Positions 1 to 64,000 of a DNA stretch of 64,000 nt are shown here, piece by piece. The translations under genes were made by a program, and so were the position numbers. Under the pieces are notes generated by a model. The model was not told the origin of the DNA. It searched no databases and saw only the letters and a program-made list of their open reading frames with translations. Position 1 is the first letter of the stretch, and every line of letters starts with the position of its first letter. Source of the stretch: Cylicocyclus nassatus (lineage: Eukaryota > Nematoda > Chromadorea > Rhabditida > Strongylidae); contig CATQJL010000305.1 of NCBI GenBank assembly GCA_958299035.1, positions 37,337,733 to 37,401,732 of the forward strand, in the 5' to 3' direction.

Positions 1-273
1 CATTCGATAGAGCAAAGCAAGCTCTACAAGATGGCTCTTTTGCTTTTGCAACAGCTCTCATCCACCACGAGTTTCGAGCCAAAAACTAAAAAGATTCAAC
101 TGCCCGAAAAATTGAGAAAAATCGTAACTCAGTTCGTAAAAACCATACAAAAATTCTAACTTGCTCACGTAAACATAATCCACATAAGGCATCTATATAC
201 GCCATTGCAGTATTTTTTTCTCCGTTAGAAATAAAGAAAACTGAAATTTTCGTGCATTTGCTAAAATGGTGCG
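1..273. repeat. Dispersed repeat family, copy 1
   Basis: The start of the window resembles two other places, about 9360-9760 and 53707-53880. Shared words include a GATAGAGCAAA block, a GCCCGAAAAATTGA block and a later segment that ends in a tract of T followed by CTCGGTTAGAAAT-like sequence. Copy 1 runs directly into the inverted repeat at 274-505. No coding potential is seen. It is probably part of a non-autonomous transposon, but I cannot assign a family. Confidence 0.5.
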
Positions 274-505
274 GTGCCGTTCCCACATTGGTAGTTGTAT
301 ACTACAAACCTTTAGAGGTACAAACGTAAATTTCCAGCTCTCTACAAGCTTAAGTTCTCGAGAAATATCGAATACAGTTTTCCCTAGTCATTTGGTCCAA
401 ACTAAAATTCAAATTTCTCGAGAACTAAAGCTTGTAGAGAGCTGGAAATTTACGTTTGTACCTCTAAAGGTTTGTAGTATACAACTACCAATGTGGGAAC
501 GGCAC
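274..505. repeat. Inverted repeat (foldback), ~95 bp arms
   Basis: The arm starting GTGCCGTTCCCACATTGG near 274 is repeated as its reverse complement ending near 505, with a short loop around 370-410. The arms include the palindrome-rich words CTCGAGAA and AAGCTTGTAGAGAGC. It lies within or beside copy 1 of the dispersed repeat. Short open frames here are by-products of the palindrome. Confidence 0.75.
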
Positions 506-508
506 GGC

Positions 509-859
509 ACTCAAAATTTGAATTTTTCGTGTAGGGTCATAAAAAATTGGAAACTTGCAACAAAAATCGGAGCAATCAGTGTTGTAGGTTCTTTCACAAG
601 CTCTTTTTAACAGTGCAAAGTTTGCGCTGATTGAGCGTCTTAATGAAAAGTTATGATTTCCCTGAAAATGCCAAAATAAATCAAATTCGCCCTTTTGTAC
701 TGCTTGCTCGAAAATCATAACTTTCCATAGAGACGCTCAATCGGCGCAAACTTTGCACTGTTAGAAAGAGCTGGTGAAAGAACCTACAATACCGACTCCG
801 ATTTTTGTTGCAAGTTTCCAATTTTTTATGAACCTAGACGAAAAATTCAAATTTTGAGT
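509..859. repeat. Inverted repeat (foldback), ~145 bp arms
   Basis: The left arm begins ACTCAAAATTTGAATTTTTCG and is mirrored by the right arm ending at 859. The arms include matched blocks around 590-650 and 720-790. It directly follows the previous palindrome, so the two may be one composite element or one inserted beside the other. No target-site duplication could be fixed. Confidence 0.75.
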
Positions 860-1715
860 GATTTTGGTTTCGAGCTTCTATCTCCTTCATTTGTACACAT
901 TAACGAACCGTTCAGGAACATTGGCAAATATCATGAGTTTCTCTCTTACACAAAATTTAGAATTATAAATTCGTTGAGAAATTCAACTAGTTATGAATTT
1001 TTGAATTTGGTGCGAAAGAACTTTCGGGACGACTTAATATATCAAAAGCATCCATAAAATGAAGTTTACAGTTATCTACTCCTTGCATCATGACAATTGA
1101 TTCAAACTATGCAGATTCGTAAATACTCAGCTATGTCGTGCAATCTTCAATGATACTAATATCTTTCTTGAGAGGTAAATGACAGTTCTGAACAAGAACA
1201 CTTCTCCAAAAAAAGCCGAATCCTCTTCCACATATATGATAGTCGAAACTTATGTGTGTGGTCATAATCAGGTGAGACTACCATATGCGGAAAATACGAA
1301 TTAAGAATAGAATAAGGAATGCAAGTTTTCCACAAAAGACATTGATTGATCTATTCCTTCGAACGTGTGGTAGTCTCACACTGTATGAGTTGCCGAAAGC
1401 GTGTCAAGCGTGCTGGCGCTTCTAGGTTAGCGCTACCCGTGTGTGTCGAGAGATGAGAAATTAGTACTCAGATTAGAGAGGCACATTGCTGATGTCATGT
1501 TCGGCTTAGCGAACCTAGGGCACTTGTGAATACTGCTCTTGCCCAGTGGATTCGCCAACCAAATGGGTTCCAGAACCCAATGGGTTCGTTGATGAATACG
1601 ACCACTGGTCATCAGGCTCTTCCCGCCGTGCTTTAACGTGGGTGGCACCTGATTGTGCAAAAACCCGTTAGGCAAAATTGACTAGGTCGCAACATCTGCT
1701 GACCTACCCGATCTG
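860..1715. other. No gene recognised
   Basis: AT-rich sequence with only short open frames and no convincing exon with splice sites. Nothing further can be supported. Confidence 0.5.
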
Positions 1716-1718
1716 TTA

Positions 1719-1823
1719 GGCTGCGTTTATACTAATTCCGAAGTTCAGGAACAGTTTCAGCATAGCGATCAAATTCAGCGCTGTGCTGGAACTGTTGACT
1801 TCTGCATCAGTATGAGCGCAGCC
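1719..1823. mobile_element. 105 bp palindromic MITE, Harbinger-like, copy 1
   Basis: The ends read GGCTGCGTTTATACT and, at the other side, GTATGAGCGCAGCC. The element is nearly self-complementary along its whole length and is flanked by TTA on both sides (1716-1718 and 1824-1826). Two further copies lie at 9133-9238 and 36217-36325, both with TAA or TTA flanks. A 3 bp TTA/TAA duplication is typical of PIF/Harbinger elements. No transposase is present, so the family assignment is inference. Confidence 0.75.
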
Positions 1824-1826
1824 TTA

Positions 1827-2964
1827 ACTCCCAAACTACGTGAAATAGCACTTTTTTATCAGATGCTTGAAAGTGTTAATAAATCAGAAAATTCATTCAC
1901 TATCGAACAAGGAATGTTAGATAATTATTTTGTTACAAGAGACTTTTGTATATATGATTTGATTTTATCTGATGTTAAGTTTTGCAAGAGACTTAGAGCC
2001 CCATCTCTCCATTTTGGGCTTTGAATCCCCTGCAAATCTCAAGATTCAATCAAAAATATCTCTTGCAGCAAAGCGGTTGTCAAGTCTTACGCGTTCACTA
2101 GTGAATTGATTTACTAACATTCTCGAGCATATATTTGAAAAAAGCGCTTTTTTCACGTAATTTATGATCAAACGAGACGGAACAGATCAGCATACTTTGC
2201 AAACTTAAACTATCCTGCTGCCTGAACTCTTGCACGATCAAGCGCTCAAGTTCAAGTTCGCGCATTGCGGGCGTGAGCGTCCGCTTTGACTGGATTACGA
2301 CCTGTACGGAAACGCTTACCCGAACGGGCTTTTTGATACATACCGCTAAACTTAGAATGTGCTGTACTGGCTCGTGCTCCACTTTTCATTTCGTTGTGGC
2401 TATTGTGCCCGTATTCACTTGAGTCTTTCAAAAAAATCCGAAATGGTAAAATTATGCAAGAATCTTGATTTTGGTAAAAATATTCAGTAATAAGTGTTGG
2501 ATGTGGCGCGGTAAATTTTCCCAAGAGTCCTTGCGTATTCGTTCGCCATTTAAACATAGCGAAATAGCCTTGGATGGGATGCGGTGGGTTAGTAATAGAA
2601 ATCATTCGAAATAGCAAATCTGGGCATATTGTATGGGTTGGAAAAGAGTTGAAATACTACTTACTCTTATCATCAAAAACCGAAAACATGCAAACATTTG
2701 GAAATAATTGTTGCTCTCCTTTGGCTTGTAATTTTCAATCAGCTCCTCCATTGATGCCTGAAGAGAAAAAATTGAAAAACGAAAGAGATGCGAAGCTGGG
2801 GCAAAGCTACTCGATTGCTGACCGTGATAAATGGGGAGGTCCTTCGCTGTTCCAGACCCGAAATCAATTTAGTAGTAAAACTGAAAGCTTGCTCCCAGCT
2901 CCTTTGAGCTCGCGCCGGTCAGTTCGACCATTTGTTGCTGAAGGCGGCGACCTTGATTTGACTC
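1827..2964. other. No gene recognised
   Basis: Several overlapping open frames of up to about 140 codons exist on both strands, but none shows a known motif, plausible exon boundaries or a supporting paralogue. I treat them as chance. Confidence 0.4.
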
Positions 2965-3985
2965 TAAGGGTGCCTTCATTTCGCGCCGGCAGCCGCCGCT
3001 AGCAGCCCGTAGCAGCCGTCAGCAGCCGCCAGCAGCCCGCAGCAGCCGCCAGCAGCCCGTGGCAGCCCATAGCCGCCGCTGGCCGCCTTTGTTTAGGAGC
3101 AAAATCGTCAAAATCTTACTACTTTAAGTGCTCCTGCCTACGCTTTTCATCTTCTACGCTTATTTCTTCTTATTGTCGCTAATATGCAGTTCAACTCCCC
3201 ACAATTCATTTGTATTCATTGTTCTGTTCCGCACATTGTATCCTATCGCGCTCACATTGTTTTGCAATCTGTCTTATTTATTTATTTATTTATTACATAC
3301 GCTCTAGGCGTTCCTTAAAAAGACAAAAACATACAGTTGCTCATACTCTAATACCACGATAATTCATTATGTAACTTGGGTCTAAGCATTTGGACTAGAT
3401 TATTGGAAGTGTGAAGCCTGTTTGTGACTGCTCTAAGACTGTAGTCAACAGAACTGAGTTAGTGTGTTTCATGGAGATGGTACTCATGCCCCCTTTTTGC
3501 CAGCAAAAATTTTGATTCAAATAAGCAAAAAATTATTAATTAAATTATTAATTTATTTGAAAAGATGTGAGCGATTATCAAAGCAAGAAAAACTCAACCC
3601 GCAAATGAATTCCGGCGAACTTGCGAAATAGTAGAATGCAAGTTACATATGCACCGATAGCCAAGAAAAATTGAAGCAAAAGCATACTTGAAAAACAAAT
3701 TGCACACCTGCTGGAACCGGACGCACCCAAAGTCAGAGCGAATTACTCCGGAAAGAACCTTCTATCAACTATGGCTGCTACGGGCTGCTGGCGGCTGCCA
3801 CGGGCTGCTGGCGGCTGCTGCGGGCTGCTGGCGGCTGCTGCGGGCTGCTGGCGGCTGCTGCGGGCTGCTGGCGGCTGCTGCGGGCTGCTGGCGGCTGCTG
3901 CGGGCTGCTGGCGGCTGCTGGCGGCTGCTACGGGCTGCTACGGGCTGCCAGCGGCGGCTGCCGGCGCGGTATGAAGGCACACTAA
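2965..3985. repeat. Foldback structure with inverted minisatellite arms
   Basis: The left arm (about 2965-3090) contains a diverged array of CAGCAGCCGCCAGCAGCCCG. The right arm (about 3770-3985) contains its reverse complement, repeated with a clear 20 bp period. The outer flanks also match in inverted orientation: GGTGCCTTCAT followed by CGCGCCGGCAGCCGCCGCT on the left, and AGCGGCGGCTGCCGGCGCG followed by ATGAAGGCAC on the right. The arms enclose about 680 bp with a TTTA microsatellite near 3276-3293. The structure recalls foldback elements with tandem-repeat termini. No transposase is seen. Confidence 0.65.
3777..3949 (+). repeat. 20 bp GC-rich minisatellite
   Basis: At least eight units of CGGGCTGCTGGCGGCTGCTG with an exact 20 bp period in the centre and degenerate units at both ends. 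Because 20 is not a multiple of three, the long open frames over it are frame-rotating low-complexity artefacts and not a protein. Confidence 0.9.
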
Positions 3986-4223
3986 AGTGTACTCTATCAC
4001 TTTATTTTGGTATCCTTGTTCCACTAATTAACAGAGTTGACAAGGTTGCACAGGCACATTCCCAAAATGGCATCAAGGCCGATCAATTCATCAAAGCAGA
4101 AGTTGTGAGCGTGGGAGGCCTCCGACCTCACGAACTCCTGACGGTAGTATGGATGCCAAGTCCCAACGAAAACTTGCTTTATAATTTGACTTGTCGCATT
4201 GTCCAGTGCGCTTCTGCTCCAAG

Positions 4224-4545
4224 ATGAGCTCCCTGGCGAGTTTCCGACATGCTCAGGTGGTAGAGATAAAAATGAAAGAACGAGATCATCCAAATTCGGA
4301 ATTTTTAAGCAAGAATTCTAGAAATTCAGAAACAGTGCGATAAAATCCAGTAAAGCCATTATCGCAATCTTTCTTATATTTGATTACTATCTGAGTCAAG
4401 TTTGTGCTGATCGAGGTCTTCTTTTAGAAGTTATGAATTTTTGAAAAAAAATGCCAAAAAATCCATTTCCTAAGAATTCTTTCATTTTTATCTCTACCAC
4501 CTGAGTATGTCAGAAACTCGCCGGGAGCTGTTGGAAACCACATGC
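4224..4545. repeat. Inverted repeat with ~60 bp arms
   Basis: GAGCTCCCTGGCGAGTTTC, then a block with CTCAGGTGGTAGAG, near 4225-4281 is mirrored near 4484-4545. To the right, at about 4602-4620, lies a mariner-type end (CTTTCGGTCCAACCTAA), so this may be the right part of a mariner-ended MITE. I could not find the matching left end. Confidence 0.55.
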
Positions 4546-4738
4546 TTTACGCTTTCAGACAAAATTTGAATTGAGCAAAATCGTCGTGATAGAAAGAAGT
4601 TATGAACTTTCGGTCCAACCTAATATAAAATCGTTAGCTCAATTCAAAAATGGGCAGGAGCGGGAAAGTCCCGGTCCCGCGGCGCACGCCCTGTTTTTCA
4701 TGGCTTCCACCGCTCGCTTTCCTTCCGCTGTCTAATAT

Positions 4739-4819
4739 TCTTTTTTCTTTCTTTTTTCTTTCTTTCTTTTTTTCTTCCTTCCTTTCTTTCTTTCTTTCTC
4801 TCTTTCTCTCTCTCTCTTC
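4739..4819 (+). repeat. Pyrimidine-rich CTTT low-complexity tract
   Basis: About 80 bases of almost pure C and T (CTTT and CTCT runs). It has no coding meaning. Confidence 0.9.
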
Positions 4820-5483
4820 TCACATCGCGCCGGCTCTCGTTCTCTTTGTGAAATTTATCGGTCACAAATGCCTAGCCGACTTTAATTGCGCTGTCGTGCC
4901 GTTTTGAAGCGATGTAATTCGATCGCATTCATAACTTGTCCCGCACCAAAATCTGTTTTTAGGTTGCATGCGAGTCCATGGCGCTGTTGTGGGCATCGGT
5001 AAGGAAAACAACAGCCTTTTCACGTCACCGTTGATGACAAGGTTTTCCATTTAAGGTGGAATTACCATTTGATCATGATTACCAGCCAAACGAAATTCAC
5101 GTTTGCTTCCCAAATAATTCTTATAATGTTTATGCGAAATCGCCAACTTTCTGTGAGGCGCCATAAACCTAGTCATGAACATGGGAAATATGTAGCATTT
5201 TTTGAGTTTACGCAGGTTTTGCGAGGGAACATGACCTTTTTGAAAAGGTATCTCTCAGTCTTTTTTGCAGTTTTTCAATGTTCTGTCTACGTTATCCTCT
5301 ACATTGTTATTGATTGGGTAGCAACTGATCCAAATAACGATGTCATGCGATTTTCGGTTATGGGCATCGGATTTCTGTTGATAAAGCGACAATAGTTATT
5401 GTTGTTGAGTTGTAGTAGATTTTCAATCTTCACCATGCTTCAACGTTTGTAAACACTCTTTTCACTCTGCAGCTAATTTTCAG

Positions 5484-5590
5484 CATTTTCTGTGGTCATA
5501 CGGTATTCTCAACGCCGGCGGACGCAACATGACTATTGCATTGCATAACCGTTTGGGTACTACTGATATGAATGGTGTAGTTATGATCAA
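5484..5590 (+). CDS. Isolated candidate exon, unknown product
   Basis: After an acceptor-like CTAATTTTCAG, an open segment begins that encodes HFLWSYGILNAGGRN then MTIALHNRLGTTDMNG and ends at a possible donor, ATCAAG|GTCAAG. The peptide looks protein-like and continues open to about 5630, where a poly-C tract lies. No neighbouring exon could be joined in phase, so this may be a gene fragment or chance. I do not recognise the family. Confidence 0.22.
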
Positions 5591-5639
5591 GGTCAAGCGT
5601 GTTGATGCGATCTTAGACCCTTTTACACGACCCCCCCCC

Positions 5640-6958
5640 CCTCAAGGTACCTATTCATACGACCCCCTCCTCACCTATCCCCCCCTTCCCACCTACCCCT
5701 CCCACTTCCTCTTGTGGTAACCTGCATAAATGGATGTCAATCTCAAAAGATGCCTGCCAATGGACCTCAATTAAAATTACAGATCAAAAATAGATAACTA
5801 CTTACAAATTGGGAAATAATGCAAGTAATGCTTCGCCATTCAAAAAACAACTCACAAATAATTCTGCATAGATTGGGTAAGTAGTAAAATTCCACGAAGA
5901 TTTGCTATGTTTAATGTGGTTGGGAAAATATGAGTGGAAAGAACATTATCTGACAAAGCAGAACATCGATTCCAATTTGAATGATAAATAAGCTTTACTT
6001 TAAAGTTTACAAATTATTGACGGTCACCGTTGGTAAAGATATGGGATTTTGTCGAGTGTGTGAAACTTCAGTGGGGCTTCGGACGCAGAACTTCTGAGCC
6101 AAGGGGTACGTGCAACATCTCTGGCACGCACACACACCTTCAATAGTGTTTGGCTTTCTGCAAGTTTTTTTTTGATTTTTCAAGCATACTTCTGGCCAGC
6201 AAATTCGGTCCCCGTACGCGACTTCATTTTTTGAAGGGAGAAAAAACGATATCTTTGAAGCGTAAAATGTGTTTTCGAGTAAAAGGCTTACTACCTACCT
6301 CTTGCACAGATTTTCGTGCGAAAAAAAACTCTTCTTGTGCCACCCAGAACGATGTCAAAAACGTGCATGAGCACGGTATTTGGAAAGTTCGTAACTAGAG
6401 TCAGGAAAAGACTGAGAGGCTGCAATGAACAGGCTCTGTAGCATAGTGCCCATTCCAAGAGAAAAGTTTCAGCCATTAAGGAGCAGTAAGCTCGAAAAAA
6501 TCTAGATGCGACTCTCGCAAATCTAGATGCGATCCTAGAAAGCAAAAAGTGGGATTTTTGAGCTTGAAAATTTGTACCTCACCGAAGAAGTTATGAAACA
6601 GCCTGAAATTCTTAAGATAGAAAGTAGAGGAATGGCCTCGTATGATAGGAAGCTTGTGCAGCTAACAAGCTTCAATAGCTCCGGAGAAATTTAGATGAGG
6701 CGCAGATACGACCCCCCTTTCTCATTTTTTGCTACCATACATGAAATCATAAGAAAATTCACAGTCGACAAAATAACACCAAATTTTGCACTGATATAGC
6801 AGGGCATCTCCAAAGTCAGATAAACCATATGGGCACGTGTAAAACATTACAAAAAGATTTAGAAATTTATGATGGTCACAGCTGGTATAGATATTCACTT
6901 TTGTCGAGTGTGTGAGACTTCAGGAAGGCTTCAGAAGCAAGACTTCTAAAGACGAAGC
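5640..6958. other. No gene recognised
   Basis: AT-rich sequence with a few short repeated words: GGTCACCGTTGGTAAAGATAT-like text at 6023 and a related copy at 6875 share a GTCGAGTGTGTGA block. This suggests two diverged copies of one dispersed repeat. No exon is supportable. Confidence 0.4.
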
Positions 6959-6959
6959 A

Positions 6960-7290
6960 AGACGAATCTGAATACGGAGTACATTCGAATACGAATTCGG
7001 ATAAACATTCGAATAAAACATTCGAATAAAATCTATTCGAAACCCCGTTTTTTGATTATTCGAGTTTTCGAATAATATTCGAAACCTCGTTTTTCGATTA
7101 TTCGAGTTTTCGAATTTTATTCGAAACCCTGTTTTTTGATTATTCGAGTTTCGAATTTTATTCGAAACCCCGTTTTCTCGATTATTCGAGTTTCGAATAT
7201 TATTCGAAAATGGAAGAACTCCGAATTCGAACTTCGAATACGAATATATTCGAATGTTTTATTCGAATGATCGAATTTCCATTCGATTCG
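6960..7290. repeat. TTCGAA-rich region with 42 bp minisatellite
   Basis: Four tandem units of 41-42 bp run from 7035 to 7201. Each begins ATTCGAAACCCCGTTTT and contains GATTATTCGAGTTT. On both sides the short word ATTCGAAT is repeated many times. The central array is a clear minisatellite. Confidence 0.85.
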
Positions 7291-7332
7291 GACCCAAGTA
7301 TATTAGGTACCCTCTTTACGACCCCCCGTTGC

Positions 7333-7732
7333 GACAGTCGCATCACAAGCTTGACCCTGGTTGTGATGGCGCTCCGGCAGTCTTGGTACTGGTACTCCAC
7401 GGTTCCACTGATACCTTGGCTTGCAAACCTACCTGCCTGATTGCATCTACTAAAGATCTGCAAGTAAGCGGTCAATCACATTTGATGGATATATTGTTGA
7501 TTTGAAAATCAATTCATTGCATTCTAGATGCCGAAAAAATGAGTTCAAGTGTAATGCCAAGGCATTGCTGTTTGTCTGCCCTCCACCACTTGAATCAAAG
7601 AAGAAAGAGGAGCATGAAAAAGTGTCAGTTATTAGCTATGACTTCTCCGTAATCTTGCAACATAATGTGCAGATCGAAACGTTTGTTTCGTCGATCACGC
7701 ATAAAATGAAGATAGCCAAGTGCGGAGGATAA
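7333..7732 (+). CDS. Two candidate exons of an unknown gene
   Basis: An open segment ending at 7463 in a good donor (CTGCAA|GTAAGC) encodes PGCDGAPAVLVLVLHG and continues to STKDLQ. A second segment, 7544-7732, encodes FKCNAKALLFVCPPPLES, then a KKKEEHEK stretch, and ends at TAA. They join in phase only if the weak acceptor AATGAG at 7543 is used. The better acceptor TTCTAG at 7528 gives an early stop. The lysine/glutamate patch and absence of repeats make it look coding, but I do not recognise the protein and the 5' exons are missing. Confidence 0.3.
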
Positions 7733-7978
7733 AATGGAGGTTGATGATGAAGCTCTGAAGACTGAAAAGACACTTCAGTCTTTGTAGCATTCTTGTACAG
7801 GAAGGCAGTACCGCAAAACGAAGCACCTAATCATACTATACTATCGACAATAATCCTGTTAGAGTAATTCGACTACAAGCTATTTATGTTAAAAAACTGT
7901 TAAGAAGCTATTTATGTTAGAAAACTCAAGGTTTGGTTCCAGGTGTTCGTTATTATTTCATTTCTCAACCTTTCAGTC

Positions 7979-8121
7979 TAGGTGAACCAGGTAAACCGGT
8001 AAAAGCGATAGCATACGCAGGCATTATCATGCTTCTAAATAGAGATTCAAATGTGAAAGATGAAATAGTCGCCCAGGTGAAGCAAGGGAACAACGTTTTG
8101 ATGAACTGCATTATCTTTTAA
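7979..8121 (+). CDS. Candidate exon, unknown product
   Basis: Preceded by an acceptor-like CTCAACCTTTCAG, an open segment encodes LGEPGKPVKAIAYAGIIM, followed by LLNRDSNVKDEIVAQVK, and stops at TAA. It could be a terminal exon of the same or another plus-strand gene. No link to other exons is established. Confidence 0.22.
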
Positions 8122-9130
8122 GATTAGGCTGTGGCTGATGGCACCGCACTTGATCCAGCAGCATTGGAGAAACAACGCATGCGACATTTAAGATAGATCT
8201 CAAGAACTACTGATAATTTGTCTTTTTCCCGTATAATTTCCTATAGTAAAAAGTGTATGTGAGTGCAAATGATTTGTTGTGTCCAGATGTAATCTGTACA
8301 ATACTTTTTTGAAAGATTGTTGGAATGTTGTGTATCATGTCTTTTGTTGGAAAAAACAACAACAAACACTTTCTTGTGCTGTAGGTAAGTGTCGCGCAAC
8401 ATCAATGTTTCAGTAATATATCACTACATACTGTTAGCGACACGAACGTCACAGGTGGGTTATCTTATTCTGTCATCCCGTTTGTTTGCGATATTTCTCT
8501 TTGACCAACATGTAAGCACAAACCCTTGCCAATCTTTACTGTAGAATGATCTTTTAATACTACCGCCTCAGTGCACTGATCGAATGCAGTGCGCAGCCTA
8601 CTTGTTTTCATACCGGCGCTTACAAACTCCCAAACGGAGTGCTATTTCTGCAGTCACACAAGTTGCTCCTTTTGGGTTTTTGGTTGGGCCTAGGGGTTTT
8701 CGTCTGTCAGAGAATTCAAAAGCTATTGCAGCCGATCGAAAACTTCTAGGCATTCGTAGTCTTTTGGTCACTGGGAGTTCTCCCACGGTGCTTTAGCATA
8801 TCTTCTGTGATCAGTATTCCGCTGAAACGGGGTCTTCAATAGTATTAAAGCACTATACTTGGGCCACATTCATTTCGCTATTGGTCGAATCAGTGATTGC
8901 AGTCCTTGGAGCAGAAAGCTACCGTCACAAAGGCTTTTACCAGGTTTTGCAATGCATTAGCGGAATAATTTGGGTGCAAAATTTGCTGTCAGCTCATGGA
9001 CTACTGCTTACAGTATAAGCCAACATACTGCTTATTATCTTGATGGTGTAGATCGATGGGCATAGCATTTTCTTCCTCATCAATGCAGTAAAACTGCTCT
9101 TTCTTGTAGCCTTGAGTCCCAAGTTTCTCT
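8122..9130. other. No gene recognised
   Basis: AT-rich intergenic-looking DNA with only short overlapping open frames. An open frame of about 70 codons at 8584-8796 has an antisense twin and no motif. Confidence 0.4.
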
Positions 9131-9132
9131 AA

Positions 9133-9238
9133 GGCTGGGTTCATACTGATCCGGCAGTTCGGGAACAGTTCTAGCACAGCGCTTAGTTCGAGCGCTGTGC
9201 TGCTGTTCCCGGACTTCCGGAACAGTATGAACGTAGCC
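9133..9238. mobile_element. 106 bp palindromic MITE, Harbinger-like, copy 2
   Basis: Same family as 1719-1823. The ends read GGCTGGGTTCATACTG and CAGTATGAACGTAGCC, with TAA on each side (9130-9132 and 9239-9241). The interior forms a strong hairpin around AGCGCTTAGTTCGAGCGCT. Confidence 0.8.
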
Positions 9239-9359
9239 TAATTTTAGCAAATAGAGCTGTATTTGTCGTAATCATCCGTTCTTATCTCTCTTTACTACCC
9301 GATTGCATCACTTGTAGGGAGGCGTACTAGCGTAATCAGTAGCGCTATCAATTCTCGCA

Positions 9360-9990
9360 TTCACATCGACACACCTTTGGATAGAGCAAAGTAAGCGCTA
9401 TAAAATGGCCTTTATGTTAATGTGTCAAGTTTGCCCTTTATCAAATTCAAAACCAGAATCCAAAAAGTTTTCGATGCCCGAAAAATTGAAGAATAGTCTT
9501 ATCTCCGCCTGAGCAAATCCTACAAACTCCCAAGTTGCACATACTCCTCACATCAACCTTTAAGGACACAGTTACTGTATGGTTTTTTTCTCGGCTAGAA
9601 ATCGAGAAAATGAAATGTTTGTGTTTCTGCCAAAGCGGTGCCGGGTTGTTCCAACACAGGCTGATCTATACTATGAACCTTTTTAGGTATCACCATAAAT
9701 TTTCGGCCTTCTAGGATCCTTGGTTTTCGAGGTATCAAATTTAGTCAAATCCGGAGAAGCGACATTTTGAGTTTTTTCGTAATTTTGTATTCATTTCTCG
9801 ATTTCTAATCGTGGAAAATTTCGCTATTGTACATATAACTACCTGATGTGGAAAGTATATGCACGAGAAAGTCGCGAGATCGCGGTAATTTCTTAGACGG
9901 AGGTACGATTATCATTCGATTTTTCGTCCATTGAAAACTTTTTAGATTTGGCTTCAAACTTGGTAGCCCAATTCACACGATTAGGAAAGT
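9360..9990. repeat. Dispersed repeat family, copy 2
   Basis: A diverged copy of the sequence at the very start of the window. It shares GATAGAGCAAAG, GCCCGAAAAATTGA and the TTTTTTTCTCGGCTAGAAAT region in the same order. No open frame of note. Confidence 0.5.
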
Positions 9991-10029
9991 CTTCTTAAGA
10001 AAGCATGCTTTGCTTTATTCAACGGTGTG

Positions 10030-10072
10030 CCAATGTCTATATATCTTCAGTCTGAAGTTATATAGACATTGG
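10030..10072. repeat. Short perfect hairpin
   Basis: CCAATGTCTATATA, an inner pair CTTCAG/CTGAAG, and TATATAGACATTGG make a stem of about 14 bp plus an inner stem. It may be a tiny transposon end or a chance palindrome. Confidence 0.6.
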
Positions 10073-11040
10073 CAGATAATCTGAAGATTCTGGAAAGATT
10101 ATTCACAAATAATGCATGCCAAAGTAAAGGATTTTTAATTGATTCTTTTGCTATTTGCATCGGACTGCGTAGCAGTTCGCATCAAAGTTCAGGTTGTAAG
10201 ATGCATTGCTATGCTTTGTATTGTGTGGTTTTTGCTTTGATAACGCCCTATCATGAACAACCACCAGGCTTATTCGTTCCTACTCCAGGAGCGGATAGCT
10301 GCCGAATAGCAATGCACTCATGGAGAATAACTGTCCGAATTAGTGTTCTTTGGTGTAATAGAAGAGGTTATGATTAGGACTTTATTGAGTTGATGGGTAA
10401 AAAACCAATCGTATCAGATGATACACCCTTTTATACGGATATGATCAGCAAATTATATGAAGCTAAGATTGTTAAGAGCACTTTACCAAACATGTTAATG
10501 CCATCCTTAAGTATTAGTTACTTTCCAATGCATTGAGGAACAGTTAATATGTGAATAATAATGGATGACACATCTGCGGTTCATTTCTAAAACAAAAAGC
10601 GGTCTACTTAAGTTTCCAACATGTATAGTTTTGAAGTGCATCTAAAGAGAATTGCTAAATAGTTTTGAGAGATTGGTTGATAGTTTGTGGAATCACAAAC
10701 AATAACTATGTATTTGAAATCATCAATCAAAACTGATTTTTAGGTTAATGGAAACTTTAGAGATGTTGCAATGCAAGTCCCAAACATTAGTAAGTACAAA
10801 GCTTGTTTAGACAAAAGAAGACAGTTCATCTTCTATTTTCGTTAGAAGCCAACGTTCGCACCAGATCGAGCACCGAATATTACCACCTTAAATCTGAGAC
10901 ATGAGTATATAGAAGACAGACTGAAAAAAATATTGACAGCATTCGCATTGCGTTTAGCATAAACTTAGGGCCAGGTCCAAAATGTCTAGCCTGCCCCAGC
11001 AGCGAAGATCCTGCGCACCGGAGAAATTCGCCTTGGGGCA
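10073..11040. other. No gene recognised
   Basis: One open frame of 102 codons (10069-10377, plus) lacks a recognisable motif, splice context or paralogue. I consider it unproven. Confidence 0.4.
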
Positions 11041-11434
11041 TGGGGTATTCGAAGTTAAATCTGTTTTTTTCGTTTTAGAAGCAACGGGCTTCGCAGCAAG
11101 CTTAGTGGTTATCTGAAGCATCATTATAGTGGAGATTATGGAAAGTATCCAATCTCCGGAGTCAGATTCTCCTGATGAGCTTAAAACTTTTTTTGACAAA
11201 CGGCGTGGATGTTGCTTTCGGCACCGAATTTATAGGAATGCTCTAAAACATCAAAAGAGATGTATCCTGTACGATGGTCAAACCTTTTTGTTGTCTTTGG
11301 AGTCTACATCACTTGATGATGACTTTTTGCGGTTTTTTAACAGACGAGACGGCCGGTTATCGAAGCTGTCGCTTTTGCAGGAGTCTGATGTGTATATGTA
11401 TCAGCATTCTTCTCGATAAAATTCACAATACGAT
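11041..11434 (+). repeat. ~0.37 kb repeat unit, copy 1, with intact open frame
   Basis: This unit recurs at 11698-12082 and 12607-12973. Shared words include AGCAACGGCTTCGCAGCAAGC, CATCAAAAGAGATGTA and GGAGTCTACATCACTTGATG. In copy 1 an open frame of 96 codons (11129-11419) begins MEIMESIQSPESDSPDEL and contains CCFRHRIYRNALKHQKR. The matching frame is broken in the other copies by deletions and stops. It may be a small gene with two decayed duplicates, or part of a repeat that is open by chance. Confidence 0.5.
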
Positions 11435-11531
11435 GATAAGGCCAAGTTTAGTTTACCTACTTATCATCCTAACTTAGTAGCTTACATCTTAGAATGAATC
11501 TGTCAAGCTTGCTGAAGTTGGCAGTTTTAGC

Positions 11532-11538
<7 letters not shown>

Positions 11539-11579
<41 letters not shown>
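11539..11579 (+). repeat. CT dinucleotide microsatellite
   Basis: About 20 uninterrupted CT repeats. They lie between repeat copies 1 and 2. Confidence 0.95.
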
Positions 11580-11582
<3 letters not shown>

Positions 11583-11697
11583 CCGGTAATTCAGACTCTC
11601 AATCGGATAGAACAAAGGTTCCGATTCAATCAGTAATTCTGATCCTGATTCTGCTGTGATTCCCACCTTTCCATCATTTTGAATGAGAATTAGTAAT

Positions 11698-12082
11698 GGA
11701 AGTGAAATCTGTTTTCTTCGCATTAAAAGCAACAGCCTTCGCAGCAAGCTTAGTGGTTACCTGAATCATCATTATGCTGGAGCATTACTATGAAAAGTAT
11801 CCAATATCCACAATCAGAGTCGGCGGATGAGCTTAAAACTTTTGACAATGGCGTGGATTGTGCTTTGGGAATTTGTAGGAATGCTCTAAAACATCAAAAG
11901 AGATGTGCACGGTAGTCAAACCTTTTAGTTGTTTGTGGAGTCTACATCACTTGGTAATGACTTTTTGCGGTTCTTTAGTAGATGAGATGGCCGGTCATCG
12001 AAGTTCTCGCTTTTGCAGGAGTTTCCCGTGTATAAGTATCTGTTATAAGTATGAGCATTCTTTTCGATGAAATTCACAATGA
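11698..12082 (+). repeat. ~0.37 kb repeat unit, copy 2 (decayed)
   Basis: A diverged copy of 11041-11434. It lost several short segments, for example around the GACAAACGGCGTGG word, so the reading frame seen in copy 1 is disrupted. Confidence 0.75.
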
Positions 12083-12606
12083 AGCTTTGTTTTATTGTCA
12101 GATTCTGAATTACTCGACGAAGAGAAAGAGGTTTATCTGACAGCTGAAACTGCCAATGGATGATAAGCAGGCCACAACAGGGGTAAACAAGGTCCCGGCC
12201 AAACTTCATTCAAAAGCGCCCGAACTTCCCTAACCTCTCTTCGCTCTCTCTCTCTCATCTTTCCTCGCACGAGGAAGTGAAGAGAGATTAGAGAAATTTG
12301 GGCGCTTTTGAGCGCTTTTGAGCGAAGTCTGGCCGGGGCCCAACCTCGGCCTCATCATCGTAGTCAAAAGTGGCCGAGATAGAAGAAACAACCATGTTCC
12401 CACTATCTTGGCCACTTTCACTATGGGTCCCGGGGAGAAAATTGCACTCTGATGTAATTGTTTTCCCGCCTTTCTGGCTACCTTCGTATGGACGCTTTAT
12501 TGATTTCTGGCAGCCGTCGTTCTGTCAGTTTTACGTTGTCGTGTTTTGATCAATAATTCTGCTGATTCTGCGTGATTTTCTACTTTCCGTCACCTGAATG
12601 AGAATT

Positions 12607-12973
12607 ATCATCCAAAGTAAAATCTGCTTCATTCACTTTAGAAGCAACGGCTTCGCAGCAAGCTTGGTGGTTACCTGAATCATTATCATGCTGGAGTATT
12701 ACTATGAAAAGCATCGTATCCGGATTTAGAGTCGCCCGATGAGCTAGAGGCTTTTTCGACAAATGGCGTGGGTGTTGCTTTGGCATCAAAAAAGATGTAT
12801 CCTGTACGATGGTCAAACCTTTCTGTTGTCTTTGGAGCCTACATCACTTGATGATGAGTTTTTGCGGTTTTTTAACAGATGAGACGGCCGGTTATCGGAG
12901 CTGTCGCTTTTGCAGGAGTCTTCTGTGTATATGTATCAGCATTCTTCTGGATGAAATTCACCATACGATGATA
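12607..12973 (+). repeat. ~0.37 kb repeat unit, copy 3 (decayed)
   Basis: A third copy in the same orientation. It keeps ATCCTGTACGATGGTCAAACC and AGACGGCCGGTTATCG but lacks the middle block found in copy 1. Confidence 0.75.
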
Positions 12974-13366
12974 AGGCGGTGACGGTGACGGTGTTGCCAG
13001 TGTTGATAGTTTTGGGTGTCGATGGTGTTGACGAAATTGCCGCTGAAACCATGGTTCTGCACAATAGCCGTTACTTAAGGTGCCTCATATGGAAAAAGCA
13101 AAACCGGTGTCATGGTGCAATCAAAGGTAGTAAGCAGGCCATGATTACGTCGTATTGCATGAAGGTTTCAGCGTGACATACTTTCAGCCCCCCCCCCGGA
13201 AGCCTCAGGACCACCATAAAAAGGGTCTTCGTTCAAAATGCTTTGTGAACCCTTGGTGAAACATCAGGTCAGGATATAGAATCGTGAGCTGCATTTAAAA
13301 ATGCGGCAGAAGAAGGAAACCGCATGGCGGTCTCGCGACGACGCTCCTGAAAGTAGTGCCTTATTC

Positions 13367-13460
13367 TCTCTTTCCCTCCCCCCCCCCCACCCTTCTCCTC
13401 TCCCTCCCTCTTCTCCTCCTCCTCCTCTTCTCTCTCTCTCTTCTCTCACTCACTCACTTA
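13367..13460 (+). repeat. Pyrimidine-rich low-complexity tract
   Basis: Runs of CCT, CTCC and TCAC. The open frames on both strands here are low-complexity artefacts. Confidence 0.9.
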
Positions 13461-13649
13461 CTCAAGTTTTTCAGTGCAGCTGAAGACAGCTGAAGAGGAT
13501 GGCAGCAAGTGGACTGGTCTCAGCATAACTGCTGAATTGGATCTATCCTCGGCAGAATTTGACAAGATCGTTCTAGGAAAGATCTAAATCACAAAGGAAG
13601 CCATACAGCTAGGCAAAAAATTACCAGCCGTCTTGACCTTTGTGCTCAC

Positions 13650-14103
13650 GAGGGAAAGTTCCCAAGTCAGCTCGACCAACCCGGATGAGTCATATGTCAC
13701 CGTAACGGGCTTGAAACGCTGATTCCAAATCTGCTTTCCTTTTCTGCGGAACAACTCTACGAGAGAAGTTATGAGTGTTTAAATGCCTAAATTTGTCATA
13801 AAGTGGCTTAAAATCAGTTTAAAGCTGTAAAACAACACCTAACAGAATTTCATTATCTGTGCTCCGTCCTTGTCAATACACTTGATACAAAACTGATAAA
13901 TCATTTTCATGTGTTATTGTACAGGTTTCGCCAATTTCAAGCCACTTAAAACATGACAAATTTAAACTTTTAAACGCTCATAACTTCTCTCGTAAAGATG
14001 TTCCGCAGAAAAGGAAAGCATATTTGGAATCAGCGTTTCAAGCTCGTTGCAGTGACTCATCCGGATTGGCCGAGCTGACTTGGGTACTCTCCCTCGTCAG
14101 TTT
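13650..14103. repeat. Inverted repeat family GCTGATTCCAAAT, copy 1
   Basis: The left arm runs from about 13650 and includes ACGCTGATTCCAAATCTGC and TTCTGCGGAAC. The right arm, ending near 14103, is its complement (GTTCCGCAGAA, AATCAGCGTTTCAAGC). A related palindrome with the same core occurs at 32517-32990, and a partial one near 54580-54620. It is a foldback MITE family without coding capacity. Confidence 0.7.
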
Positions 14104-14519
14104 ATTTTTCCAAGCAAATTTCTGTCACATTGTGTAATTCGAGTTTGACACTATTTTAGATATTGATAGTGTTCTTTCGTCTCCGGTTACCGTATACTAC
14201 CTCACAAACCCAATTTGCGAGTACGCGGGCCTTAATGATAACCAGCTTTCTACGCTTTATGCGATATCCGAAAAGTAAAAAAAAGGGAAAGGGGAAAATG
14301 TAAAAAAAAACAAGGTGCCGTTTAGAAATATAATTGTGCTCTAATTTAGCAGCACATCCGTTCACATTCCAGAAAAAACCAATGATGCCAAGGAACTGAA
14401 AATAATAAACTTTGACTAGAAGAAAAGGCTGCAACCGCTGACCCCCTTCACCCTGGAGGGGTCATTCTCACTTTATCGCACCTAGGTCCTTAGCGCGCCT
14501 TTTGGATAGGACGAAAAGG

Positions 14520-15640
14520 TCTGCCTGACTACACGCCATGGAGACTGCCTCATGCTCTGTACTTACAACGCCAGGACAATCGCCACAAACGCCGACCTCC
14601 ACACTCTTCTCGACGCTGTAGAGCACACAGGAAGAAGGATGCGCAACAGATGAGTGATGGGACACTCACCATTCGTGGTGAGAAGGTCCCATTACGAAAA
14701 GTTGGAGGCGTTGGCTTTATCGTCCACCGATATCGTTTATCTTGTCGCTTCGCATGAGATCCTATCACCTCGATTAGCCATCCTACGGCTACGACCCACC
14801 TCAGAAGGTCACCAGCATGATCAACTGCTATTCTCCAACAGCTGAGGAATCAGAACTAGATGCTTTTTGCGAAGACGTGGAGGAGGTTGTCTGCATGAAA
14901 AGTCCTTTCAAGTTTGTTGTGGCGATACAACACGAAAATCGTGATGCCACTAGAAAAGGAACATAGGATCGGAAGTTTGGATATTGGGCAACCGTTTCCG
15001 TGCGCTTCTTTCCTCCGCACGACTCTCATGGGAATTGTATCTTCATAAAGAAAGACCATCGCCTGTGGACATGGGAATCGTTCAACGGAACGACTCATGC
15101 GGAGATATCGACCATATTCTCACCAACCGAAGGTGGAGCTTGCTCGATGTCTCAGTAGTTCCTTCATTCTGCAGTGTCTCCGAGCACCGCTTCCTACGAG
15201 CGAAGAACGATTTACTCAAAGAAAAAAGTATATCACAGTGCCGCTATATGGTAGGAAGTTGTTTATGACGGTAACAGGCTGGAAAAGCTTATGCCGCAAT
15301 GTGATTAGCTTATCGAGGAGGACACAACGTACGACTACGACTGGCTTTTGAAAGGATTGCAAGCCTGCGGAGAGCGCGTTTTCGAGAAGAACTTGCAATG
15401 CATTCCGAAGATACCAAAGAGTTACTTGAAAGAAGAAAATCCCTGAGGCAATACCCGAGTGTAACCCATCTCGAGCTACTGATAGCCAACGCCATTTGCA
15501 GAACAGCTTTACAGGAGGATCTCAGGAAGTATAGGCAAGCCAAGATAGTGAAAGCTGCCGAGGAAGATGAATTTCCAAAAGTGTCGAAGGCACATACCAC
15601 GTGCAGCTGGCTGCACTATTAGACGGACGCGACCAGGGTC
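14520..15640 (+). pseudogene. RTE-type LINE, endonuclease part (decayed)
   Basis: Broken open segments in different plus frames resemble the apurinic-like endonuclease and linker of RTE-clade non-LTR retrotransposons. Visible landmarks are DIDHILTNRRWSLLDVSV at about 15105-15155, the final SEHR (family consensus SDHR) at about 15179, and the linker KELLERRKSLRQ followed by TALQEDLRKYRQAK at about 15415-15540. The catalytic SDH serine-aspartate-histidine is changed to SEH. Frameshifts and stops separate the pieces, so it is inactive. The reverse transcriptase half continues at 16900 after an apparent insertion. Confidence 0.8.
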
Positions 15641-16889
15641 AGGCGTGGGGTATGGTATACCACACCTGGGGATTAAGGAATCAGGGAGGGGGAGGGGTCG
15701 TTATCAAGGCGTCCGCTGTTCGCATAACATGATATTCGTTAACATCATCAAATAGGCCCGTTAAGCAAAATACTAGCACATTGATGTTTAACCCATTATC
15801 GTATACGCACAGTAAGCATAATTAAAGATCTATATAGCATGAGAGCATCGTTTTGTAATTAGCAAGTAAAATAACCCCTGTGGTCCAAGTTCAGCGAATT
15901 CTGGTTTCCAAATACAGGGCCACCTAAGTGAGATGGTCGTTTTCAAACATGTTACTTTGTTTCAAAGGTAAGCTAACTACTTCATTTTGCGCTTTATGCA
16001 AAGAACTACTATTACTTTGCTCACATTAGGAATCGTAGTTCAAAAGACCTCCAAATTAAGGAATTAAGAGCAAGCCAAAATCTCGTCTGTTCCATTTTTC
16101 GTTTTCAATATCTCAGGCTAGAGAAGACCAGTCAGGCTCAAATCACTTTAATGTAGATTGCGAAATTTAGGCTATCGAATATATATATTTTTGTCGCCTT
16201 CCCTTGCGAACGTAGTAGGGCAGACTTAGCATGTTGCCGTATCCCAATATTTTAGCAGTATTTTACCATATTCTACATTTGCATAGGTAAGGAACGATTA
16301 TATCTTGCTCTTGAAGAAACGTTTTCATATGAAATTTCTGCTATGTAAAGGAGAAGGTTAAGCAGTAATAACGATATAAAAAACGCGGCTATTTGATTTG
16401 TTTGAAAGTAAGTTAGTGGGGTATGGCACCACCCCTAAAAAGCTGTTGCAGCCACAGCCTTTTAGGGTGGTGCCACACCCCATTAACTATATCATAAAAA
16501 CATTTTTAGCGACCGTTATTTATATGGATCGATAGCGTAGACCTCGTAGATTTTATGGGAGTGATTTGAGCCTGATTCGTCTTCTTAGCTCTGAGTAATA
16601 TTTGGTAAAAGCACAGCCATTGAAAGCGAATGATAGGAAAAACAAGATTTTGGTTGGCTTCTAATTCTGAAGTTAGGAGGCTTTTGAAGCAAGGTTTCTA
16701 AAGTGGCCAAAGAATGAGTAGTGCTCTATCTTGAGTGCAAAGACACGAGCTACTTCACCTTTCAAACAAAGTTAATCATGCTAGAAAATGGCGATTTCTC
16801 TTAGGTGACCCAGTATCTTGAAAATTCAGAATTCGCTCAAACATTGTCTACAGGAAGTAATTGACATGCTAATAAGGGGGGGGGTCGTA
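15641..16889. other. Insertion splitting the RTE remnant
   Basis: This 1.25 kb has no LINE similarity that I can see, although the LINE resumes after it. Its edges carry partly complementary text (CGACCAGGGTCAGGCG on the left, CGCTTGACCCTGGAAGCG on the right). A strong hairpin lies at about 16417-16485 (GTGGGGTATGGCACCACC paired with GGTGGTGCCACACCCC). It is probably a non-autonomous foldback element, though the exact ends are uncertain. Confidence 0.5.
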
Positions 16890-16899
16890 ATCAGCGATC

Positions 16900-18075
16900 G
16901 TGTGCCACACCTCTCGCTTGACCCTGGAAGCGACCTCCTCGACCCCTTCCCGATATAAGATGAAATCTATCTCGAGGAACTTCTATACCAAGCTATTCCT
17001 CTCATCAACACCCGTGCCGATCCCCGTTGTTCCCTCTGGAGAAGTACCAGAACGAAATCTAACTGCTGAAGTGCGCACAGCAATTGAGACCGTGAAGACA
17101 TCCACGGCTCTAGGACCAGACCATCTTTTCGTCTAATTTCTGCGGGTCAGAGGACAAAGCCTATACGAGATTCTCGCGTCGCACCTGACATCTCACCTTC
17201 AGAAGGAAAGGATTTCCGACGAGTGGAAAACGTCAAGAACCGTCCTACTCTTTAAGAAGGGTGAACGGGAAGATCTTCGGAACTACCGTCCAATATGCCT
17301 GCTGAGTGTGCTGTAAAAGCCTTTCACAAAGTTTATCCTCGCTCTCATAACTAGGACACTGGATGAAGCCTGCCCCGAAGAGCAAGCTGGATTTCGCAAA
17401 GGAGTCAGCTGCATGGACCAGACAACTTCGGGGCTCATAGAAGTTTGCCGGGAGTACCGACTGCCCCTTGTCCTAACCTTCAACGAATACGAAAAGCCTT
17501 CGACAGCGTCGAAACAACGCCATCCTGTGGGCTATCGATCAGGAAGTGGACCCAGCTTACGTGAGGACGTTAGCCGACTGCTACAAGGACTGTACAACGA
17601 CGATGTAGCTGCTCTATCGCCTCTTGACCATCCCATTTAAAAAGGGGTCTGACAATGCGACACAATTCGCCGAAGCTGTTCACCGCGGCCTTGCAGTGGG
17701 TGATGAAGTCACTGGACTGGGACGAGAGAGGCATACGAGTTGATGGGAGATTCCTATCTAAGCTTCGTTTTGCGGACGACATCGTCCTTTTTTCGAGCGG
17801 TATCACTGAAGCAGAGACGATGCTCAAGGAACTAAACGAAGTAGGGAAGAAGATAGGGCTGCGAATAAATCGAAGAGGACTCAGTTAATGAGGAATGCCC
17901 CTTGTGGTGCAGAAATGGAACTGTAAAGCACCTCTATCATGGAGACGTCTTCTTACGAGTATCTCGCAAGTGCGATGAACATGGAGAACGACTTGAGGGA
18001 AAAACAACCAGACAAACTTAAACGAGAAGAAGAGCAGGCGCCACAGCCTTCACCAAGCACTTTTTAATTTTTCCT
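16900..18075 (+). pseudogene. RTE-type LINE, reverse transcriptase part (decayed)
   Basis: Fragments in changing plus frames match the reverse transcriptase of RTE-like LINEs. In order they are FYTKLF, then AIETVKTSTALGPDHL, SDEWKTSRTVLLFKKG, NYRPICLLSVL followed by a stop, EEQAGFRKGVSCMDQ, and the catalytic box FADDIVLFS at about 17769. Downstream is a C-terminal piece containing ETSSYEYL and MNMENDLREK near 17945-18010. Premature stops and frame changes show that it is dead. A second 3' fragment of the same type lies at 53911-54171. Confidence 0.85.
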
Positions 18076-19656
18076 AGGCAAGCTGTATATTTCCTGAAAG
18101 CGGAAGACAAGGCGGTTCCAACAATGACCAAGTCGTTGTACCAGCTGTTCGTCAACGTGACATTCTGAAATCACATATTACACTTTTCAACATGCACTTT
18201 TATTGACGGATCCCATGCAAAGCAATATATACGTTCTGAAAGTGGAAGACGAGGCCGTTCTGAAAATATATTTCTTGCTGAGCTACTGTTCATCTACAGA
18301 AATTATAATTTTTTTCCTGGAAGTCCGTGAATGCCTATAAATCCTCCTCCTTCCGAAACAGAAAGAATTTTCGTACAAAAACCTTCTATACTATCTCTCA
18401 AGAACAAAACGGGGTGATTTTAATCTTACTTCATTTCGTCACCCTTGGTTTTTTTTCGTTTAAAAATATTGATATTCTCTTCTAAATTAATTCTGGTTTT
18501 TCAAATATGCAATTTGTATAGCTCTTTATGATCAGGAAACGAGACGCTTTGAGACTTCTTATCTCCTCTCTAATTTCACTGTAGCTTCCGAATCAAACAT
18601 AAAATCACTTGAATTACAGCTCAAAATTTTCGTACTTCCAATCCTTGGCTTAGATGTCAAAATCTGAGAGATGATTCCGAGAAAGTTCCAATGTCGCTCC
18701 ATCGTATCCTTTGTTCATATGAACTTACGAGCACATTTGTGAAGAAAAGTCGTCATTATTGCACTAATTCTACTCATATCATTGAGAGATCTTTAAGCAA
18801 ACAATGCTTTGAATTTTTCTCGTGCTTCATCACTCATAATACTTCCTGATACTTGCTATTTGTACACTTTTCCAAACTACGTTTCATCTTTATTCCTTTT
18901 CATTGATGTATAAACTTCCCATGTTCTCACGATAGTCGGTAGTCGTCAAATTGCTTCTAATGAAATAGCAACTCTGAGACAAGAATATAAACTACAGCTC
19001 AGCACGTATTCTCGTACTGCTCGCCAAATACTGAGCTGCAAAAATCTCACTGAACGCTCAGAAATCCTGCTTACATCCACTTTGGACCAGTTCATATATC
19101 CGGTCCTTGGACTCTATGGTGATTGTAGAGCCGGCAAGTAGTTTGAAAACTGCGGCGGTTCCACCAGGCTTCTTTGGTGAAGGAGTCATTTTGCTAGCGG
19201 CTCAGGTAGGGGTGAGCAAATTCTCACATTATCACACCTATGATTCAGAGCCAGCTTAAGAGGCTAAGCTAAATAAATATTTCGGAAGTATTGATCGCAA
19301 ATGTAAATATTGCACTGATACAGCATCTCATGTAAATGCATATGGGCAACTTTGGGCGCAGCTCTACCGAAAGAAATGGTTCAAAAATACTCATTTTGTT
19401 GTGTTTTTCGAAACGTGTTTTCACTAATCAGTTTTGTGTTTCCATTGACCAGATCACATCACATTTCTTGTGAACACTCTCTTTAAAATAGTCTAAATCA
19501 GTAATTCAATGGCACAACATCTTGAGGTCTAGTTAAAAACGCTGTTTTTTTTTTCGACCATATATCATCTGTTTTTCATCTGATACTACAAGCATTCGGT
19601 GAAATTGACAGTAGTAAATGTTCTACCAAGCCAAAAGCTTTATCTCTATCAACTTG
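18076..19656. other. No gene recognised
   Basis: AT-rich DNA downstream of the LINE and of the first lectin gene. Two short related segments (GAAAGCGGAAGACAAGGCGG at 18097 and GAAAGTGGAAGACGAGGCCG at 18239) hint at a diverged repeat. No exons found. Confidence 0.4.
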
Positions 19657-21026
19657 TCAATGTGATGCTGGTTTCTTGCATACATAGGCTCTCATGACCA
19701 ATGTGCATTCGGTCACAGCCCAGTGTTGATAATTGTTATCCTTTGCCGGATTTCTTCCAAGGTAATCACTGTGCGTCTAGGAAAAAAAGCTCTCTTCGAG
19801 CTACAAGAAGGATGATTTGCGTTTACCTGAACACAGTGCATTTTACCCCTCTTGTCATCCGGTTGACTGGGAGCCCAAAACTTGTAGTCGAGTTTTGTAC
19901 CATCAGTCCATGTGAACTCGGAAGATGTGGGGTAGTTGTTCTGCTTCAAACCAATCCATGTAAGATCATCATCCTTTTTGTATTCGGCTCCAGCTTTTGA
20001 GATGTCTAGAAAAGCAGTTTCTTGGACGTCTTACAGCTCAAAATCATAACGCATAGCATAGTTTTGATATTAGATAAGGCGTAACTTATGCCTTTTTTTG
20101 ATTTTTGACTTGGTTTTCAAAACTCACCTGCAACAAAAACATTCTCCTCATCGCTGTGAATAGAAGCGAGATGTCCTCCAGTTGACATGCACACCATTTC
20201 GGCGTTATCAAATGTTGCCCACAGGAAATACTGAATTGAAAAATACTTTGAATCTTTGAATCAAAGCGTTCCACATACTCTGTAGCAAGAGTCTGTCTTA
20301 TTAAAATAGGCCCACCCAGATGCGCAATGTCCAATGACACCTAAAAGCTCACAAGTGGTTGAAATACTACTTAAATCTACAAGGCAACGTACGCGGTGGT
20401 TTTGGACACGCGCCAGGTGTTGGGCATGGTGAACACGTGGGCGGTGGTCCGTAGGCGGTAAATGCACAGATGTATGGATAGGCTGTGTTGCATGAGACTC
20501 CCTGCCATGTTCCATCGGCGCTGTTCAGAAGAGCGCAGGTAGAAGAGTTGGGAGGTTGGCCTGGTCAGTTATTTGTTTCAAAGCAATTTATCCGTAGTTT
20601 GGCTTACCAGTAGCCCAGTTGGTATAGGTAGAGTTGGAGCCGTCTGACCAAGCCCACGTTGCCGTGGACAGTTTGTTTAGACCCACAAACGAACGTGAGA
20701 GTTTCTCGCCAAAGGCCGTTTCTAAACCGAAAAAGTTCTTGAACTACGGTGTACTCTAACCTTTCCTATTATACCCGTAAGCATTGCATTTTCATATCCA
20801 CTTGAGATCGAAACAACATGTCCACCAGACGAAATACACGATTCCTCGGCAAGGTAAAAAGGCTGTGGATCGTTCACGAATTTATAGCATCTGTAAGACA
20901 GTTAAAATCTTGCAGAAAATCTCCATAAGTCTAAATTCTCTACCTGTTGAATTCTTGATGATAAATCGTGCCCAAAGGACAGTCAGCCGCAATTGACGCA
21001 ATGAGAGCCGCTAGGAAGAACAGCAT
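19657..21026 (-). CDS. Secreted protein with two C-type lectin domains (lectin gene 1)
   Basis: Eight exons are inferred on the minus strand: 21026-20944, 20890-20775, 20721-20608, 20560-20393, 20340-20279, 20230-20128, 20005-19827 and 19776-19657. All join in phase and give 314 aa. The start is the ATG opening a signal peptide (MLFFLAALIASIAA, then DCP). Domain 1 spans roughly residues 25-155 (YKFVNDPQPFYLAEESC to NTAYPYICAF) and is followed by a Pro/Cys linker. Domain 2 spans residues 175-314 (CASGWAYFNKTDSCY to YVCKKPASH). Domain 2 has QPD at the sugar-specificity position, but the usual WND is replaced by WAV, so calcium-dependent binding is doubtful. It is probably an extracellular or gut-secreted lectin-like protein. 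It is the last gene of a same-strand tandem array. Confidence 0.88.
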
Positions 21027-21029
21027 GGC

Positions 21030-23190
21030 GTCAACGCGTGCCCTTATCTTCCAAACTGCTTGAGATGAGCATCGCATTGTTATCACATCATACAACAAGT
21101 TTCAAAAGTACTACTGAGAGTGAGTTTTGGGCGATCCGCATGATGAAATTACCCCTCCTCAAATAAAAATATGTTAGAGGTAAAACTTTCCGGTAATTGC
21201 TGGAGATGAGCTCTTACTTTTGGAGCCACGTTCATCCTTCGTTGCTTTCAATCATTTTTTTTTACTATGAATGGGCAACTGTCAGCACTAATGTAGCCGC
21301 AGACCAAATAAGGTTTTTAGTATTTTGCTGCACCTTGAGTACTTCCGCAGCCAATCGTCAAATTTTCGAACAACGGCATTCCCTTTTTGGGTTTGTACTG
21401 CACGGTAGTCGCCCAAAATTCATTCAGCTTTCTTGTTGGTTCAAATTGAAGCAAAATTCCGTGTCTTCGTCTAGCAAAAAGCGTGAAATTCGGATCTTGA
21501 TAACACCAAAAATTCAATGCGGTCCTAAGGCGGTAAAAAACAAGAACCTCAGTTGATTGATTCGAGAACGAATTTCAAGGGAAAACATCGCCACCTTAAT
21601 TATCTCTTACATTTGACCTCTCCATATCTCCACTTCGATCCCTGCTTTCTGGACGGAAGTTTATTTCTTGTTTCCTTTGAGTGCCTACCACTTGAGATAA
21701 TCGTTGAGATAACGTAACTACTGCGCTGCTAATGAGCTTCCGCAGCGAAATGATAACGTAGTTCCGCAAGAGATAAGCGCGACGATTTTCGAAGAAACGT
21801 AATTGCTTCATTGCCATAATTTCATCTCAGACAATGAAATGAAACTGTTCCACCTTGAAGAAAGCCGTGAGCTGGCTTTTAATCCATGAAAGGAAGAAAT
21901 TTTGTCTTCGCGCTGCCTCAGTCTTCTTATATATTGGAAGCGAGCTACTTGAGCACACTGATATGTTTGCTTCCGCAAGACAAGTAATGAGACTAAAAAA
22001 CTCCATCACGAAAGGCAATCTTACCGAAAAAGTTTGTTTTGCCTAAAATTTTTCTTCATTCCCTACTTCACGTCTAAACGCTTGATTGCAAAAATGAGAG
22101 GAAAAAGAAAGTCGATGGCGCCATCTCATAGCAACCTAAAAAATAACAAGCAAGATAATTTTGACCACGATGAAACAAGAATATGTGGTTTTGCCAGATG
22201 GTGGCACACGGCTGCTGCCTTTGCTCACGCAATATTTCAACACGATTTGATCGGATTTCTTTTCACTCTATCAAACTCTATTTTCCCATGGAATATTAGT
22301 ATACCAGTAAATGAAGTCATTTTGAAAGGCATAGGAGTATTTTCGTTCAATTCATGGCCTTAGATTGTTTGACGTGTGCCTTGGTCGCAGCAGCCTCACG
22401 ATTTGGGGGTTCTACACTCAGTGAAAACCATGAATATGAACATGATCATTTTGCCGAAACGTCAATCAGTGAAGGTTGACAGTCTCGGGTCCAAACTGAA
22501 CTACGATATAAATTAAGACCATGACAAAATTCAAAAAGAATCATATTTTTGTGGCCTCAGGTTCTGGTTAATTACCCTGTAAGAAAATGGTATGTACGCC
22601 TTTAGAGGTTGAAAGTACCTGACGATTTGTAGAACGTAATCGCCATCTCGCATGGGCGTTTTTTAATCTAATTTGATGGTGCACCTATTTGAAAGAAAAT
22701 CTGCTTCAAGTTTTGGTCTAAGTAAATCTTCCTTTAATTCAAAGTCACTTGACTTCTTCGGTATAAATGGTAACTATTTGCTCTTGAAAACCCAATATAT
22801 TTTACAAGGAACTATTGGTGACTATCTGCTCTGCAAAACCAATATTCTTTGCAAGGAACCATTATTGAAACACTAAGGTGTTTTCCACTAATAGGATAAC
22901 ATAGAGTCATTTTCCGCTAGAATTTTACATAGTTTTAAGATAAATAATGTCTTCACTGTAAATTTTTGTCGACGTTTTTGCTATACAAGAAGGTATGAGG
23001 ATATCCAGATGTACTGGTCCCCTTCACAGTAGTCATCAAATGTTACATATTTTCTGCTTGAGTCTTTCCTTTGAGCCGAATTTTATTGTAAAAATTCCAA
23101 ACCTCACATAGTGTGACCTCCTTATGATATATCAATAGAAACATGATAGAGCATTCTTTTACCCATACAAACAGAAGAATTCTTGCAAGA
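21030..23190. other. Intergenic between lectin genes 1 and 2
   Basis: About 2.2 kb of AT-rich sequence. The longest open frames (119 and 109 codons, plus strand) show no motif or splice structure. The promoter of lectin gene 1 must lie in the lower part, but no specific site can be named. Confidence 0.4.
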
Positions 23191-23191
23191 T

Positions 23192-23197
23192 TTTATT
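23192..23197 (-). promoter_or_regulatory. Poly(A) signal of lectin gene 2
   Basis: AATAAA on the minus strand, 26 nt past the stop codon of lectin gene 2. Confidence 0.7.
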
Positions 23198-23222
23198 TTA
23201 AGGAATCATCTTCAACCATAAA

Positions 23223-25044
23223 TCAGTGGAAGGCAGCTTTCTTGCAGACGTAAGCTCGCATATTTGTAGTGCAAGCAATATCATTCCAGCGTTGGTAGGC
23301 ATTGTCCTTAGCAGGATCCTTGCCTATGTAATCACTATGGGTCTGTAAAGAACTCACTTTTCAGAGACAACCTCAAAAGTACTCGCTGGAAAGCTCACTT
23401 GACCACAGTGCTCCAGTCCTTTATAGTTATCCGGCTGCCCAGCAGCCCATGCGGTGTAGTTTACCGGAGTACCGTCTGTCCACGTCCACTTTGTATCTTG
23501 GGGATAATTAGCTTGTCTTAGGCCAATCCATGTAAGTTCATTGTCGTTTTTGTACTCTGTGCCGGATTTAGAGAGATCTACAAGCTCCTGCATTAACATC
23601 TAAAGAATTTAAAAAAGTCTGAGTTACCAGCAACAAAGACGTTTTCCTCAGCACTGTGGATGGATGCTAGGTGACCATCGTTAGCGACGCATACGGTTTC
23701 AGCTTCATCAAATGTAGCGTAAAGGAAGTACTATAATATAATTTACCAGCTATTACGTACAACGTTACCAATTTACAGTCATGCTCATTTTTGCAGTCAC
23801 TTTGTGTAATTACACAAGTTCCAATGAATTGGTGGAGCAAGCCGGTGGTCAAGCCATTATCATTAATAATTGTGAAAAAAGTAACAGCAAAGTGACACAA
23901 AAAATACTACTGTAAAAAGGGGACCACACTTGAAGACCATTATATGCCGGTCCAATTTCGAAAAGTAGTGCAGTCACTCAAAGAAACTGCTGAAAAGAGT
24001 TTATGAATCAATTACCCTGTAGCAAGAGTCGGTCTTCTGGAAATAATACCAACTATCTTGACAGTGCCCGGGTTGCACTGAAATAGTAAATTAAAAAGCT
24101 TGAGGCCCATTTACCCATGCCTTGCTTACCTGGAGGTGGTGGACATGAGGGATTTGCTGGGCAAGCTGGGCAAGTTGGAGCGGGAATGTCGGAAGTAAAT
24201 GCGCAGACGTACGGATGCGTGGAGGCACAGTTCACAGAAATCCAAGTTCCATTGAGTGCTTCTACCGCACATTGAGAAGTCAAGTCTGGTTGACCTGGGT
24301 AAGGCTTCATTACTATAGAAATCAAGCATTTGCATTTTTGTTTTCGAAAATGGTATTGCTGGGGCTACTAATATTGGTTTCATCAACTTGAAAAATTCCA
24401 AAACATAACAAAGTGCAAAAAAGCTTGCATTTTTAGTATACTTTGCTGAAATCTGGATCCGCTACCACATCATTGAATCAATCGAGAATTATGCCCTTAT
24501 GAAAAATATCGACTTGAATCTTTGAGTAATAAGCCAAGCCTGCTTTATACAGTTTGAGACCATGGAAAATTAGGAAAATGTAAACTGATTGAGAACTCGT
24601 GAAAACGAACAACTTACCTGTTCCCCAGTTTGTAAACGTAGCATTATAGCCATCAATCCAGGTCCAGTCCTTGCTCACCATTCGATTGTAGCCGATGTAA
24701 AATAAGTTGGGTAGATTTTGAGATGTAGCCGTTTCTGAATGAGAACTTTCACTTATTCTCTGCGCCCTTCCCTTGAGTCTGTCGCACCTGCTAACATTGC
24801 ATTTTCAAAGCCATTTTTGACAGAAACTAAATGTCCTCCTAGAGCTATACACGATTCTTCGGCCATGTAAAATGGTTGTCGATCCATGACAAACTTGTAG
24901 CATCTGGAATAGTCTTTTGAATTAAACTTTATTTCAAAATATCAGCTAACTAATTGACCTTCCAAATTCCGGGTGAGATATGGTCCCCACTGGGCAATTT
25001 GCACCTACCACGGGTAAAATAAGGACGAAGAGCAGCACGAGCAT
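23223..25044 (-). CDS. Secreted protein with two C-type lectin domains (lectin gene 2)
   Basis: Eight exons on the minus strand: 25044-24959, 24903-24788, 24734-24618, 24294-24130, 24077-24016, 23730-23628, 23577-23399 and 23342-23223. They join in phase to give 315 aa. Signal peptide MLVLLFVLILPVVGA is followed by NCP. Domain 1 contains FVMDRQPFYMAEESC and ASTHPYVCAF. The linker is Pro/Cys-rich (PTCPACPANPSCPPPP). Domain 2 contains WTDGTPVNYTAWAAGQPDN, then RWND and YVCKKAAFH. Having both QPD and WND keeps the pattern expected for a calcium-dependent, galactose-type binding site. That makes it the member of the array most likely to bind sugar in the classical way. The last four exons have the same lengths as in the other three paralogues. 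Confidence 0.9.
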
Positions 25045-26507
25045 TGCGTACAACAGCCGAGAGCTCTTATCAGTTCAACGAAAAGTTGTGCTTCCTGCTT
25101 GTCCAACGGTGTTTCAGTGGGATTTGTATATTATGGAACTAGGTGTTAGGTGAAACCTTTGGACCACCGCAAAAGTTTGTCTGCAAGTTGGCACCACGAG
25201 CACTTCCGATTGAGACCATTTGTTGAACACGGAGCTGTAGACTGGACCAGAGTCGTTTCATCAAAACCTCTGCTTAGCTATCTTTTAGTACCATCCAAAC
25301 TCCTACAGGAAACAAAGAACCCAATTTTCGTCGAAAAAATACAATAATGTATAAAAATGATATTGTTATGGTGTCACATGTGCTATAGACTATGCTCTTT
25401 AGAATTTGCAACGCTGACAAAATCATTTGGTAAATGAGGCTACAGTACTCACGACTACAGATTTTACAAACTTCCAGTTGTAGATCTGATACTTTCTACT
25501 GAGCGGTATGTGTGAAAAATATCATGCAAAAAGTATGTTTGTTTGTTCACTGGCACCGATATCTGCCATCTTTTTGGCTATTAGATGGACTCACTTTGAT
25601 ATCAGAAAGGCATATTACAGATTTTGGCACAAATAGCACTCCGATGATCGCAGTTCGTATGATTCCCCTGAAACTCCATTTTGAATTCCGAATTCAGGCT
25701 CATTATTTCCACCATGCAACATAGATAAAATAGCCTTGAGTTAAGGCACTTGGCGACACACATCATTGTATTCATTCTAATTATTCTTTAGCAATTCTGC
25801 TGCTTTTTCTCCAATTCTCCTTTCTCAAGTTTTTTCACATTTTTTTGTTCACATGCGTATGAATAAGAATCAAATTCTTTCTCAAGGCACCTCAGAATGT
25901 ATGTTTGCTTAAGCAGGTGATTTGCCAAATCGGCAACCGTCTTTGTTCATTGATGAAATCACCTTTCCAGGGCTCCACAAGATCACTTTCCGAAAATGCA
26001 GGAATCGAAGTCCTCCTTGATTCTTGCAAAATATTACGCAGTCTCCTTTGACCCTAAACTCTTAACGTAAAAAAAACCTTATTAACAACGAAACCTCGAC
26101 TAAAGAAACATATCCTAAATTGCGTTTTTTTCGGCCACAAAAACTGTATCGCCGTTGCTTTTCGTCCCAAATCTATATCCAGCTTGCTCGTAAGCCATTT
26201 GTGCCGAGCCTTGCACCATCTTAGCGAATTATAGCTTCAGCGATATAGCAAAGGTGAAAATAAGATCTAAACTGCAAAATAATATTATACTTGGGGTTTA
26301 GCTCTTATGTGATAATAACGTTCAGTCAACAAAAATTCATTTGTTTTCCCCGGTGCTAGTTTAACTAAATATTGTCACAGATTCATTTTACTCGAACTGC
26401 GATGAACGTTCTGGTCAGCTAGCTTGAAGTGAGGATTACATACAATGCTATACAATTATATCAAAATTTTATCGAACGATCACAATTTGCAATCATGAAG
26501 TGAATGC
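25045..26507. other. Intergenic between lectin genes 2 and 3
   Basis: No exon found. At about 26080-26200 lies a diverged copy of the sequence at 31380-31520 (GCTTTTCGTCCCAAA, ATATCCAGCTTGCT and GTGCCGAGCC in the same order), indicating a dispersed repeat. Confidence 0.5.
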
Positions 26508-29500
26508 TCAATTTAGAGCCGGCTGCTTGCATACATAGGCTCGCATCGTTTCTGCGCACTGCACGTCATTCCATCTCCTAAAATCTGCATCTCCGGCGGG
26601 ATTTCTGTTCAGCGAGTCGGTGTACATCTGCAAGAAAACGCTATTGATTGTGGATGTTGTTCAAACAAAGATCTTTACCTGTGCGCAGTTTTGGAGTCCA
26701 GTAATATCCTCTGGCTTTCCTTTTGCCCAATTGAGGTAATCAAGAGCTGATCCATCGCTCCAAGCCCATGTTGCATTTGGCGGATAATTTGGCTTCCTCA
26801 AACCAATCCAGGTCAGCTGCTTCTCGTTTTTGTACTCAATGCCCATATGCGTCAAACCTACGAATTTTTTGGTACTACCTTATCAGCTAATTCATTTTCC
26901 TACTTGAAATGAAAGTATTTTCTTCTTCACTATGAATAGAGACCAAGTGTCCACCAGTAGATGTGCAGACCGTTTCTGCTTGGTCGAACGCAGCATTCAA
27001 GAAATGCTTTAATAAGAACTTATGCTGAAAATACTACCTATTTGAAGAACAGTTCTCACTTTGTAACAGCTATTTGTTTTTGAGTAGTACGTCCATTCCG
27101 AGGGGCAATGCGAAGGAACAGCTGAAATGTCTCTCATGAACTGGGCTTTTCACACATAGAAAAAAAAGAAAAGTTAAAAATCACTTTCATCAGAATTAGT
27201 TGCGGATCGAGGAACGGGTAGCAAAATTTTGAAACTTACATATTTACACAATTGTTTAATTGTAAAGCCATAAATATATTAGGTTGTCCCGAAAGTTTTG
27301 TCGGTTTTTTTCATCGCTCACCAAACCCCACAGAACACCAATCCATGGACGGCCCAGGTGTCATTCTATTCATTTTTGTATCCTCTTTCTTACAGCTAAA
27401 TTTGTTCCCTGATCTACCCCGTCTTTACGATGTTATTGCCAGGACTTTTTGAGCACCTCAGCAGTAGTGCCAAAACTTTCCTGAATTTTCAAAAACTTTA
27501 TCTTGATATTTTCGATGAGCGCTGGTGACTCTTATGTAGGGCAAACCTTTGGCTACGTTGTACCTATTTTAGATTACGTGGGCCACGTTTATAATGTCCG
27601 TAATAATTATTTATTTGAGAAAAACCGCGGCTCTTGAACTCGTTTTATCAAGTAAAATTACCGAAAATTCCAAAAAGCTGATTTTTGAAGCAAATCAAAC
27701 TTGGTTATGTTGCATAAATAATGTTAAATAACAAACAAGTTTGAATTCGCAAAAACTCAAAAGCTTTCATGCTTTTGCTGCAATTACGCGTTTCATGACT
27801 TTGCTTAAAACCAAGGACTCCTGAGAAATAATTTTTTGAAGTTAAAATCAGCAGACTAGGAGAATCTAAAAATATGAACTTGTAGCCCGAGAGTTGCTCT
27901 ATTTAACCCATACTTAGTCTTTTTCGAAGCTTTGTAATGAAATTTTTGAAAATTAGCTCAACTTTGAGCAGATAAAATTGACAGGTGAAGATTTTTGGCA
28001 ATTATCGAAAAAAGCTTACAAGATTATGGTATGTAGGTGTACCCATAAGAAAGAGAAGGAAAAGCTGCATCGAATGCACGTTGAAACTCACTCAAATCTT
28101 CATTGTGCGTGGTTTTACAGTGGTTTGAAAAAACCGACAAAACTTTCGGGACAACCTAATATATATATTTACCCATTTGTTCAATTATAAGGCGATAAAT
28201 GTTATGTAAAGCATCACAAATTTTTTTCATTTTTTGGCTATCCAAGGCAAAAATTACAAGAGGCTGAGCTTTTGTGTCACCCTCTCCCCAACTTTCCACT
28301 GAAACTCTCGTCCGAACTGCCTTTTGGAAACTAGGTAAGAAACACCCCAAAACGGTCCTTTCACCCGATGCAAAGCTCAAATTCGGGTTCTAAGTGTTGA
28401 AAAGTCTTAAAACATGCAGATGGGTGGAAATGCAAAATTTGCCGGGGCACTTTAACTGGGTCTAATGGGAAGTAAAGTGTCTGTATGATCTACAATCGCC
28501 GGTACATATTGTACGAACGTCTAGCTTAGTTAGCTACTGTCAAATATAATGCTTGTTACTAGATTAAATAGTAATTTTGCAAACATCTTACGAGGTGCCG
28601 TAGGACACGGTTGTGGAGTCGGAGGAGTTGGGCAAGTGGATACAGGTGGATCGGTAGAAGCTTGTGCACAGACGTAAGAGTATGCAGTTGAGCAGGATAC
28701 CGTAATCCAGCTTCCATCTGTCGAATTTTCAGCTGCGCATTGTGCATTGACTTTAGGCTCTCCTAAAGGCACACGAAGCTTAAAGAAGTTCATCGTGAAC
28801 TAACTCAAGCCATGTTGCTTACCCGGAGCCCATCTAGTGTAGTTTACAGAGTTTCCATCTGTCCACGACCATTGGTCCTTCATGAGACGATTCAGCCCCG
28901 TATAAAATGGTCCCTTGATGCCTTGCTGCATAGCATACTCTGAACCGAGAGACTTAAATTTGGTAAAGCAGTCTAGAAGGAAACCCACTCACGAGATAAC
29001 CAGGTATTTTCAGATGAGCTGTAGATGGAGATTAGATGACTACTGGTCTCTTGGCAGCTTTCTTCGGCCATGTAGAAGGCTTGCTTGGCGGTAACAAATT
29101 TGTAGCATCTATCAAAGAAAAATTTCTGTTTAAAGGACTTGATCATACTTGTTCTATATTTGTCGCATTTCTAGTGTTCGTAAATGTCTCGACTTTGATG
29201 AATAGTCTAGCATCTAAGGCATTGAATTCAGCAAAATAACGAATTATTGGGATTGGGTATGTTCCTGTTTTTTGCATTTCTGCATAAAGATTCCACTTCA
29301 GGAAACTAAAGATGATGTTAATAAATTTGCTTTGAGATTTGCAAACGCTACCATGCAACTTCGATGCTTACAATCACTAGTCACATTAATACAACCATAT
29401 TTAGATGGCATTTTCTATCATCACTACTTTTTTCAAGCTGAAAATATCTACCTAATTCACTTACCTGTTGTTTTGTTGCTGGTATATATAACCAAAAGGA

Positions 29501-29550
29501 CATGTTGCCAAAGTCAGAGGCAAGACGTAGAAAAGCAGCTGCCACCGCAT
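26508..29550 (-). CDS. Secreted protein with two C-type lectin domains (lectin gene 3)
   Basis: Eight exons on the minus strand: 29550-29465, 29108-28993, 28939-28823, 28762-28592, 27121-27060, 27006-26904, 26857-26679 and 26627-26508, giving 317 aa in phase. Signal peptide MRWQLLFYVLPLTLA is followed by TCP. For exon 3 the acceptor CGGTTCAG at 28940 was chosen because it keeps frame and aligns with the paralogues. Domain 1 has CYKFVTAKQAFYMAEESC and AYSYVCA. Domain 2 has WSDGSALDYLNWAKGKPED, then RWND and YVCKQPALN. The specificity position is KPE, unlike the QPD or EPN of its neighbours. Intron 4 is 1,470 bp and contains a mariner-ended element at 27279-28159. Confidence 0.9.
27279..28159. 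mobile_element. Mariner-ended non-autonomous element in lectin gene 3 intron 4
   Basis: Terminal inverted repeats of 32 bp start TTAGGTTGTCCCGAAAGTTT (27279-27310 and 28128-28159) and are flanked by TA, the duplication expected for the Tc1/mariner superfamily. The 881 bp interior shows no transposase motif on either strand. The sequences just outside (27240-27276 and 28161-28200) are themselves similar in direct orientation, so the insertion may sit in or have accompanied a small tandem duplication. Confidence 0.85.
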
Positions 29551-29656
29551 ACTTTCTGCGCTTTTCTTATCAAAACGTAACATGGATGATTACATAATCC
29601 ACTTATAATTTAGCGCTCGGATTTTCGAGAAGCATTGAAGTGAAGCTTTGATAATA

Positions 29657-30337
29657 TTAGGTGGGTCCGAAAGTTATGTTGTTTCATTTTCAAAAATTTG
29701 TATCTTCGCAAAGTTTGAACGGATTTGCTTGCTTTTAGTTTCGCTAGAAAGAATAAGTCTTTCGCTTTTGAAAGCTATTTAGCGGAGCTTCTGTTTCACA
29801 TGGGTGCGGAGATAAAAATGGAAAACTAAGACCATGTAAGCTTTGATTATTTTGAGTTAGGTCACCAAAAATCGGGAATACTGCAGAAAAATCAGAAATC
29901 GTCTACATATGTTTTTTGGCCTACCCTTCGCAACTTTGAAAAATTTGTGCTGTTTGGACTTCTCTGTGAGAAGTTATGAATATCGAATTTACTATGGAAA
30001 ACGCCAAAATTAATTAATTTGTCAGTTTTCGCGAAAATCATAAGTTCTCTACCATAGACGTCCAAACAGCACTCTTTACAGTTGCGAAGGGTAGGCCAAA
30101 AAACATATGTACTAAAGATTTCAGGTTTTTTGCAGCGTTCCAGATTTTTGGTGACCTAACTTAAACTGGTCAAAGCTTATATGGTCTTAGTTTTCCATTT
30201 TTATCTCTGCATTCAGTGTGAAACCGAGGCTATCCAAAACAGCGCTTGAAAGTGAAAGACTTTTTCTTAACAAAATTAAAAGCAAGCAAATCCAAAATTT
30301 TTGAAAATGAAACAACAGAACTTCCGGACCCACCTAA
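29657..30337. mobile_element. 681 bp fully palindromic mariner-ended MITE
   Basis: The ends TTAGGTGGGTCCGAAAGTTA and, on the other side, CTTCCGGACCCACCTAA are flanked by TA (29655-29656 and 30338-30339). The self-complementarity goes almost to the centre, for example GTTTTTTGGCCTACCCTTCG at about 29911 against CGAAGGGTAGGCCAAAAAAC at about 30088. It lies about 105 bp upstream of the start codon of lectin gene 3, within its likely promoter. Confidence 0.85.
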
Positions 30338-30339
30338 TA

Positions 30340-31258
30340 CATGTGCACACATTCTGTACACTCAATGAGGTCAGAATCAAGTTCGACATCCTGATGAAGA
30401 GAAGCGGCAATAGGCAGAATTTTTTAGAAATTGTGGGATTTTTGAAAAATCAAACTACTTGAAAATTCTGTACTGAAGAGCATAGCAGTTTTGTGACAAG
30501 TTTTGCTTTTATGATGAGAAGAAAAGACTTAACTTCAAAGCTACACAATAAAATCACTTTTTATAGTTATGATATTTTCATAAACCATTTCTAGGATTTA
30601 TTAGTCGACCAAATGCTAAGCATTGCAAAAAATGATCACCTCATACATCAATTCAATGAACTTTCATAGATTGAAAGGGCTTGACTTTCTATTCCTCATT
30701 ATATAATGTCTAAAGAATTGTTCATTCATGCAATCCGTACAGATGTTATTTTCCTGAAGAAAAAACAAAGATCCTTTTATCTTAGGGGCGGAAGACAAAA
30801 TGCATTTTTGAACACAGAAGCGTTCGTGCAAGTGGGTATCTGTATTCCATTCGAAACTTAAGTCAATTTTCCGTGGAAAGAGTATGACAAAAATTTACCC
30901 GATTGTGACCTATCACATTCTTCCTTGTCGCTATGCTTCGAAAAAAATCAGATATTTCATTTACTAGTTTCTCTGTTGGTTTATTCCATTTGCCTATTCA
31001 GTTCAAAGATGTGCCTCATAATAGCGAACAACGCGTTAAGCTTGAGGGCACAAACATTTGTTAGTTACAGGACTTTGCTAGATTGAGGTCGAAAATGTAG
31101 CTATGGCTCACGCAAGATTTTATGAGGCCCCAAACAGTTAATTAACCTCCGTACCTTTCGAAGTAGCTTCAGGTGATTGGAAGCTAACATCTGATAGCAG
31201 AAAAGCCTTCAAATACAAAGAAAATTGAAAGGCTTGATGTGTAAGCAATGGTCGCAAT
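30340..31258. other. No gene recognised
   Basis: AT-rich sequence without exons or clear repeats. Confidence 0.4.
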
Positions 31259-31519
31259 CAGGGCTCGGCACGAGGTGGCTAGATGAAAATGCAAAAAACG
31301 AAGTCCCCCTTGACTTTTGGGTATTTTTACGAAGTTCCCTTTGACCCCCCACCATATTCCCTAAAAATCCTCCAAAAAAAGAAACGTCGACTAAAAAAAA
31401 ACGTCGCCAAATCGCCAATTTTGCGTGTGTCTTCGGTCACAAAAACGAAACCCCCTTTGCTTTTCGTCCCAAAAACGATATCCAGCTTGCTTGTAAGCCA
31501 CCTCGTGCCGAGCCCTGGT
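31259..31519. repeat. Short foldback element with CAGGGCTCGGCACGAGG ends
   Basis: The 22 bp ends CAGGGCTCGGCACGAGGTGG and their complement (31497-31519) face each other, and GGTCGCAAT lies on both outer sides. Part of the interior recurs in diverged form at 26080-26200. No coding capacity. Confidence 0.7.
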
Positions 31520-31706
31520 CGCAATTCAAGCGATCCCTTCACAACCATGCAGAGCCCTATTTTAGGCTTTGATCATACATTGCCAGTAATACCCGCATTA
31601 ACGGTGTTACCAGTGTTACCCGCTACTCGTGTCCTGTGTTACTCGTGCTATTCTTGCTACTAGAATAAGACTGCATTGGTGATTATTTCACTATTCGACA
31701 GCAATA

Positions 31707-33447
31707 TTAGGTCATTCAGAAAGTTTTTTTTTCGCTTTTTGCGCCTTAGATATTAGTGCCATGTTCTAAGAGAGGGCTAAGAGGCTGACAGGGGTTGCCA
31801 TATATGGATCTGTAGAGAAAGTCTTCCAGTTTCTAAAAATCCCACCGAAGTTGCAGAAAACGCTTCGTAGGGAAGTTTACGCGGCTATAAATTCGACGTA
31901 TGAGAACGCGATTTTCGAATAATTGCATTCTCTAAGCTCAAAGGTGAAGGCAGTTAAGGAAGCCATCATTGTGCGCAATGCATTTGTGCCACTTGCCATG
32001 TCTTTCTAAGGTTGGTTAAAGTCTGCTTCAAAAAGTTCAGATTTAGAGAAGTGAATGCTAATGATTTGTAATGCTCTGGAAGGTGTTACTGCCTTCTCAG
32101 CGAGCATCTCAGAGGGTTCTCTGAAGCAAATTCAAATATAGTTCCATAAAATTATCAGCAGGCCCTGAAGTGTCATATAGCCCCATTAGAATCTACCTTT
32201 GCTAAAATTGAAATATCTAAAACCGTCAGTGACGTACACCTAACAAACTGACACACTCTCCGAATGGGGGCGCGTTGACTCTGCTTTTGTTGTTCATAAT
32301 TTGATAGAAATCCTTTTTTGGACTAGGTTAATAATTACAGCAAAAGATTGGCCAAGTACGGCTACAAGAAGCGACAATGTGCTACATCATTTGAAACAAA
32401 CGTTGAAAGCATGGCCATGAACAATCAATCATTAGAAAGTTGATTGTACACAAAATTAAAGTAGTCCTGCTGGTCTTGCACGCTATAAATTTGCTGAGAT
32501 GTGGATGTACTCATGAGGGAAGGATACCTGGTCGACGTGGGGTTTTCGTATGAAATGTACAGCAGCTTAAAGTGCATGAAGCGCTGATTCCAAATCTGCT
32601 TTCCTCGTCTGCAAAGCGCTTCTGGGAGGGGAGTTCTGGGAATTTTTTGTGGTAAGAATTCAATGATTTGGCTACGGTTAAAACAGGTTTTGAGATCTTT
32701 TCGGCGCTCAAAAGGAGTAATGACTGACATGAGTTAATAAGATTGAAGGTAATTATTGCACAGAACGCTCTGGTAATGATTGTGGCATTGTTCGAGCTGA
32801 CGTGCGCAGTTCTGAATGATTTTATTGTAGCCGCGCGTTCAAATTTTTGCTTCAAGAAATTCTCATAACCTTTTTTCCAGAAGCGCTTTGCAGATAAGGA
32901 AAGCAGATTCGAAATCAGCGTATTAATCTCTATAAGACAGTATACAATTCGTATTGAAATGCCACTTCGACCAAATATCCTTCCCTTGTCAGAGCAGAGT
33001 ATTATGCTATCTCTCGAAGACCGTTTGTCAAAATTTTAAAACTGGCACGTATAACCTATGAGAGGTGCCATCGGGCCCGTGACGGCGCCAAACCACATGT
33101 AAGGAAAGTTGGCTCTCACAAAAAGGGCCGATTTCGCGCCGAGGTTCCTGTTTTATTTTCACACTCTTAGACCTTCCCCTATCAATCAACAATTTTCTAA
33201 TTTCTCGATGCCTATTAAGAAATAATAGGACCCAATAAAATTTAGCTAGTCAAAAATGTCTTTTTAGGCTTTACTGATTTCTCTGAGAGTATTTCGCAAG
33301 AAAAAGCACAAGAGCACTACGTGAATGTTAACAGAAATTTGATGAACATAATGAAATTTTTTTGGTGAAAAAAAGTTGGTTCCGGAAAAAGTTGCTCTCT
33401 TTCAAACTTGAGGGTGCAAAAACGAAAAAACTTTCAGTATGGCCTAA
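31707..33447. mobile_element. 1.74 kb mariner-ended element without transposase
   Basis: The left end TTAGGTCATTCAGAAAGTTT and the right end AACTTTCAGTATGGCCTAA are imperfect inverted repeats flanked by TA (31705-31706 and 33448-33449). The interior contains a second palindrome at 32517-32990. A degenerate reading around 31790-31990 could be transposase debris, but no DDD motif is visible. Confidence 0.6.
32517..32990. repeat. Inverted repeat family GCTGATTCCAAAT, copy 2
   Basis: GAGGGAAGGATACCTGGTCG with GAAGCGCTGATTCCAAATCT on the left is mirrored on the right by AATCAGCGT and GACCAAATATCCTTCCCTTG. Same core as 13650-14103. It is nested inside 31707-33447. Confidence 0.65.
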
Positions 33448-33599
33448 TAAAAATCGTGACGCTGGTAACGCTAATAACACGAGTGACACGAATAACGCTC
33501 ATCGGTAACATTAGTAACATGAGTAACCCTAGTAACACTAGTAACACGAGTAACACGGGTAACACTGGTGACACTGTAATGTATAATCAAAGCCATATG

Positions 33600-35240
33600 A
33601 CAGGCTGACCGAGGTACAATAACAAGAAAGCTTTTCTGCTAATCTATAAACACGTCTCTATCGTACCAGCATCAAAATATCATAACTTATAATAACGGGC
33701 TAAGGGTTGTTTACGTTTGTCTGTCTGTCTGTCTGTGTGAATCTGTCTGTCACGAAATTCGTAGAGCGTGTTCCAGCCAACGTCCTGAGCCCAAATTTTG
33801 CATAGCGCACGCTGTCAGCATGAAAGTTCACTATACAAAAGCATGAGCGGATCCGTTGAGTGGATCCATTGGAAATTGCGCGTCAAACGGATCCACTTAA
33901 CTTCTGGCCAGCAAATTTGGGACCGTAGTACTAGTTTTTGTAGATTTAAGGATATATTTGACAAGCTAATGTGCAAGCCAAGGGCGTTAGCCTAAAAAAG
34001 TAACGAAAAGTCTACTACTCTACGAAAATAGAACCAAAAAGCATTCGCTGTGTAAACGGTCAATTTTTCAAGATTTTACCTGATCATTTGATAATATTTT
34101 TGCACAGAAATGTAGCCCGCTATGTTTATTGTCCTTACGGCGACTACCAAGCCATAAAAATTCCAAAAACCTTTTCGAATTTGCGACTAAAACTTGGAAC
34201 TTTTAAAGATTCTTAGCGAATCTATCATAACTGCTCTCTCTCAGCTTCTTCCAGCCGCACCTCTCCGTCCTTTGCTTTAAGATCCTCAAATTTTGTATAG
34301 CGTTTTGCTATCTGAGCTCTTTGAGGATTTGCCCCCCCCCTCCCAACTCTTCCCGGGGCCATGTTTTCCACAGTGAGTGCTCCCCCCCAATCTGCCTTAG
34401 AACCTCCATCCCCCCCCCCCCCCCAAAAATTCTGAGACTACTCATCTCTTTCCGAAATCAAGATAGCAAGAAAATTTAAGTTGACTCCTTGAGAATATTT
34501 AGCCAACATTCTAAATCTAAAATTTTCCAAACTCAAACGCTACCTCTTTTTCTTGACAAAATAATTTTCCTTGGAAGCGTCATTCCTCTTTCAGTTCAAG
34601 AAGATTTACTGTTAAATCTTTCGTTTGCATTTCATAAAGACTTTTCAAGTCCGGCATCCTTGCAATTCATCTGTAGTTGCTCCAAATTCGACTCAATTTT
34701 TAGGTCATCTTATCATTCTATAATAAAGAATGGCAAGGTTTTGCACTTACATGTTGACAAGTTGCAGACTGAGGCGAGTGATTGCGGAGGGTGCGGAGGG
34801 TGCAGATTGTCTACAAGGCTAGCGTGTTTTCGTAGGGGTACAGGGGGTGATAAATATCGACTCTTTTCGAGGAAGGCGTCCAAAAGGGGTGCGGTTCTTA
34901 AGTGCAAAAAGGCTATAGTTGGGAAGGGGCCGACACTCTCGTAAGGTTGCTAACAGTACCCCCCCCCCCCTCTCTTTCGCAACTTTCAACTCTCTGTTGT
35001 ATGATTGATTGACTTCGTGTGCTAGTTATCGGTTGGTTCTTTGCCTTTACTTCGTGCCAGACTCTCTTTTATAGGGTTACTGGGTGGTTCTTACTTCGTC
35101 ATGACTTCGTGTCAGTCTCTGTTCTGTATCGTAGTTATCATCATTGAGAATGATCACGACCATCTTATACATTCTGTAGTGATTCGTCAACGTTTTCCTT
35201 CCTGTTCATTGAAAATCAGTGATACTGATGCACACCTTTG
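33600..35240. other. Unassigned, with homopolymer C tracts
   Basis: Contains a TCTG microsatellite near 33717-33735 and poly-C runs at about 34330, 34410-34424 and 34962-34972. A 151-codon open frame (34489-34944, plus) has no motif and is bounded by such tracts. I do not call it a gene. Confidence 0.4.
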
Positions 35241-36150
35241 TTGTTTGTTTTTGTAGGTCTATAAGCGTTTCGTAGAGAGCAGTTCTTGCATGTCAGTCTG
35301 TGAGCTATCCATGGATCAGTTGTATCTCTCAATTATCTGTCTGTATAGGGTTCGTGGCATAGTTTTTGTGGAGTATAGGGCACTTCTTACAATAATCGTT
35401 TGTAGGGCGCTTCTTTTTCGGACATGGGCTTGTAGTTAGCCTCAAAGTATCTCTGCAAGCAACCCAACGGGCTTTTCACCCGTAGACAGCGATTATTAGG
35501 CGCAGTTCCTCCTCAGATATTGGTCTACTTGGGGCGTAAAATATCATCATAAAATATCATTCGTATTTTTTTCAAAGGTTTTGTAGGGTGGTTTTCCTCT
35601 AATATAGTTCTCTAAGTGCCTCATATCATCATAAATTATCATTCGTATGAAGTTCACTATTGGTCTGCGTGCATCCCATAGGGCACCCTTTTTGAAGAGA
35701 CGGTCTGTAGGCGGCCCATTGGCAAATCTTTTCTTATAATATCGGTCTATAAGCTCCCTATGGGGCAGTTTCTCTGACGATTATCGGTCTGCCCACAGGC
35801 AGCTTTTTCTTGGTACGCCGGTCTGTAAGAAGATCATACTGCGGTTCCTTCCTTGAAATTGTTTGTAGACCCTATGGGGAAGATCTCTAGATTTTGATCT
35901 GTAGGGGCTTATAGGGTAATCCTCTTCAAAATATTGGTGTGGTAAGCGGTCCATAGGCAGTTTTTTCTGTATTTCGCTAATATCGATGGTAACTCATAGG
36001 ACTGTTTTTCTCAAAATTTTGTTCTGTAGTTGATCTAAGACAGTAGGATCCTAGGTTTGCTATCGCGCTGTAGGCGGTTATGCAGCTCCTTCTCTTATGA
36101 GAAAGGTTGCAAACGGCACATAGGATATATTAGAAAACAATGTTTTTTTT
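35240..36150. repeat. Degenerate ~42 bp satellite, segment 1
   Basis: Variants of GGTCTGTAAGCGGCCCATAG then GGCAGTTTTTTCT and an AAATATT-like end recur every 36-50 bp. The same text is found in segments at about 38410-38960 and 39700-40830, making a decayed satellite interrupted by later insertions. Confidence 0.75.
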
Positions 36151-36216
36151 GTCAGATTTCGAGACAGGGCATTTTCTTGAGTTCTTTTATCGTCGATTTG
36201 AGATTCGGGCTCTTTA

Positions 36217-36325
36217 GGCTGCGTTCATACTGATCCTGAAGTCCGGGAACGGTTACAGCACAAGGCTCAATTCGAGCGCGGTGCTGGAATTGTTCCCGAA
36301 CTTCCTGTTCAGTGTGAACGCAGCC
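36217..36325. mobile_element. 109 bp palindromic MITE, Harbinger-like, copy 3
   Basis: The ends GGCTGCGTTCATACTGATCC and GTGTGAACGCAGCC are flanked by TTA (36214-36216 and 36326-36328). It is closest to copy 2. Its right TTA is shared with the next element. Confidence 0.85.
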
Positions 36326-36328
36326 TTA

Positions 36329-36552
36329 GGCCTTGGGCAGAGTTCACGCGATTTCATCGTCGCGATTTATCCCAACAAGACAAGTGTTACGAGTTAATTG
36401 CATGCCTGTCTTCTTGTATTTCGGTTATGATAGTTAGTCACGATTAGTCGTGTTGGAAAACTACCACAGCCGAAATGCAAGAAGATCGGCATGCAACGAT
36501 ATTGCTAAAGTTGTCTTGTCGCAATGAAATCGCGTGAACTCTATTCGAGGCC
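36329..36552. mobile_element. 224 bp palindromic MITE, GGCCTTGGGCAGA family, copy 1
   Basis: The left end GGCCTTGGGCAGAGTTCACG and its mirrored right end (CGTGAACTCTATTCGAGGCC) are flanked by TTA (36326-36328 and 36553-36555). The stem includes GCGATTTCATCG. It shares its left TTA with the preceding MITE, so one inserted exactly at the other's target site. A second copy is at 43332-43533. Confidence 0.85.
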
Positions 36553-36747
36553 TTAGATGACTCTCAATGCAATTGTTGGAGATCTGCCCAAAAATGATTT
36601 TTAGAAAGAAATTAAATACTTTTATCAATCATTCTGTATTGCCTAGAGCGGTGTGATGCAGTAGAACAGTCCGAATTATACCTCTCTTCGGTGCTAAAGT
36701 GACAGCGGCAGACTAAGGAGGGGGATTATGTCCGCATGAGACGTTAA

Positions 36748-37151
36748 AGGCAGTGTCCGGGCAGAAACTCGACTTTTAAAAAATCAACTTATCTGGGGTT
36801 ATCCGCAACGCTGAATCCGAAAATCCATATCAGAAAGCACGAAAATGGCGAGAACATGCATTTTCCAAGCCCTTACATTTCGAAATTTGAGGATCCCCGC
36901 CAGGCTAAGACGCAGAGTTGCAAAGAGCGCACGGTTTTTAACTGTGGCGGCATACGTACTCTGCCGTCTGGCAGGAATTCAAACAGCTCGGAGGACCCCG
37001 CCCCGAGGCGTAAGTTTCCCCACTTTGCAATTGTTTTTCTTGCTTTAGGTCGAACGTTTTATGCTCGCAGTTGCGCGATGTTGTGTCTCAGGGGGGCCAG
37101 TCTCACATGGCAGAGAAATCTCAAAACCCCCATCTTGCCCGGACACTGCCT
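36748..37151. mobile_element. 404 bp AGGCAGTGTCC MITE, copy A
   Basis: The ends AGGCAGTGTCCGGGCA and TGCCCGGACACTGCCT are perfect inverted repeats flanked by TTAA on both sides (36744-36747 and 37152-37155). TTAA duplications are the hallmark of piggyBac-type transposition, but a TTA/TAA reading is also possible because of the neighbouring bases. The long open frames inside are palindrome artefacts. Confidence 0.85.
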
Positions 37152-37155
37152 TTAA

Positions 37156-38400
37156 GAGAGAGGGAGAGCGCCGTGAAGAGGAAGGATTCGATTCCGAAAA
37201 CTTGGCTAAGAAAATTAGAGAGAACAATGAGAAAACGAATCCCTATAACTTTGCTTGAGAAAAGCAGGAGGAAAATGAGAGACAGTTGCGAAGTCCGCTC
37301 TCCATGACTTTTGTTAGTAAGGTAAATGATATACAACATAATTTTCAGATAGAAAATTCCCATGATTTTACTCGAAGAATCACTGGAGAGATATATAAGG
37401 TGTGTTTGGATCAGCATCTCAAAAGGCAGCCTTAAACTGTAATTCTAAATCATAGTCGGAACGCCTATCAAACAAGTAAGATTAACGTTCAAAAGATCCG
37501 GCATAAAATTAGTCGATAGTCTCAAAAACTGAAATTCAAGCTGATTACCGACCAATCCTTGTAGGGTCCAGCATCTTCAACACGTTCTCGATACTGTATT
37601 CCAACAACGAGCTATCAAAATTGAAACGACTTTCATATCACATTAACGCAACATTTCCATACAGTTCCCGGACTTAGGCCTTATTCGAGTGAGTATCGTA
37701 AGCAAAGACTTTGACCTCTATATCCACAGATAGGGCATGAGGACCCGTTTTTTGACTATCTAACGATGAACCGCTGCATTTCGTTTTGGATGCGAGTTTA
37801 ATTCTGTTTTGAAAATACAGAATCTTCTTGCTCTTTGAACTGATTTCGTTCTAGAGTTGAGCGACTTAACTGACGACTTCGGTTTCGGACAGTCATAAAT
37901 GAATGAAGTTCTAAAACTCGAGCGGTTTTGCTTGTAGTTAACGTGTTTTTTTGGCAGAGTCAGTATAATGGGTGTGAGATTATCCTAAACTAGCTGGCTT
38001 ACCGGCTCCGCCGTATGTTCCGAATAGAAAATTCCATTTCTTAACCGATCCGGACCAAACTTGGCACACATACACTTCGGGCCCCGGCGGGTGTCACAGT
38101 CCACTTTTCGTTATCGATCGATGTCGATTTTATCGATTTTTTGCAAAATTGGAGCTACGGGGCTGGGACACTCCGCAGTGCTCCCCCCTTTATTTATTTC
38201 CTGCGGACATACGCAGTTAAGTTTTTGGTTCCTCCTGTGCGTCCTCCGCGGAGTGAGGGCAGATACATTACTCTATGCCATCAGTAACATTTTCGTAAAA
38301 GTCAGTAAAACAGTTTGCATTGTTTACATTCTGCGCGCATTGTCGCCTTCGAGGTGCCCTCCTTCCTATTTTGTTAAACTGCTGTTATTTTTTTCTGAGA
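37156..38400. other. No gene recognised
   Basis: Mixed sequence. The text around 38020-38120 (GATCCGGACCAAACTTGGCA) looks like a dispersed repeat, but only one copy is in the window. No supportable exons. Confidence 0.35.
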
Positions 38401-38409
38401 TATTGATTT

Positions 38410-38960
38410 GAGGGTTTGTAGTTAGTTCTATTTGATATATTGGTCTGTAAGCGGCCCATAGGGCAGTTCTTTCCCAGAATAATGGTCTGCAAGAGTCCCA
38501 TGGGGCGTCGCAAAATGTCGGTTTGCAAGCCTTCCCCTCCCATAGGGCGGCTCCTTTCAGTGCTTATCGCTTTGCAGGCGACCCATAGGGCAGTTTTTTT
38601 TTCTTGAAATATTGGTCTGAAGAACTTCATGGGGCAGTTCTTTATCAAAGGTATCGGTTTTTAGGTGACCCGTAGAGCAGTTCTATCACAAAAAATTGGT
38701 TTGTATGGATTCTAAGGGCGGTTTTTCTTCAAACTATCATTGTGTAGGTCTTTAAGTAGCTGGTAGCTTCATTTTTCATTTCGGTCTTTGGCTGTCCACA
38801 GAGCAGATCGCACGTGAGCGCCTCGTAGGGCAGTACAATTTGTAGCGTTGTAGGGTAATTCAGAATATTGGGCTGATCCCCATAGGGCAATGCTTTTTCA
38901 TAATTATCGGTCTGGCGGAGGAAGGGAGGGGTGGGGGGGGGGGTCGTAAGATGTAGGGCG
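38410..38960. repeat. Degenerate ~42 bp satellite, segment 2
   Basis: About a dozen units of the GGTCTGTAAGCGGCCCATAG type. On the minus strand the unit reads roughly as NCPMGRLQTNI-like peptides. An 87-codon open frame (38385-38648) is made of such repeats. Confidence 0.8.
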
Positions 38961-38982
38961 GCCTCAGCGCGGTTCTTTCTTA

Positions 38983-39695
38983 GGGCCGCATGCACTAACA
39001 TCCCCGCGGGGAGGGGATCGCAGCTTAAAAGAAAGCTTTATATTTCGAAACTCCAGATACCTAGGTTTCACGTTGTGTACCTATCCGTAAGTATTCCTAC
39101 TACCCTTCACTATGAAGATGTTGAAGGGGAGCGAGAAGCTGCACAAACCGCATTTTCCAGCTTTAGTATGATCCCTGATGATCCCCGGCGCTTTTCTTTA
39201 AAGTCATTTTTCTTCCTCCAAAGTCAATGAAAAGTTTCCAAAGTTGTGGAGATTATCTAACCCAACACTGCTTAGCATGCTGCTGATAAGAACAAGTGAT
39301 GTATAGGAGTCATGGAATTTTCGATGATCCACAGCTCGAAATTTGAGGTTTACCGAAAAATTTGACTTTTCAAAAACTCATTTGTTCTCATCAGCAACAT
39401 GCTTAGCACTGTTGTGTTAGATGTTCAGTACAACTTTGAAAGGTTTTCGTTAACTTCGGAGAAAGAAAAATGACTTTAAAGAAAAGCGCCGGGGATCATA
39501 AGGGATCATACAAAAGCTGGAAAATGCGGTTCGTACAGCTTCTCGCTCCTGTTCAACATGTTCATAGTGAAGGGTAGTGGGAATACTTACGGATAGGTAC
39601 ACAATGTGAAATCCAGGTTTCTGGAGTCTCGAAATATAAAGCTTTCTTTTGAGCTGCGATCCCCTTCCCAGCGGGGAGGTTAGTGCATGCGGCCC
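38983..39695. mobile_element. 713 bp palindromic MITE, GGGCCGCATGCA family, copy 1
   Basis: The left end GGGCCGCATGCACTAACATC and the right end GTTAGTGCATGCGGCCC are flanked by TTA (38980-38982 and 39696-39698). The arms are complementary for more than 300 bp, including AAATGACTTTAAAGAAAAGC against its mirror near 39195. It lies inside the ~42 bp satellite. A second copy is at 56774-57488. Confidence 0.85.
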
Positions 39696-39699
39696 TTAG

Positions 39700-40830
39700 G
39701 TATGGGTTTGTTGGAGGGGGGAGAGGGGAGAGGCTTTTAGGGCAGTACTTTCTAGAACCTGTCTATAAGCTTCCTACAGGGCAGTTTCTTTTTTGTAAAG
39801 GTCGGTCTGTAGGGACTTGTAACTTCTCAACACATCGGTCTATTAATGGTCCATAGGTCCTTTTCTTCTCATAATTACCTGCCTGCAGCGCGCATGGTAC
39901 CCTATTTTCAGGTGTATAAGCCGCGGGGTGGTCCTAGCTTACATCGACCAGCCCGAACACATCAATGGATTTCGCATCCAGAAAACCCTACACCGTGCTG
40001 CGTATTGCCCGAAAGAATCGTGCGGCATAAGGATCGCTTTTTCAAACACAATGAAGCGGCTGAGCAGCTTGGGCGAAAATTCGAAAAAGTGCGGCACACC
40101 TGAAAATAGGGTAGTTAGTCTCTAATATATTGGTTTGTGGGGATGAAAGATATGTTAAGCAGCTCATAGCTTTTCTTGTTCTCAAAATATTAGCTTGTAG
40201 TATACATAGGGATGTTGCTTCCTATAATATTAGTCTCCGAATGGCTCTTAGGGCATTTTTTGTAAGTTGGTTTGATTTGAAGGGCAATTTCTTCTTGAAA
40301 AGTCGGTCTATGTACGGCCCACAGGGCAACCTTTCCTCGAAGTGAAGGTCCGTAAGCGGCTCATAGATTCCTTTTTCATGGGCAGTTTGAAAATATTCTT
40401 TTTCTGAAAAATATCTGTTCGTAAGCAGCAGCAGGGCAGTTACTCAAAAATGAGGATGTGTATGCGGCCCATAGGGCACTTCATTTTCCTTCTAATGACT
40501 GATTACCGTCTGCGGGCGGCCCCTAGGGCAGGCTTTTCCGTCTGAGCGGCCCATACGGCTTCCTTGCAACATTGGTTTGCGGGGGGGGGGAAGGGTGTAT
40601 GACAGATTTATCCCAGACTTATAATATTATTTGTGGTTCGTGTATGACAGATTTATCCCAGACTTATAATATTATTTGTGGTTCGAAGGGCAGTATTTTC
40701 TCAGATTACCACTCTATAGGAGGACAGCTCTGACGTATATCGCTCTGTAGGCATTACGGGAGCGGTGTTCATTCACAAAAAGTGGTCTGTAGGCGACACG
40801 TAGGGCATGAGAAAAGATGCTTTTTCTCGC
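39700..40830. repeat. Degenerate ~42 bp satellite, segment 3
   Basis: Continuation of the satellite after the MITE at 38983-39695, ending near the poly-G run at 40581 and the tandem duplication at 40596. Confidence 0.7.
40596..40685 (+). repeat. Perfect 45 bp tandem duplication
   Basis: The unit starting TGTATGACAGATTTATCCCA and ending TTTGTGGTTCG occurs twice without a mismatch (40596-40640 and 40641-40685). Confidence 0.95.
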
Positions 40831-42580
40831 TGCCGTAATTTGTCGGGAACTAAGGTATATTTTTGAGTGTTTAGCTAACAATAAGTTATTGTAGACTACA
40901 TCGTTGTTTCGAACGACTGCTTGGTGACTTCCAATGGAGAATGGTGAAAAAAATTTGGCTCAAAGAAATTTTTTAAAAGGTCAAACGATATCGTCTAATC
41001 AGCAAAGAGGATTTTTGGAAGAGAGTCAAAGGTCATTGTTAATCAATCTCATGTTTTTCGGAACTAACTTCAGAAAAGGTATAGAACGTAGAGGTAATTG
41101 TGGTGACAAGATATAGAACGCAGAGGTAATTGTGGTGACAATTATTCGGCTAAAATGTATTGCCCGAACCCATTTGCAAGCGGCCCTCAGGGTCGCTAGT
41201 CGTTAGCAAGCTACTGATTCAAATTCTTGAAGGTGCCTGCTCAAAGGTGTTTATGCTTTTAGCTGCTTACCTAAGCAAATCTACGCTACTTATACAATTC
41301 TGAGGTTGTGCAAAATTAACATCTGAAGAACATATGACGCATAAACAGCTAGGATTTCGGATAGACTGTTTACAGCTTCCAAAGTGCATTAGAAAAAGGA
41401 GAAATCTCATACACTAACTGTGGGAAAAATACCCACAAAAACATTTCAAAATATGCAAAATGTATGAAAAGCTTTTTAAGTTTTTCAGTCATTTGAGGCC
41501 CACAGTAAATATGAGGGCTAAAACGCGCTCTTTGGCACGGTCTAGTAGTAGACGTCTGCAAAATGAATGACGTTTGTGATTACCTCTTGAATGGCATGCC
41601 ACAAATTTCAGAGATGCTAAACATCCGATTTGAGAGCTCATATCATTCACTGATTCCTGCACAGAATCAGCAATGTTTTCTAGGGAAAGACAACGTGACG
41701 CCCGGTCCAACAAAATGTTGCGCGATCTAAACTGTGCTTGAATTACCGCTAAAAGAAACACAGAGTAAAGTTGCTATCGAGTGAGCAGATCAGCTTCGAC
41801 GATTGTGAGAAGTAAAACAGTTGAAATACTAAAGACTGCAACTATTTTGCTAAAATTCCTGACAATTTTCTTAATAACATGGCCTTTCAACCGAAGCGCT
41901 TATTCGAAAAAAAATCACAGACAGAGATTGTCCAAAGTAAATAGAAATCTTTGCGAGAAATTTCCAAAAAGAGATTTAGTGCAGTTTGTTTGAGAAAAAA
42001 ACATTTGTGAAGCATTTCATGAAGAAATTTGGAAAACTTGGACTTTCTTGCTGAGGTAAGTTAGCAGAAAAATTATATTGCAGAATAGCTCTATCGAATA
42101 AAGATTTGGCGCAACTGTCTTAGAATGAGGAAACAAATTTGGCGCTCGAGGAATGAGATATTGGTGACTGCGACTTTTTTTCTGAAAAATCTGACTTTTT
42201 TGAAAAACTTACGGTGCACTCCAAATTAAACACTCCATAGTATGGATACAGAAGCTTGAAATGTGAAGTAAGACAAAATAAATCTGCTAATAACGATTTC
42301 GGCGGCACTTGTTGGGAATGAAAAACCGAAATTGAGTTGCTCACATAGAAACAATTCGAACTATACGAAAGTTAGCTTGTCTAGTGACTTCTTGGGTTAT
42401 TCCACTTGATCAACATTGTGATTGCACTTTTTGGGTTATGCCACTTGATCAACATCGTCTGAGACAGGCATCACTGCCGCTTTGAGTCATCAGCTCGGTA
42501 CGCTCGCACCGGCACAAAACGATGGTCGGTTGTTTACACCCCTGGCGCGAGCGATGAAGTCAGATGGGGGTGCTTGCGCT
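40831..42580. other. No gene recognised; possible Helitron debris
   Basis: A small tandem duplication (TATAGAACG, AGAGGTAATTGTGGTGACA) lies near 41081-41140. A 90-codon minus frame at 41489-41761 looks protein-like (AQFRSRNILLDRASRCLSLE) but I cannot assign it. It may belong to the Helitron whose 5'-like end is at about 42595. Confidence 0.3.
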
Positions 42581-42591
42581 TTATATATAGT

Positions 42592-42630
42592 ACCAGACCA
42601 AAGTGCCGCTTCGCGGCACTTTGGTCTGGT
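42592..42630. repeat. Perfect 18 bp stem hairpin
   Basis: ACCAGACCAAAGTGCCGC and its exact complement are separated by three bases. It stands at the boundary between two Helitron-like units: 3' of the helicase fragment at 43555 and next to the minus-strand text TATATATAAAGCGC, which resembles the start of the unit at 44767. Confidence 0.8.
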
Positions 42631-43331
42631 AAGTGGGTGTGGGCAATGTCTAAGAGGTACTGTCTTGATTGGATGTTTCATTTTCATCACATTTTATTGA
42701 AAAGGAATTCTGCTATAGTTTAGAAGAGAACGCTTTATGACAAAATGAACCATGGTTTAAGTGAATCAGGGGTTTGTAATTTATCTGACTGCAACATTAA
42801 TAATTTTCAAGATTCGGGAAGAGCTTGTAATCTGCTTCACATAATTGAATTTTATGTGTTTTAGTACAAAACAGTACTCTTTGCTGATGTCTACAACAGT
42901 GAGATAGCGTGAGCGAAGACACGGAGAAAAGTTTCGATTTTAATGTGGTTTTCTGATATATATGCGCTATAATGGAGTACCAGGCATTAGGCAAAAAGCA
43001 TTCAGTACGAAGATTCATGTACAAATGGAAACAAATCTCTCAGTAAAGTTCAGCAGTGGGATCTTCAATGATTGAGCTCTTGAAAGGGAAAGACAGCAAT
43101 ACGAGTCAAATTATCTCCAGTCACATTGTAGATTAGAAGAACAAAATTACTAATTTTGAGCCATTGGCATAAGGTATGATTCCTAAAAGGCGAGTGTTGG
43201 GATGTTACGACGATGTGTGATGTAAAAAAGAAGATGAGAACGCATTACCTCTGTTTAATTAGTCATAGGAATTTAGAGCACCGCTTTCATCACAATGTTT
43301 CTTACTCTCGTACCGCTTTTGAGCACTTTTA

Positions 43332-43533
43332 GGCCCCGGGCAGACTTCACGCGATTTGATCGTCGCGACTGAGTCGCGACGAGACAACTATTACAACATC
43401 ATTCCATGCCGATCAACTTGCATTCGGTTGTGATACTTTTCCAGCCCGAAAATTTTGAATGTGAAATGAAAATGAATGGAAATCTTGGCGATTAGATCGC
43501 GACGATTAAGTCGCGTGAAGTCTGACCGGAGCT
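43332..43533. mobile_element. 202 bp MITE, GGCCTTGGGCAGA family, copy 2
   Basis: The left end GGCCCCGGGCAGACTTCACG and a mirrored right end (GCGTGAAGTCTGACCGGAGC) are flanked by TTA (43329-43331 and 43534-43536). It is inserted in the Helitron remnant. Confidence 0.8.
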
Positions 43534-43554
43534 TTACACCTTCTTTTGTTCGCG

Positions 43555-43738
43555 CTCGTGAGAGACTAACATAGAGCTGCCCATGAGAAAAGACTTCAGT
43601 TCCGATATGAATTCCTACATTCGATTCTGGCCTTGAGCCTTGTTGATGGTCATAGCAAAAGCAAGTCGAAGGGGAAATTGCCGTTGCCGAACTTGAACAG
43701 GAACGCCTTTATCAGTAAAAGTGAAATTGGCAGAGATT
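43555..43738 (-). pseudogene. Helitron Pif1-type helicase, C-terminal fragment
   Basis: The minus strand reads FTDKGVPVQVRQRQFPLRLA, then FAMTINKAQGQ. After a one-base frameshift near 43618 it reads VGIHIGTEVFSHGQLYVSLS and then RAR. These are the last conserved helicase motifs of Helitron Rep/Hel proteins. Only this fragment is seen, and the rolling-circle replicase part is missing. The element seems to run on the minus strand from about 44767 (TCTCTATATAATAAAGCGCA) to the hairpin at 42592-42630, with the MITE 43332-43533 inserted. Confidence 0.75.
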
Positions 43739-44334
43739 GTGAAAATTACAGATTGATTTGATTTTGGAAAGGTTGAGGAAAATCACAAAACTGGATTGTT
43801 TTGTAGCAGAAAATTGCAGCTCAATATTTTGTATTTTAGAAAGCGAATGGTAGTGATGAGTTGATACGAAGTCGATCTCTTGGGAAACAAACCCAAAGAG
43901 ATGAGATTGTGATCGCTTGAGAAGCACTTTAGACTAAACTGCAACTTTGTATAGAAGAATTATACAGAGTGTCCCAAAAAGATGTATCGAACGTTTCTTC
44001 AATAACTTCCTTTGAAAATCTTCCGCGGATTTTTGGGTGTCATATGGTAGAGCTGGGTTTAACTTAGATTTACAGTATGGAGCGAATCACCGATTTCTCT
44101 TATTTACTGTAGGATTACGGTAAGAATTTTCGACTAAGTTTAAGCTTCTGCCAAGCGAGAACTGCTTCTAAAAAATTCCAAAAAACCGAAGGACATTAAA
44201 CTGAGGTTCTTCTTAGAAAATGCTAAATGAGGGGGGCTGATAGCTGACCTGTTCCGATGACTCGAGTAGAGGTGCTGCTGCAATCGAAAATAGAGACGTC
44301 GTATTATGATGACAGAATCAATCGATGTTACCGC

Positions 44335-44700
44335 TTACAGCTTTTAACTTTTTCGAGATTGCACTTTGGAGGTTAGGGTTTTCATCAACATCGTCTAGAG
44401 CGGACATCACTGGCATAATGATGAGTCATCAACCCTGTAAACCTGCAGCGGCATGTTACCCCTTACAGCTTTTAACTTTTTGCAGACTGCACTTTGGAGG
44501 TTAGGTCATCAACATCGTCTAGAGCGGACATCACTGGCATAATGATGAGTCATCAACCCTGTAAACCTGCAGCGGCATGTTACCCCTTACAGCTTTTAAC
44601 TTTTTGCAGACTGCACTTTGGAGGTTAGGTCATCAACATCGTCTAGGTCGGACATCACTGGCGTAGTGATGAGTCATGAACCCTGCAGCGGCACGCAACG
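44335..44700 (+). repeat. 124 bp tandem repeat, about three copies
   Basis: The word CATCAACATCGTCTAG begins at 44383, 44507 and 44631, giving an exact 124 bp period. The unit includes GGCATAATGATGAGTCATCA and AGCTTTTAACTTTTTGCAGA. A single related unit lies near 42410-42500. It belongs to the 5' region of the Helitron-like element on the minus strand. Confidence 0.9.
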
Positions 44701-44846
44701 ACAAACTTGTTGACATCTCACGAGGGGGGGGGAATGCTTCAGAGAGACACCGTGCGCTTTATTATATAGAGAGATGATAGCCTACATAGCGCGGTGAGTT
44801 TCAATGTCATTATTAGGCGGGAATGAGTAAGGCATACAGAAAATAT

Positions 44847-44888
44847 GGCCAGTGCGAGCCTCTGCGAAGCAGAGGTGACGCACTGGTC
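44847..44888. repeat. Two-stem hairpin, GCCAGTGCG/CCTCTGC type, copy 1
   Basis: GGCCAGTGCGAGCCTCTGCG, then AAGCAGAGGTGACGCACTGG, forms an outer and an inner stem. Nearly the same hairpin occurs at 58215-58256. Such hairpins are typical of Helitron 3' ends, but no CTRR terminus is evident here. Confidence 0.6.
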
Positions 44889-45005
44889 AAAATATAACAT
44901 CTGTCTCAAACCATTGTTTAGTGTGAGTAAGCAAATGTTTCTAATGCTATTCCTAAGAGCCAGAAATAAGTGACTTAGGAGCACCTTCACAATAATTCTG
45001 CTTAG

Positions 45006-45430
45006 AGGCAGCGTTCCACCAGACTGGGGGTACCTGGCTCTCGTAATGATGTAATAGTAGACCCCCTACCTGAGCGATGACTGGAGTTCGGAGCGAAAAA
45101 GGGGATTTACCAAGCCTAAATTTGCTCCGAAAGTGGGCCGAATCTTACGGTGGGCCCGACGCCGCCCACACGGCAATATCGATTTGCAGGGCCAGGGTGC
45201 GTATAGCGCACACATCATGAGCGCAGGGACCCGCAACGACTCTGCGTCTCTATCTTGCATGCACCTCGCACTCGCCCGATCCTACCGTAAGATTCGGCCC
45301 ACTTTCGGAGCAAATTTCAGGCTTGGTAGACCCCCTTTTCCGCTCCGAACTTCAGTCATCGCTTAGGTAGGGGGTCTACTATTACATCATTACGAGAGCC
45401 AGATACCCCCAGTCTGGTGGGACACTGCCT
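45006..45430. mobile_element. 425 bp AGGCAG MITE, copy B
   Basis: The left end AGGCAGCGTTCCACCAGACT is mirrored by AGTCTGGTGGGACACTGCCT, and the arms are complementary for about 145 bp. The flanks are TTAG and TTGA, so the 4 bp duplication has decayed or differs. It lies just downstream of lectin gene 4. Confidence 0.8.
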
Positions 45431-45594
45431 TTGAAGCTGTTGAGCTTTTTCGCAAGAGGATTAACGACATCCAACATCCGTGTGATGCGCTTCCAAACTA
45501 TATTTTTCATAGTTCGATTGTTGAATGGGCACGCTTAAAAAGTTGTTATATTTGCAATATCCGCGTTCTATCTAATTAAATTGATATGATAAGA

Positions 45595-45600
45595 TTTATT
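45595..45600 (-). promoter_or_regulatory. Poly(A) signal of lectin gene 4
   Basis: AATAAA on the minus strand 28 nt past the stop codon of lectin gene 4. Confidence 0.7.
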
Positions 45601-45627
45601 TCGGTTCTTGAGAAAGCCAGTCGGTGA

Positions 45628-48600
45628 TCAGTGCAGAGCTGCTTTCTTGCACACATATGATCTCATGTTCGTGCTGCAAGGGATCTCGTTCCAACGGCGG
45701 TAACTACTGTCCTTTGACGGATCTTTTCCCACATAGTCACTGTGTATCTAAAATACAGCATTGGTTAAGGTAAATGCCCAAAGATGATGTCTGAGCTTAC
45801 CTGTACACAGTGCTCCTGCCCCTTGGTGTCATTCGGCTCACCTGGAGCCCAGTCTTTGTAATCATAAGGTGATCCATCGGTCCATGTCCAAGTTGCGCTG
45901 GTGGGGTAATTTGCCTGCGTTAGCCCTATCCATGTTAGAGAACTACTGTCGCTGTAATCCATACCGGATTCAGCTACCTCTGAATTGTGTTGATTGTACT
46001 TACTTGAACTTCATCCGCCTCCCACCGCCCATTCTATTGTGAAGCGCAAGTACAGACGAGCATATTGCTCTGTAGCAGTGCCTTTGCGGCACCGAAAATT
46101 TGCGGTGATTTTTGTGCGTGAGTAAATAGCTATGCCTGCATTGCCAGTGTTTCGTGCACTTTTTCCGACAAGAAGTAGCTATTTGCTCACGAGAAGAATA
46201 ACGCAATCTTTACTTCAGGGGCATATCTACCGACAATTCTGCTCGACTGTACAGAGACGAGGAAAGTGTGTTAGCTTCTTAAGCTTTTCCGTTGCTACAA
46301 GAACAAATCATGCCTCATCTCGTGTTGCACAATGGTGAATTTAATAGGTCTGCGAAATTGTTAGAGGCAGTGTCCGGGCAAGATGGGGGTTTTGGGATTT
46401 CAGTGCCATGCAAGAGTGGCCCCCCTCAGACACAACATCGTGTAAGTGCGACGTCATGACGCTCGACCTAAGAAAAACGATCGGAAAGTGGGGGAACTTA
46501 CGCCTTGGGGCGGGGTCCTTCGAGCTGTCCGAATTCTTGCTATGCGGCAGAGTACGCATGCAGCCACAGTTAAAATGTAGGGTCCCGCAGCTACACTGCG
46601 TCTCTGCCTTGGTGGAGACCTTCAAATTTTAAATCGTGCGTCTTCAAAAAAGTATGTTTTCGCCGTTTTCGCGCCTTCTAATGTGGATTTTCGGATTCAG
46701 CGTTGCGGATACCCGGTAAGTGGATTTTCTAGAAATCGAGTTTTTGCTCGGACACTGCCTTAAGTCGAATGCTGAGCCAAATTTGTTAGCAAATAATAAC
46801 TATCTTGATATAATTTCAATTGTTATATTATGCCGTAACAGGTTGTTATAGATGATATACTTTATTACCCGACGTTTCGGCAAGACGCCGTCTTCAGGGG
46901 CTGAAAAGGCGTCAATCACATTGATGCACACGATCTCTGCCGCCAAATATCTCCACCGACTTGCCACTCGATTCGTCTTGAGTGAAGGCAGGGAGTTTGA
47001 GGGCGAAGGTTCACCCACCAAGTATATCACCGATGTTGTAGCTAACAGCCGCTTCGGGTGTGCTTGGTCGAGTGCAGTGTCAAATGGGCACCCAAGCTAC
47101 TGCGGGGCTGTTTAAGTAGGGCACACAATCTTATAGTTTACAGTATGACAGATACGGCATTAAGTCACTCGTGATAGATAATTTCTCATTCTTGCTGTTT
47201 AGTTTGGGCTCACGAGTAAGAATGTAGGAGCCTTCCAAGGCTTTTCGTGCGGAAATTTGGTGTTCGTGGGCCAGGATTTTGCACCTGATATCGTAATCAA
47301 CTCCGTTATGTTCGGTCATTCTATGCTTTCCCAGTGGACTAATCATGCTTTGCCTCTTTTTGCTAGCTAGATGTTCACTGATACGCACACCTAGTGGCCG
47401 GCCGGTTTCACCGATGTATATGGCAGAGCACTTCGTACACTCAATTTGATATACAACACCAGATTTCGCACAATCTCCGAATTGTCCGTATGGGCACACA
47501 ACGCAGTTTCTTGTTATACAAGCTTTATCATACAATCTATTGCGTATTAACAGCTTTCTGATGTTGTCTCGCGGGATGTTAACTAAGACGACATCTTTCT
47601 CAAGGTGTGCTTGTATCAGACACTGTTTGACTGCAGCAGTGACCCTTTCGGAGATAAAAGGCAAGCATAATGGTACTCTATTGGTAGCTTGTTCGCCTGT
47701 CTTTACAGTGTTTCTTTTCGGACATCCGTGTCGCATAACATATCCATTCGAGGCTAATATTTCGGCTGCCAGCTTCAGTGACTCCTGCCTTTCCTCATTA
47801 CCGCTGCAGATTTGCGTCGCTGTTTTGATCATATTACGTACGACGGCTCGTTTGACAGCTTCTGGATGTGCGGACTTTGCGTGCAAGATAATGTTCTTAT
47901 CACTGTCTTTACGAAACCACTTCACGTGCACCGTTCCATTGCTCAACATCAGTTGTGTGTTCAAAAACGGTAGCCAACCGTCGCGCGGTTCTTCCCTCGT
48001 AAACCTTATGTATCTCGACTGTTGATTTAGTATTCGGAAACATTCGTCCATTTCGGACTTTGTCGACGTGACTATGCAACAGTCGTCGATATAACGACGA
48101 TACATAAGCGGGGCTTCGCTTTGTATCTAATGACAAAGCCTTACAAGCTTTATCTGAGATGCTAGAGTTACATTGTAAAAATATGTTGACGTATGGTCTC
48201 AGTAAAAGCCGCATCATGATTCTCACCAAGGAATGCTTAGATTGCAATATATTCAAATGGTCGGGAAAATATTACGCACAAACAAGAGGACTGGCAATGG
48301 GCCAGCGATTAGCACCCGTGTTAGCAATATGTTTCATGAGCAAAGTAGAAGAACCGGTGCTATCCCGAGCCCCGCTTATGTATCGTCGTTATATCGACGA
48401 CTGTTGCATAGTCACGTCGACAAAGTCCGAAATGGACGAATGTTTCCGAATACTAAATCAACAGTCGAGATACATAAGGTTTACGAGGGAAGAACCGCGC
48501 GACGGTTGGCTACCGTTTTTGAACACACAACTGATGTTGAGCAATGGAACGGTGCACGTGAAGTGGTTTCGTAAAGACAGTAATAAGAACATTATCTTGC

Positions 48601-51600
48601 ACGCAAAGTCCGCACATCCAGAAGCTGTCAAACGAGCCGTCGTACGTAATATGATCAAAACAGCGACGCAAATCTGCAGCGGTAATGAGGAAAGGCAGGA
48701 GTCACTGAAGCTGGCAGCCGAAATATTAGCCTCGAATGGATATGTTATGCGACACGGATGTCCGAAAAGAAACACTGTAAAGACAGGCGAACAAGCTACC
48801 AATAGAGTACCATTATGCTTGCCTTTTATCTCCGAAAGGGTCACTGCTGCAGTCAAACAGTGTCTGATACAAGCACAGCTTGAGAAAGATGTCATCTTAG
48901 TTAACATCCCGCGAGACAACATCAGAAAGCTGTTAATACGCAATAGATTGTATGATAAAGCTTGTATAACAAGAAACTGCGTTGTGTGCCCATACGGACA
49001 ATTCGGAGATTGTGCGAAATCTGGTGTTGTATATCAAATTGAGTGTACGAAGTGCTCTGCCATATACATCGGTGAAACCGGCCGGCCACTAGGTGTGCGT
49101 ATCAGTGAACATCTAGCTAGCAAAAAGAGGCAAAGCATGATTAGTCCACTGGGAAAGCATAGAATGACCGAACATAACGGAGTTGATTACGATATCAGGT
49201 GCAAAATCCTGGCCCACGAACACCAAATTTCCGCACGAAAAGCCTTGGAAGGCTCCTACATTCTTACTCGTGAGCCCAAACTAAACAGCAAGAATGAGAA
49301 ATTATCTATCACGAGTGACTTAATGCCGTATCTGTCATACTGTAAACTATAAGATTGTGTGCCCTACTTAAACAGCCCCGCAGTAGCTTGGGTGCCCATT
49401 TGACACCGCACTCGACCAAGCACACCCGAAGCGGCTGTTAGCTACAACATCGGTGATATACTTGGTGGGTGAACCTTCGCCCTCAAACTCCCTGCCTTCA
49501 CTCAAGACGAATCGAGTGGCAAGTCGGTGGAGATATTTGGCGGCAGAGATCGTGTGCATCAATGTGATTGACGCCTTTTCAGCCCCTGAAGACGGCGTCT
49601 TGCCGAAACGTCGGGTAATAAAGTATATCATCTATAACAACCTGTTACGGCATAATATAACAATTGAAATTATTCATCCTCAAGAATATGCCAAGGTTCA
49701 AAGATAAGAGGACTTACAACATATCTTGATATAGTTAAGAGCCTGAAAATGTAAGATTATGGGCGTTTATTTTACCAAGCAATGTCGCATATATGTGATC
49801 ATAAAAATTCGTAGACTAAGAGTAACTAGTTCATCAGCTTTATTTATGTATAAAGAACTATTTTACATCCAGTAGGAAAACTGAGATAAGTTCAAAAGTA
49901 AATTAATTGGAGTTTTGGCAAATTAACACCATTGGAGATGCTCCGCAAAAGTTACTGAAAAGCTGTTTCGCAGTTTGACCGAACAAAAACACGATCCCTT
50001 AGTATCGAACAGCCAGGTCACTGCAGATTCTTTTTTTTGTTCCGGGCAAATAGAAATTGGTCCGCTCCACATGTTTGGGAGCAAGCAATAACGCCAAAGG
50101 AGAAATTCGCAGTTAGTTTCAAATTAAGGCATACTTGCTCAAAGGCCCATTATTCTATTTCATCAAAAAAGTGTAACCTTGCACATTTTGCACAGTCGGG
50201 GTCTTGTGCAGATGGCTAATGGTGACCCGACCGCTTAGCCAGCATAATCTGCCTTGAAGACAGCGTCCAGGCAAATCTGGACCTATTGGGATTTTACGTG
50301 GGAAGTAATTTTGGGGTCCTGGCAAGCCACTGCCCAACCGGCAGCTCAGGTAGTGCTCTAACGGCTGAGATATTCCCCTCGAAACTGGATCCCGCGATCG
50401 TATTCGCATCGATTGATTTCGCGACCCATCAATTTCGCGCGAGGACCCACGGAATTGCGCCATGAATCCATGCAAATACGGTCCCGAGATCCAGTTTCGA
50501 GGGGAATGTTTCAGCCGTTAGGGCACAACCTGCGCTACTGGTTGGGCAGGTTCAGTTAGGGCCCCAAAATTTCTATCCCTGTAAAATCCCCATATGTCCA
50601 GATTTGCCTGGACGCTGCCTTTAATGACGCTAGAGCGCCTTCGCTTTTGTTTCTCTGTGCCGAGAGTGACAAGGAGGTATCTGTCGTATTTCACACCAAA
50701 ATCCCGCAAAACCCGATTTTCCCAAGCATCGCTCTCAATAGTAATTGGAAAACTCCTGATTAGGAGTACTAACCATTCACAAAGGTGTTCTCTTGCAAGC
50801 TGTGAATAGACGCAAGATGACCACCATTGGCTACGCAGACCTCCTCGGCGTTATCAAAATCTGCCCAAACGAATCGCTGAAATATACAGATGAACCACTC
50901 ATATCTTGCTCAGGCGATGCCATTTTTGTGCGTCAGTCACTAGGCAATAATATACGATATACGGCGTCCTCGACGCACCCTATAGCACGAATCCGTCACA
51001 TTAAAGTATGTCCATTCTGAGTCACAATGTCCTGGCTCTCCTGTAGAAAGTCATATTGAGCAGTATTTAAAAGCACCGCTCATGCAGTGAGGTTGATGAG
51101 ATTAATGCTATATATTAGTGAACCCTTAGGTAAGCAATCGCCGAAGCTTACTGAAAAGATGAATATCAAAGGCAAAAACCGCTCCAGAAGGGAAAGCGGA
51201 AGGCTGACTCCGCCCATCACGTGGGTGGTCTGGAGAAACAAGTACGAAATTAGTCTTCAGATTAGGCGAAAAAGTCGTAGGTAACAAGGGATATCAGAAA
51301 AAAAAGGGCGTATCTATGACAATTCTGGATACACTAAAGCCCAAGTTCGGATTTGTTAGATATCTTCAGACCATTCAGGATGATGGACTGAGCCAGCTTG
51401 GCCGCTTCTACTTAATGGAGTGGTTTCCTCGCTATGGAATACATCTTATGCATCGAGACTTATAGAGTACTTACTTAAGGGCCTCGCTATCAAGCAGCAT
51501 CAAACTCTCATAACCAAAATTCGGGTGGACGGTACCATATGCTAAATGTACTTACTTGGAGGAGGAGGGCATGTTGGAGTGGGACATGTGGGGCATGTGA

Positions 51601-52249
51601 CAGCTGGATGAGCGCTTTCTGGTATAGCGCAGATAAAAGGAAAAGCATTTGCGCAAGAAGTGGTATTCCAAATCCCATTGGGAGCAGAAGCAACTGCGCA
51701 CGTCCCCGTTGAAGATGGCTGACCTTCAAGGAGCTTTGTTTCATCAAACTCGATGAATTTTGTCATGAACAATGCCTATTTTGGTCATTACTCCTGTTGC
51801 TCACCTGGTGCCCAGTTAGTGTATATCAGTGGAGAACCGTCGGAATTGCTCCAGTTACCTTGCAACTTGTTTGCCCCGATAAAATATGGCACTCGAATGT
51901 TTTGCGTCAAAACTGATTCTAAATAGGCAAATCCTCCATACTGTCAAAACATTGAAGTCGAGGTGAATTTACCAGCCAACATTGCATTTTCAAAACCATT
52001 AGAAACTGATACGACATGCCCTTTCATGGAAGCGCATTCATCTTCGGCAAGTCCAAAAGGCTGCGGTTCCGATACAAACAGGTAACATCTTTCAAAATAA
52101 TATTTACGTAAACAATGGATGTGGAGCAAGTATCTTCAATGAGGTGATTGTAGAAAAGAGTACCTATTGAATTCTGGATGATAGGTGGTCCCTATGGGGC
52201 AATCTGCTAGTACATATGGAAGTATATCGAACAGAAGCAGCGCCCACAT
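45628..52249 (-). CDS. Secreted protein with two C-type lectin domains (lectin gene 4), with a 4.8 kb transposon-filled intron
   Basis: Eight exons on the minus strand: 52249-52164, 52088-51973, 51918-51805, 51723-51556, 51040-50979, 50876-50774, 45979-45801 and 45747-45628, giving 315 aa in phase. Signal peptide MWALLLFDILPYVLA is followed by DCP. Domain 1 has FVSEPQPFGLAEDEC and ANAFPFICA. The linker is TCPTCPTPTCPPPP. Domain 2 begins CDSEWTYFNVTDSCY and contains WTDGSPYDYKDWAPGEPND, RWNE and YVCKKAALH. EPN is the mannose-type specificity signature. Exons 6 and 7 are 4,794 bp apart. They belong together because the split codon joins correctly (TFVN-EVAESG) and the exon lengths match the paralogues exactly. 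The intron holds MITE copies C and E and the inverted Penelope-like pair. Confidence 0.85.
46119..46190. repeat. Small inverted repeat in lectin gene 4 intron 6
   Basis: GTGAGTAAATAGCTA is mirrored by TAGCTATTTGCTCAC. It has no other recognisable content. Confidence 0.55.
46365..46760. mobile_element. 396 bp AGGCAGTGTCC MITE, copy C
   Basis: The left end AGGCAGTGTCCGGGCAAGAT is close to copy A in reverse orientation (both contain CTCAGACACAACATCG-type and CCCCGCCCC-type blocks). The right end is GCTCGGACACTGCCT. The flanks are TTAG and TAAG. It lies inside intron 6 of lectin gene 4, just before the Penelope-like pair. Confidence 0.8.
46868..46900 (-). ncRNA. Hammerhead-ribozyme-like motif, left Penelope arm
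   Basis: Mirror copy of the motif at 49583-49615, in the 3' region of the left copy. See that entry for the base pairing. Confidence 0.5.
47131..48105 (-). CDS. Penelope-like element protein, left copy (N-terminally truncated)
   Basis: 324 codons without interruption, starting at the methionine of MYRRYIDDCC, which is inside the reverse transcriptase. Upstream fingers and palm motifs are absent. The rest equals the right copy except for three residues seen (D for N in KDSDKN, H for Q and V for I in IQAHLEKDVVLV). It ends with the GIY-YIG endonuclease. It cannot make a full reverse transcriptase. The antisense open frame of 161 codons (47540-48025) is a shadow. Confidence 0.85.
   Translation of the reverse strand: MYRRYIDDCCIVTSTKSEMDECFRILNQQSRYIRFTREEPRDGWLPFLNTQLMLSNGTVHVKWFRKDSDKNIILHAKSAHPEAVKRAVVRNMIKTATQICSGNEERQESLKLAAEILASNGYVMRHGCPKRNTVKTGEQATNRVPLCLPFISERVTAAVKQCLIQAHLEKDVVLVNIPRDNIRKLLIRNRLYDKACITRNCVVCPYGQFGDCAKSGVVYQIECTKCSAIYIGETGRPLGVRISEHLASKKRQSMISPLGKHRMTEHNGVDYDIRCKILAHEHQISARKALEGSYILTREPKLNSKNEKLSITSDLMPYLSYCKL
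48159..49352 (+). CDS. Penelope-like reverse transcriptase/GIY-YIG endonuclease, right copy (5' truncated)
   Basis: 397 codons from the first methionine. The same frame is open upstream to about 48117 (FVSNDKALQALSE), so the real coding sequence is cut by the junction. Visible reverse transcriptase motifs are TRGLAMGQRLAPVLA at residues 42-56 and the catalytic YIDD at 78-81. The first RT motifs and the N-terminal region of a full-length element are missing. A cysteine cluster (CVVCPYGQFGDC, later CTKC) precedes the GIY-YIG domain at about residues 290-375, with VVYQIEC, AIYIGETGRPLGVRISEH and a later LEGSYI carrying the expected glutamate. The frame is intact, so truncation is recent. Confidence 0.9.
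   Translation: MLELHCKNMLTYGLSKSRIMILTKECLDCNIFKWSGKYYAQTRGLAMGQRLAPVLAICFMSKVEEPVLSRAPLMYRRYIDDCCIVTSTKSEMDECFRILNQQSRYIRFTREEPRDGWLPFLNTQLMLSNGTVHVKWFRKDSNKNIILHAKSAHPEAVKRAVVRNMIKTATQICSGNEERQESLKLAAEILASNGYVMRHGCPKRNTVKTGEQATNRVPLCLPFISERVTAAVKQCLIQAQLEKDVILVNIPRDNIRKLLIRNRLYDKACITRNCVVCPYGQFGDCAKSGVVYQIECTKCSAIYIGETGRPLGVRISEHLASKKRQSMISPLGKHRMTEHNGVDYDIRCKILAHEHQISARKALEGSYILTREPKLNSKNEKLSITSDLMPYLSYCKL
49583..49615 (+). ncRNA. Hammerhead-ribozyme-like motif, right Penelope arm
   Basis: The sequence matches a minimal type I hammerhead: CCC (stem I), core CTGAAGA at 49586-49592, stem II GGC/GCC, core GAAA from 49605, a two-pair stem III (AC/GT), the cleavage-site C, then GGG closing stem I. 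Minimal hammerheads with a very short stem III are reported in Penelope-like elements. One unpaired C at the start of stem II is atypical and could reduce activity. Self-cleavage is inference. Confidence 0.5.
50258..50620. mobile_element. 363 bp AGGCAG MITE, copy E
   Basis: AGACAGCGTCCAGGCAAATC is mirrored by GATTTGCCTGGACGCTGCCT, with TTGA and TTAA flanks. The palindrome includes CTCGAAACTGGATC and GATCCAGTTTCGAG. It lies 153 bp from exon 6 within intron 6 of lectin gene 4. Confidence 0.8.
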
Positions 52250-52861
52250 TCCAAGAAAAGTAAATTCCGCTTATCGCGCTTTCATCACGGTGCTAGATAA
52301 GAACTATAGTAACTTCACCATGGGGACGGTCGAAGTAATTTCCTAAAAAGAAAACAGTGCATTATTGAAGATATAACTTACTCAAAAGAAGTCACGCAAC
52401 GGTTACCGAAATGCTCGGCTTGTGCTGCTATTGTAATTATTCAAATTGTCTCCTAATTTGGGCATAGTCCAGAATGTGAGTTAGAAAATGCAATATGAAA
52501 TAATCCCATACATAAATTCTTAATTTTTTCTGCAAAGTCAATACGTGAGAGTCCTTTGTTCTATAAAGTGGTCTACTTTCCCATAAAAGTTGGTGTTCAA
52601 TTGGGTCTTTCGGTACTTCAGTAATGGTGTGTAAGTGGAGAAGCAGATTTCCGATGACTGATTTTAGTAAAAAAAAACTCAATATTCAGGGTGGGACAAG
52701 CACGCAACTTAATTACTTGTTTGATATTGATTATAAATTTTTCATTTTATTCAAGACATTATCGAAATCATCTATATTCAAAGTATTTAACGAAATTCAC
52801 ATTTTATATCCTCTCAAACTCTGTAAACCTTGCAAAAAGAGTCTATTTCAAATATGTTTAG
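52250..52861. other. Intergenic between lectin gene 4 and a plus-strand gene
   Basis: This must hold divergent promoters and any 5' exons of the plus-strand gene at 52862. An open frame runs into that exon from 52624, but the acceptor at 52861 argues that it is intronic. No specific regulatory site can be named. Confidence 0.4.
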
Positions 52862-53370
52862 ATTCTCCACCCCACATCCAGCAACAAAGACAGCAATCAT
52901 CCCTGCAGAGAGCAGTTACGTTTGTCATCCCGAACACCTTCGCTGATGTAGGACATTCACGAAGTAGTACGTTGCTTCTGCCCAGCAAACAACAGCAAGC
53001 TGAATCATCTCAAAGAAAAGCGCAAGTAAAGCATGAATGTTGCAGTGATATTCTAAGGTTGCGGTATAACTAATGTTTGAGCCATGCTCTCCTTACAGTC
53101 AACACTTTACACGAACAGTACATAGTGTGCTGTCAAAACTCAGATACTATGTGCTCGAAATCTCTCTCTTTCTGGATCAAGAAACTGAAAAGGTAAGACT
53201 AGATCTCCTTTCCGTAGAAATCAAAGGTTATATATGCATAATAAATTTTTCAGTTCCATGTTATTCAAAGTCGCTCTATTCATGAAGCAGAAGAAGAGAT
53301 TGCCGAACAAATTGGAACTCTTATCTCTTATCAAAGACGCCTGTCCAAGGAACAAGAAGAACGAAATTGA
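52862..53370 (+). CDS. Unknown protein, last three exons
   Basis: Exons 52862-53057, 53099-53192 and 53254-53370 are joined by introns of 41 and 61 nt with good splice signals (CTAAG|GTTGCG to TTACAG; GAAAAG|GTAAGA to TTTTTCAG). All phases agree and the last ends in TGA. The peptide starts Gln/Ser-rich (PPHIQQQRQQSSLQRAVTFV). It continues through DILSQHFTRTVHSVLSKLRY and LEISLFLDQETEK, and ends in an acidic, helical, probably coiled-coil tail (EAEEEIAEQIGTLISY, then QRRLSKEQEERN). The 5' exons were not found. I do not recognise the family; a small scaffold or complex subunit would fit. Confidence 0.6.
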
Positions 53371-53706
53371 TTTTGTTTACAAGATTTTTAAGTTAATCTT
53401 ATTGTTCTCGAAACGAATCTAGATTCGCCAGATTTACTATTCCGCATCCAACACTTGGAAAAAATTGGCAGTTCCGATTTTGCATAATGGTGTTTGCATT
53501 GTTCTCATGAAAATTAGGTGTTGAATCAGCTTTCAAGCAGTGATTAAACCATCTAATGTATCAAGTATATTCACTTTTTGTTCACAATCAACACCTTTCT
53601 TAGTGCGTCAGCTAGCGGAAAATCGTATTTGTTTGTTCAGATTGATACAAAAGTAATGAGCGTTCTTTATCTTGGCGCGGTAGAGAGGGTATGAAAATGG
53701 TAAAAT

Positions 53707-53880
53707 ATCATTCGATAGAGCAAATCAAGCTCTATAAGGTGGTTTTCGAACAATCGTAAAACATGTGATGAAAGGGAGTTTTGAGAGAGAAATCTACAAG
53801 AATTTATATATACCCAAAAATCAGATTTCTGTCCAAAAAATCCTACAAACATACTTGATCACGCATATGCAATTCACATA
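53707..53880. repeat. Dispersed repeat family, copy 3
   Basis: CATTCGATAGAGCAAATCAA followed by GCTCTATAAGGTGG matches the first bases of the window, and CATAAGACATTCATAT resembles a later part of that copy. Confidence 0.55.
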
Positions 53881-53910
53881 AGACATTCATATGTACTTGC
53901 CGCCTACTAT

Positions 53911-54171
53911 ATCATGAGAAGAACAGACGACAGATGGAGAGCACTAAGAACACTAAGAACATCTGAGTGGACTCCTCGCGAAGCCAAGCGTCCTTGAAGA
54001 AGACCGCCAACGAGATGGGCAGACGTTCGTGGAACGGATGGACCAGCTGAGAAATCAGCTGAATACGATTTTTGCACCTGGAACTCGTGGACGCAGCCAC
54101 CGACGTCAGCCAAGAAGATCGTGGATGTCTGAAGCGAGGGACAGGGACAAATGCAAACTTTTGTGCTGAGG
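53911..54171 (+). pseudogene. RTE-type LINE, 3' terminal fragment
   Basis: The plus strand encodes MRRTDDRWRALRTLR, WTPREAKRP, a stop, then RRPPTRWAD. After a frameshift it continues FVERMDQLRNQLNT and then RGRSHRRQPRRSWMSEARDR. This is the basic C-terminal end of RTE-like proteins. Only the last ~90 codons remain, as expected for a 5'-truncated insertion. Confidence 0.75.
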
Positions 54172-54179
54172 CGCGCACG

Positions 54180-55940
54180 CCATGTGAAGACGGTCCATCT
54201 AACATGGGAAGGCACCTAACTTAGGTCGGCATTTTGATGAGCGGCACATATAATAGGAATCAGCTTGGAACGCTAAGTCCACATTTGTTGTTTGTAGCTG
54301 CGAAGCATTATTCTGAAAAGAGTTATGAGCTTTTCACTACACGCCGTTGACGCACTACTGAACATGGAAAGTTGGCCTTTAAGTAGAGATCTGCTCAGAA
54401 AAGGTGTTGAAATATTGAAATAACATCGAGTCAAGTCTTTTGGTATTGATAAGGGAGCGTTATGCATGTGCACTACCTCTTAATGTTGACACCGTAATCT
54501 TTGTAAGTTGATATCCAGGTTTTGCACAGGAAAAAATCCTAACTCTGTTCAGAATAAAGCTTCGCAGCTAGCGACAAGATATTTGGATTCAGCGTCTTAA
54601 GCTGATTCCAAATACAGGTATCGTTTTTCAAAAGGCAGTCCTAAGTTAAGTGACTTTTCCGTAATTATCTAAGTATGCTTGGCGAATTTCGTTGTGGCTG
54701 AATATTGAAAAACAAGAATGGTCCACAAATAAGATAATGCCGCCTCTTTCAGGTATTTATGTCAACGTTATGTTATTCATTTTACATGCTAGGTTACGAT
54801 AAATTTCGACATTTGGCGCTTGAAGAAGCTGAAAATCTATTCTTCAAAAAATTGCAGTATAGTATTACTTATGTCGGAGTCTAGCATTGCTTTTGCTAAA
54901 GCATGCCAAATTTCATTCTCTGAGCTTTTGGTCATGTAAGGATACACGAGCGTACATTCGAATAGCAGACCGATAAGTCAGTTTTATGAACAAGGTATAG
55001 GTTTGTAAATTTTTAACTATATCCCCCCCCCCTCCCACCTTCTCATTTCGCATGGCACAATGTAGATAGAGAGCGTTTAACTCCAAACAAACTATTTTTA
55101 GACCTCTTTTTGCAGGATAGGTCGAATTTTTGTGCTGCCACAAAGTTTCGTTACATCTTCGTGTTTTACTATTTTTATGATTGTAAAGGTGCGTCAAAAC
55201 AATTCTGACACTTTTCTGTCAACAATCGTAGTGCAAGTATATGTTGTCGTAGTTCTTAAATTATCAAGAAATCGATTGAACATGATTACATACTTTACAG
55301 TGGGTCAATAAGATAAGTTCTTAAACAAAAAGGTCAGGATAGGAGATGGGAGTTCAGTAAAACAGTGAGCGCGACGGACGATTTCTTGTTGACATAAGCT
55401 CCTTAGCGAATTTACGAGTAGGTTCGGTTGTGTCATCTTCATTTTCATACCATAAACTGTTTGAATGAAGGTAAAGATACAGCCATTTGGATGAATACAC
55501 ACAAAATCGTTCCTGGAAGTATGACCTCATTTGATAAAACCGTCGATGGTTTTATAAAACAGGAAAAAAGTCCTCTGTTTATGCAAGAGCTAAGCATTAG
55601 ATCTCAAATGAACAGATATTAACCTAACTTACCGAAGCAGTGACGAGTAAAAAAGTTTCATAACGTTCATCTTCAAATCAAGAATATAAATCTTAGTTTT
55701 CTGCACTCGATACTTCTTGGAGCGAAGAGGCTAGAAGTACTCATGTGAAGTCCAAGAATTTGAAATAGGTGGACTTACACTTTCCCATAAGGCTACAAAT
55801 CTTGCAGTATTGTAAACATTTGGAATGCAATTCAATTTTGGCTTCCAATTTGGATTTTGAGAGAAAACGAACGTGTTTAATCGCGCATGTTCTGCAACAT
55901 TCTCTTTTCTTTCCACTGTTATGTAGCATCGCAAAAAGAT
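54180..55940. other. No gene recognised
   Basis: AT-rich. A partial copy of the GCTGATTCCAAAT repeat core occurs near 54580-54620 and a poly-C run near 55025. Open frames are short and unsupported. Confidence 0.4.
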
Positions 55941-55949
55941 CTAGGTTAA

Positions 55950-56355
55950 AGGCAGTGGCTCGGCAAATCTCAACCTAGTCAAATTTGCGCTTTCCTGGGG
56001 TTATTCAATATGCTGATCCCGAAAATCCACTTTTGAAAGCTTGAAAATGGCGAAAATAAGCGTTTTTTAATGTCCTTCCCTTTGGAATTGGACGAGTGGA
56101 GCAAGGCCGATGACGCTAAATCGTTGCAGGACCCAATGGTTACAGCGCTGCGGCGGGCAGCTTCCAATGTTGAGAAGGAAATTGCCAACTCGTCCAGATG
56201 CGTGTAAGAATGGCTTGCGCGTGTAAGTTCGAGAGCGATTTTCTCGGCAGGGAAAGCATGCTGTGCAATCGGAATTGCACTTTTTTCATACTTGGGCGAT
56301 AAGGAACCTACGGCGTCAAAATCCTGAGTTGTTGGATTTTGCCGATCCACTGCCT
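55950..56355. mobile_element. 406 bp AGGCAGTG MITE, copy D
   Basis: AGGCAGTGGCTCGGCAAATC and GGATTTTGCCGATCCACTGCCT-type ends are flanked by TTAA on both sides (55946-55949 and 56356-56359). This is the same structure as copy A. Confidence 0.85.
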
Positions 56356-56773
56356 TTAAGAGTGCGCATATTGCACACAGTAATGGCGTTGGGTTCCGCA
56401 ACAAGTCTGCGTCTTAACCTTGACAAGCTGCGTCAAAGATCGTTTCCCGATATTTTCGCACCTCAAAGCTGCATTCTTTAGTTCAGCGGAAAGAATGAAC
56501 TCAGGTAAGTGAATAATTCCTCATTTGCGTTTTGCTGAGACGCCGCTTTTGAGAATGCTAATGAGGGAAGGTTATATCTGGTGACCGTGGCCTTTTCCAA
56601 TAAGATATATATCATTAGATGCGCCTTAAAACGACGAGTTCAGATCTATGTTCATTATCTGCGGTCTCTCCAAATAATTTCACGAGGTCCAACAAGTCAG
56701 AGTTGTCGGTATCCAAGCTTTTCAGAGGATGTAGGAAACAGTCCTCCCGAGCTTAGAGGCAGTGTCTCACTAA

Positions 56774-57488
56774 GGGCCGCATGCATTAATATCCCTGCCG
56801 GTTAGGGAATCGCAGCTTAAAAAAGCTTTGTATCCTGAAGCTCCAGATATCTGGATGTCACGCTGTCTACTTGTCAAGTATTCCGAGCATCCTCCACTAT
56901 GAACACATTGAACAAGACCAGAAGCTGTACAAGCCGCATTTTCCAGCTTTTTGTATGATCCCCGAATGATCCTCAGCGCCCGACCGTTTTTTCAAGGTCA
57001 TTTTTCTTTCTTCAAACTCAACGAAAGCCTTCCAGTTGCACTGTTCGTTTAATCCAACAGTCCCAAGCATGTTGCTGATAAGAACAAATGAGTTTTTGAA
57101 ATATCGAATTTTCGGTAAACCTTAATCTTCGACTTTTGGTCCATCGCTAATTTTAGGATTCCAACACTTCATTTGTTCTTGTCAGAAGCATGTTTAGTGC
57201 TGTCTGGTTAGATAATCAGGAAACTTTGGTATATATTCATTAACTCTGAAGAAAGAAAAATGACCTTGGAGAAAAGACGGTCGGACGCTGGGGATCATCA
57301 GTGGTATCAAAATCTGGAAAATGCGGCTTACAGCTTCTTGCTCCTATTCAATATGATAGTGAAGGATAGTAGAGATACTTACGGAGAGGTAGACAACGTG
57401 AAATCCAGATATCTGGAGCTTTAGGATATAAAGCTTTCCCCCTGAGCTGCAATCCCTTCCTCGGCGGGCATGTTAATGTATGCTGCCC
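56774..57488. mobile_element. 715 bp palindromic MITE, GGGCCGCATGCA family, copy 2
   Basis: The left end GGGCCGCATGCATTAATATC and the right end TGTTAATGTATGCTGCCC are flanked by TAA (56771-56773 and 57489-57491). The interior matches copy 1 at 38983-39695. A stub of the AGGCAGTGTC family (AGGCAGTGTCTC at 56757) lies just to the left. Confidence 0.85.
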
Positions 57489-57491
57489 TAA

Positions 57492-58030
57492 GGCCCCTAT
57501 GCACGTACACCCCACTGGGGAAGGGATATAAGAGAGGATGCATCATATCTCGCTACTCTAGATGTCTTTCTTCTTTCTTTATCTTGCTTATGAAGGTTCT
57601 CATACCCTTATACCTGCGCATAACGGTGCCAGTACTGTCATACAAGATTGGTTTCTTGCCATTTTTTATGATCCCTAGGGAAAGCGCTGCAAAATTGTAC
57701 TGAGGATATACTACGGCACCGCTAAGCATGTTTTCGACAGGAGTAATGGAATTTGAAGATTGTGAATCTTTCGATAATCCCTAGCTGGCGAGCAGTAGTT
57801 CATCGAAGATTTCGATATCCTGAGATTTTACTTATTTCCACAGACATGTTTAGCAGTGCCGTAGTATATCCTCATTACAATTCTGCAGCATTTTCATTGA
57901 CTTCTCAGGAAGGTAAATCACTTTGAAAATGAGAGATGATCCCCTGAGGATCCACAGGGAATCCCCAGGGATCACACAAAATGGCAAAAAGCCATTCTTG
58001 CATGGCATCATGACTTATAATAAGCGGCTT
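57492..58030. repeat. Diverged palindrome adjoining the 715 bp MITE
   Basis: The left half has GGCCCCTATGCACGTACACC and GCACCGCTAAGCATGTTTTC. The right half has AACATGTTTAGCAGTGCC-like text (GACATGTTTAGCAGTGCC near 57842) and GGGATCACACAAAATGGCAA. It is probably a related family member that lost its right end. Confidence 0.6.
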
Positions 58031-58214
58031 AATCTGAAGTTGTGTGAAGTTTGTCCGTTACGAAATTACAGTGAGGAATGATTTACGATACTAAACATCA
58101 TGTGAGGTTAAGATAGCGGGTATGATTCATTTTTAACTAGAGCTCACGTTGCAATAAACCGAACAATGATTTGAGAGACAAGCTCTCAGAAAGTGAGTTT
58201 ACCACAGTTCACGA

Positions 58215-58256
58215 TGCCAGTGCGAACCTCTGCGAAGCAGAGGTGAAGCACTGGCA
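58215..58256. repeat. Two-stem hairpin, GCCAGTGCG/CCTCTGC type, copy 2
   Basis: TGCCAGTGCGAACCTCTGCG and AAGCAGAGGTGAAGCACTGG form the same double hairpin as at 44847-44888. Confidence 0.6.
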
Positions 58257-60850
58257 AATGAATAAATGAGTAAACCAATGCAACATGTACTCAATCTAAT
58301 CCCATCTGCGCTGAGAAATTTTTATTTTTTTATTTTTTTTATGTATACACTATTGGTGCACCACAAAAGAAATCAAAATCGAACAGAAAATCTAACAACA
58401 CACAAAATAATACAGAAAGCCAATCCTCACTCACAAAAGGAAGAAGTGTCATGTAGCTGGAACACAAGACACAACAAAACAAATACCGAAGCCCTTTCAT
58501 GACGATGTAGACATTAATTGTAGCATAGCAAAGCAGAAGGGAAAAGGCGCTTAGTCTAGGACAGTCTCTAGAATCTTGCGTCTTCTAAAGTTTATGAAGA
58601 CCCTGTTTTTGGGCGTCAGCGAGCCCCCCGGTAAAAGCTAGCTGACTTGAAATTCGTTTGAAGTGGTACGCTGATAGTGATTTGGTACGCGCGGGCGACC
58701 TCTCCGGTCTCCCCCTTACGCGTTCTAACATGTTTCTCCTTGGCGTCAAGGGCCGGCCCGCTTCCCTTTATATTCGGCTCAGTACGCGCAGCCGGCCGCG
58801 TCGCTGTGAGCGCTCATCAGTGAAGTTCACGATTGCTTTTGCGCTGGCTTTGCAAATATACAGAAACACTTAGCATCATCATGCTGGTTCCCATTACTAT
58901 TGCTCATCGCTTTGTAATCACCGCACGGCACATCTGCTCAAAAAGAACAAGGTTCAAGGCAAATCTACGATTTTGACCTCATACCGTATACCTACCAACT
59001 CCACAAAGAAGCCCTATCATTGCATGCCAGGTAACCACCTTAGACACACCCAATGTAACGAAAAAAAGAACGTTGTCAGGAATTATCCGTAATCAGTACA
59101 TGGGAGAATGGTCATATATCGTGTTCGACACTTTTGTTGAGGCCACTACGCTAAAATACCGTCAAATCTCGTACTTTTCATCTACATATGTCTTTTAAGT
59201 TAAGGGGGAATTGCTTGCACATGCTATACAAAACTCCAAGATTCATTTAGCACAACACGGGATCCTGTTAGAGAAAACAGACCTAAAAGCTTCAAAGCGA
59301 TCTACAATTCCACATCGCTTTATTAGTCATCTTCAAACAATAGAGCGTAAGTCAGAAAACCCACAGATTGTGTACTTTATAATTCTTGCGATAGGTTTGT
59401 GGTAGTAATAGTAACGATGGGTTCGTGGTCTTTCAAAATGTATTCTATCGGCATTCAAAAGATTACCGTGACTTAGTAAATGCGATACTCCCGTTTGATA
59501 GAAGGGTAACACTTCAAATCGCATTAAGCGACAAGGAAGCATGGCTTTGGCTTGATATTACTTAACATCAGAGCTCTGTTCCGGACTGAAGCTGATGAAC
59601 TTAGTGACAAATTTAGAATTAGCGCTGATGCCATCCCCTGACTGAACAAGCATGTGCATGAGTAAATTCACTGGCTCTAAATTTGCAAACGATACTGACA
59701 TCTTTTCTGATCAACCATAAAGCCTTATATTCTTGGCGTATAGAGTAAGTCTAATCCGCACGGCGCAAAAAAAGATCTTTGTGATTTTGACCGCAACAGA
59801 CCGCGATGTTCTTTTTATACATGTTCTATCCTTTCTAACGATAAGAAACGAATAATTGAAGGAGACAAATTTGTCTGTTTGGACTTACGCCTATCTTCAT
59901 TGCAGAGATTTTTACCTTACTGCCTGCTCAAATTTTAGTGTTAAATTCATAGTGTGATGAAAGTAGGTTAATTTTTCCTCCATCCGACACAAAATCATAT
60001 GAGGCAAACTGACTAATTTGTTTGGCTAACTACTTCGCTAAATGGAGTTAGGACAAAGTCTACGCACAGAAGATAGGAAAACGTTGATAAACGCTTCTTA
60101 CCGTTCTCTCATGCTTGCTGAAACAAGTATAGTGTGCACGCTTCGCCTTTGAGTCGCAACGTACTGAGCCAGATATGGAGGGGAGGCGGGCCGGTCTTCC
60201 TTGGCGTCCACCTCAATTGCGTTGCTGCACTGTGACGGAAGCTGAAGATAGAAGGCACAACTCGTCCGCGTTGCTTCCGCGGTGCCTCCAGACAACGGGG
60301 CTTTTAGGAACTTCGTGCGGTTTCAAAGGTTTCTACCCAAAATGGGGTCCATGAGATTTCGACGTAACAGTTGCGGGGCTCTCTATTGTATAACTGCCCA
60401 GCTCGCGCTGTTTGAAGTTGCTTCCCTACTATGTTAGACAGGGTCCGATAGGCTAGCAAAATGCAAAAATCTTGGCAACCAAATTTTGGTGAGACATTGC
60501 CTTTAACGTTAAGTTTTATTTGAACGCTCTTTTGCAGTGGGTAACTATTCCAATGATAATGAAGATTCCTGTTATTGTAATAGTGCAAATTTTGTTCTCA
60601 AGAAACGTTCATAACTTCTTCCGGAAAAGTGCAGAGCAAACATCGAACGTAAATTTTTTTTCAGCGCTCCAAGATGCATTCAATGATATACGTTGCATTT
60701 TGAAAGGCTACGGTCACCAAGTATCCTTCCCTTGTACGTATCATAGAATTTGTTGAATCAAAAGTTTTTGGATTTCTGTTGTCTTTTATCTAGACCGACT
60801 ATTTTTTGAGCTTATAAAAAACAGCGATGTAAGAGTGCACGTAAAAGTAT
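58257..60850. other. No gene confirmed; inverted repeat relics
   Basis: A GC-richer block at about 58690-58800 (GGGCCGGCCCGCTTCCC, GGCTCAGTACG) is found again in inverted orientation at about 60160-60230, so both belong to a dispersed repeat. An AGGCAG-type right end (GAGACATTGCCTTTAA) lies at 60490-60506. The missing 3' exons of the gene at 60858 may be hidden here, but I could not find them. Confidence 0.4.
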
Positions 60851-60857
60851 CTCTAAC

Positions 60858-61847
60858 CTGCAGATATTACCCTCTGAGCGTCGTTGATTGCCGCATCTAG
60901 ATCAATTTGTAATGTGTAGTTGACGTAATGGAAAACCTTTGAAGCATCTCTGCTAAACAACAGGAATGTGAGCTTAGATCCATACACAAATGGATGACCT
61001 CCAGCACAGAGCTGCTCGTCTAATAAACATATATAACACATGAAAATTACAGCCACTGAGTAAATCTGATACCTGGAGATAGAGAATTGATAATACTTCC
61101 GATCTTGATGCAGAATGTGTCCGAGGTCAAGAAGAAGTCAACTAGAGGAGAATATGGCACTAAGCGGCACATTAGACCTTCTGCTGGGTTGCGAAAACCA
61201 CATAAGAGAAGTAACTCTGGAAAATGTGCAAGTGATTTTCGTAGTTTCAAGAAGCAAACTGACCTCCCTTTGCGTGGATCAGCCGCTGAGCAGTAAGGTC
61301 CTTACTGTAGCACATATAATCGACGTCAAATTCGATGTTTCTTCAGAATAAAAACCTGACGGACCTGATGATATGTGAAAAAGAGTGTAGCTTACCTTGC
61401 AAAACTGCATGTCACTGTCTTATTCACATGATCTAGTACCAAAACGTTTTGCCGAACAGAACTGTCTCTTTTGGTAAAGTCTAGTAAAACTGCGTGGCTA
61501 TCACTCAGCCAATAGAACGAGTAAAATCTCTGCAGTATATTTCGCGATTTTTATTAATTCTATATGGAAAAATCAAAAGAGATTGAAATGCTTACTCACT
61601 CTGAATGGTCCCGTTTTAACCGTGTAAGGACACCAATTCTTCTCAATCAAGTCTAGCACAAAAAATCGGAACAAAAAATAGTGCGTCTCTGGTTCTTCCT
61701 CCTGCTGTACAATTTCCTTAAAACGGCGGTTTCTATCAGAAAGTAATCAATCGGTGTCGTTATTGTTTGCGCTAATATGGGACGCGAAAAAATAATCAGA
61801 ATCTCAGCACCTTGCAAAGACTGAAGCAGTTTTATAACTAAACTCAT
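60858..61847 (-). CDS. Unknown multi-exon protein, 3' end not found
   Basis: Six exons on the minus strand, all phases consistent: 61847-61811, 61652-61600, 61529-61396, 61340-61264, 61216-61073 and 61019-60858. They give at least 202 residues. The start is the first ATG, MSLVIKLLQSLQ, which is only a weak candidate signal peptide. Following pieces read DLIEKNWCPYTVKTGPFR, then FYSFYWLSDSHAVLLDFTKR and VLDHVNKTVTCSFARNIEF. Later come LVPYSPLVDFFLTSDTFC, DEQLCAGGHPFVYGSKLTF and LLFSRDASKVFHYVNY. Scattered cysteines and an N-glycosylation-like NKT suggest an extracellular protein. Exon 6 ends with a donor (GCAG|GTTAGAG), so at least one more exon exists. I do not recognise the family; it may be nematode-specific. 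Confidence 0.65.
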
Positions 61848-61967
61848 AAGTGCAAATACTTATTTTTATTCAATAAGCTCTCTAGAGCAATCCTCGCAGA
61901 TTTAAGCACACAAGTCTGCGTGTTCCCAAAGGATTGCCTCACAGAGAGCAAGCATAGATAGCTCAGC

Positions 61968-62067
61968 GCTATGAATAGATCTTATACATCTAACATATAA
62001 AATGCTATGGACACCAAGCTATGAATAGATCTTATTCATCTAACATACAAAAAGCTATGGCCCCCAA
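61968..62067 (+). repeat. 50 bp tandem duplication
   Basis: GCTATGAATAGATCTTATAC and GCTATGAATAGATCTTATTC begin two adjacent 50 bp units that differ at only a few positions. Confidence 0.9.
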
Positions 62068-62154
62068 GAAGTCTTCTCGTAAATCATTGTGGACGAACAT
62101 TTAAATCATTTGTGGGGGAGTTTTTTTTTTGAGAATCCACCCTTAGGGTTCGAC

Positions 62155-62490
62155 CAAACATTACCACTGTTAATATTCATGTTGTTACCAGTTTATCAGC
62201 GTTTTCAGCGTTACCAGATCGCCACTATACCCGCGATGTCGGTTACCGCTATCGTTACCATTCGCTGATGACTATCCCCTTATCATCTCTTTGGTATGAA
62301 AAGAGGTGATATTGCTGACGAGATAGCTAAAATTGAGTCTGCAAGGCTGTTTATCTTTCAATTCACGCAAGACACCGGTAACAACAGAAAGAACGTCGAC
62401 GATAAACGGCGATAACATGTGACACACTGGTAACGTCATGACAGTGGTAACACTTGTAAAAACGGTAATGGGTGGCCATAAAATAAAACT
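62155..62490. repeat. Inverted GTTACC/GGTAAC repeat locus
   Basis: The left side (62155-62270) is rich in GTTACCAG, GTTACCGC and similar words. The right side (62370-62490) is rich in GGTAACAA, GGTAACGT and GGTAACAC. CATTACCACTGTT on the left faces ACGGTAATG on the right. It is similar in design to the foldback structure at 31563-33592. Confidence 0.6.
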
Positions 62491-64000
62491 TACCCGATTA
62501 CGTGGTTCGTTACCCAATAAACAGCGCATTCGGACGCGCATTCTGTTAAGTCAGTCAGGCATTCGCTTATCTGTTGTTAACTCGCTTTTCGCTCTCTTCG
62601 ATCCACAAAGTCTCACTGGTTCGGCAACTACTTACACCGAGAGACGTTTGGCAATGAACTTTTCTACCCAAACCCAGCATAATAAAGTATTCGCTACAAT
62701 TACCCGTTCTCAAACCCTTTGCACGAGATGATGGGGTTCGCACCGTTGGTGTTGTGCGTGGGGAAAAAATCCAATATAATCCAGTTTGAGTTTTTTTTTG
62801 TAATTGCCATTAGATAGTTATTCAGGGCTTCGCATAGATGGCGCAAGGTTAGGTTGATCGTTTCGGGGTAAAAGGCGAGTAAGTAATGTTTTGCGAGGTC
62901 ATTGGAAACTGCTTTAAAAACCAGCAGAAATAAATAAACTTGCAAAAGATTGCTTGAGGGGCTGGCTCATCAAAACAACAAGGTTTCGCGTTATCCCTCT
63001 CCCTTATCCCCTCCCCACAAAAGTTATCCCCTTTATTGTCACGTGAGACATACCTAGACACTTCCCCATTTTCACCCCCTCCCTCTTTGCTCTACCTCTT
63101 TACTCTGTAGAACGTCTGTAGACGAAGATTAGCCGTTGCCCTTTCTGCAAAATTCAAATGTGCTTTTCGTGCAAGAGCGGTAGTTAGATTGTGCCCTGAA
63201 ATAATCAAAAGGCTTGCGTACGGAGAACTGAAGCAATTTAACATCAAGTTTGGTTTGTATGTGCACATTACGAGTTGGGATGAAGAATCGTAACAAATTA
63301 TGTGAACTGAAAGAGTGGCAAGCTTTTCAGGTTAGGTAACCTCATGCCACCTGGCAAACTAAAGCCATAAATTTTTCTCTTCCTGACATGAATTTTTTGC
63401 TGTTTCTAAACTCCAATCTACATCACCTATCCTGTTCCAAGGAAACAAATCTTTTTTAACCCCTCCCCCGCCTTAGCTACGGCCTCTTGAAGAATTCTGA
63501 ACGGTGGCGCGGTGCTCAGCATTGGTGCACGTATGCTACCATTCCTGTAAAATTTTTGCAGTTTTGTTTTCAATGATCCCGTATTCTAGAAACATTATGT
63601 TTCAATGTTTCGCCATTTACTAGAAAGGAAACCGACTTATGCGTAGTTCATCTGATCTACAGCTGTCTTTTCTCGGCGTAATCGCTTGCAACTCGCTGCC
63701 AGTATGTTTGCAAATGCTTCCATGAGTTTTTATTAACCTTTCTGCAGCCTTGTCGAACTAAAGACCTGGTCTTTGGTGGCTTCCCCTTTCATTAGTGTAC
63801 ACGACGTTTTTCACGATATACCGGTGCCAGTTCTCTCTATATCATTATGTGCGAATACCAGTATGAAAGAAATTACGGATGCAAAGTCAGTTTAGACATG
63901 GATTCGCGTAGGTCTTAGTCAATGTTTTTTTCCAAACCACCCCTTTGTCGTCCCGAAAACCTATTCTGGAGAACGACCTTTGTTCAACTTCTGCTGCCAG
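62491..64000. other. No gene recognised
   Basis: AT-rich to neutral sequence with a few pyrimidine-rich stretches (63000-63110). Open frames are below 100 codons and have no motifs or splice structure. The window ends without a recognisable gene. Confidence 0.4.

Follow-up and report, generated by a model that had tools for sequence, protein, structure and literature searches.

The window, a stretch of 64,000 nt from the nematode Cylicocyclus nassatus, contains two facing copies of what is, judging by its coding sequence, a GIY-YIG Penelope-like element (PLE). Self-comparison of the window reveals mirror arms of 1,306 bp each at 46810-48115 (minus strand) and 48368-49673 (plus strand), with a spacing of 252 nt; the second-longest inverted pair detected in the window is only 292 bp long, at 89% identity. 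The unit is made up of the following features.

46801-46812, no strand: left copy of the target-site duplication, TATCTTGATATA, 12 bp, the last 3 bp overlapping the element end
46810-48115, minus strand: left arm, a 5'-truncated PLE copy with an outward-facing, tail-less 3' end; open frame at 47131-48126
47203-47460, minus strand: GIY-YIG endonuclease domain of the left copy (PF01541, E = 1.5e-5, residues 223-308 of the translation of 47134-48126)
48108-49352, plus strand: right-copy open frame, its element sequence starting at 48122, with the reverse transcriptase end and the GIY-YIG domain
48116-48121, no strand: filler TCGCTT, 6 nt, at the 5'-to-5' junction, matching neither copy's expected element sequence
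48122-49673, plus strand: right arm, a PLE copy truncated at its 5' end and counted here as far as the tail-less end position; its mirrored portion is 48368-49673
49674-49721, plus strand: tail of 48 bp on the right end only, where the pseudo-LTR runs on into the ORF for 34 nt (ATGCCAAGGTTC...)
49722-49733, no strand: right copy of the target-site duplication, 12 bp

The frame of the right copy carries both PF00078 (E = 3.1e-9, the reverse transcriptase end) and PF01541 (E = 2.1e-5, at about 49023-49280), each passing its curated cut-off, which is the single-ORF arrangement of a reverse transcriptase with a C-terminal GIY-YIG domain. The pseudo-LTR/ORF-junction tail on one end and the short (12 bp) duplication of an AT-rich target are likewise PLE traits. 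Related proteins number 211 at E ≤ 0.001; among the best 120 of these, the top ones carry PF00078 and often PF01541 as well, and the named relatives are all nematode, mostly from Ancylostoma ceylanicum and Haemonchus contortus. Tandem or partial-tandem units, which make pseudo-LTRs, are present in sister arrays (e.g., C223_74, C112_40, and C1_40), with 14 internal unit joints in one run of tandem units on contig C1; the window copy itself has no tandem unit. Both window copies are 5' truncated and neither is full-length. An earlier note on this DNA had proposed mapping the breakpoints against a full-length element: a close relative in the same genome has an ORF of 892 aa, and the element sequence of the right copy proves to begin at 48122, after the filler.

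That note had described the arms as exactly 1,306 bp long and nearly identical, and aligning them bears this out, with 4 mismatches (positions 47076, 47589, 47605, and 47901). Its reading of the 252-bp loop as extra 5' sequence of the right copy holds for 246 bases; the remaining 6 (48116-48121) are filler, as close sister copies start aligning at 48122. The duplication said to frame the unit is likewise real: TATCTTGATATA occurs at 46801 and 49722 only, on either strand of the window, and was not found between the two copies. The ends so framed are unequal, however, which the note had missed. The left arm adjoins its duplication directly, with 3 bp common to both, and the right copy extends 48 bp past the mirror (49674-49721) before reaching its own, so that the tailed arm measures 1,600 nt and the tail-less arm 1,303 nt. 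All four arm differences are private relative to the sister copies compared, three lying on the left arm and one on the right, and only one site is common to both arms and missing from the other copies compared; the sequence thus does not distinguish one source RNA from two. The idea of two source templates, checked in this way, found no support.

A search of the genome for inverted pairs of the same architecture, as the note had suggested, was productive. A direct repeat of 12 to 16 bp surrounds the entire head-to-head unit in 19 of the 25 arrays examined, that is, in the window and in 18 further arrays, and a framing repeat is also present in two additional pairs of which the flanks alone were tested. 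The ends of four arrays (C316_81, L030, L035, and L038) were not delimited; C1_76 has one tail without a framing repeat, C316_55 is apparently single-armed with ambiguous flanks, and the framing repeat of L031 is ambiguous, sitting in TTTA-rich DNA. Loci L028 and L029 were left out of the analysis. The first 14 sister arrays were chosen mostly for facing copies in the genome search, so head-to-head units are over-represented among them; of ten later loci, nine were picked for their long frames and one for its closeness, and 7 of the ten proved to be framed head-to-head units. The search for framing repeats was made at the outer limits of inverted alignments, which gives the head-to-head order by construction, and our whole-genome searches score the best candidates only, making all counts lower bounds. 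The framing repeats of the 19 insertions have a mean A+T content of 0.73. Target matches at the priming ends average 1.95 and 2.21 nt, versus 0.59 and 0.66 nt in shuffled pairs, although the shuffle underestimates chance (the longest direct repeat soaks up chance matches on both sides, and by reasoning the expectation lies nearer 1.2), so the excess of priming homology is modest.

All 19 framed head-to-head units have one tailed and one tail-less end, without exception. Tail state played no part in the choice of arrays and was scored in two ways, by overhang (17 arrays) and by the presence of ATGCC within the last 60 nt (19 arrays). Junction queries, with the 40 best candidates scored per query, returned 34 facing pairs (a lower bound; defined as minus then plus, so that their order is by construction), and exactly one tail is present in 32 of the 34. 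The two exceptional pairs (C223:89714651-89718358 and C112:17935738-17936807) are both flanked by reverse-complement DNA and are therefore inverted duplications. Among at least 126 outer ends, 78 are tailed, 47 are tail-less, and 1 is an outlier, the two clusters lying ~50 nt apart with none between; the tail-less end of C316_41 sits ~33 nt further inward than usual. Unpaired ends account for 58 of the 126 (44 tailed and 13 tail-less), in part because only the 40 best candidates were kept per query, some known partners being missing among them. Single-armed insertions may be common among these unpaired ends.

The two arms do not keep a fixed length relation. The tail-less arm exceeds the tailed arm in 6 of the 19 framed units, and in four of those 6 (L039, L033, L034, and C112_40) a later tandem duplication cannot account for the longer tail-less arm. 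The most extreme case is L039, in which the tail-less arm measures 2,533 nt versus 237 nt for the tailed arm, with no tandem unit seen. As the tail is on the short arm only and a copy cannot outgrow its template, neither arm of L039 can be a copy of the other. The inner junctions vary: the window has 6 nt of filler with no clear primer match by eye, the right arm of L037 begins at 5000 with 33 unaligned nt before it despite a tabulated filler of 0, and a filler of 0 is also tabulated for C112_63, an array whose centre is not resolved.

Taken with the single framing duplication, the private arm differences, and the 18 other framed arrays, the earlier note's view of a single recent PLE insertion is well supported. 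The route that it offered, strand switching within one run of reverse transcription, is not favoured: either arm may be longer and the RNA has two discrete end sites, a combination that two opposed primings fit better. We consider it probable that the window unit is one PLE insertion in which reverse transcription was target-primed twice, in opposed directions and once from each target strand, and we infer priming on both strands, a single use of each start site per event, and the following order of steps. The endonuclease would cut both strands of an AT-rich target ~12 nt apart, and every exposed 3' end would prime cDNA on element RNA. Two adjacent RNA start sites would each be used once per event, the one ~34 nt inside the ORF giving the tailed end and the one ~50 nt upstream of that giving the tail-less end. 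The antisense cDNAs would extend toward one another, halting independently, and their 3' ends would be joined, 5' part to 5' part, via end joining with little homology or a short filler; fill-in of the stagger would leave the 12-bp duplication.

Both-strand priming on element RNA is familiar from LINE-1 twin priming (5' inversion), in which the products are likewise joined by short homology. There the second primer anneals within the RNA and leaves an inverted segment without a 3' end, whereas both window arms retain the 3' end where they meet the target; a LINE-1-type inversion was accordingly set aside. The poly(A) or simple-repeat 3' tail of LINE-1 was not found in the end sequences of the window and sister arrays.

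Among single-nick routes, the one that survives best is a snapback, in which a single cDNA from the right-hand nick folds back and copies itself, the mirror arm stopping short of the tail. The window alone, with its longer tailed arm, private arm differences, and no sign of two templates, does not separate it from opposed priming, and self-priming on an antisense template was put forward for rotifer PLEs from junction palindromes (PMC3846280). A snapback template must nevertheless be at least as long as its copy, and the longer tail-less arm in four arrays without a tandem explanation means that it fails as a general route; the filler at the window junction also counts against it, and we judge it unlikely here. 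Slightly less likely still is a template jump, in which reverse transcriptase from one nick switches to an antisense element transcript and completes there. Such a jump permits any arm lengths and the 5'-to-5' order, and antisense templates have been suggested (PMC3846280), but the 5' end of the antisense RNA would have to match the tail-less end in almost all insertions, and the short target matches are alike at both ends.

An assembly fold-back or later inverted duplication, of which the two exceptional pairs above show that cases exist in this assembly, is very improbable at the window: the mirror ends at the element ends with no inverted repeat reaching into the flanks, a direct 12-bp repeat is common to both flanks, only one end is tailed, and 4 sites distinguish the arms. 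Two independent insertions facing each other by chance, which the note had also thought less likely, can be all but dismissed even in a genome where the element is abundant (at least 101 scored hits), as one duplication frames the whole unit with no TATCTTGATATA between the copies, the framed plan recurs in 19 arrays, and, among those hits, neighbours on opposite strands and no more than 15 kb apart are 5'-to-5' in 14 of 14 cases and 3'-to-3' in none (the order test rests on this count, in which one pair, C223:89715026/89726507, spans two arrays).

Head-to-head PLE arms with one tail have already been described, so the structure is not new, and the inverted form is no special accident but a published trait of PLE insertion (PMC3846280). 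As reported there, Penelope elements of the rotifer Adineta vaga (Pen2a_Av and others) are GIY-YIG PLEs with pseudo-LTRs, including an inverted one that is most often head-to-head, with one inverted end tailed (31 bp versus 48 bp in the window), unequal inverted ends in Pen2a, one being shorter, and duplications of 8 to 10 bp versus 12 bp (PMC3846280). In the examples considered, their inverted arm is mostly a ~200-bp pseudo-LTR, whereas the window arm is 1.3 kb long and includes most of the 3' coding region, and that study favoured self-priming on an antisense template (PMC3846280). The arm lengths found here oppose a snapback as the general route. The purified Poseidon enzyme of the lizard Anolis carolinensis (PAc) cleaves and extends both target strands, its targets being AT-rich, and initiates on the RNA at two neighbouring sites, the stretch that separates these corresponding to the genomic tail (PMC11167929). 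Its main start lies 111 to 118 nt into the ORF, versus ~34 nt for the tailed end here, and the account is mainly biochemical, the parts considered here not discussing head-to-head inserts or a one-tail rule (PMC11167929). Against opposed priming, the anole start site in vitro is the same on the top and bottom strands, which alone does not predict the one-tail pattern (PMC11167929).

Our own-genome comparison adds something to the published structure, namely a pattern of one tail per unit, outer ends at two discrete sites, and no fixed longer arm. Together these turn a known oddity into a sharp constraint, as any model must account for a single tailed end, paired with a tail-less one, in every event and must not derive either arm by copying the other. 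The sister insertions suggest that PLEs write themselves in from both cut strands at once, and they connect what one PLE enzyme does in vitro, acting on both strands, with a genomic pattern that is checkable in any PLE-rich genome with a good assembly. That the paired reaction is the standard mode of PLE insertion, a dimeric enzyme cutting and priming both strands with each start site used exactly once, one per strand, we hold to be an even proposition. If true, a one-tailed head-to-head insert would be the normal product of transposition and not a self-priming by-product, and the tail would record which strand used which start site.

Canonical PLEs can carry a hammerhead ribozyme motif near the pseudo-LTR/ORF junction, and within the pseudo-LTR of the window copies a core-like CTGAAGA...GAAACGTC was spotted by eye at 49585-49616 (plus strand; mirror at 46867-46898), which may be a hammerhead-like core. 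An Rfam ribozyme search of the window gave no match at E ≤ 5, and the single-strand fold of the end region was not significant (z = -0.73). A candidate stem, AACCT...GGC / ATGCC.AGGTT, surrounds the tail-less site and is invariant in 19 of 19 tailed ends, the rows having been located by ATGCC.

The inverted pair of Penelope-like element (PLE) copies in the window belongs to a type already described; what makes it valuable is the evidence that its sister insertions, taken together, give on PLE integration. In a single frame, the right copy encodes both the last part of a reverse transcriptase (PF00078) and a GIY-YIG endonuclease (PF01541); among the best 120 of 211 protein matches, the leading named ones come from Ancylostoma ceylanicum, followed by Haemonchus contortus, which makes a strongylid-like nematode the most likely host. 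The earlier observation of the pair was right, if somewhat understated: the near-identical arms are real, with 4 mismatches on alignment, and the 12-bp duplication TATCTTGATATA stands on both sides of the unit, its copies at 46801 and 49722 being the only ones on either strand of the window. The unit comprises the following.

46801-46812 and 49722-49733: 12-bp direct duplication
46810-48115 (-): left inverted arm, tail-less, 1,306 bp
48116-48121: filler at the inner junction
48122 onwards (+): element sequence of the right copy
48368-49673 (+): right inverted arm, 1,306 bp, 4 mismatches to the left
49674-49721 (+): tail, 48 bp

The loop between the arms had been read as carrying extra 5' coding sequence of the right copy; element sequence fills it from 48122, where the alignment of close sister copies begins, and the six preceding bases are therefore filler. 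The two outer ends are unlike because the right copy overshoots the end point of the left arm by 48 bp, and these extra bases, a continuation of the pseudo-LTR into the start of the ORF, match the PLE tail as described in PMC3846280 and PMC11167929. Each of the four arm differences is private to one arm relative to sister copies (three left, one right), which argues that the arms were probably identical when inserted, and so few differences in 1,306 bp indicate a young insertion. On sequence comparison, the arms would fit one RNA molecule or two of the same source alike.

A protein search of the genome (514,686,895 bases in 369 contigs) gave at least 101 scored PLE matches. Neighbours less than 15 kb apart lay minus then plus, 5' ends facing, in 14 cases (one of which bridges two arrays), never plus then minus, and in tandem in 8; among matches more than 15 kb apart all four strand orders were present. 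We examined 25 arrays, the window and 24 others, and in 19 a single direct repeat frames the entire head-to-head unit, its longest form measuring 12 bp in ten, 13 in five, 14 in two, 15 in one and 16 in one, although lengths above 12 bp may contain bases common to the element ends. The plan of the window unit is shared by 18 other arrays, and its reading in the earlier note as a single insertion is upheld by the one repeat that frames it. Head-to-head order in these 19 arrays follows by construction, because repeats were sought at the ends of inverted alignments; tail state was not fixed in this way.

Exactly one outer end is tailed in all 19 framed arrays (overhangs were scored in 17). We surveyed the genome more widely with four junction sequences covering pseudo-LTR, tail and ORF, counting each place once, and obtained 164 rows. 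Of these, 38 continue into the ORF and mark internal tandem joints; the other 126 are outer ends, 78 tailed, 47 tail-less and one other, with an empty gap between the two clusters. Bracketing within 20 kb yielded 34 pairs (tail/none 18, none/tail 14, tail/tail 1, none/none 1) and left 58 ends without a partner (44 tailed, 13 tail-less, one other). Eight of these pairs are also among the 19 framed arrays, and 43 of the 45 pairs in the union carry exactly one tail, as do all 21 with a framing repeat found, including C223:89723840-89728053 and C1:61521731-61528141, whose direct flank repeats are 13 and 15 bp. At both exceptions the flanks are reverse-complementary, over 28 bases (about six of them element) at C223:89714651-89718358, whose left flank recurs at C223:89723840, and across all 15 bases read at C112:17935738-17936807. 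Neither is therefore a single insertion: in both, the target was duplicated in inverted form along with the PLE, and they represent either fold-back assembly artefacts or real palindromes.

According to PMC11167929, purified anole PLE protein cleaves and extends both target strands and uses two adjacent RNA start sites that bound the tail. Combined with the sister insertions, these findings make two opposed target-primed reactions the simplest account of PLE insertion, in which each start site would serve once per insertion. In rotifers, head-to-head PLE arms have been described in which one of the inverted ends may carry a tail, and self-priming on an antisense template was proposed for them (PMC3846280). 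Passages of PMC12910113 and PMC5718144 contributed nothing to the question. In the passages and listings searched, which covered a minority of subscription papers, neither a one-tail rule nor both-strand priming as the cause of inverted PLEs was stated; this is no proof of absence.

Strand switching, the origin suggested in the earlier note, is less likely than paired priming. Alignment ends at the 19 inner junctions gave 1-11 nt of overlap in nine and 1-33 nt unaligned in nine (the remaining array, C112_63, gave no figure), and ten junctions, one of them in array C1_76 outside this set, were additionally read base by base. Two cDNA ends formed independently and united by end joining would leave this pattern; taken alone, the pattern is also compatible with a template jump to an antisense transcript. 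Snapback, in which one cDNA folds back and makes the mirror arm by copying the other, fails as the general route, since a copied arm cannot exceed its template and an arm without a tail cannot serve as template for one, yet the longer arm is tailed in 13 of the 19 arrays and tail-less in 6 (in C112_63 the excess of the tailed arm is little more than the tail). In array L039 the tailed arm measures 237 nt against 2,533 nt for the tail-less arm, with no tandem unit seen. Computed tail-less arm lengths in arrays L033 and L034 include later inserts, but their innermost tail-less units, about 1,450 and 1,760 nt, still exceed the tailed arms of 917 and 1,340 nt. In these three arrays and C112_40 the tail-less arm carries element sequence missing from the tailed arm, which tandem duplication after the insertion would not explain under snapback. 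The arrays C316_41 and C1_40 count for less, because their tandem units may have been added later.

At all 19 tailed ends, invariant AACCT...GGC precedes ATGCC.AGGTT at the ORF start (window 49639-49698, for example); these could pair around the tail-less site as a candidate RNA stem. A long and homogeneous array of about 15 PLE units in tandem occupies C1:30615616-30657613, where fourteen successive head-to-tail unit joints, spaced about 2,975 bp with equal match scores, precede a tailed 3' end. At C305:42462859-42471169 two one-tail pairs are nested, an arrangement that would be expected from insertion of one PLE into another or from a duplication. Between an N run and a PLE pseudo-LTR, L030:4297-4321 reads AAGCAGTGGTATCAACGCAGAGTAC, which we take to be a cDNA-amplification (SMART) adaptor, probably left over in the assembly. 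Several smaller hairpins in the window, among them an inverted pair of 292 bp at 39008-39669 (89% alike, 78-nt spacer), are perhaps short inverted-repeat DNA transposons. The window also holds a direct tandem of two 124-bp units, 100% alike, at 44382-44629, and a G+C-rich repeat with a copy per 10 bp (GGCTGCTGCGGGCTGCTGGC) within an open frame at 3753-3985.
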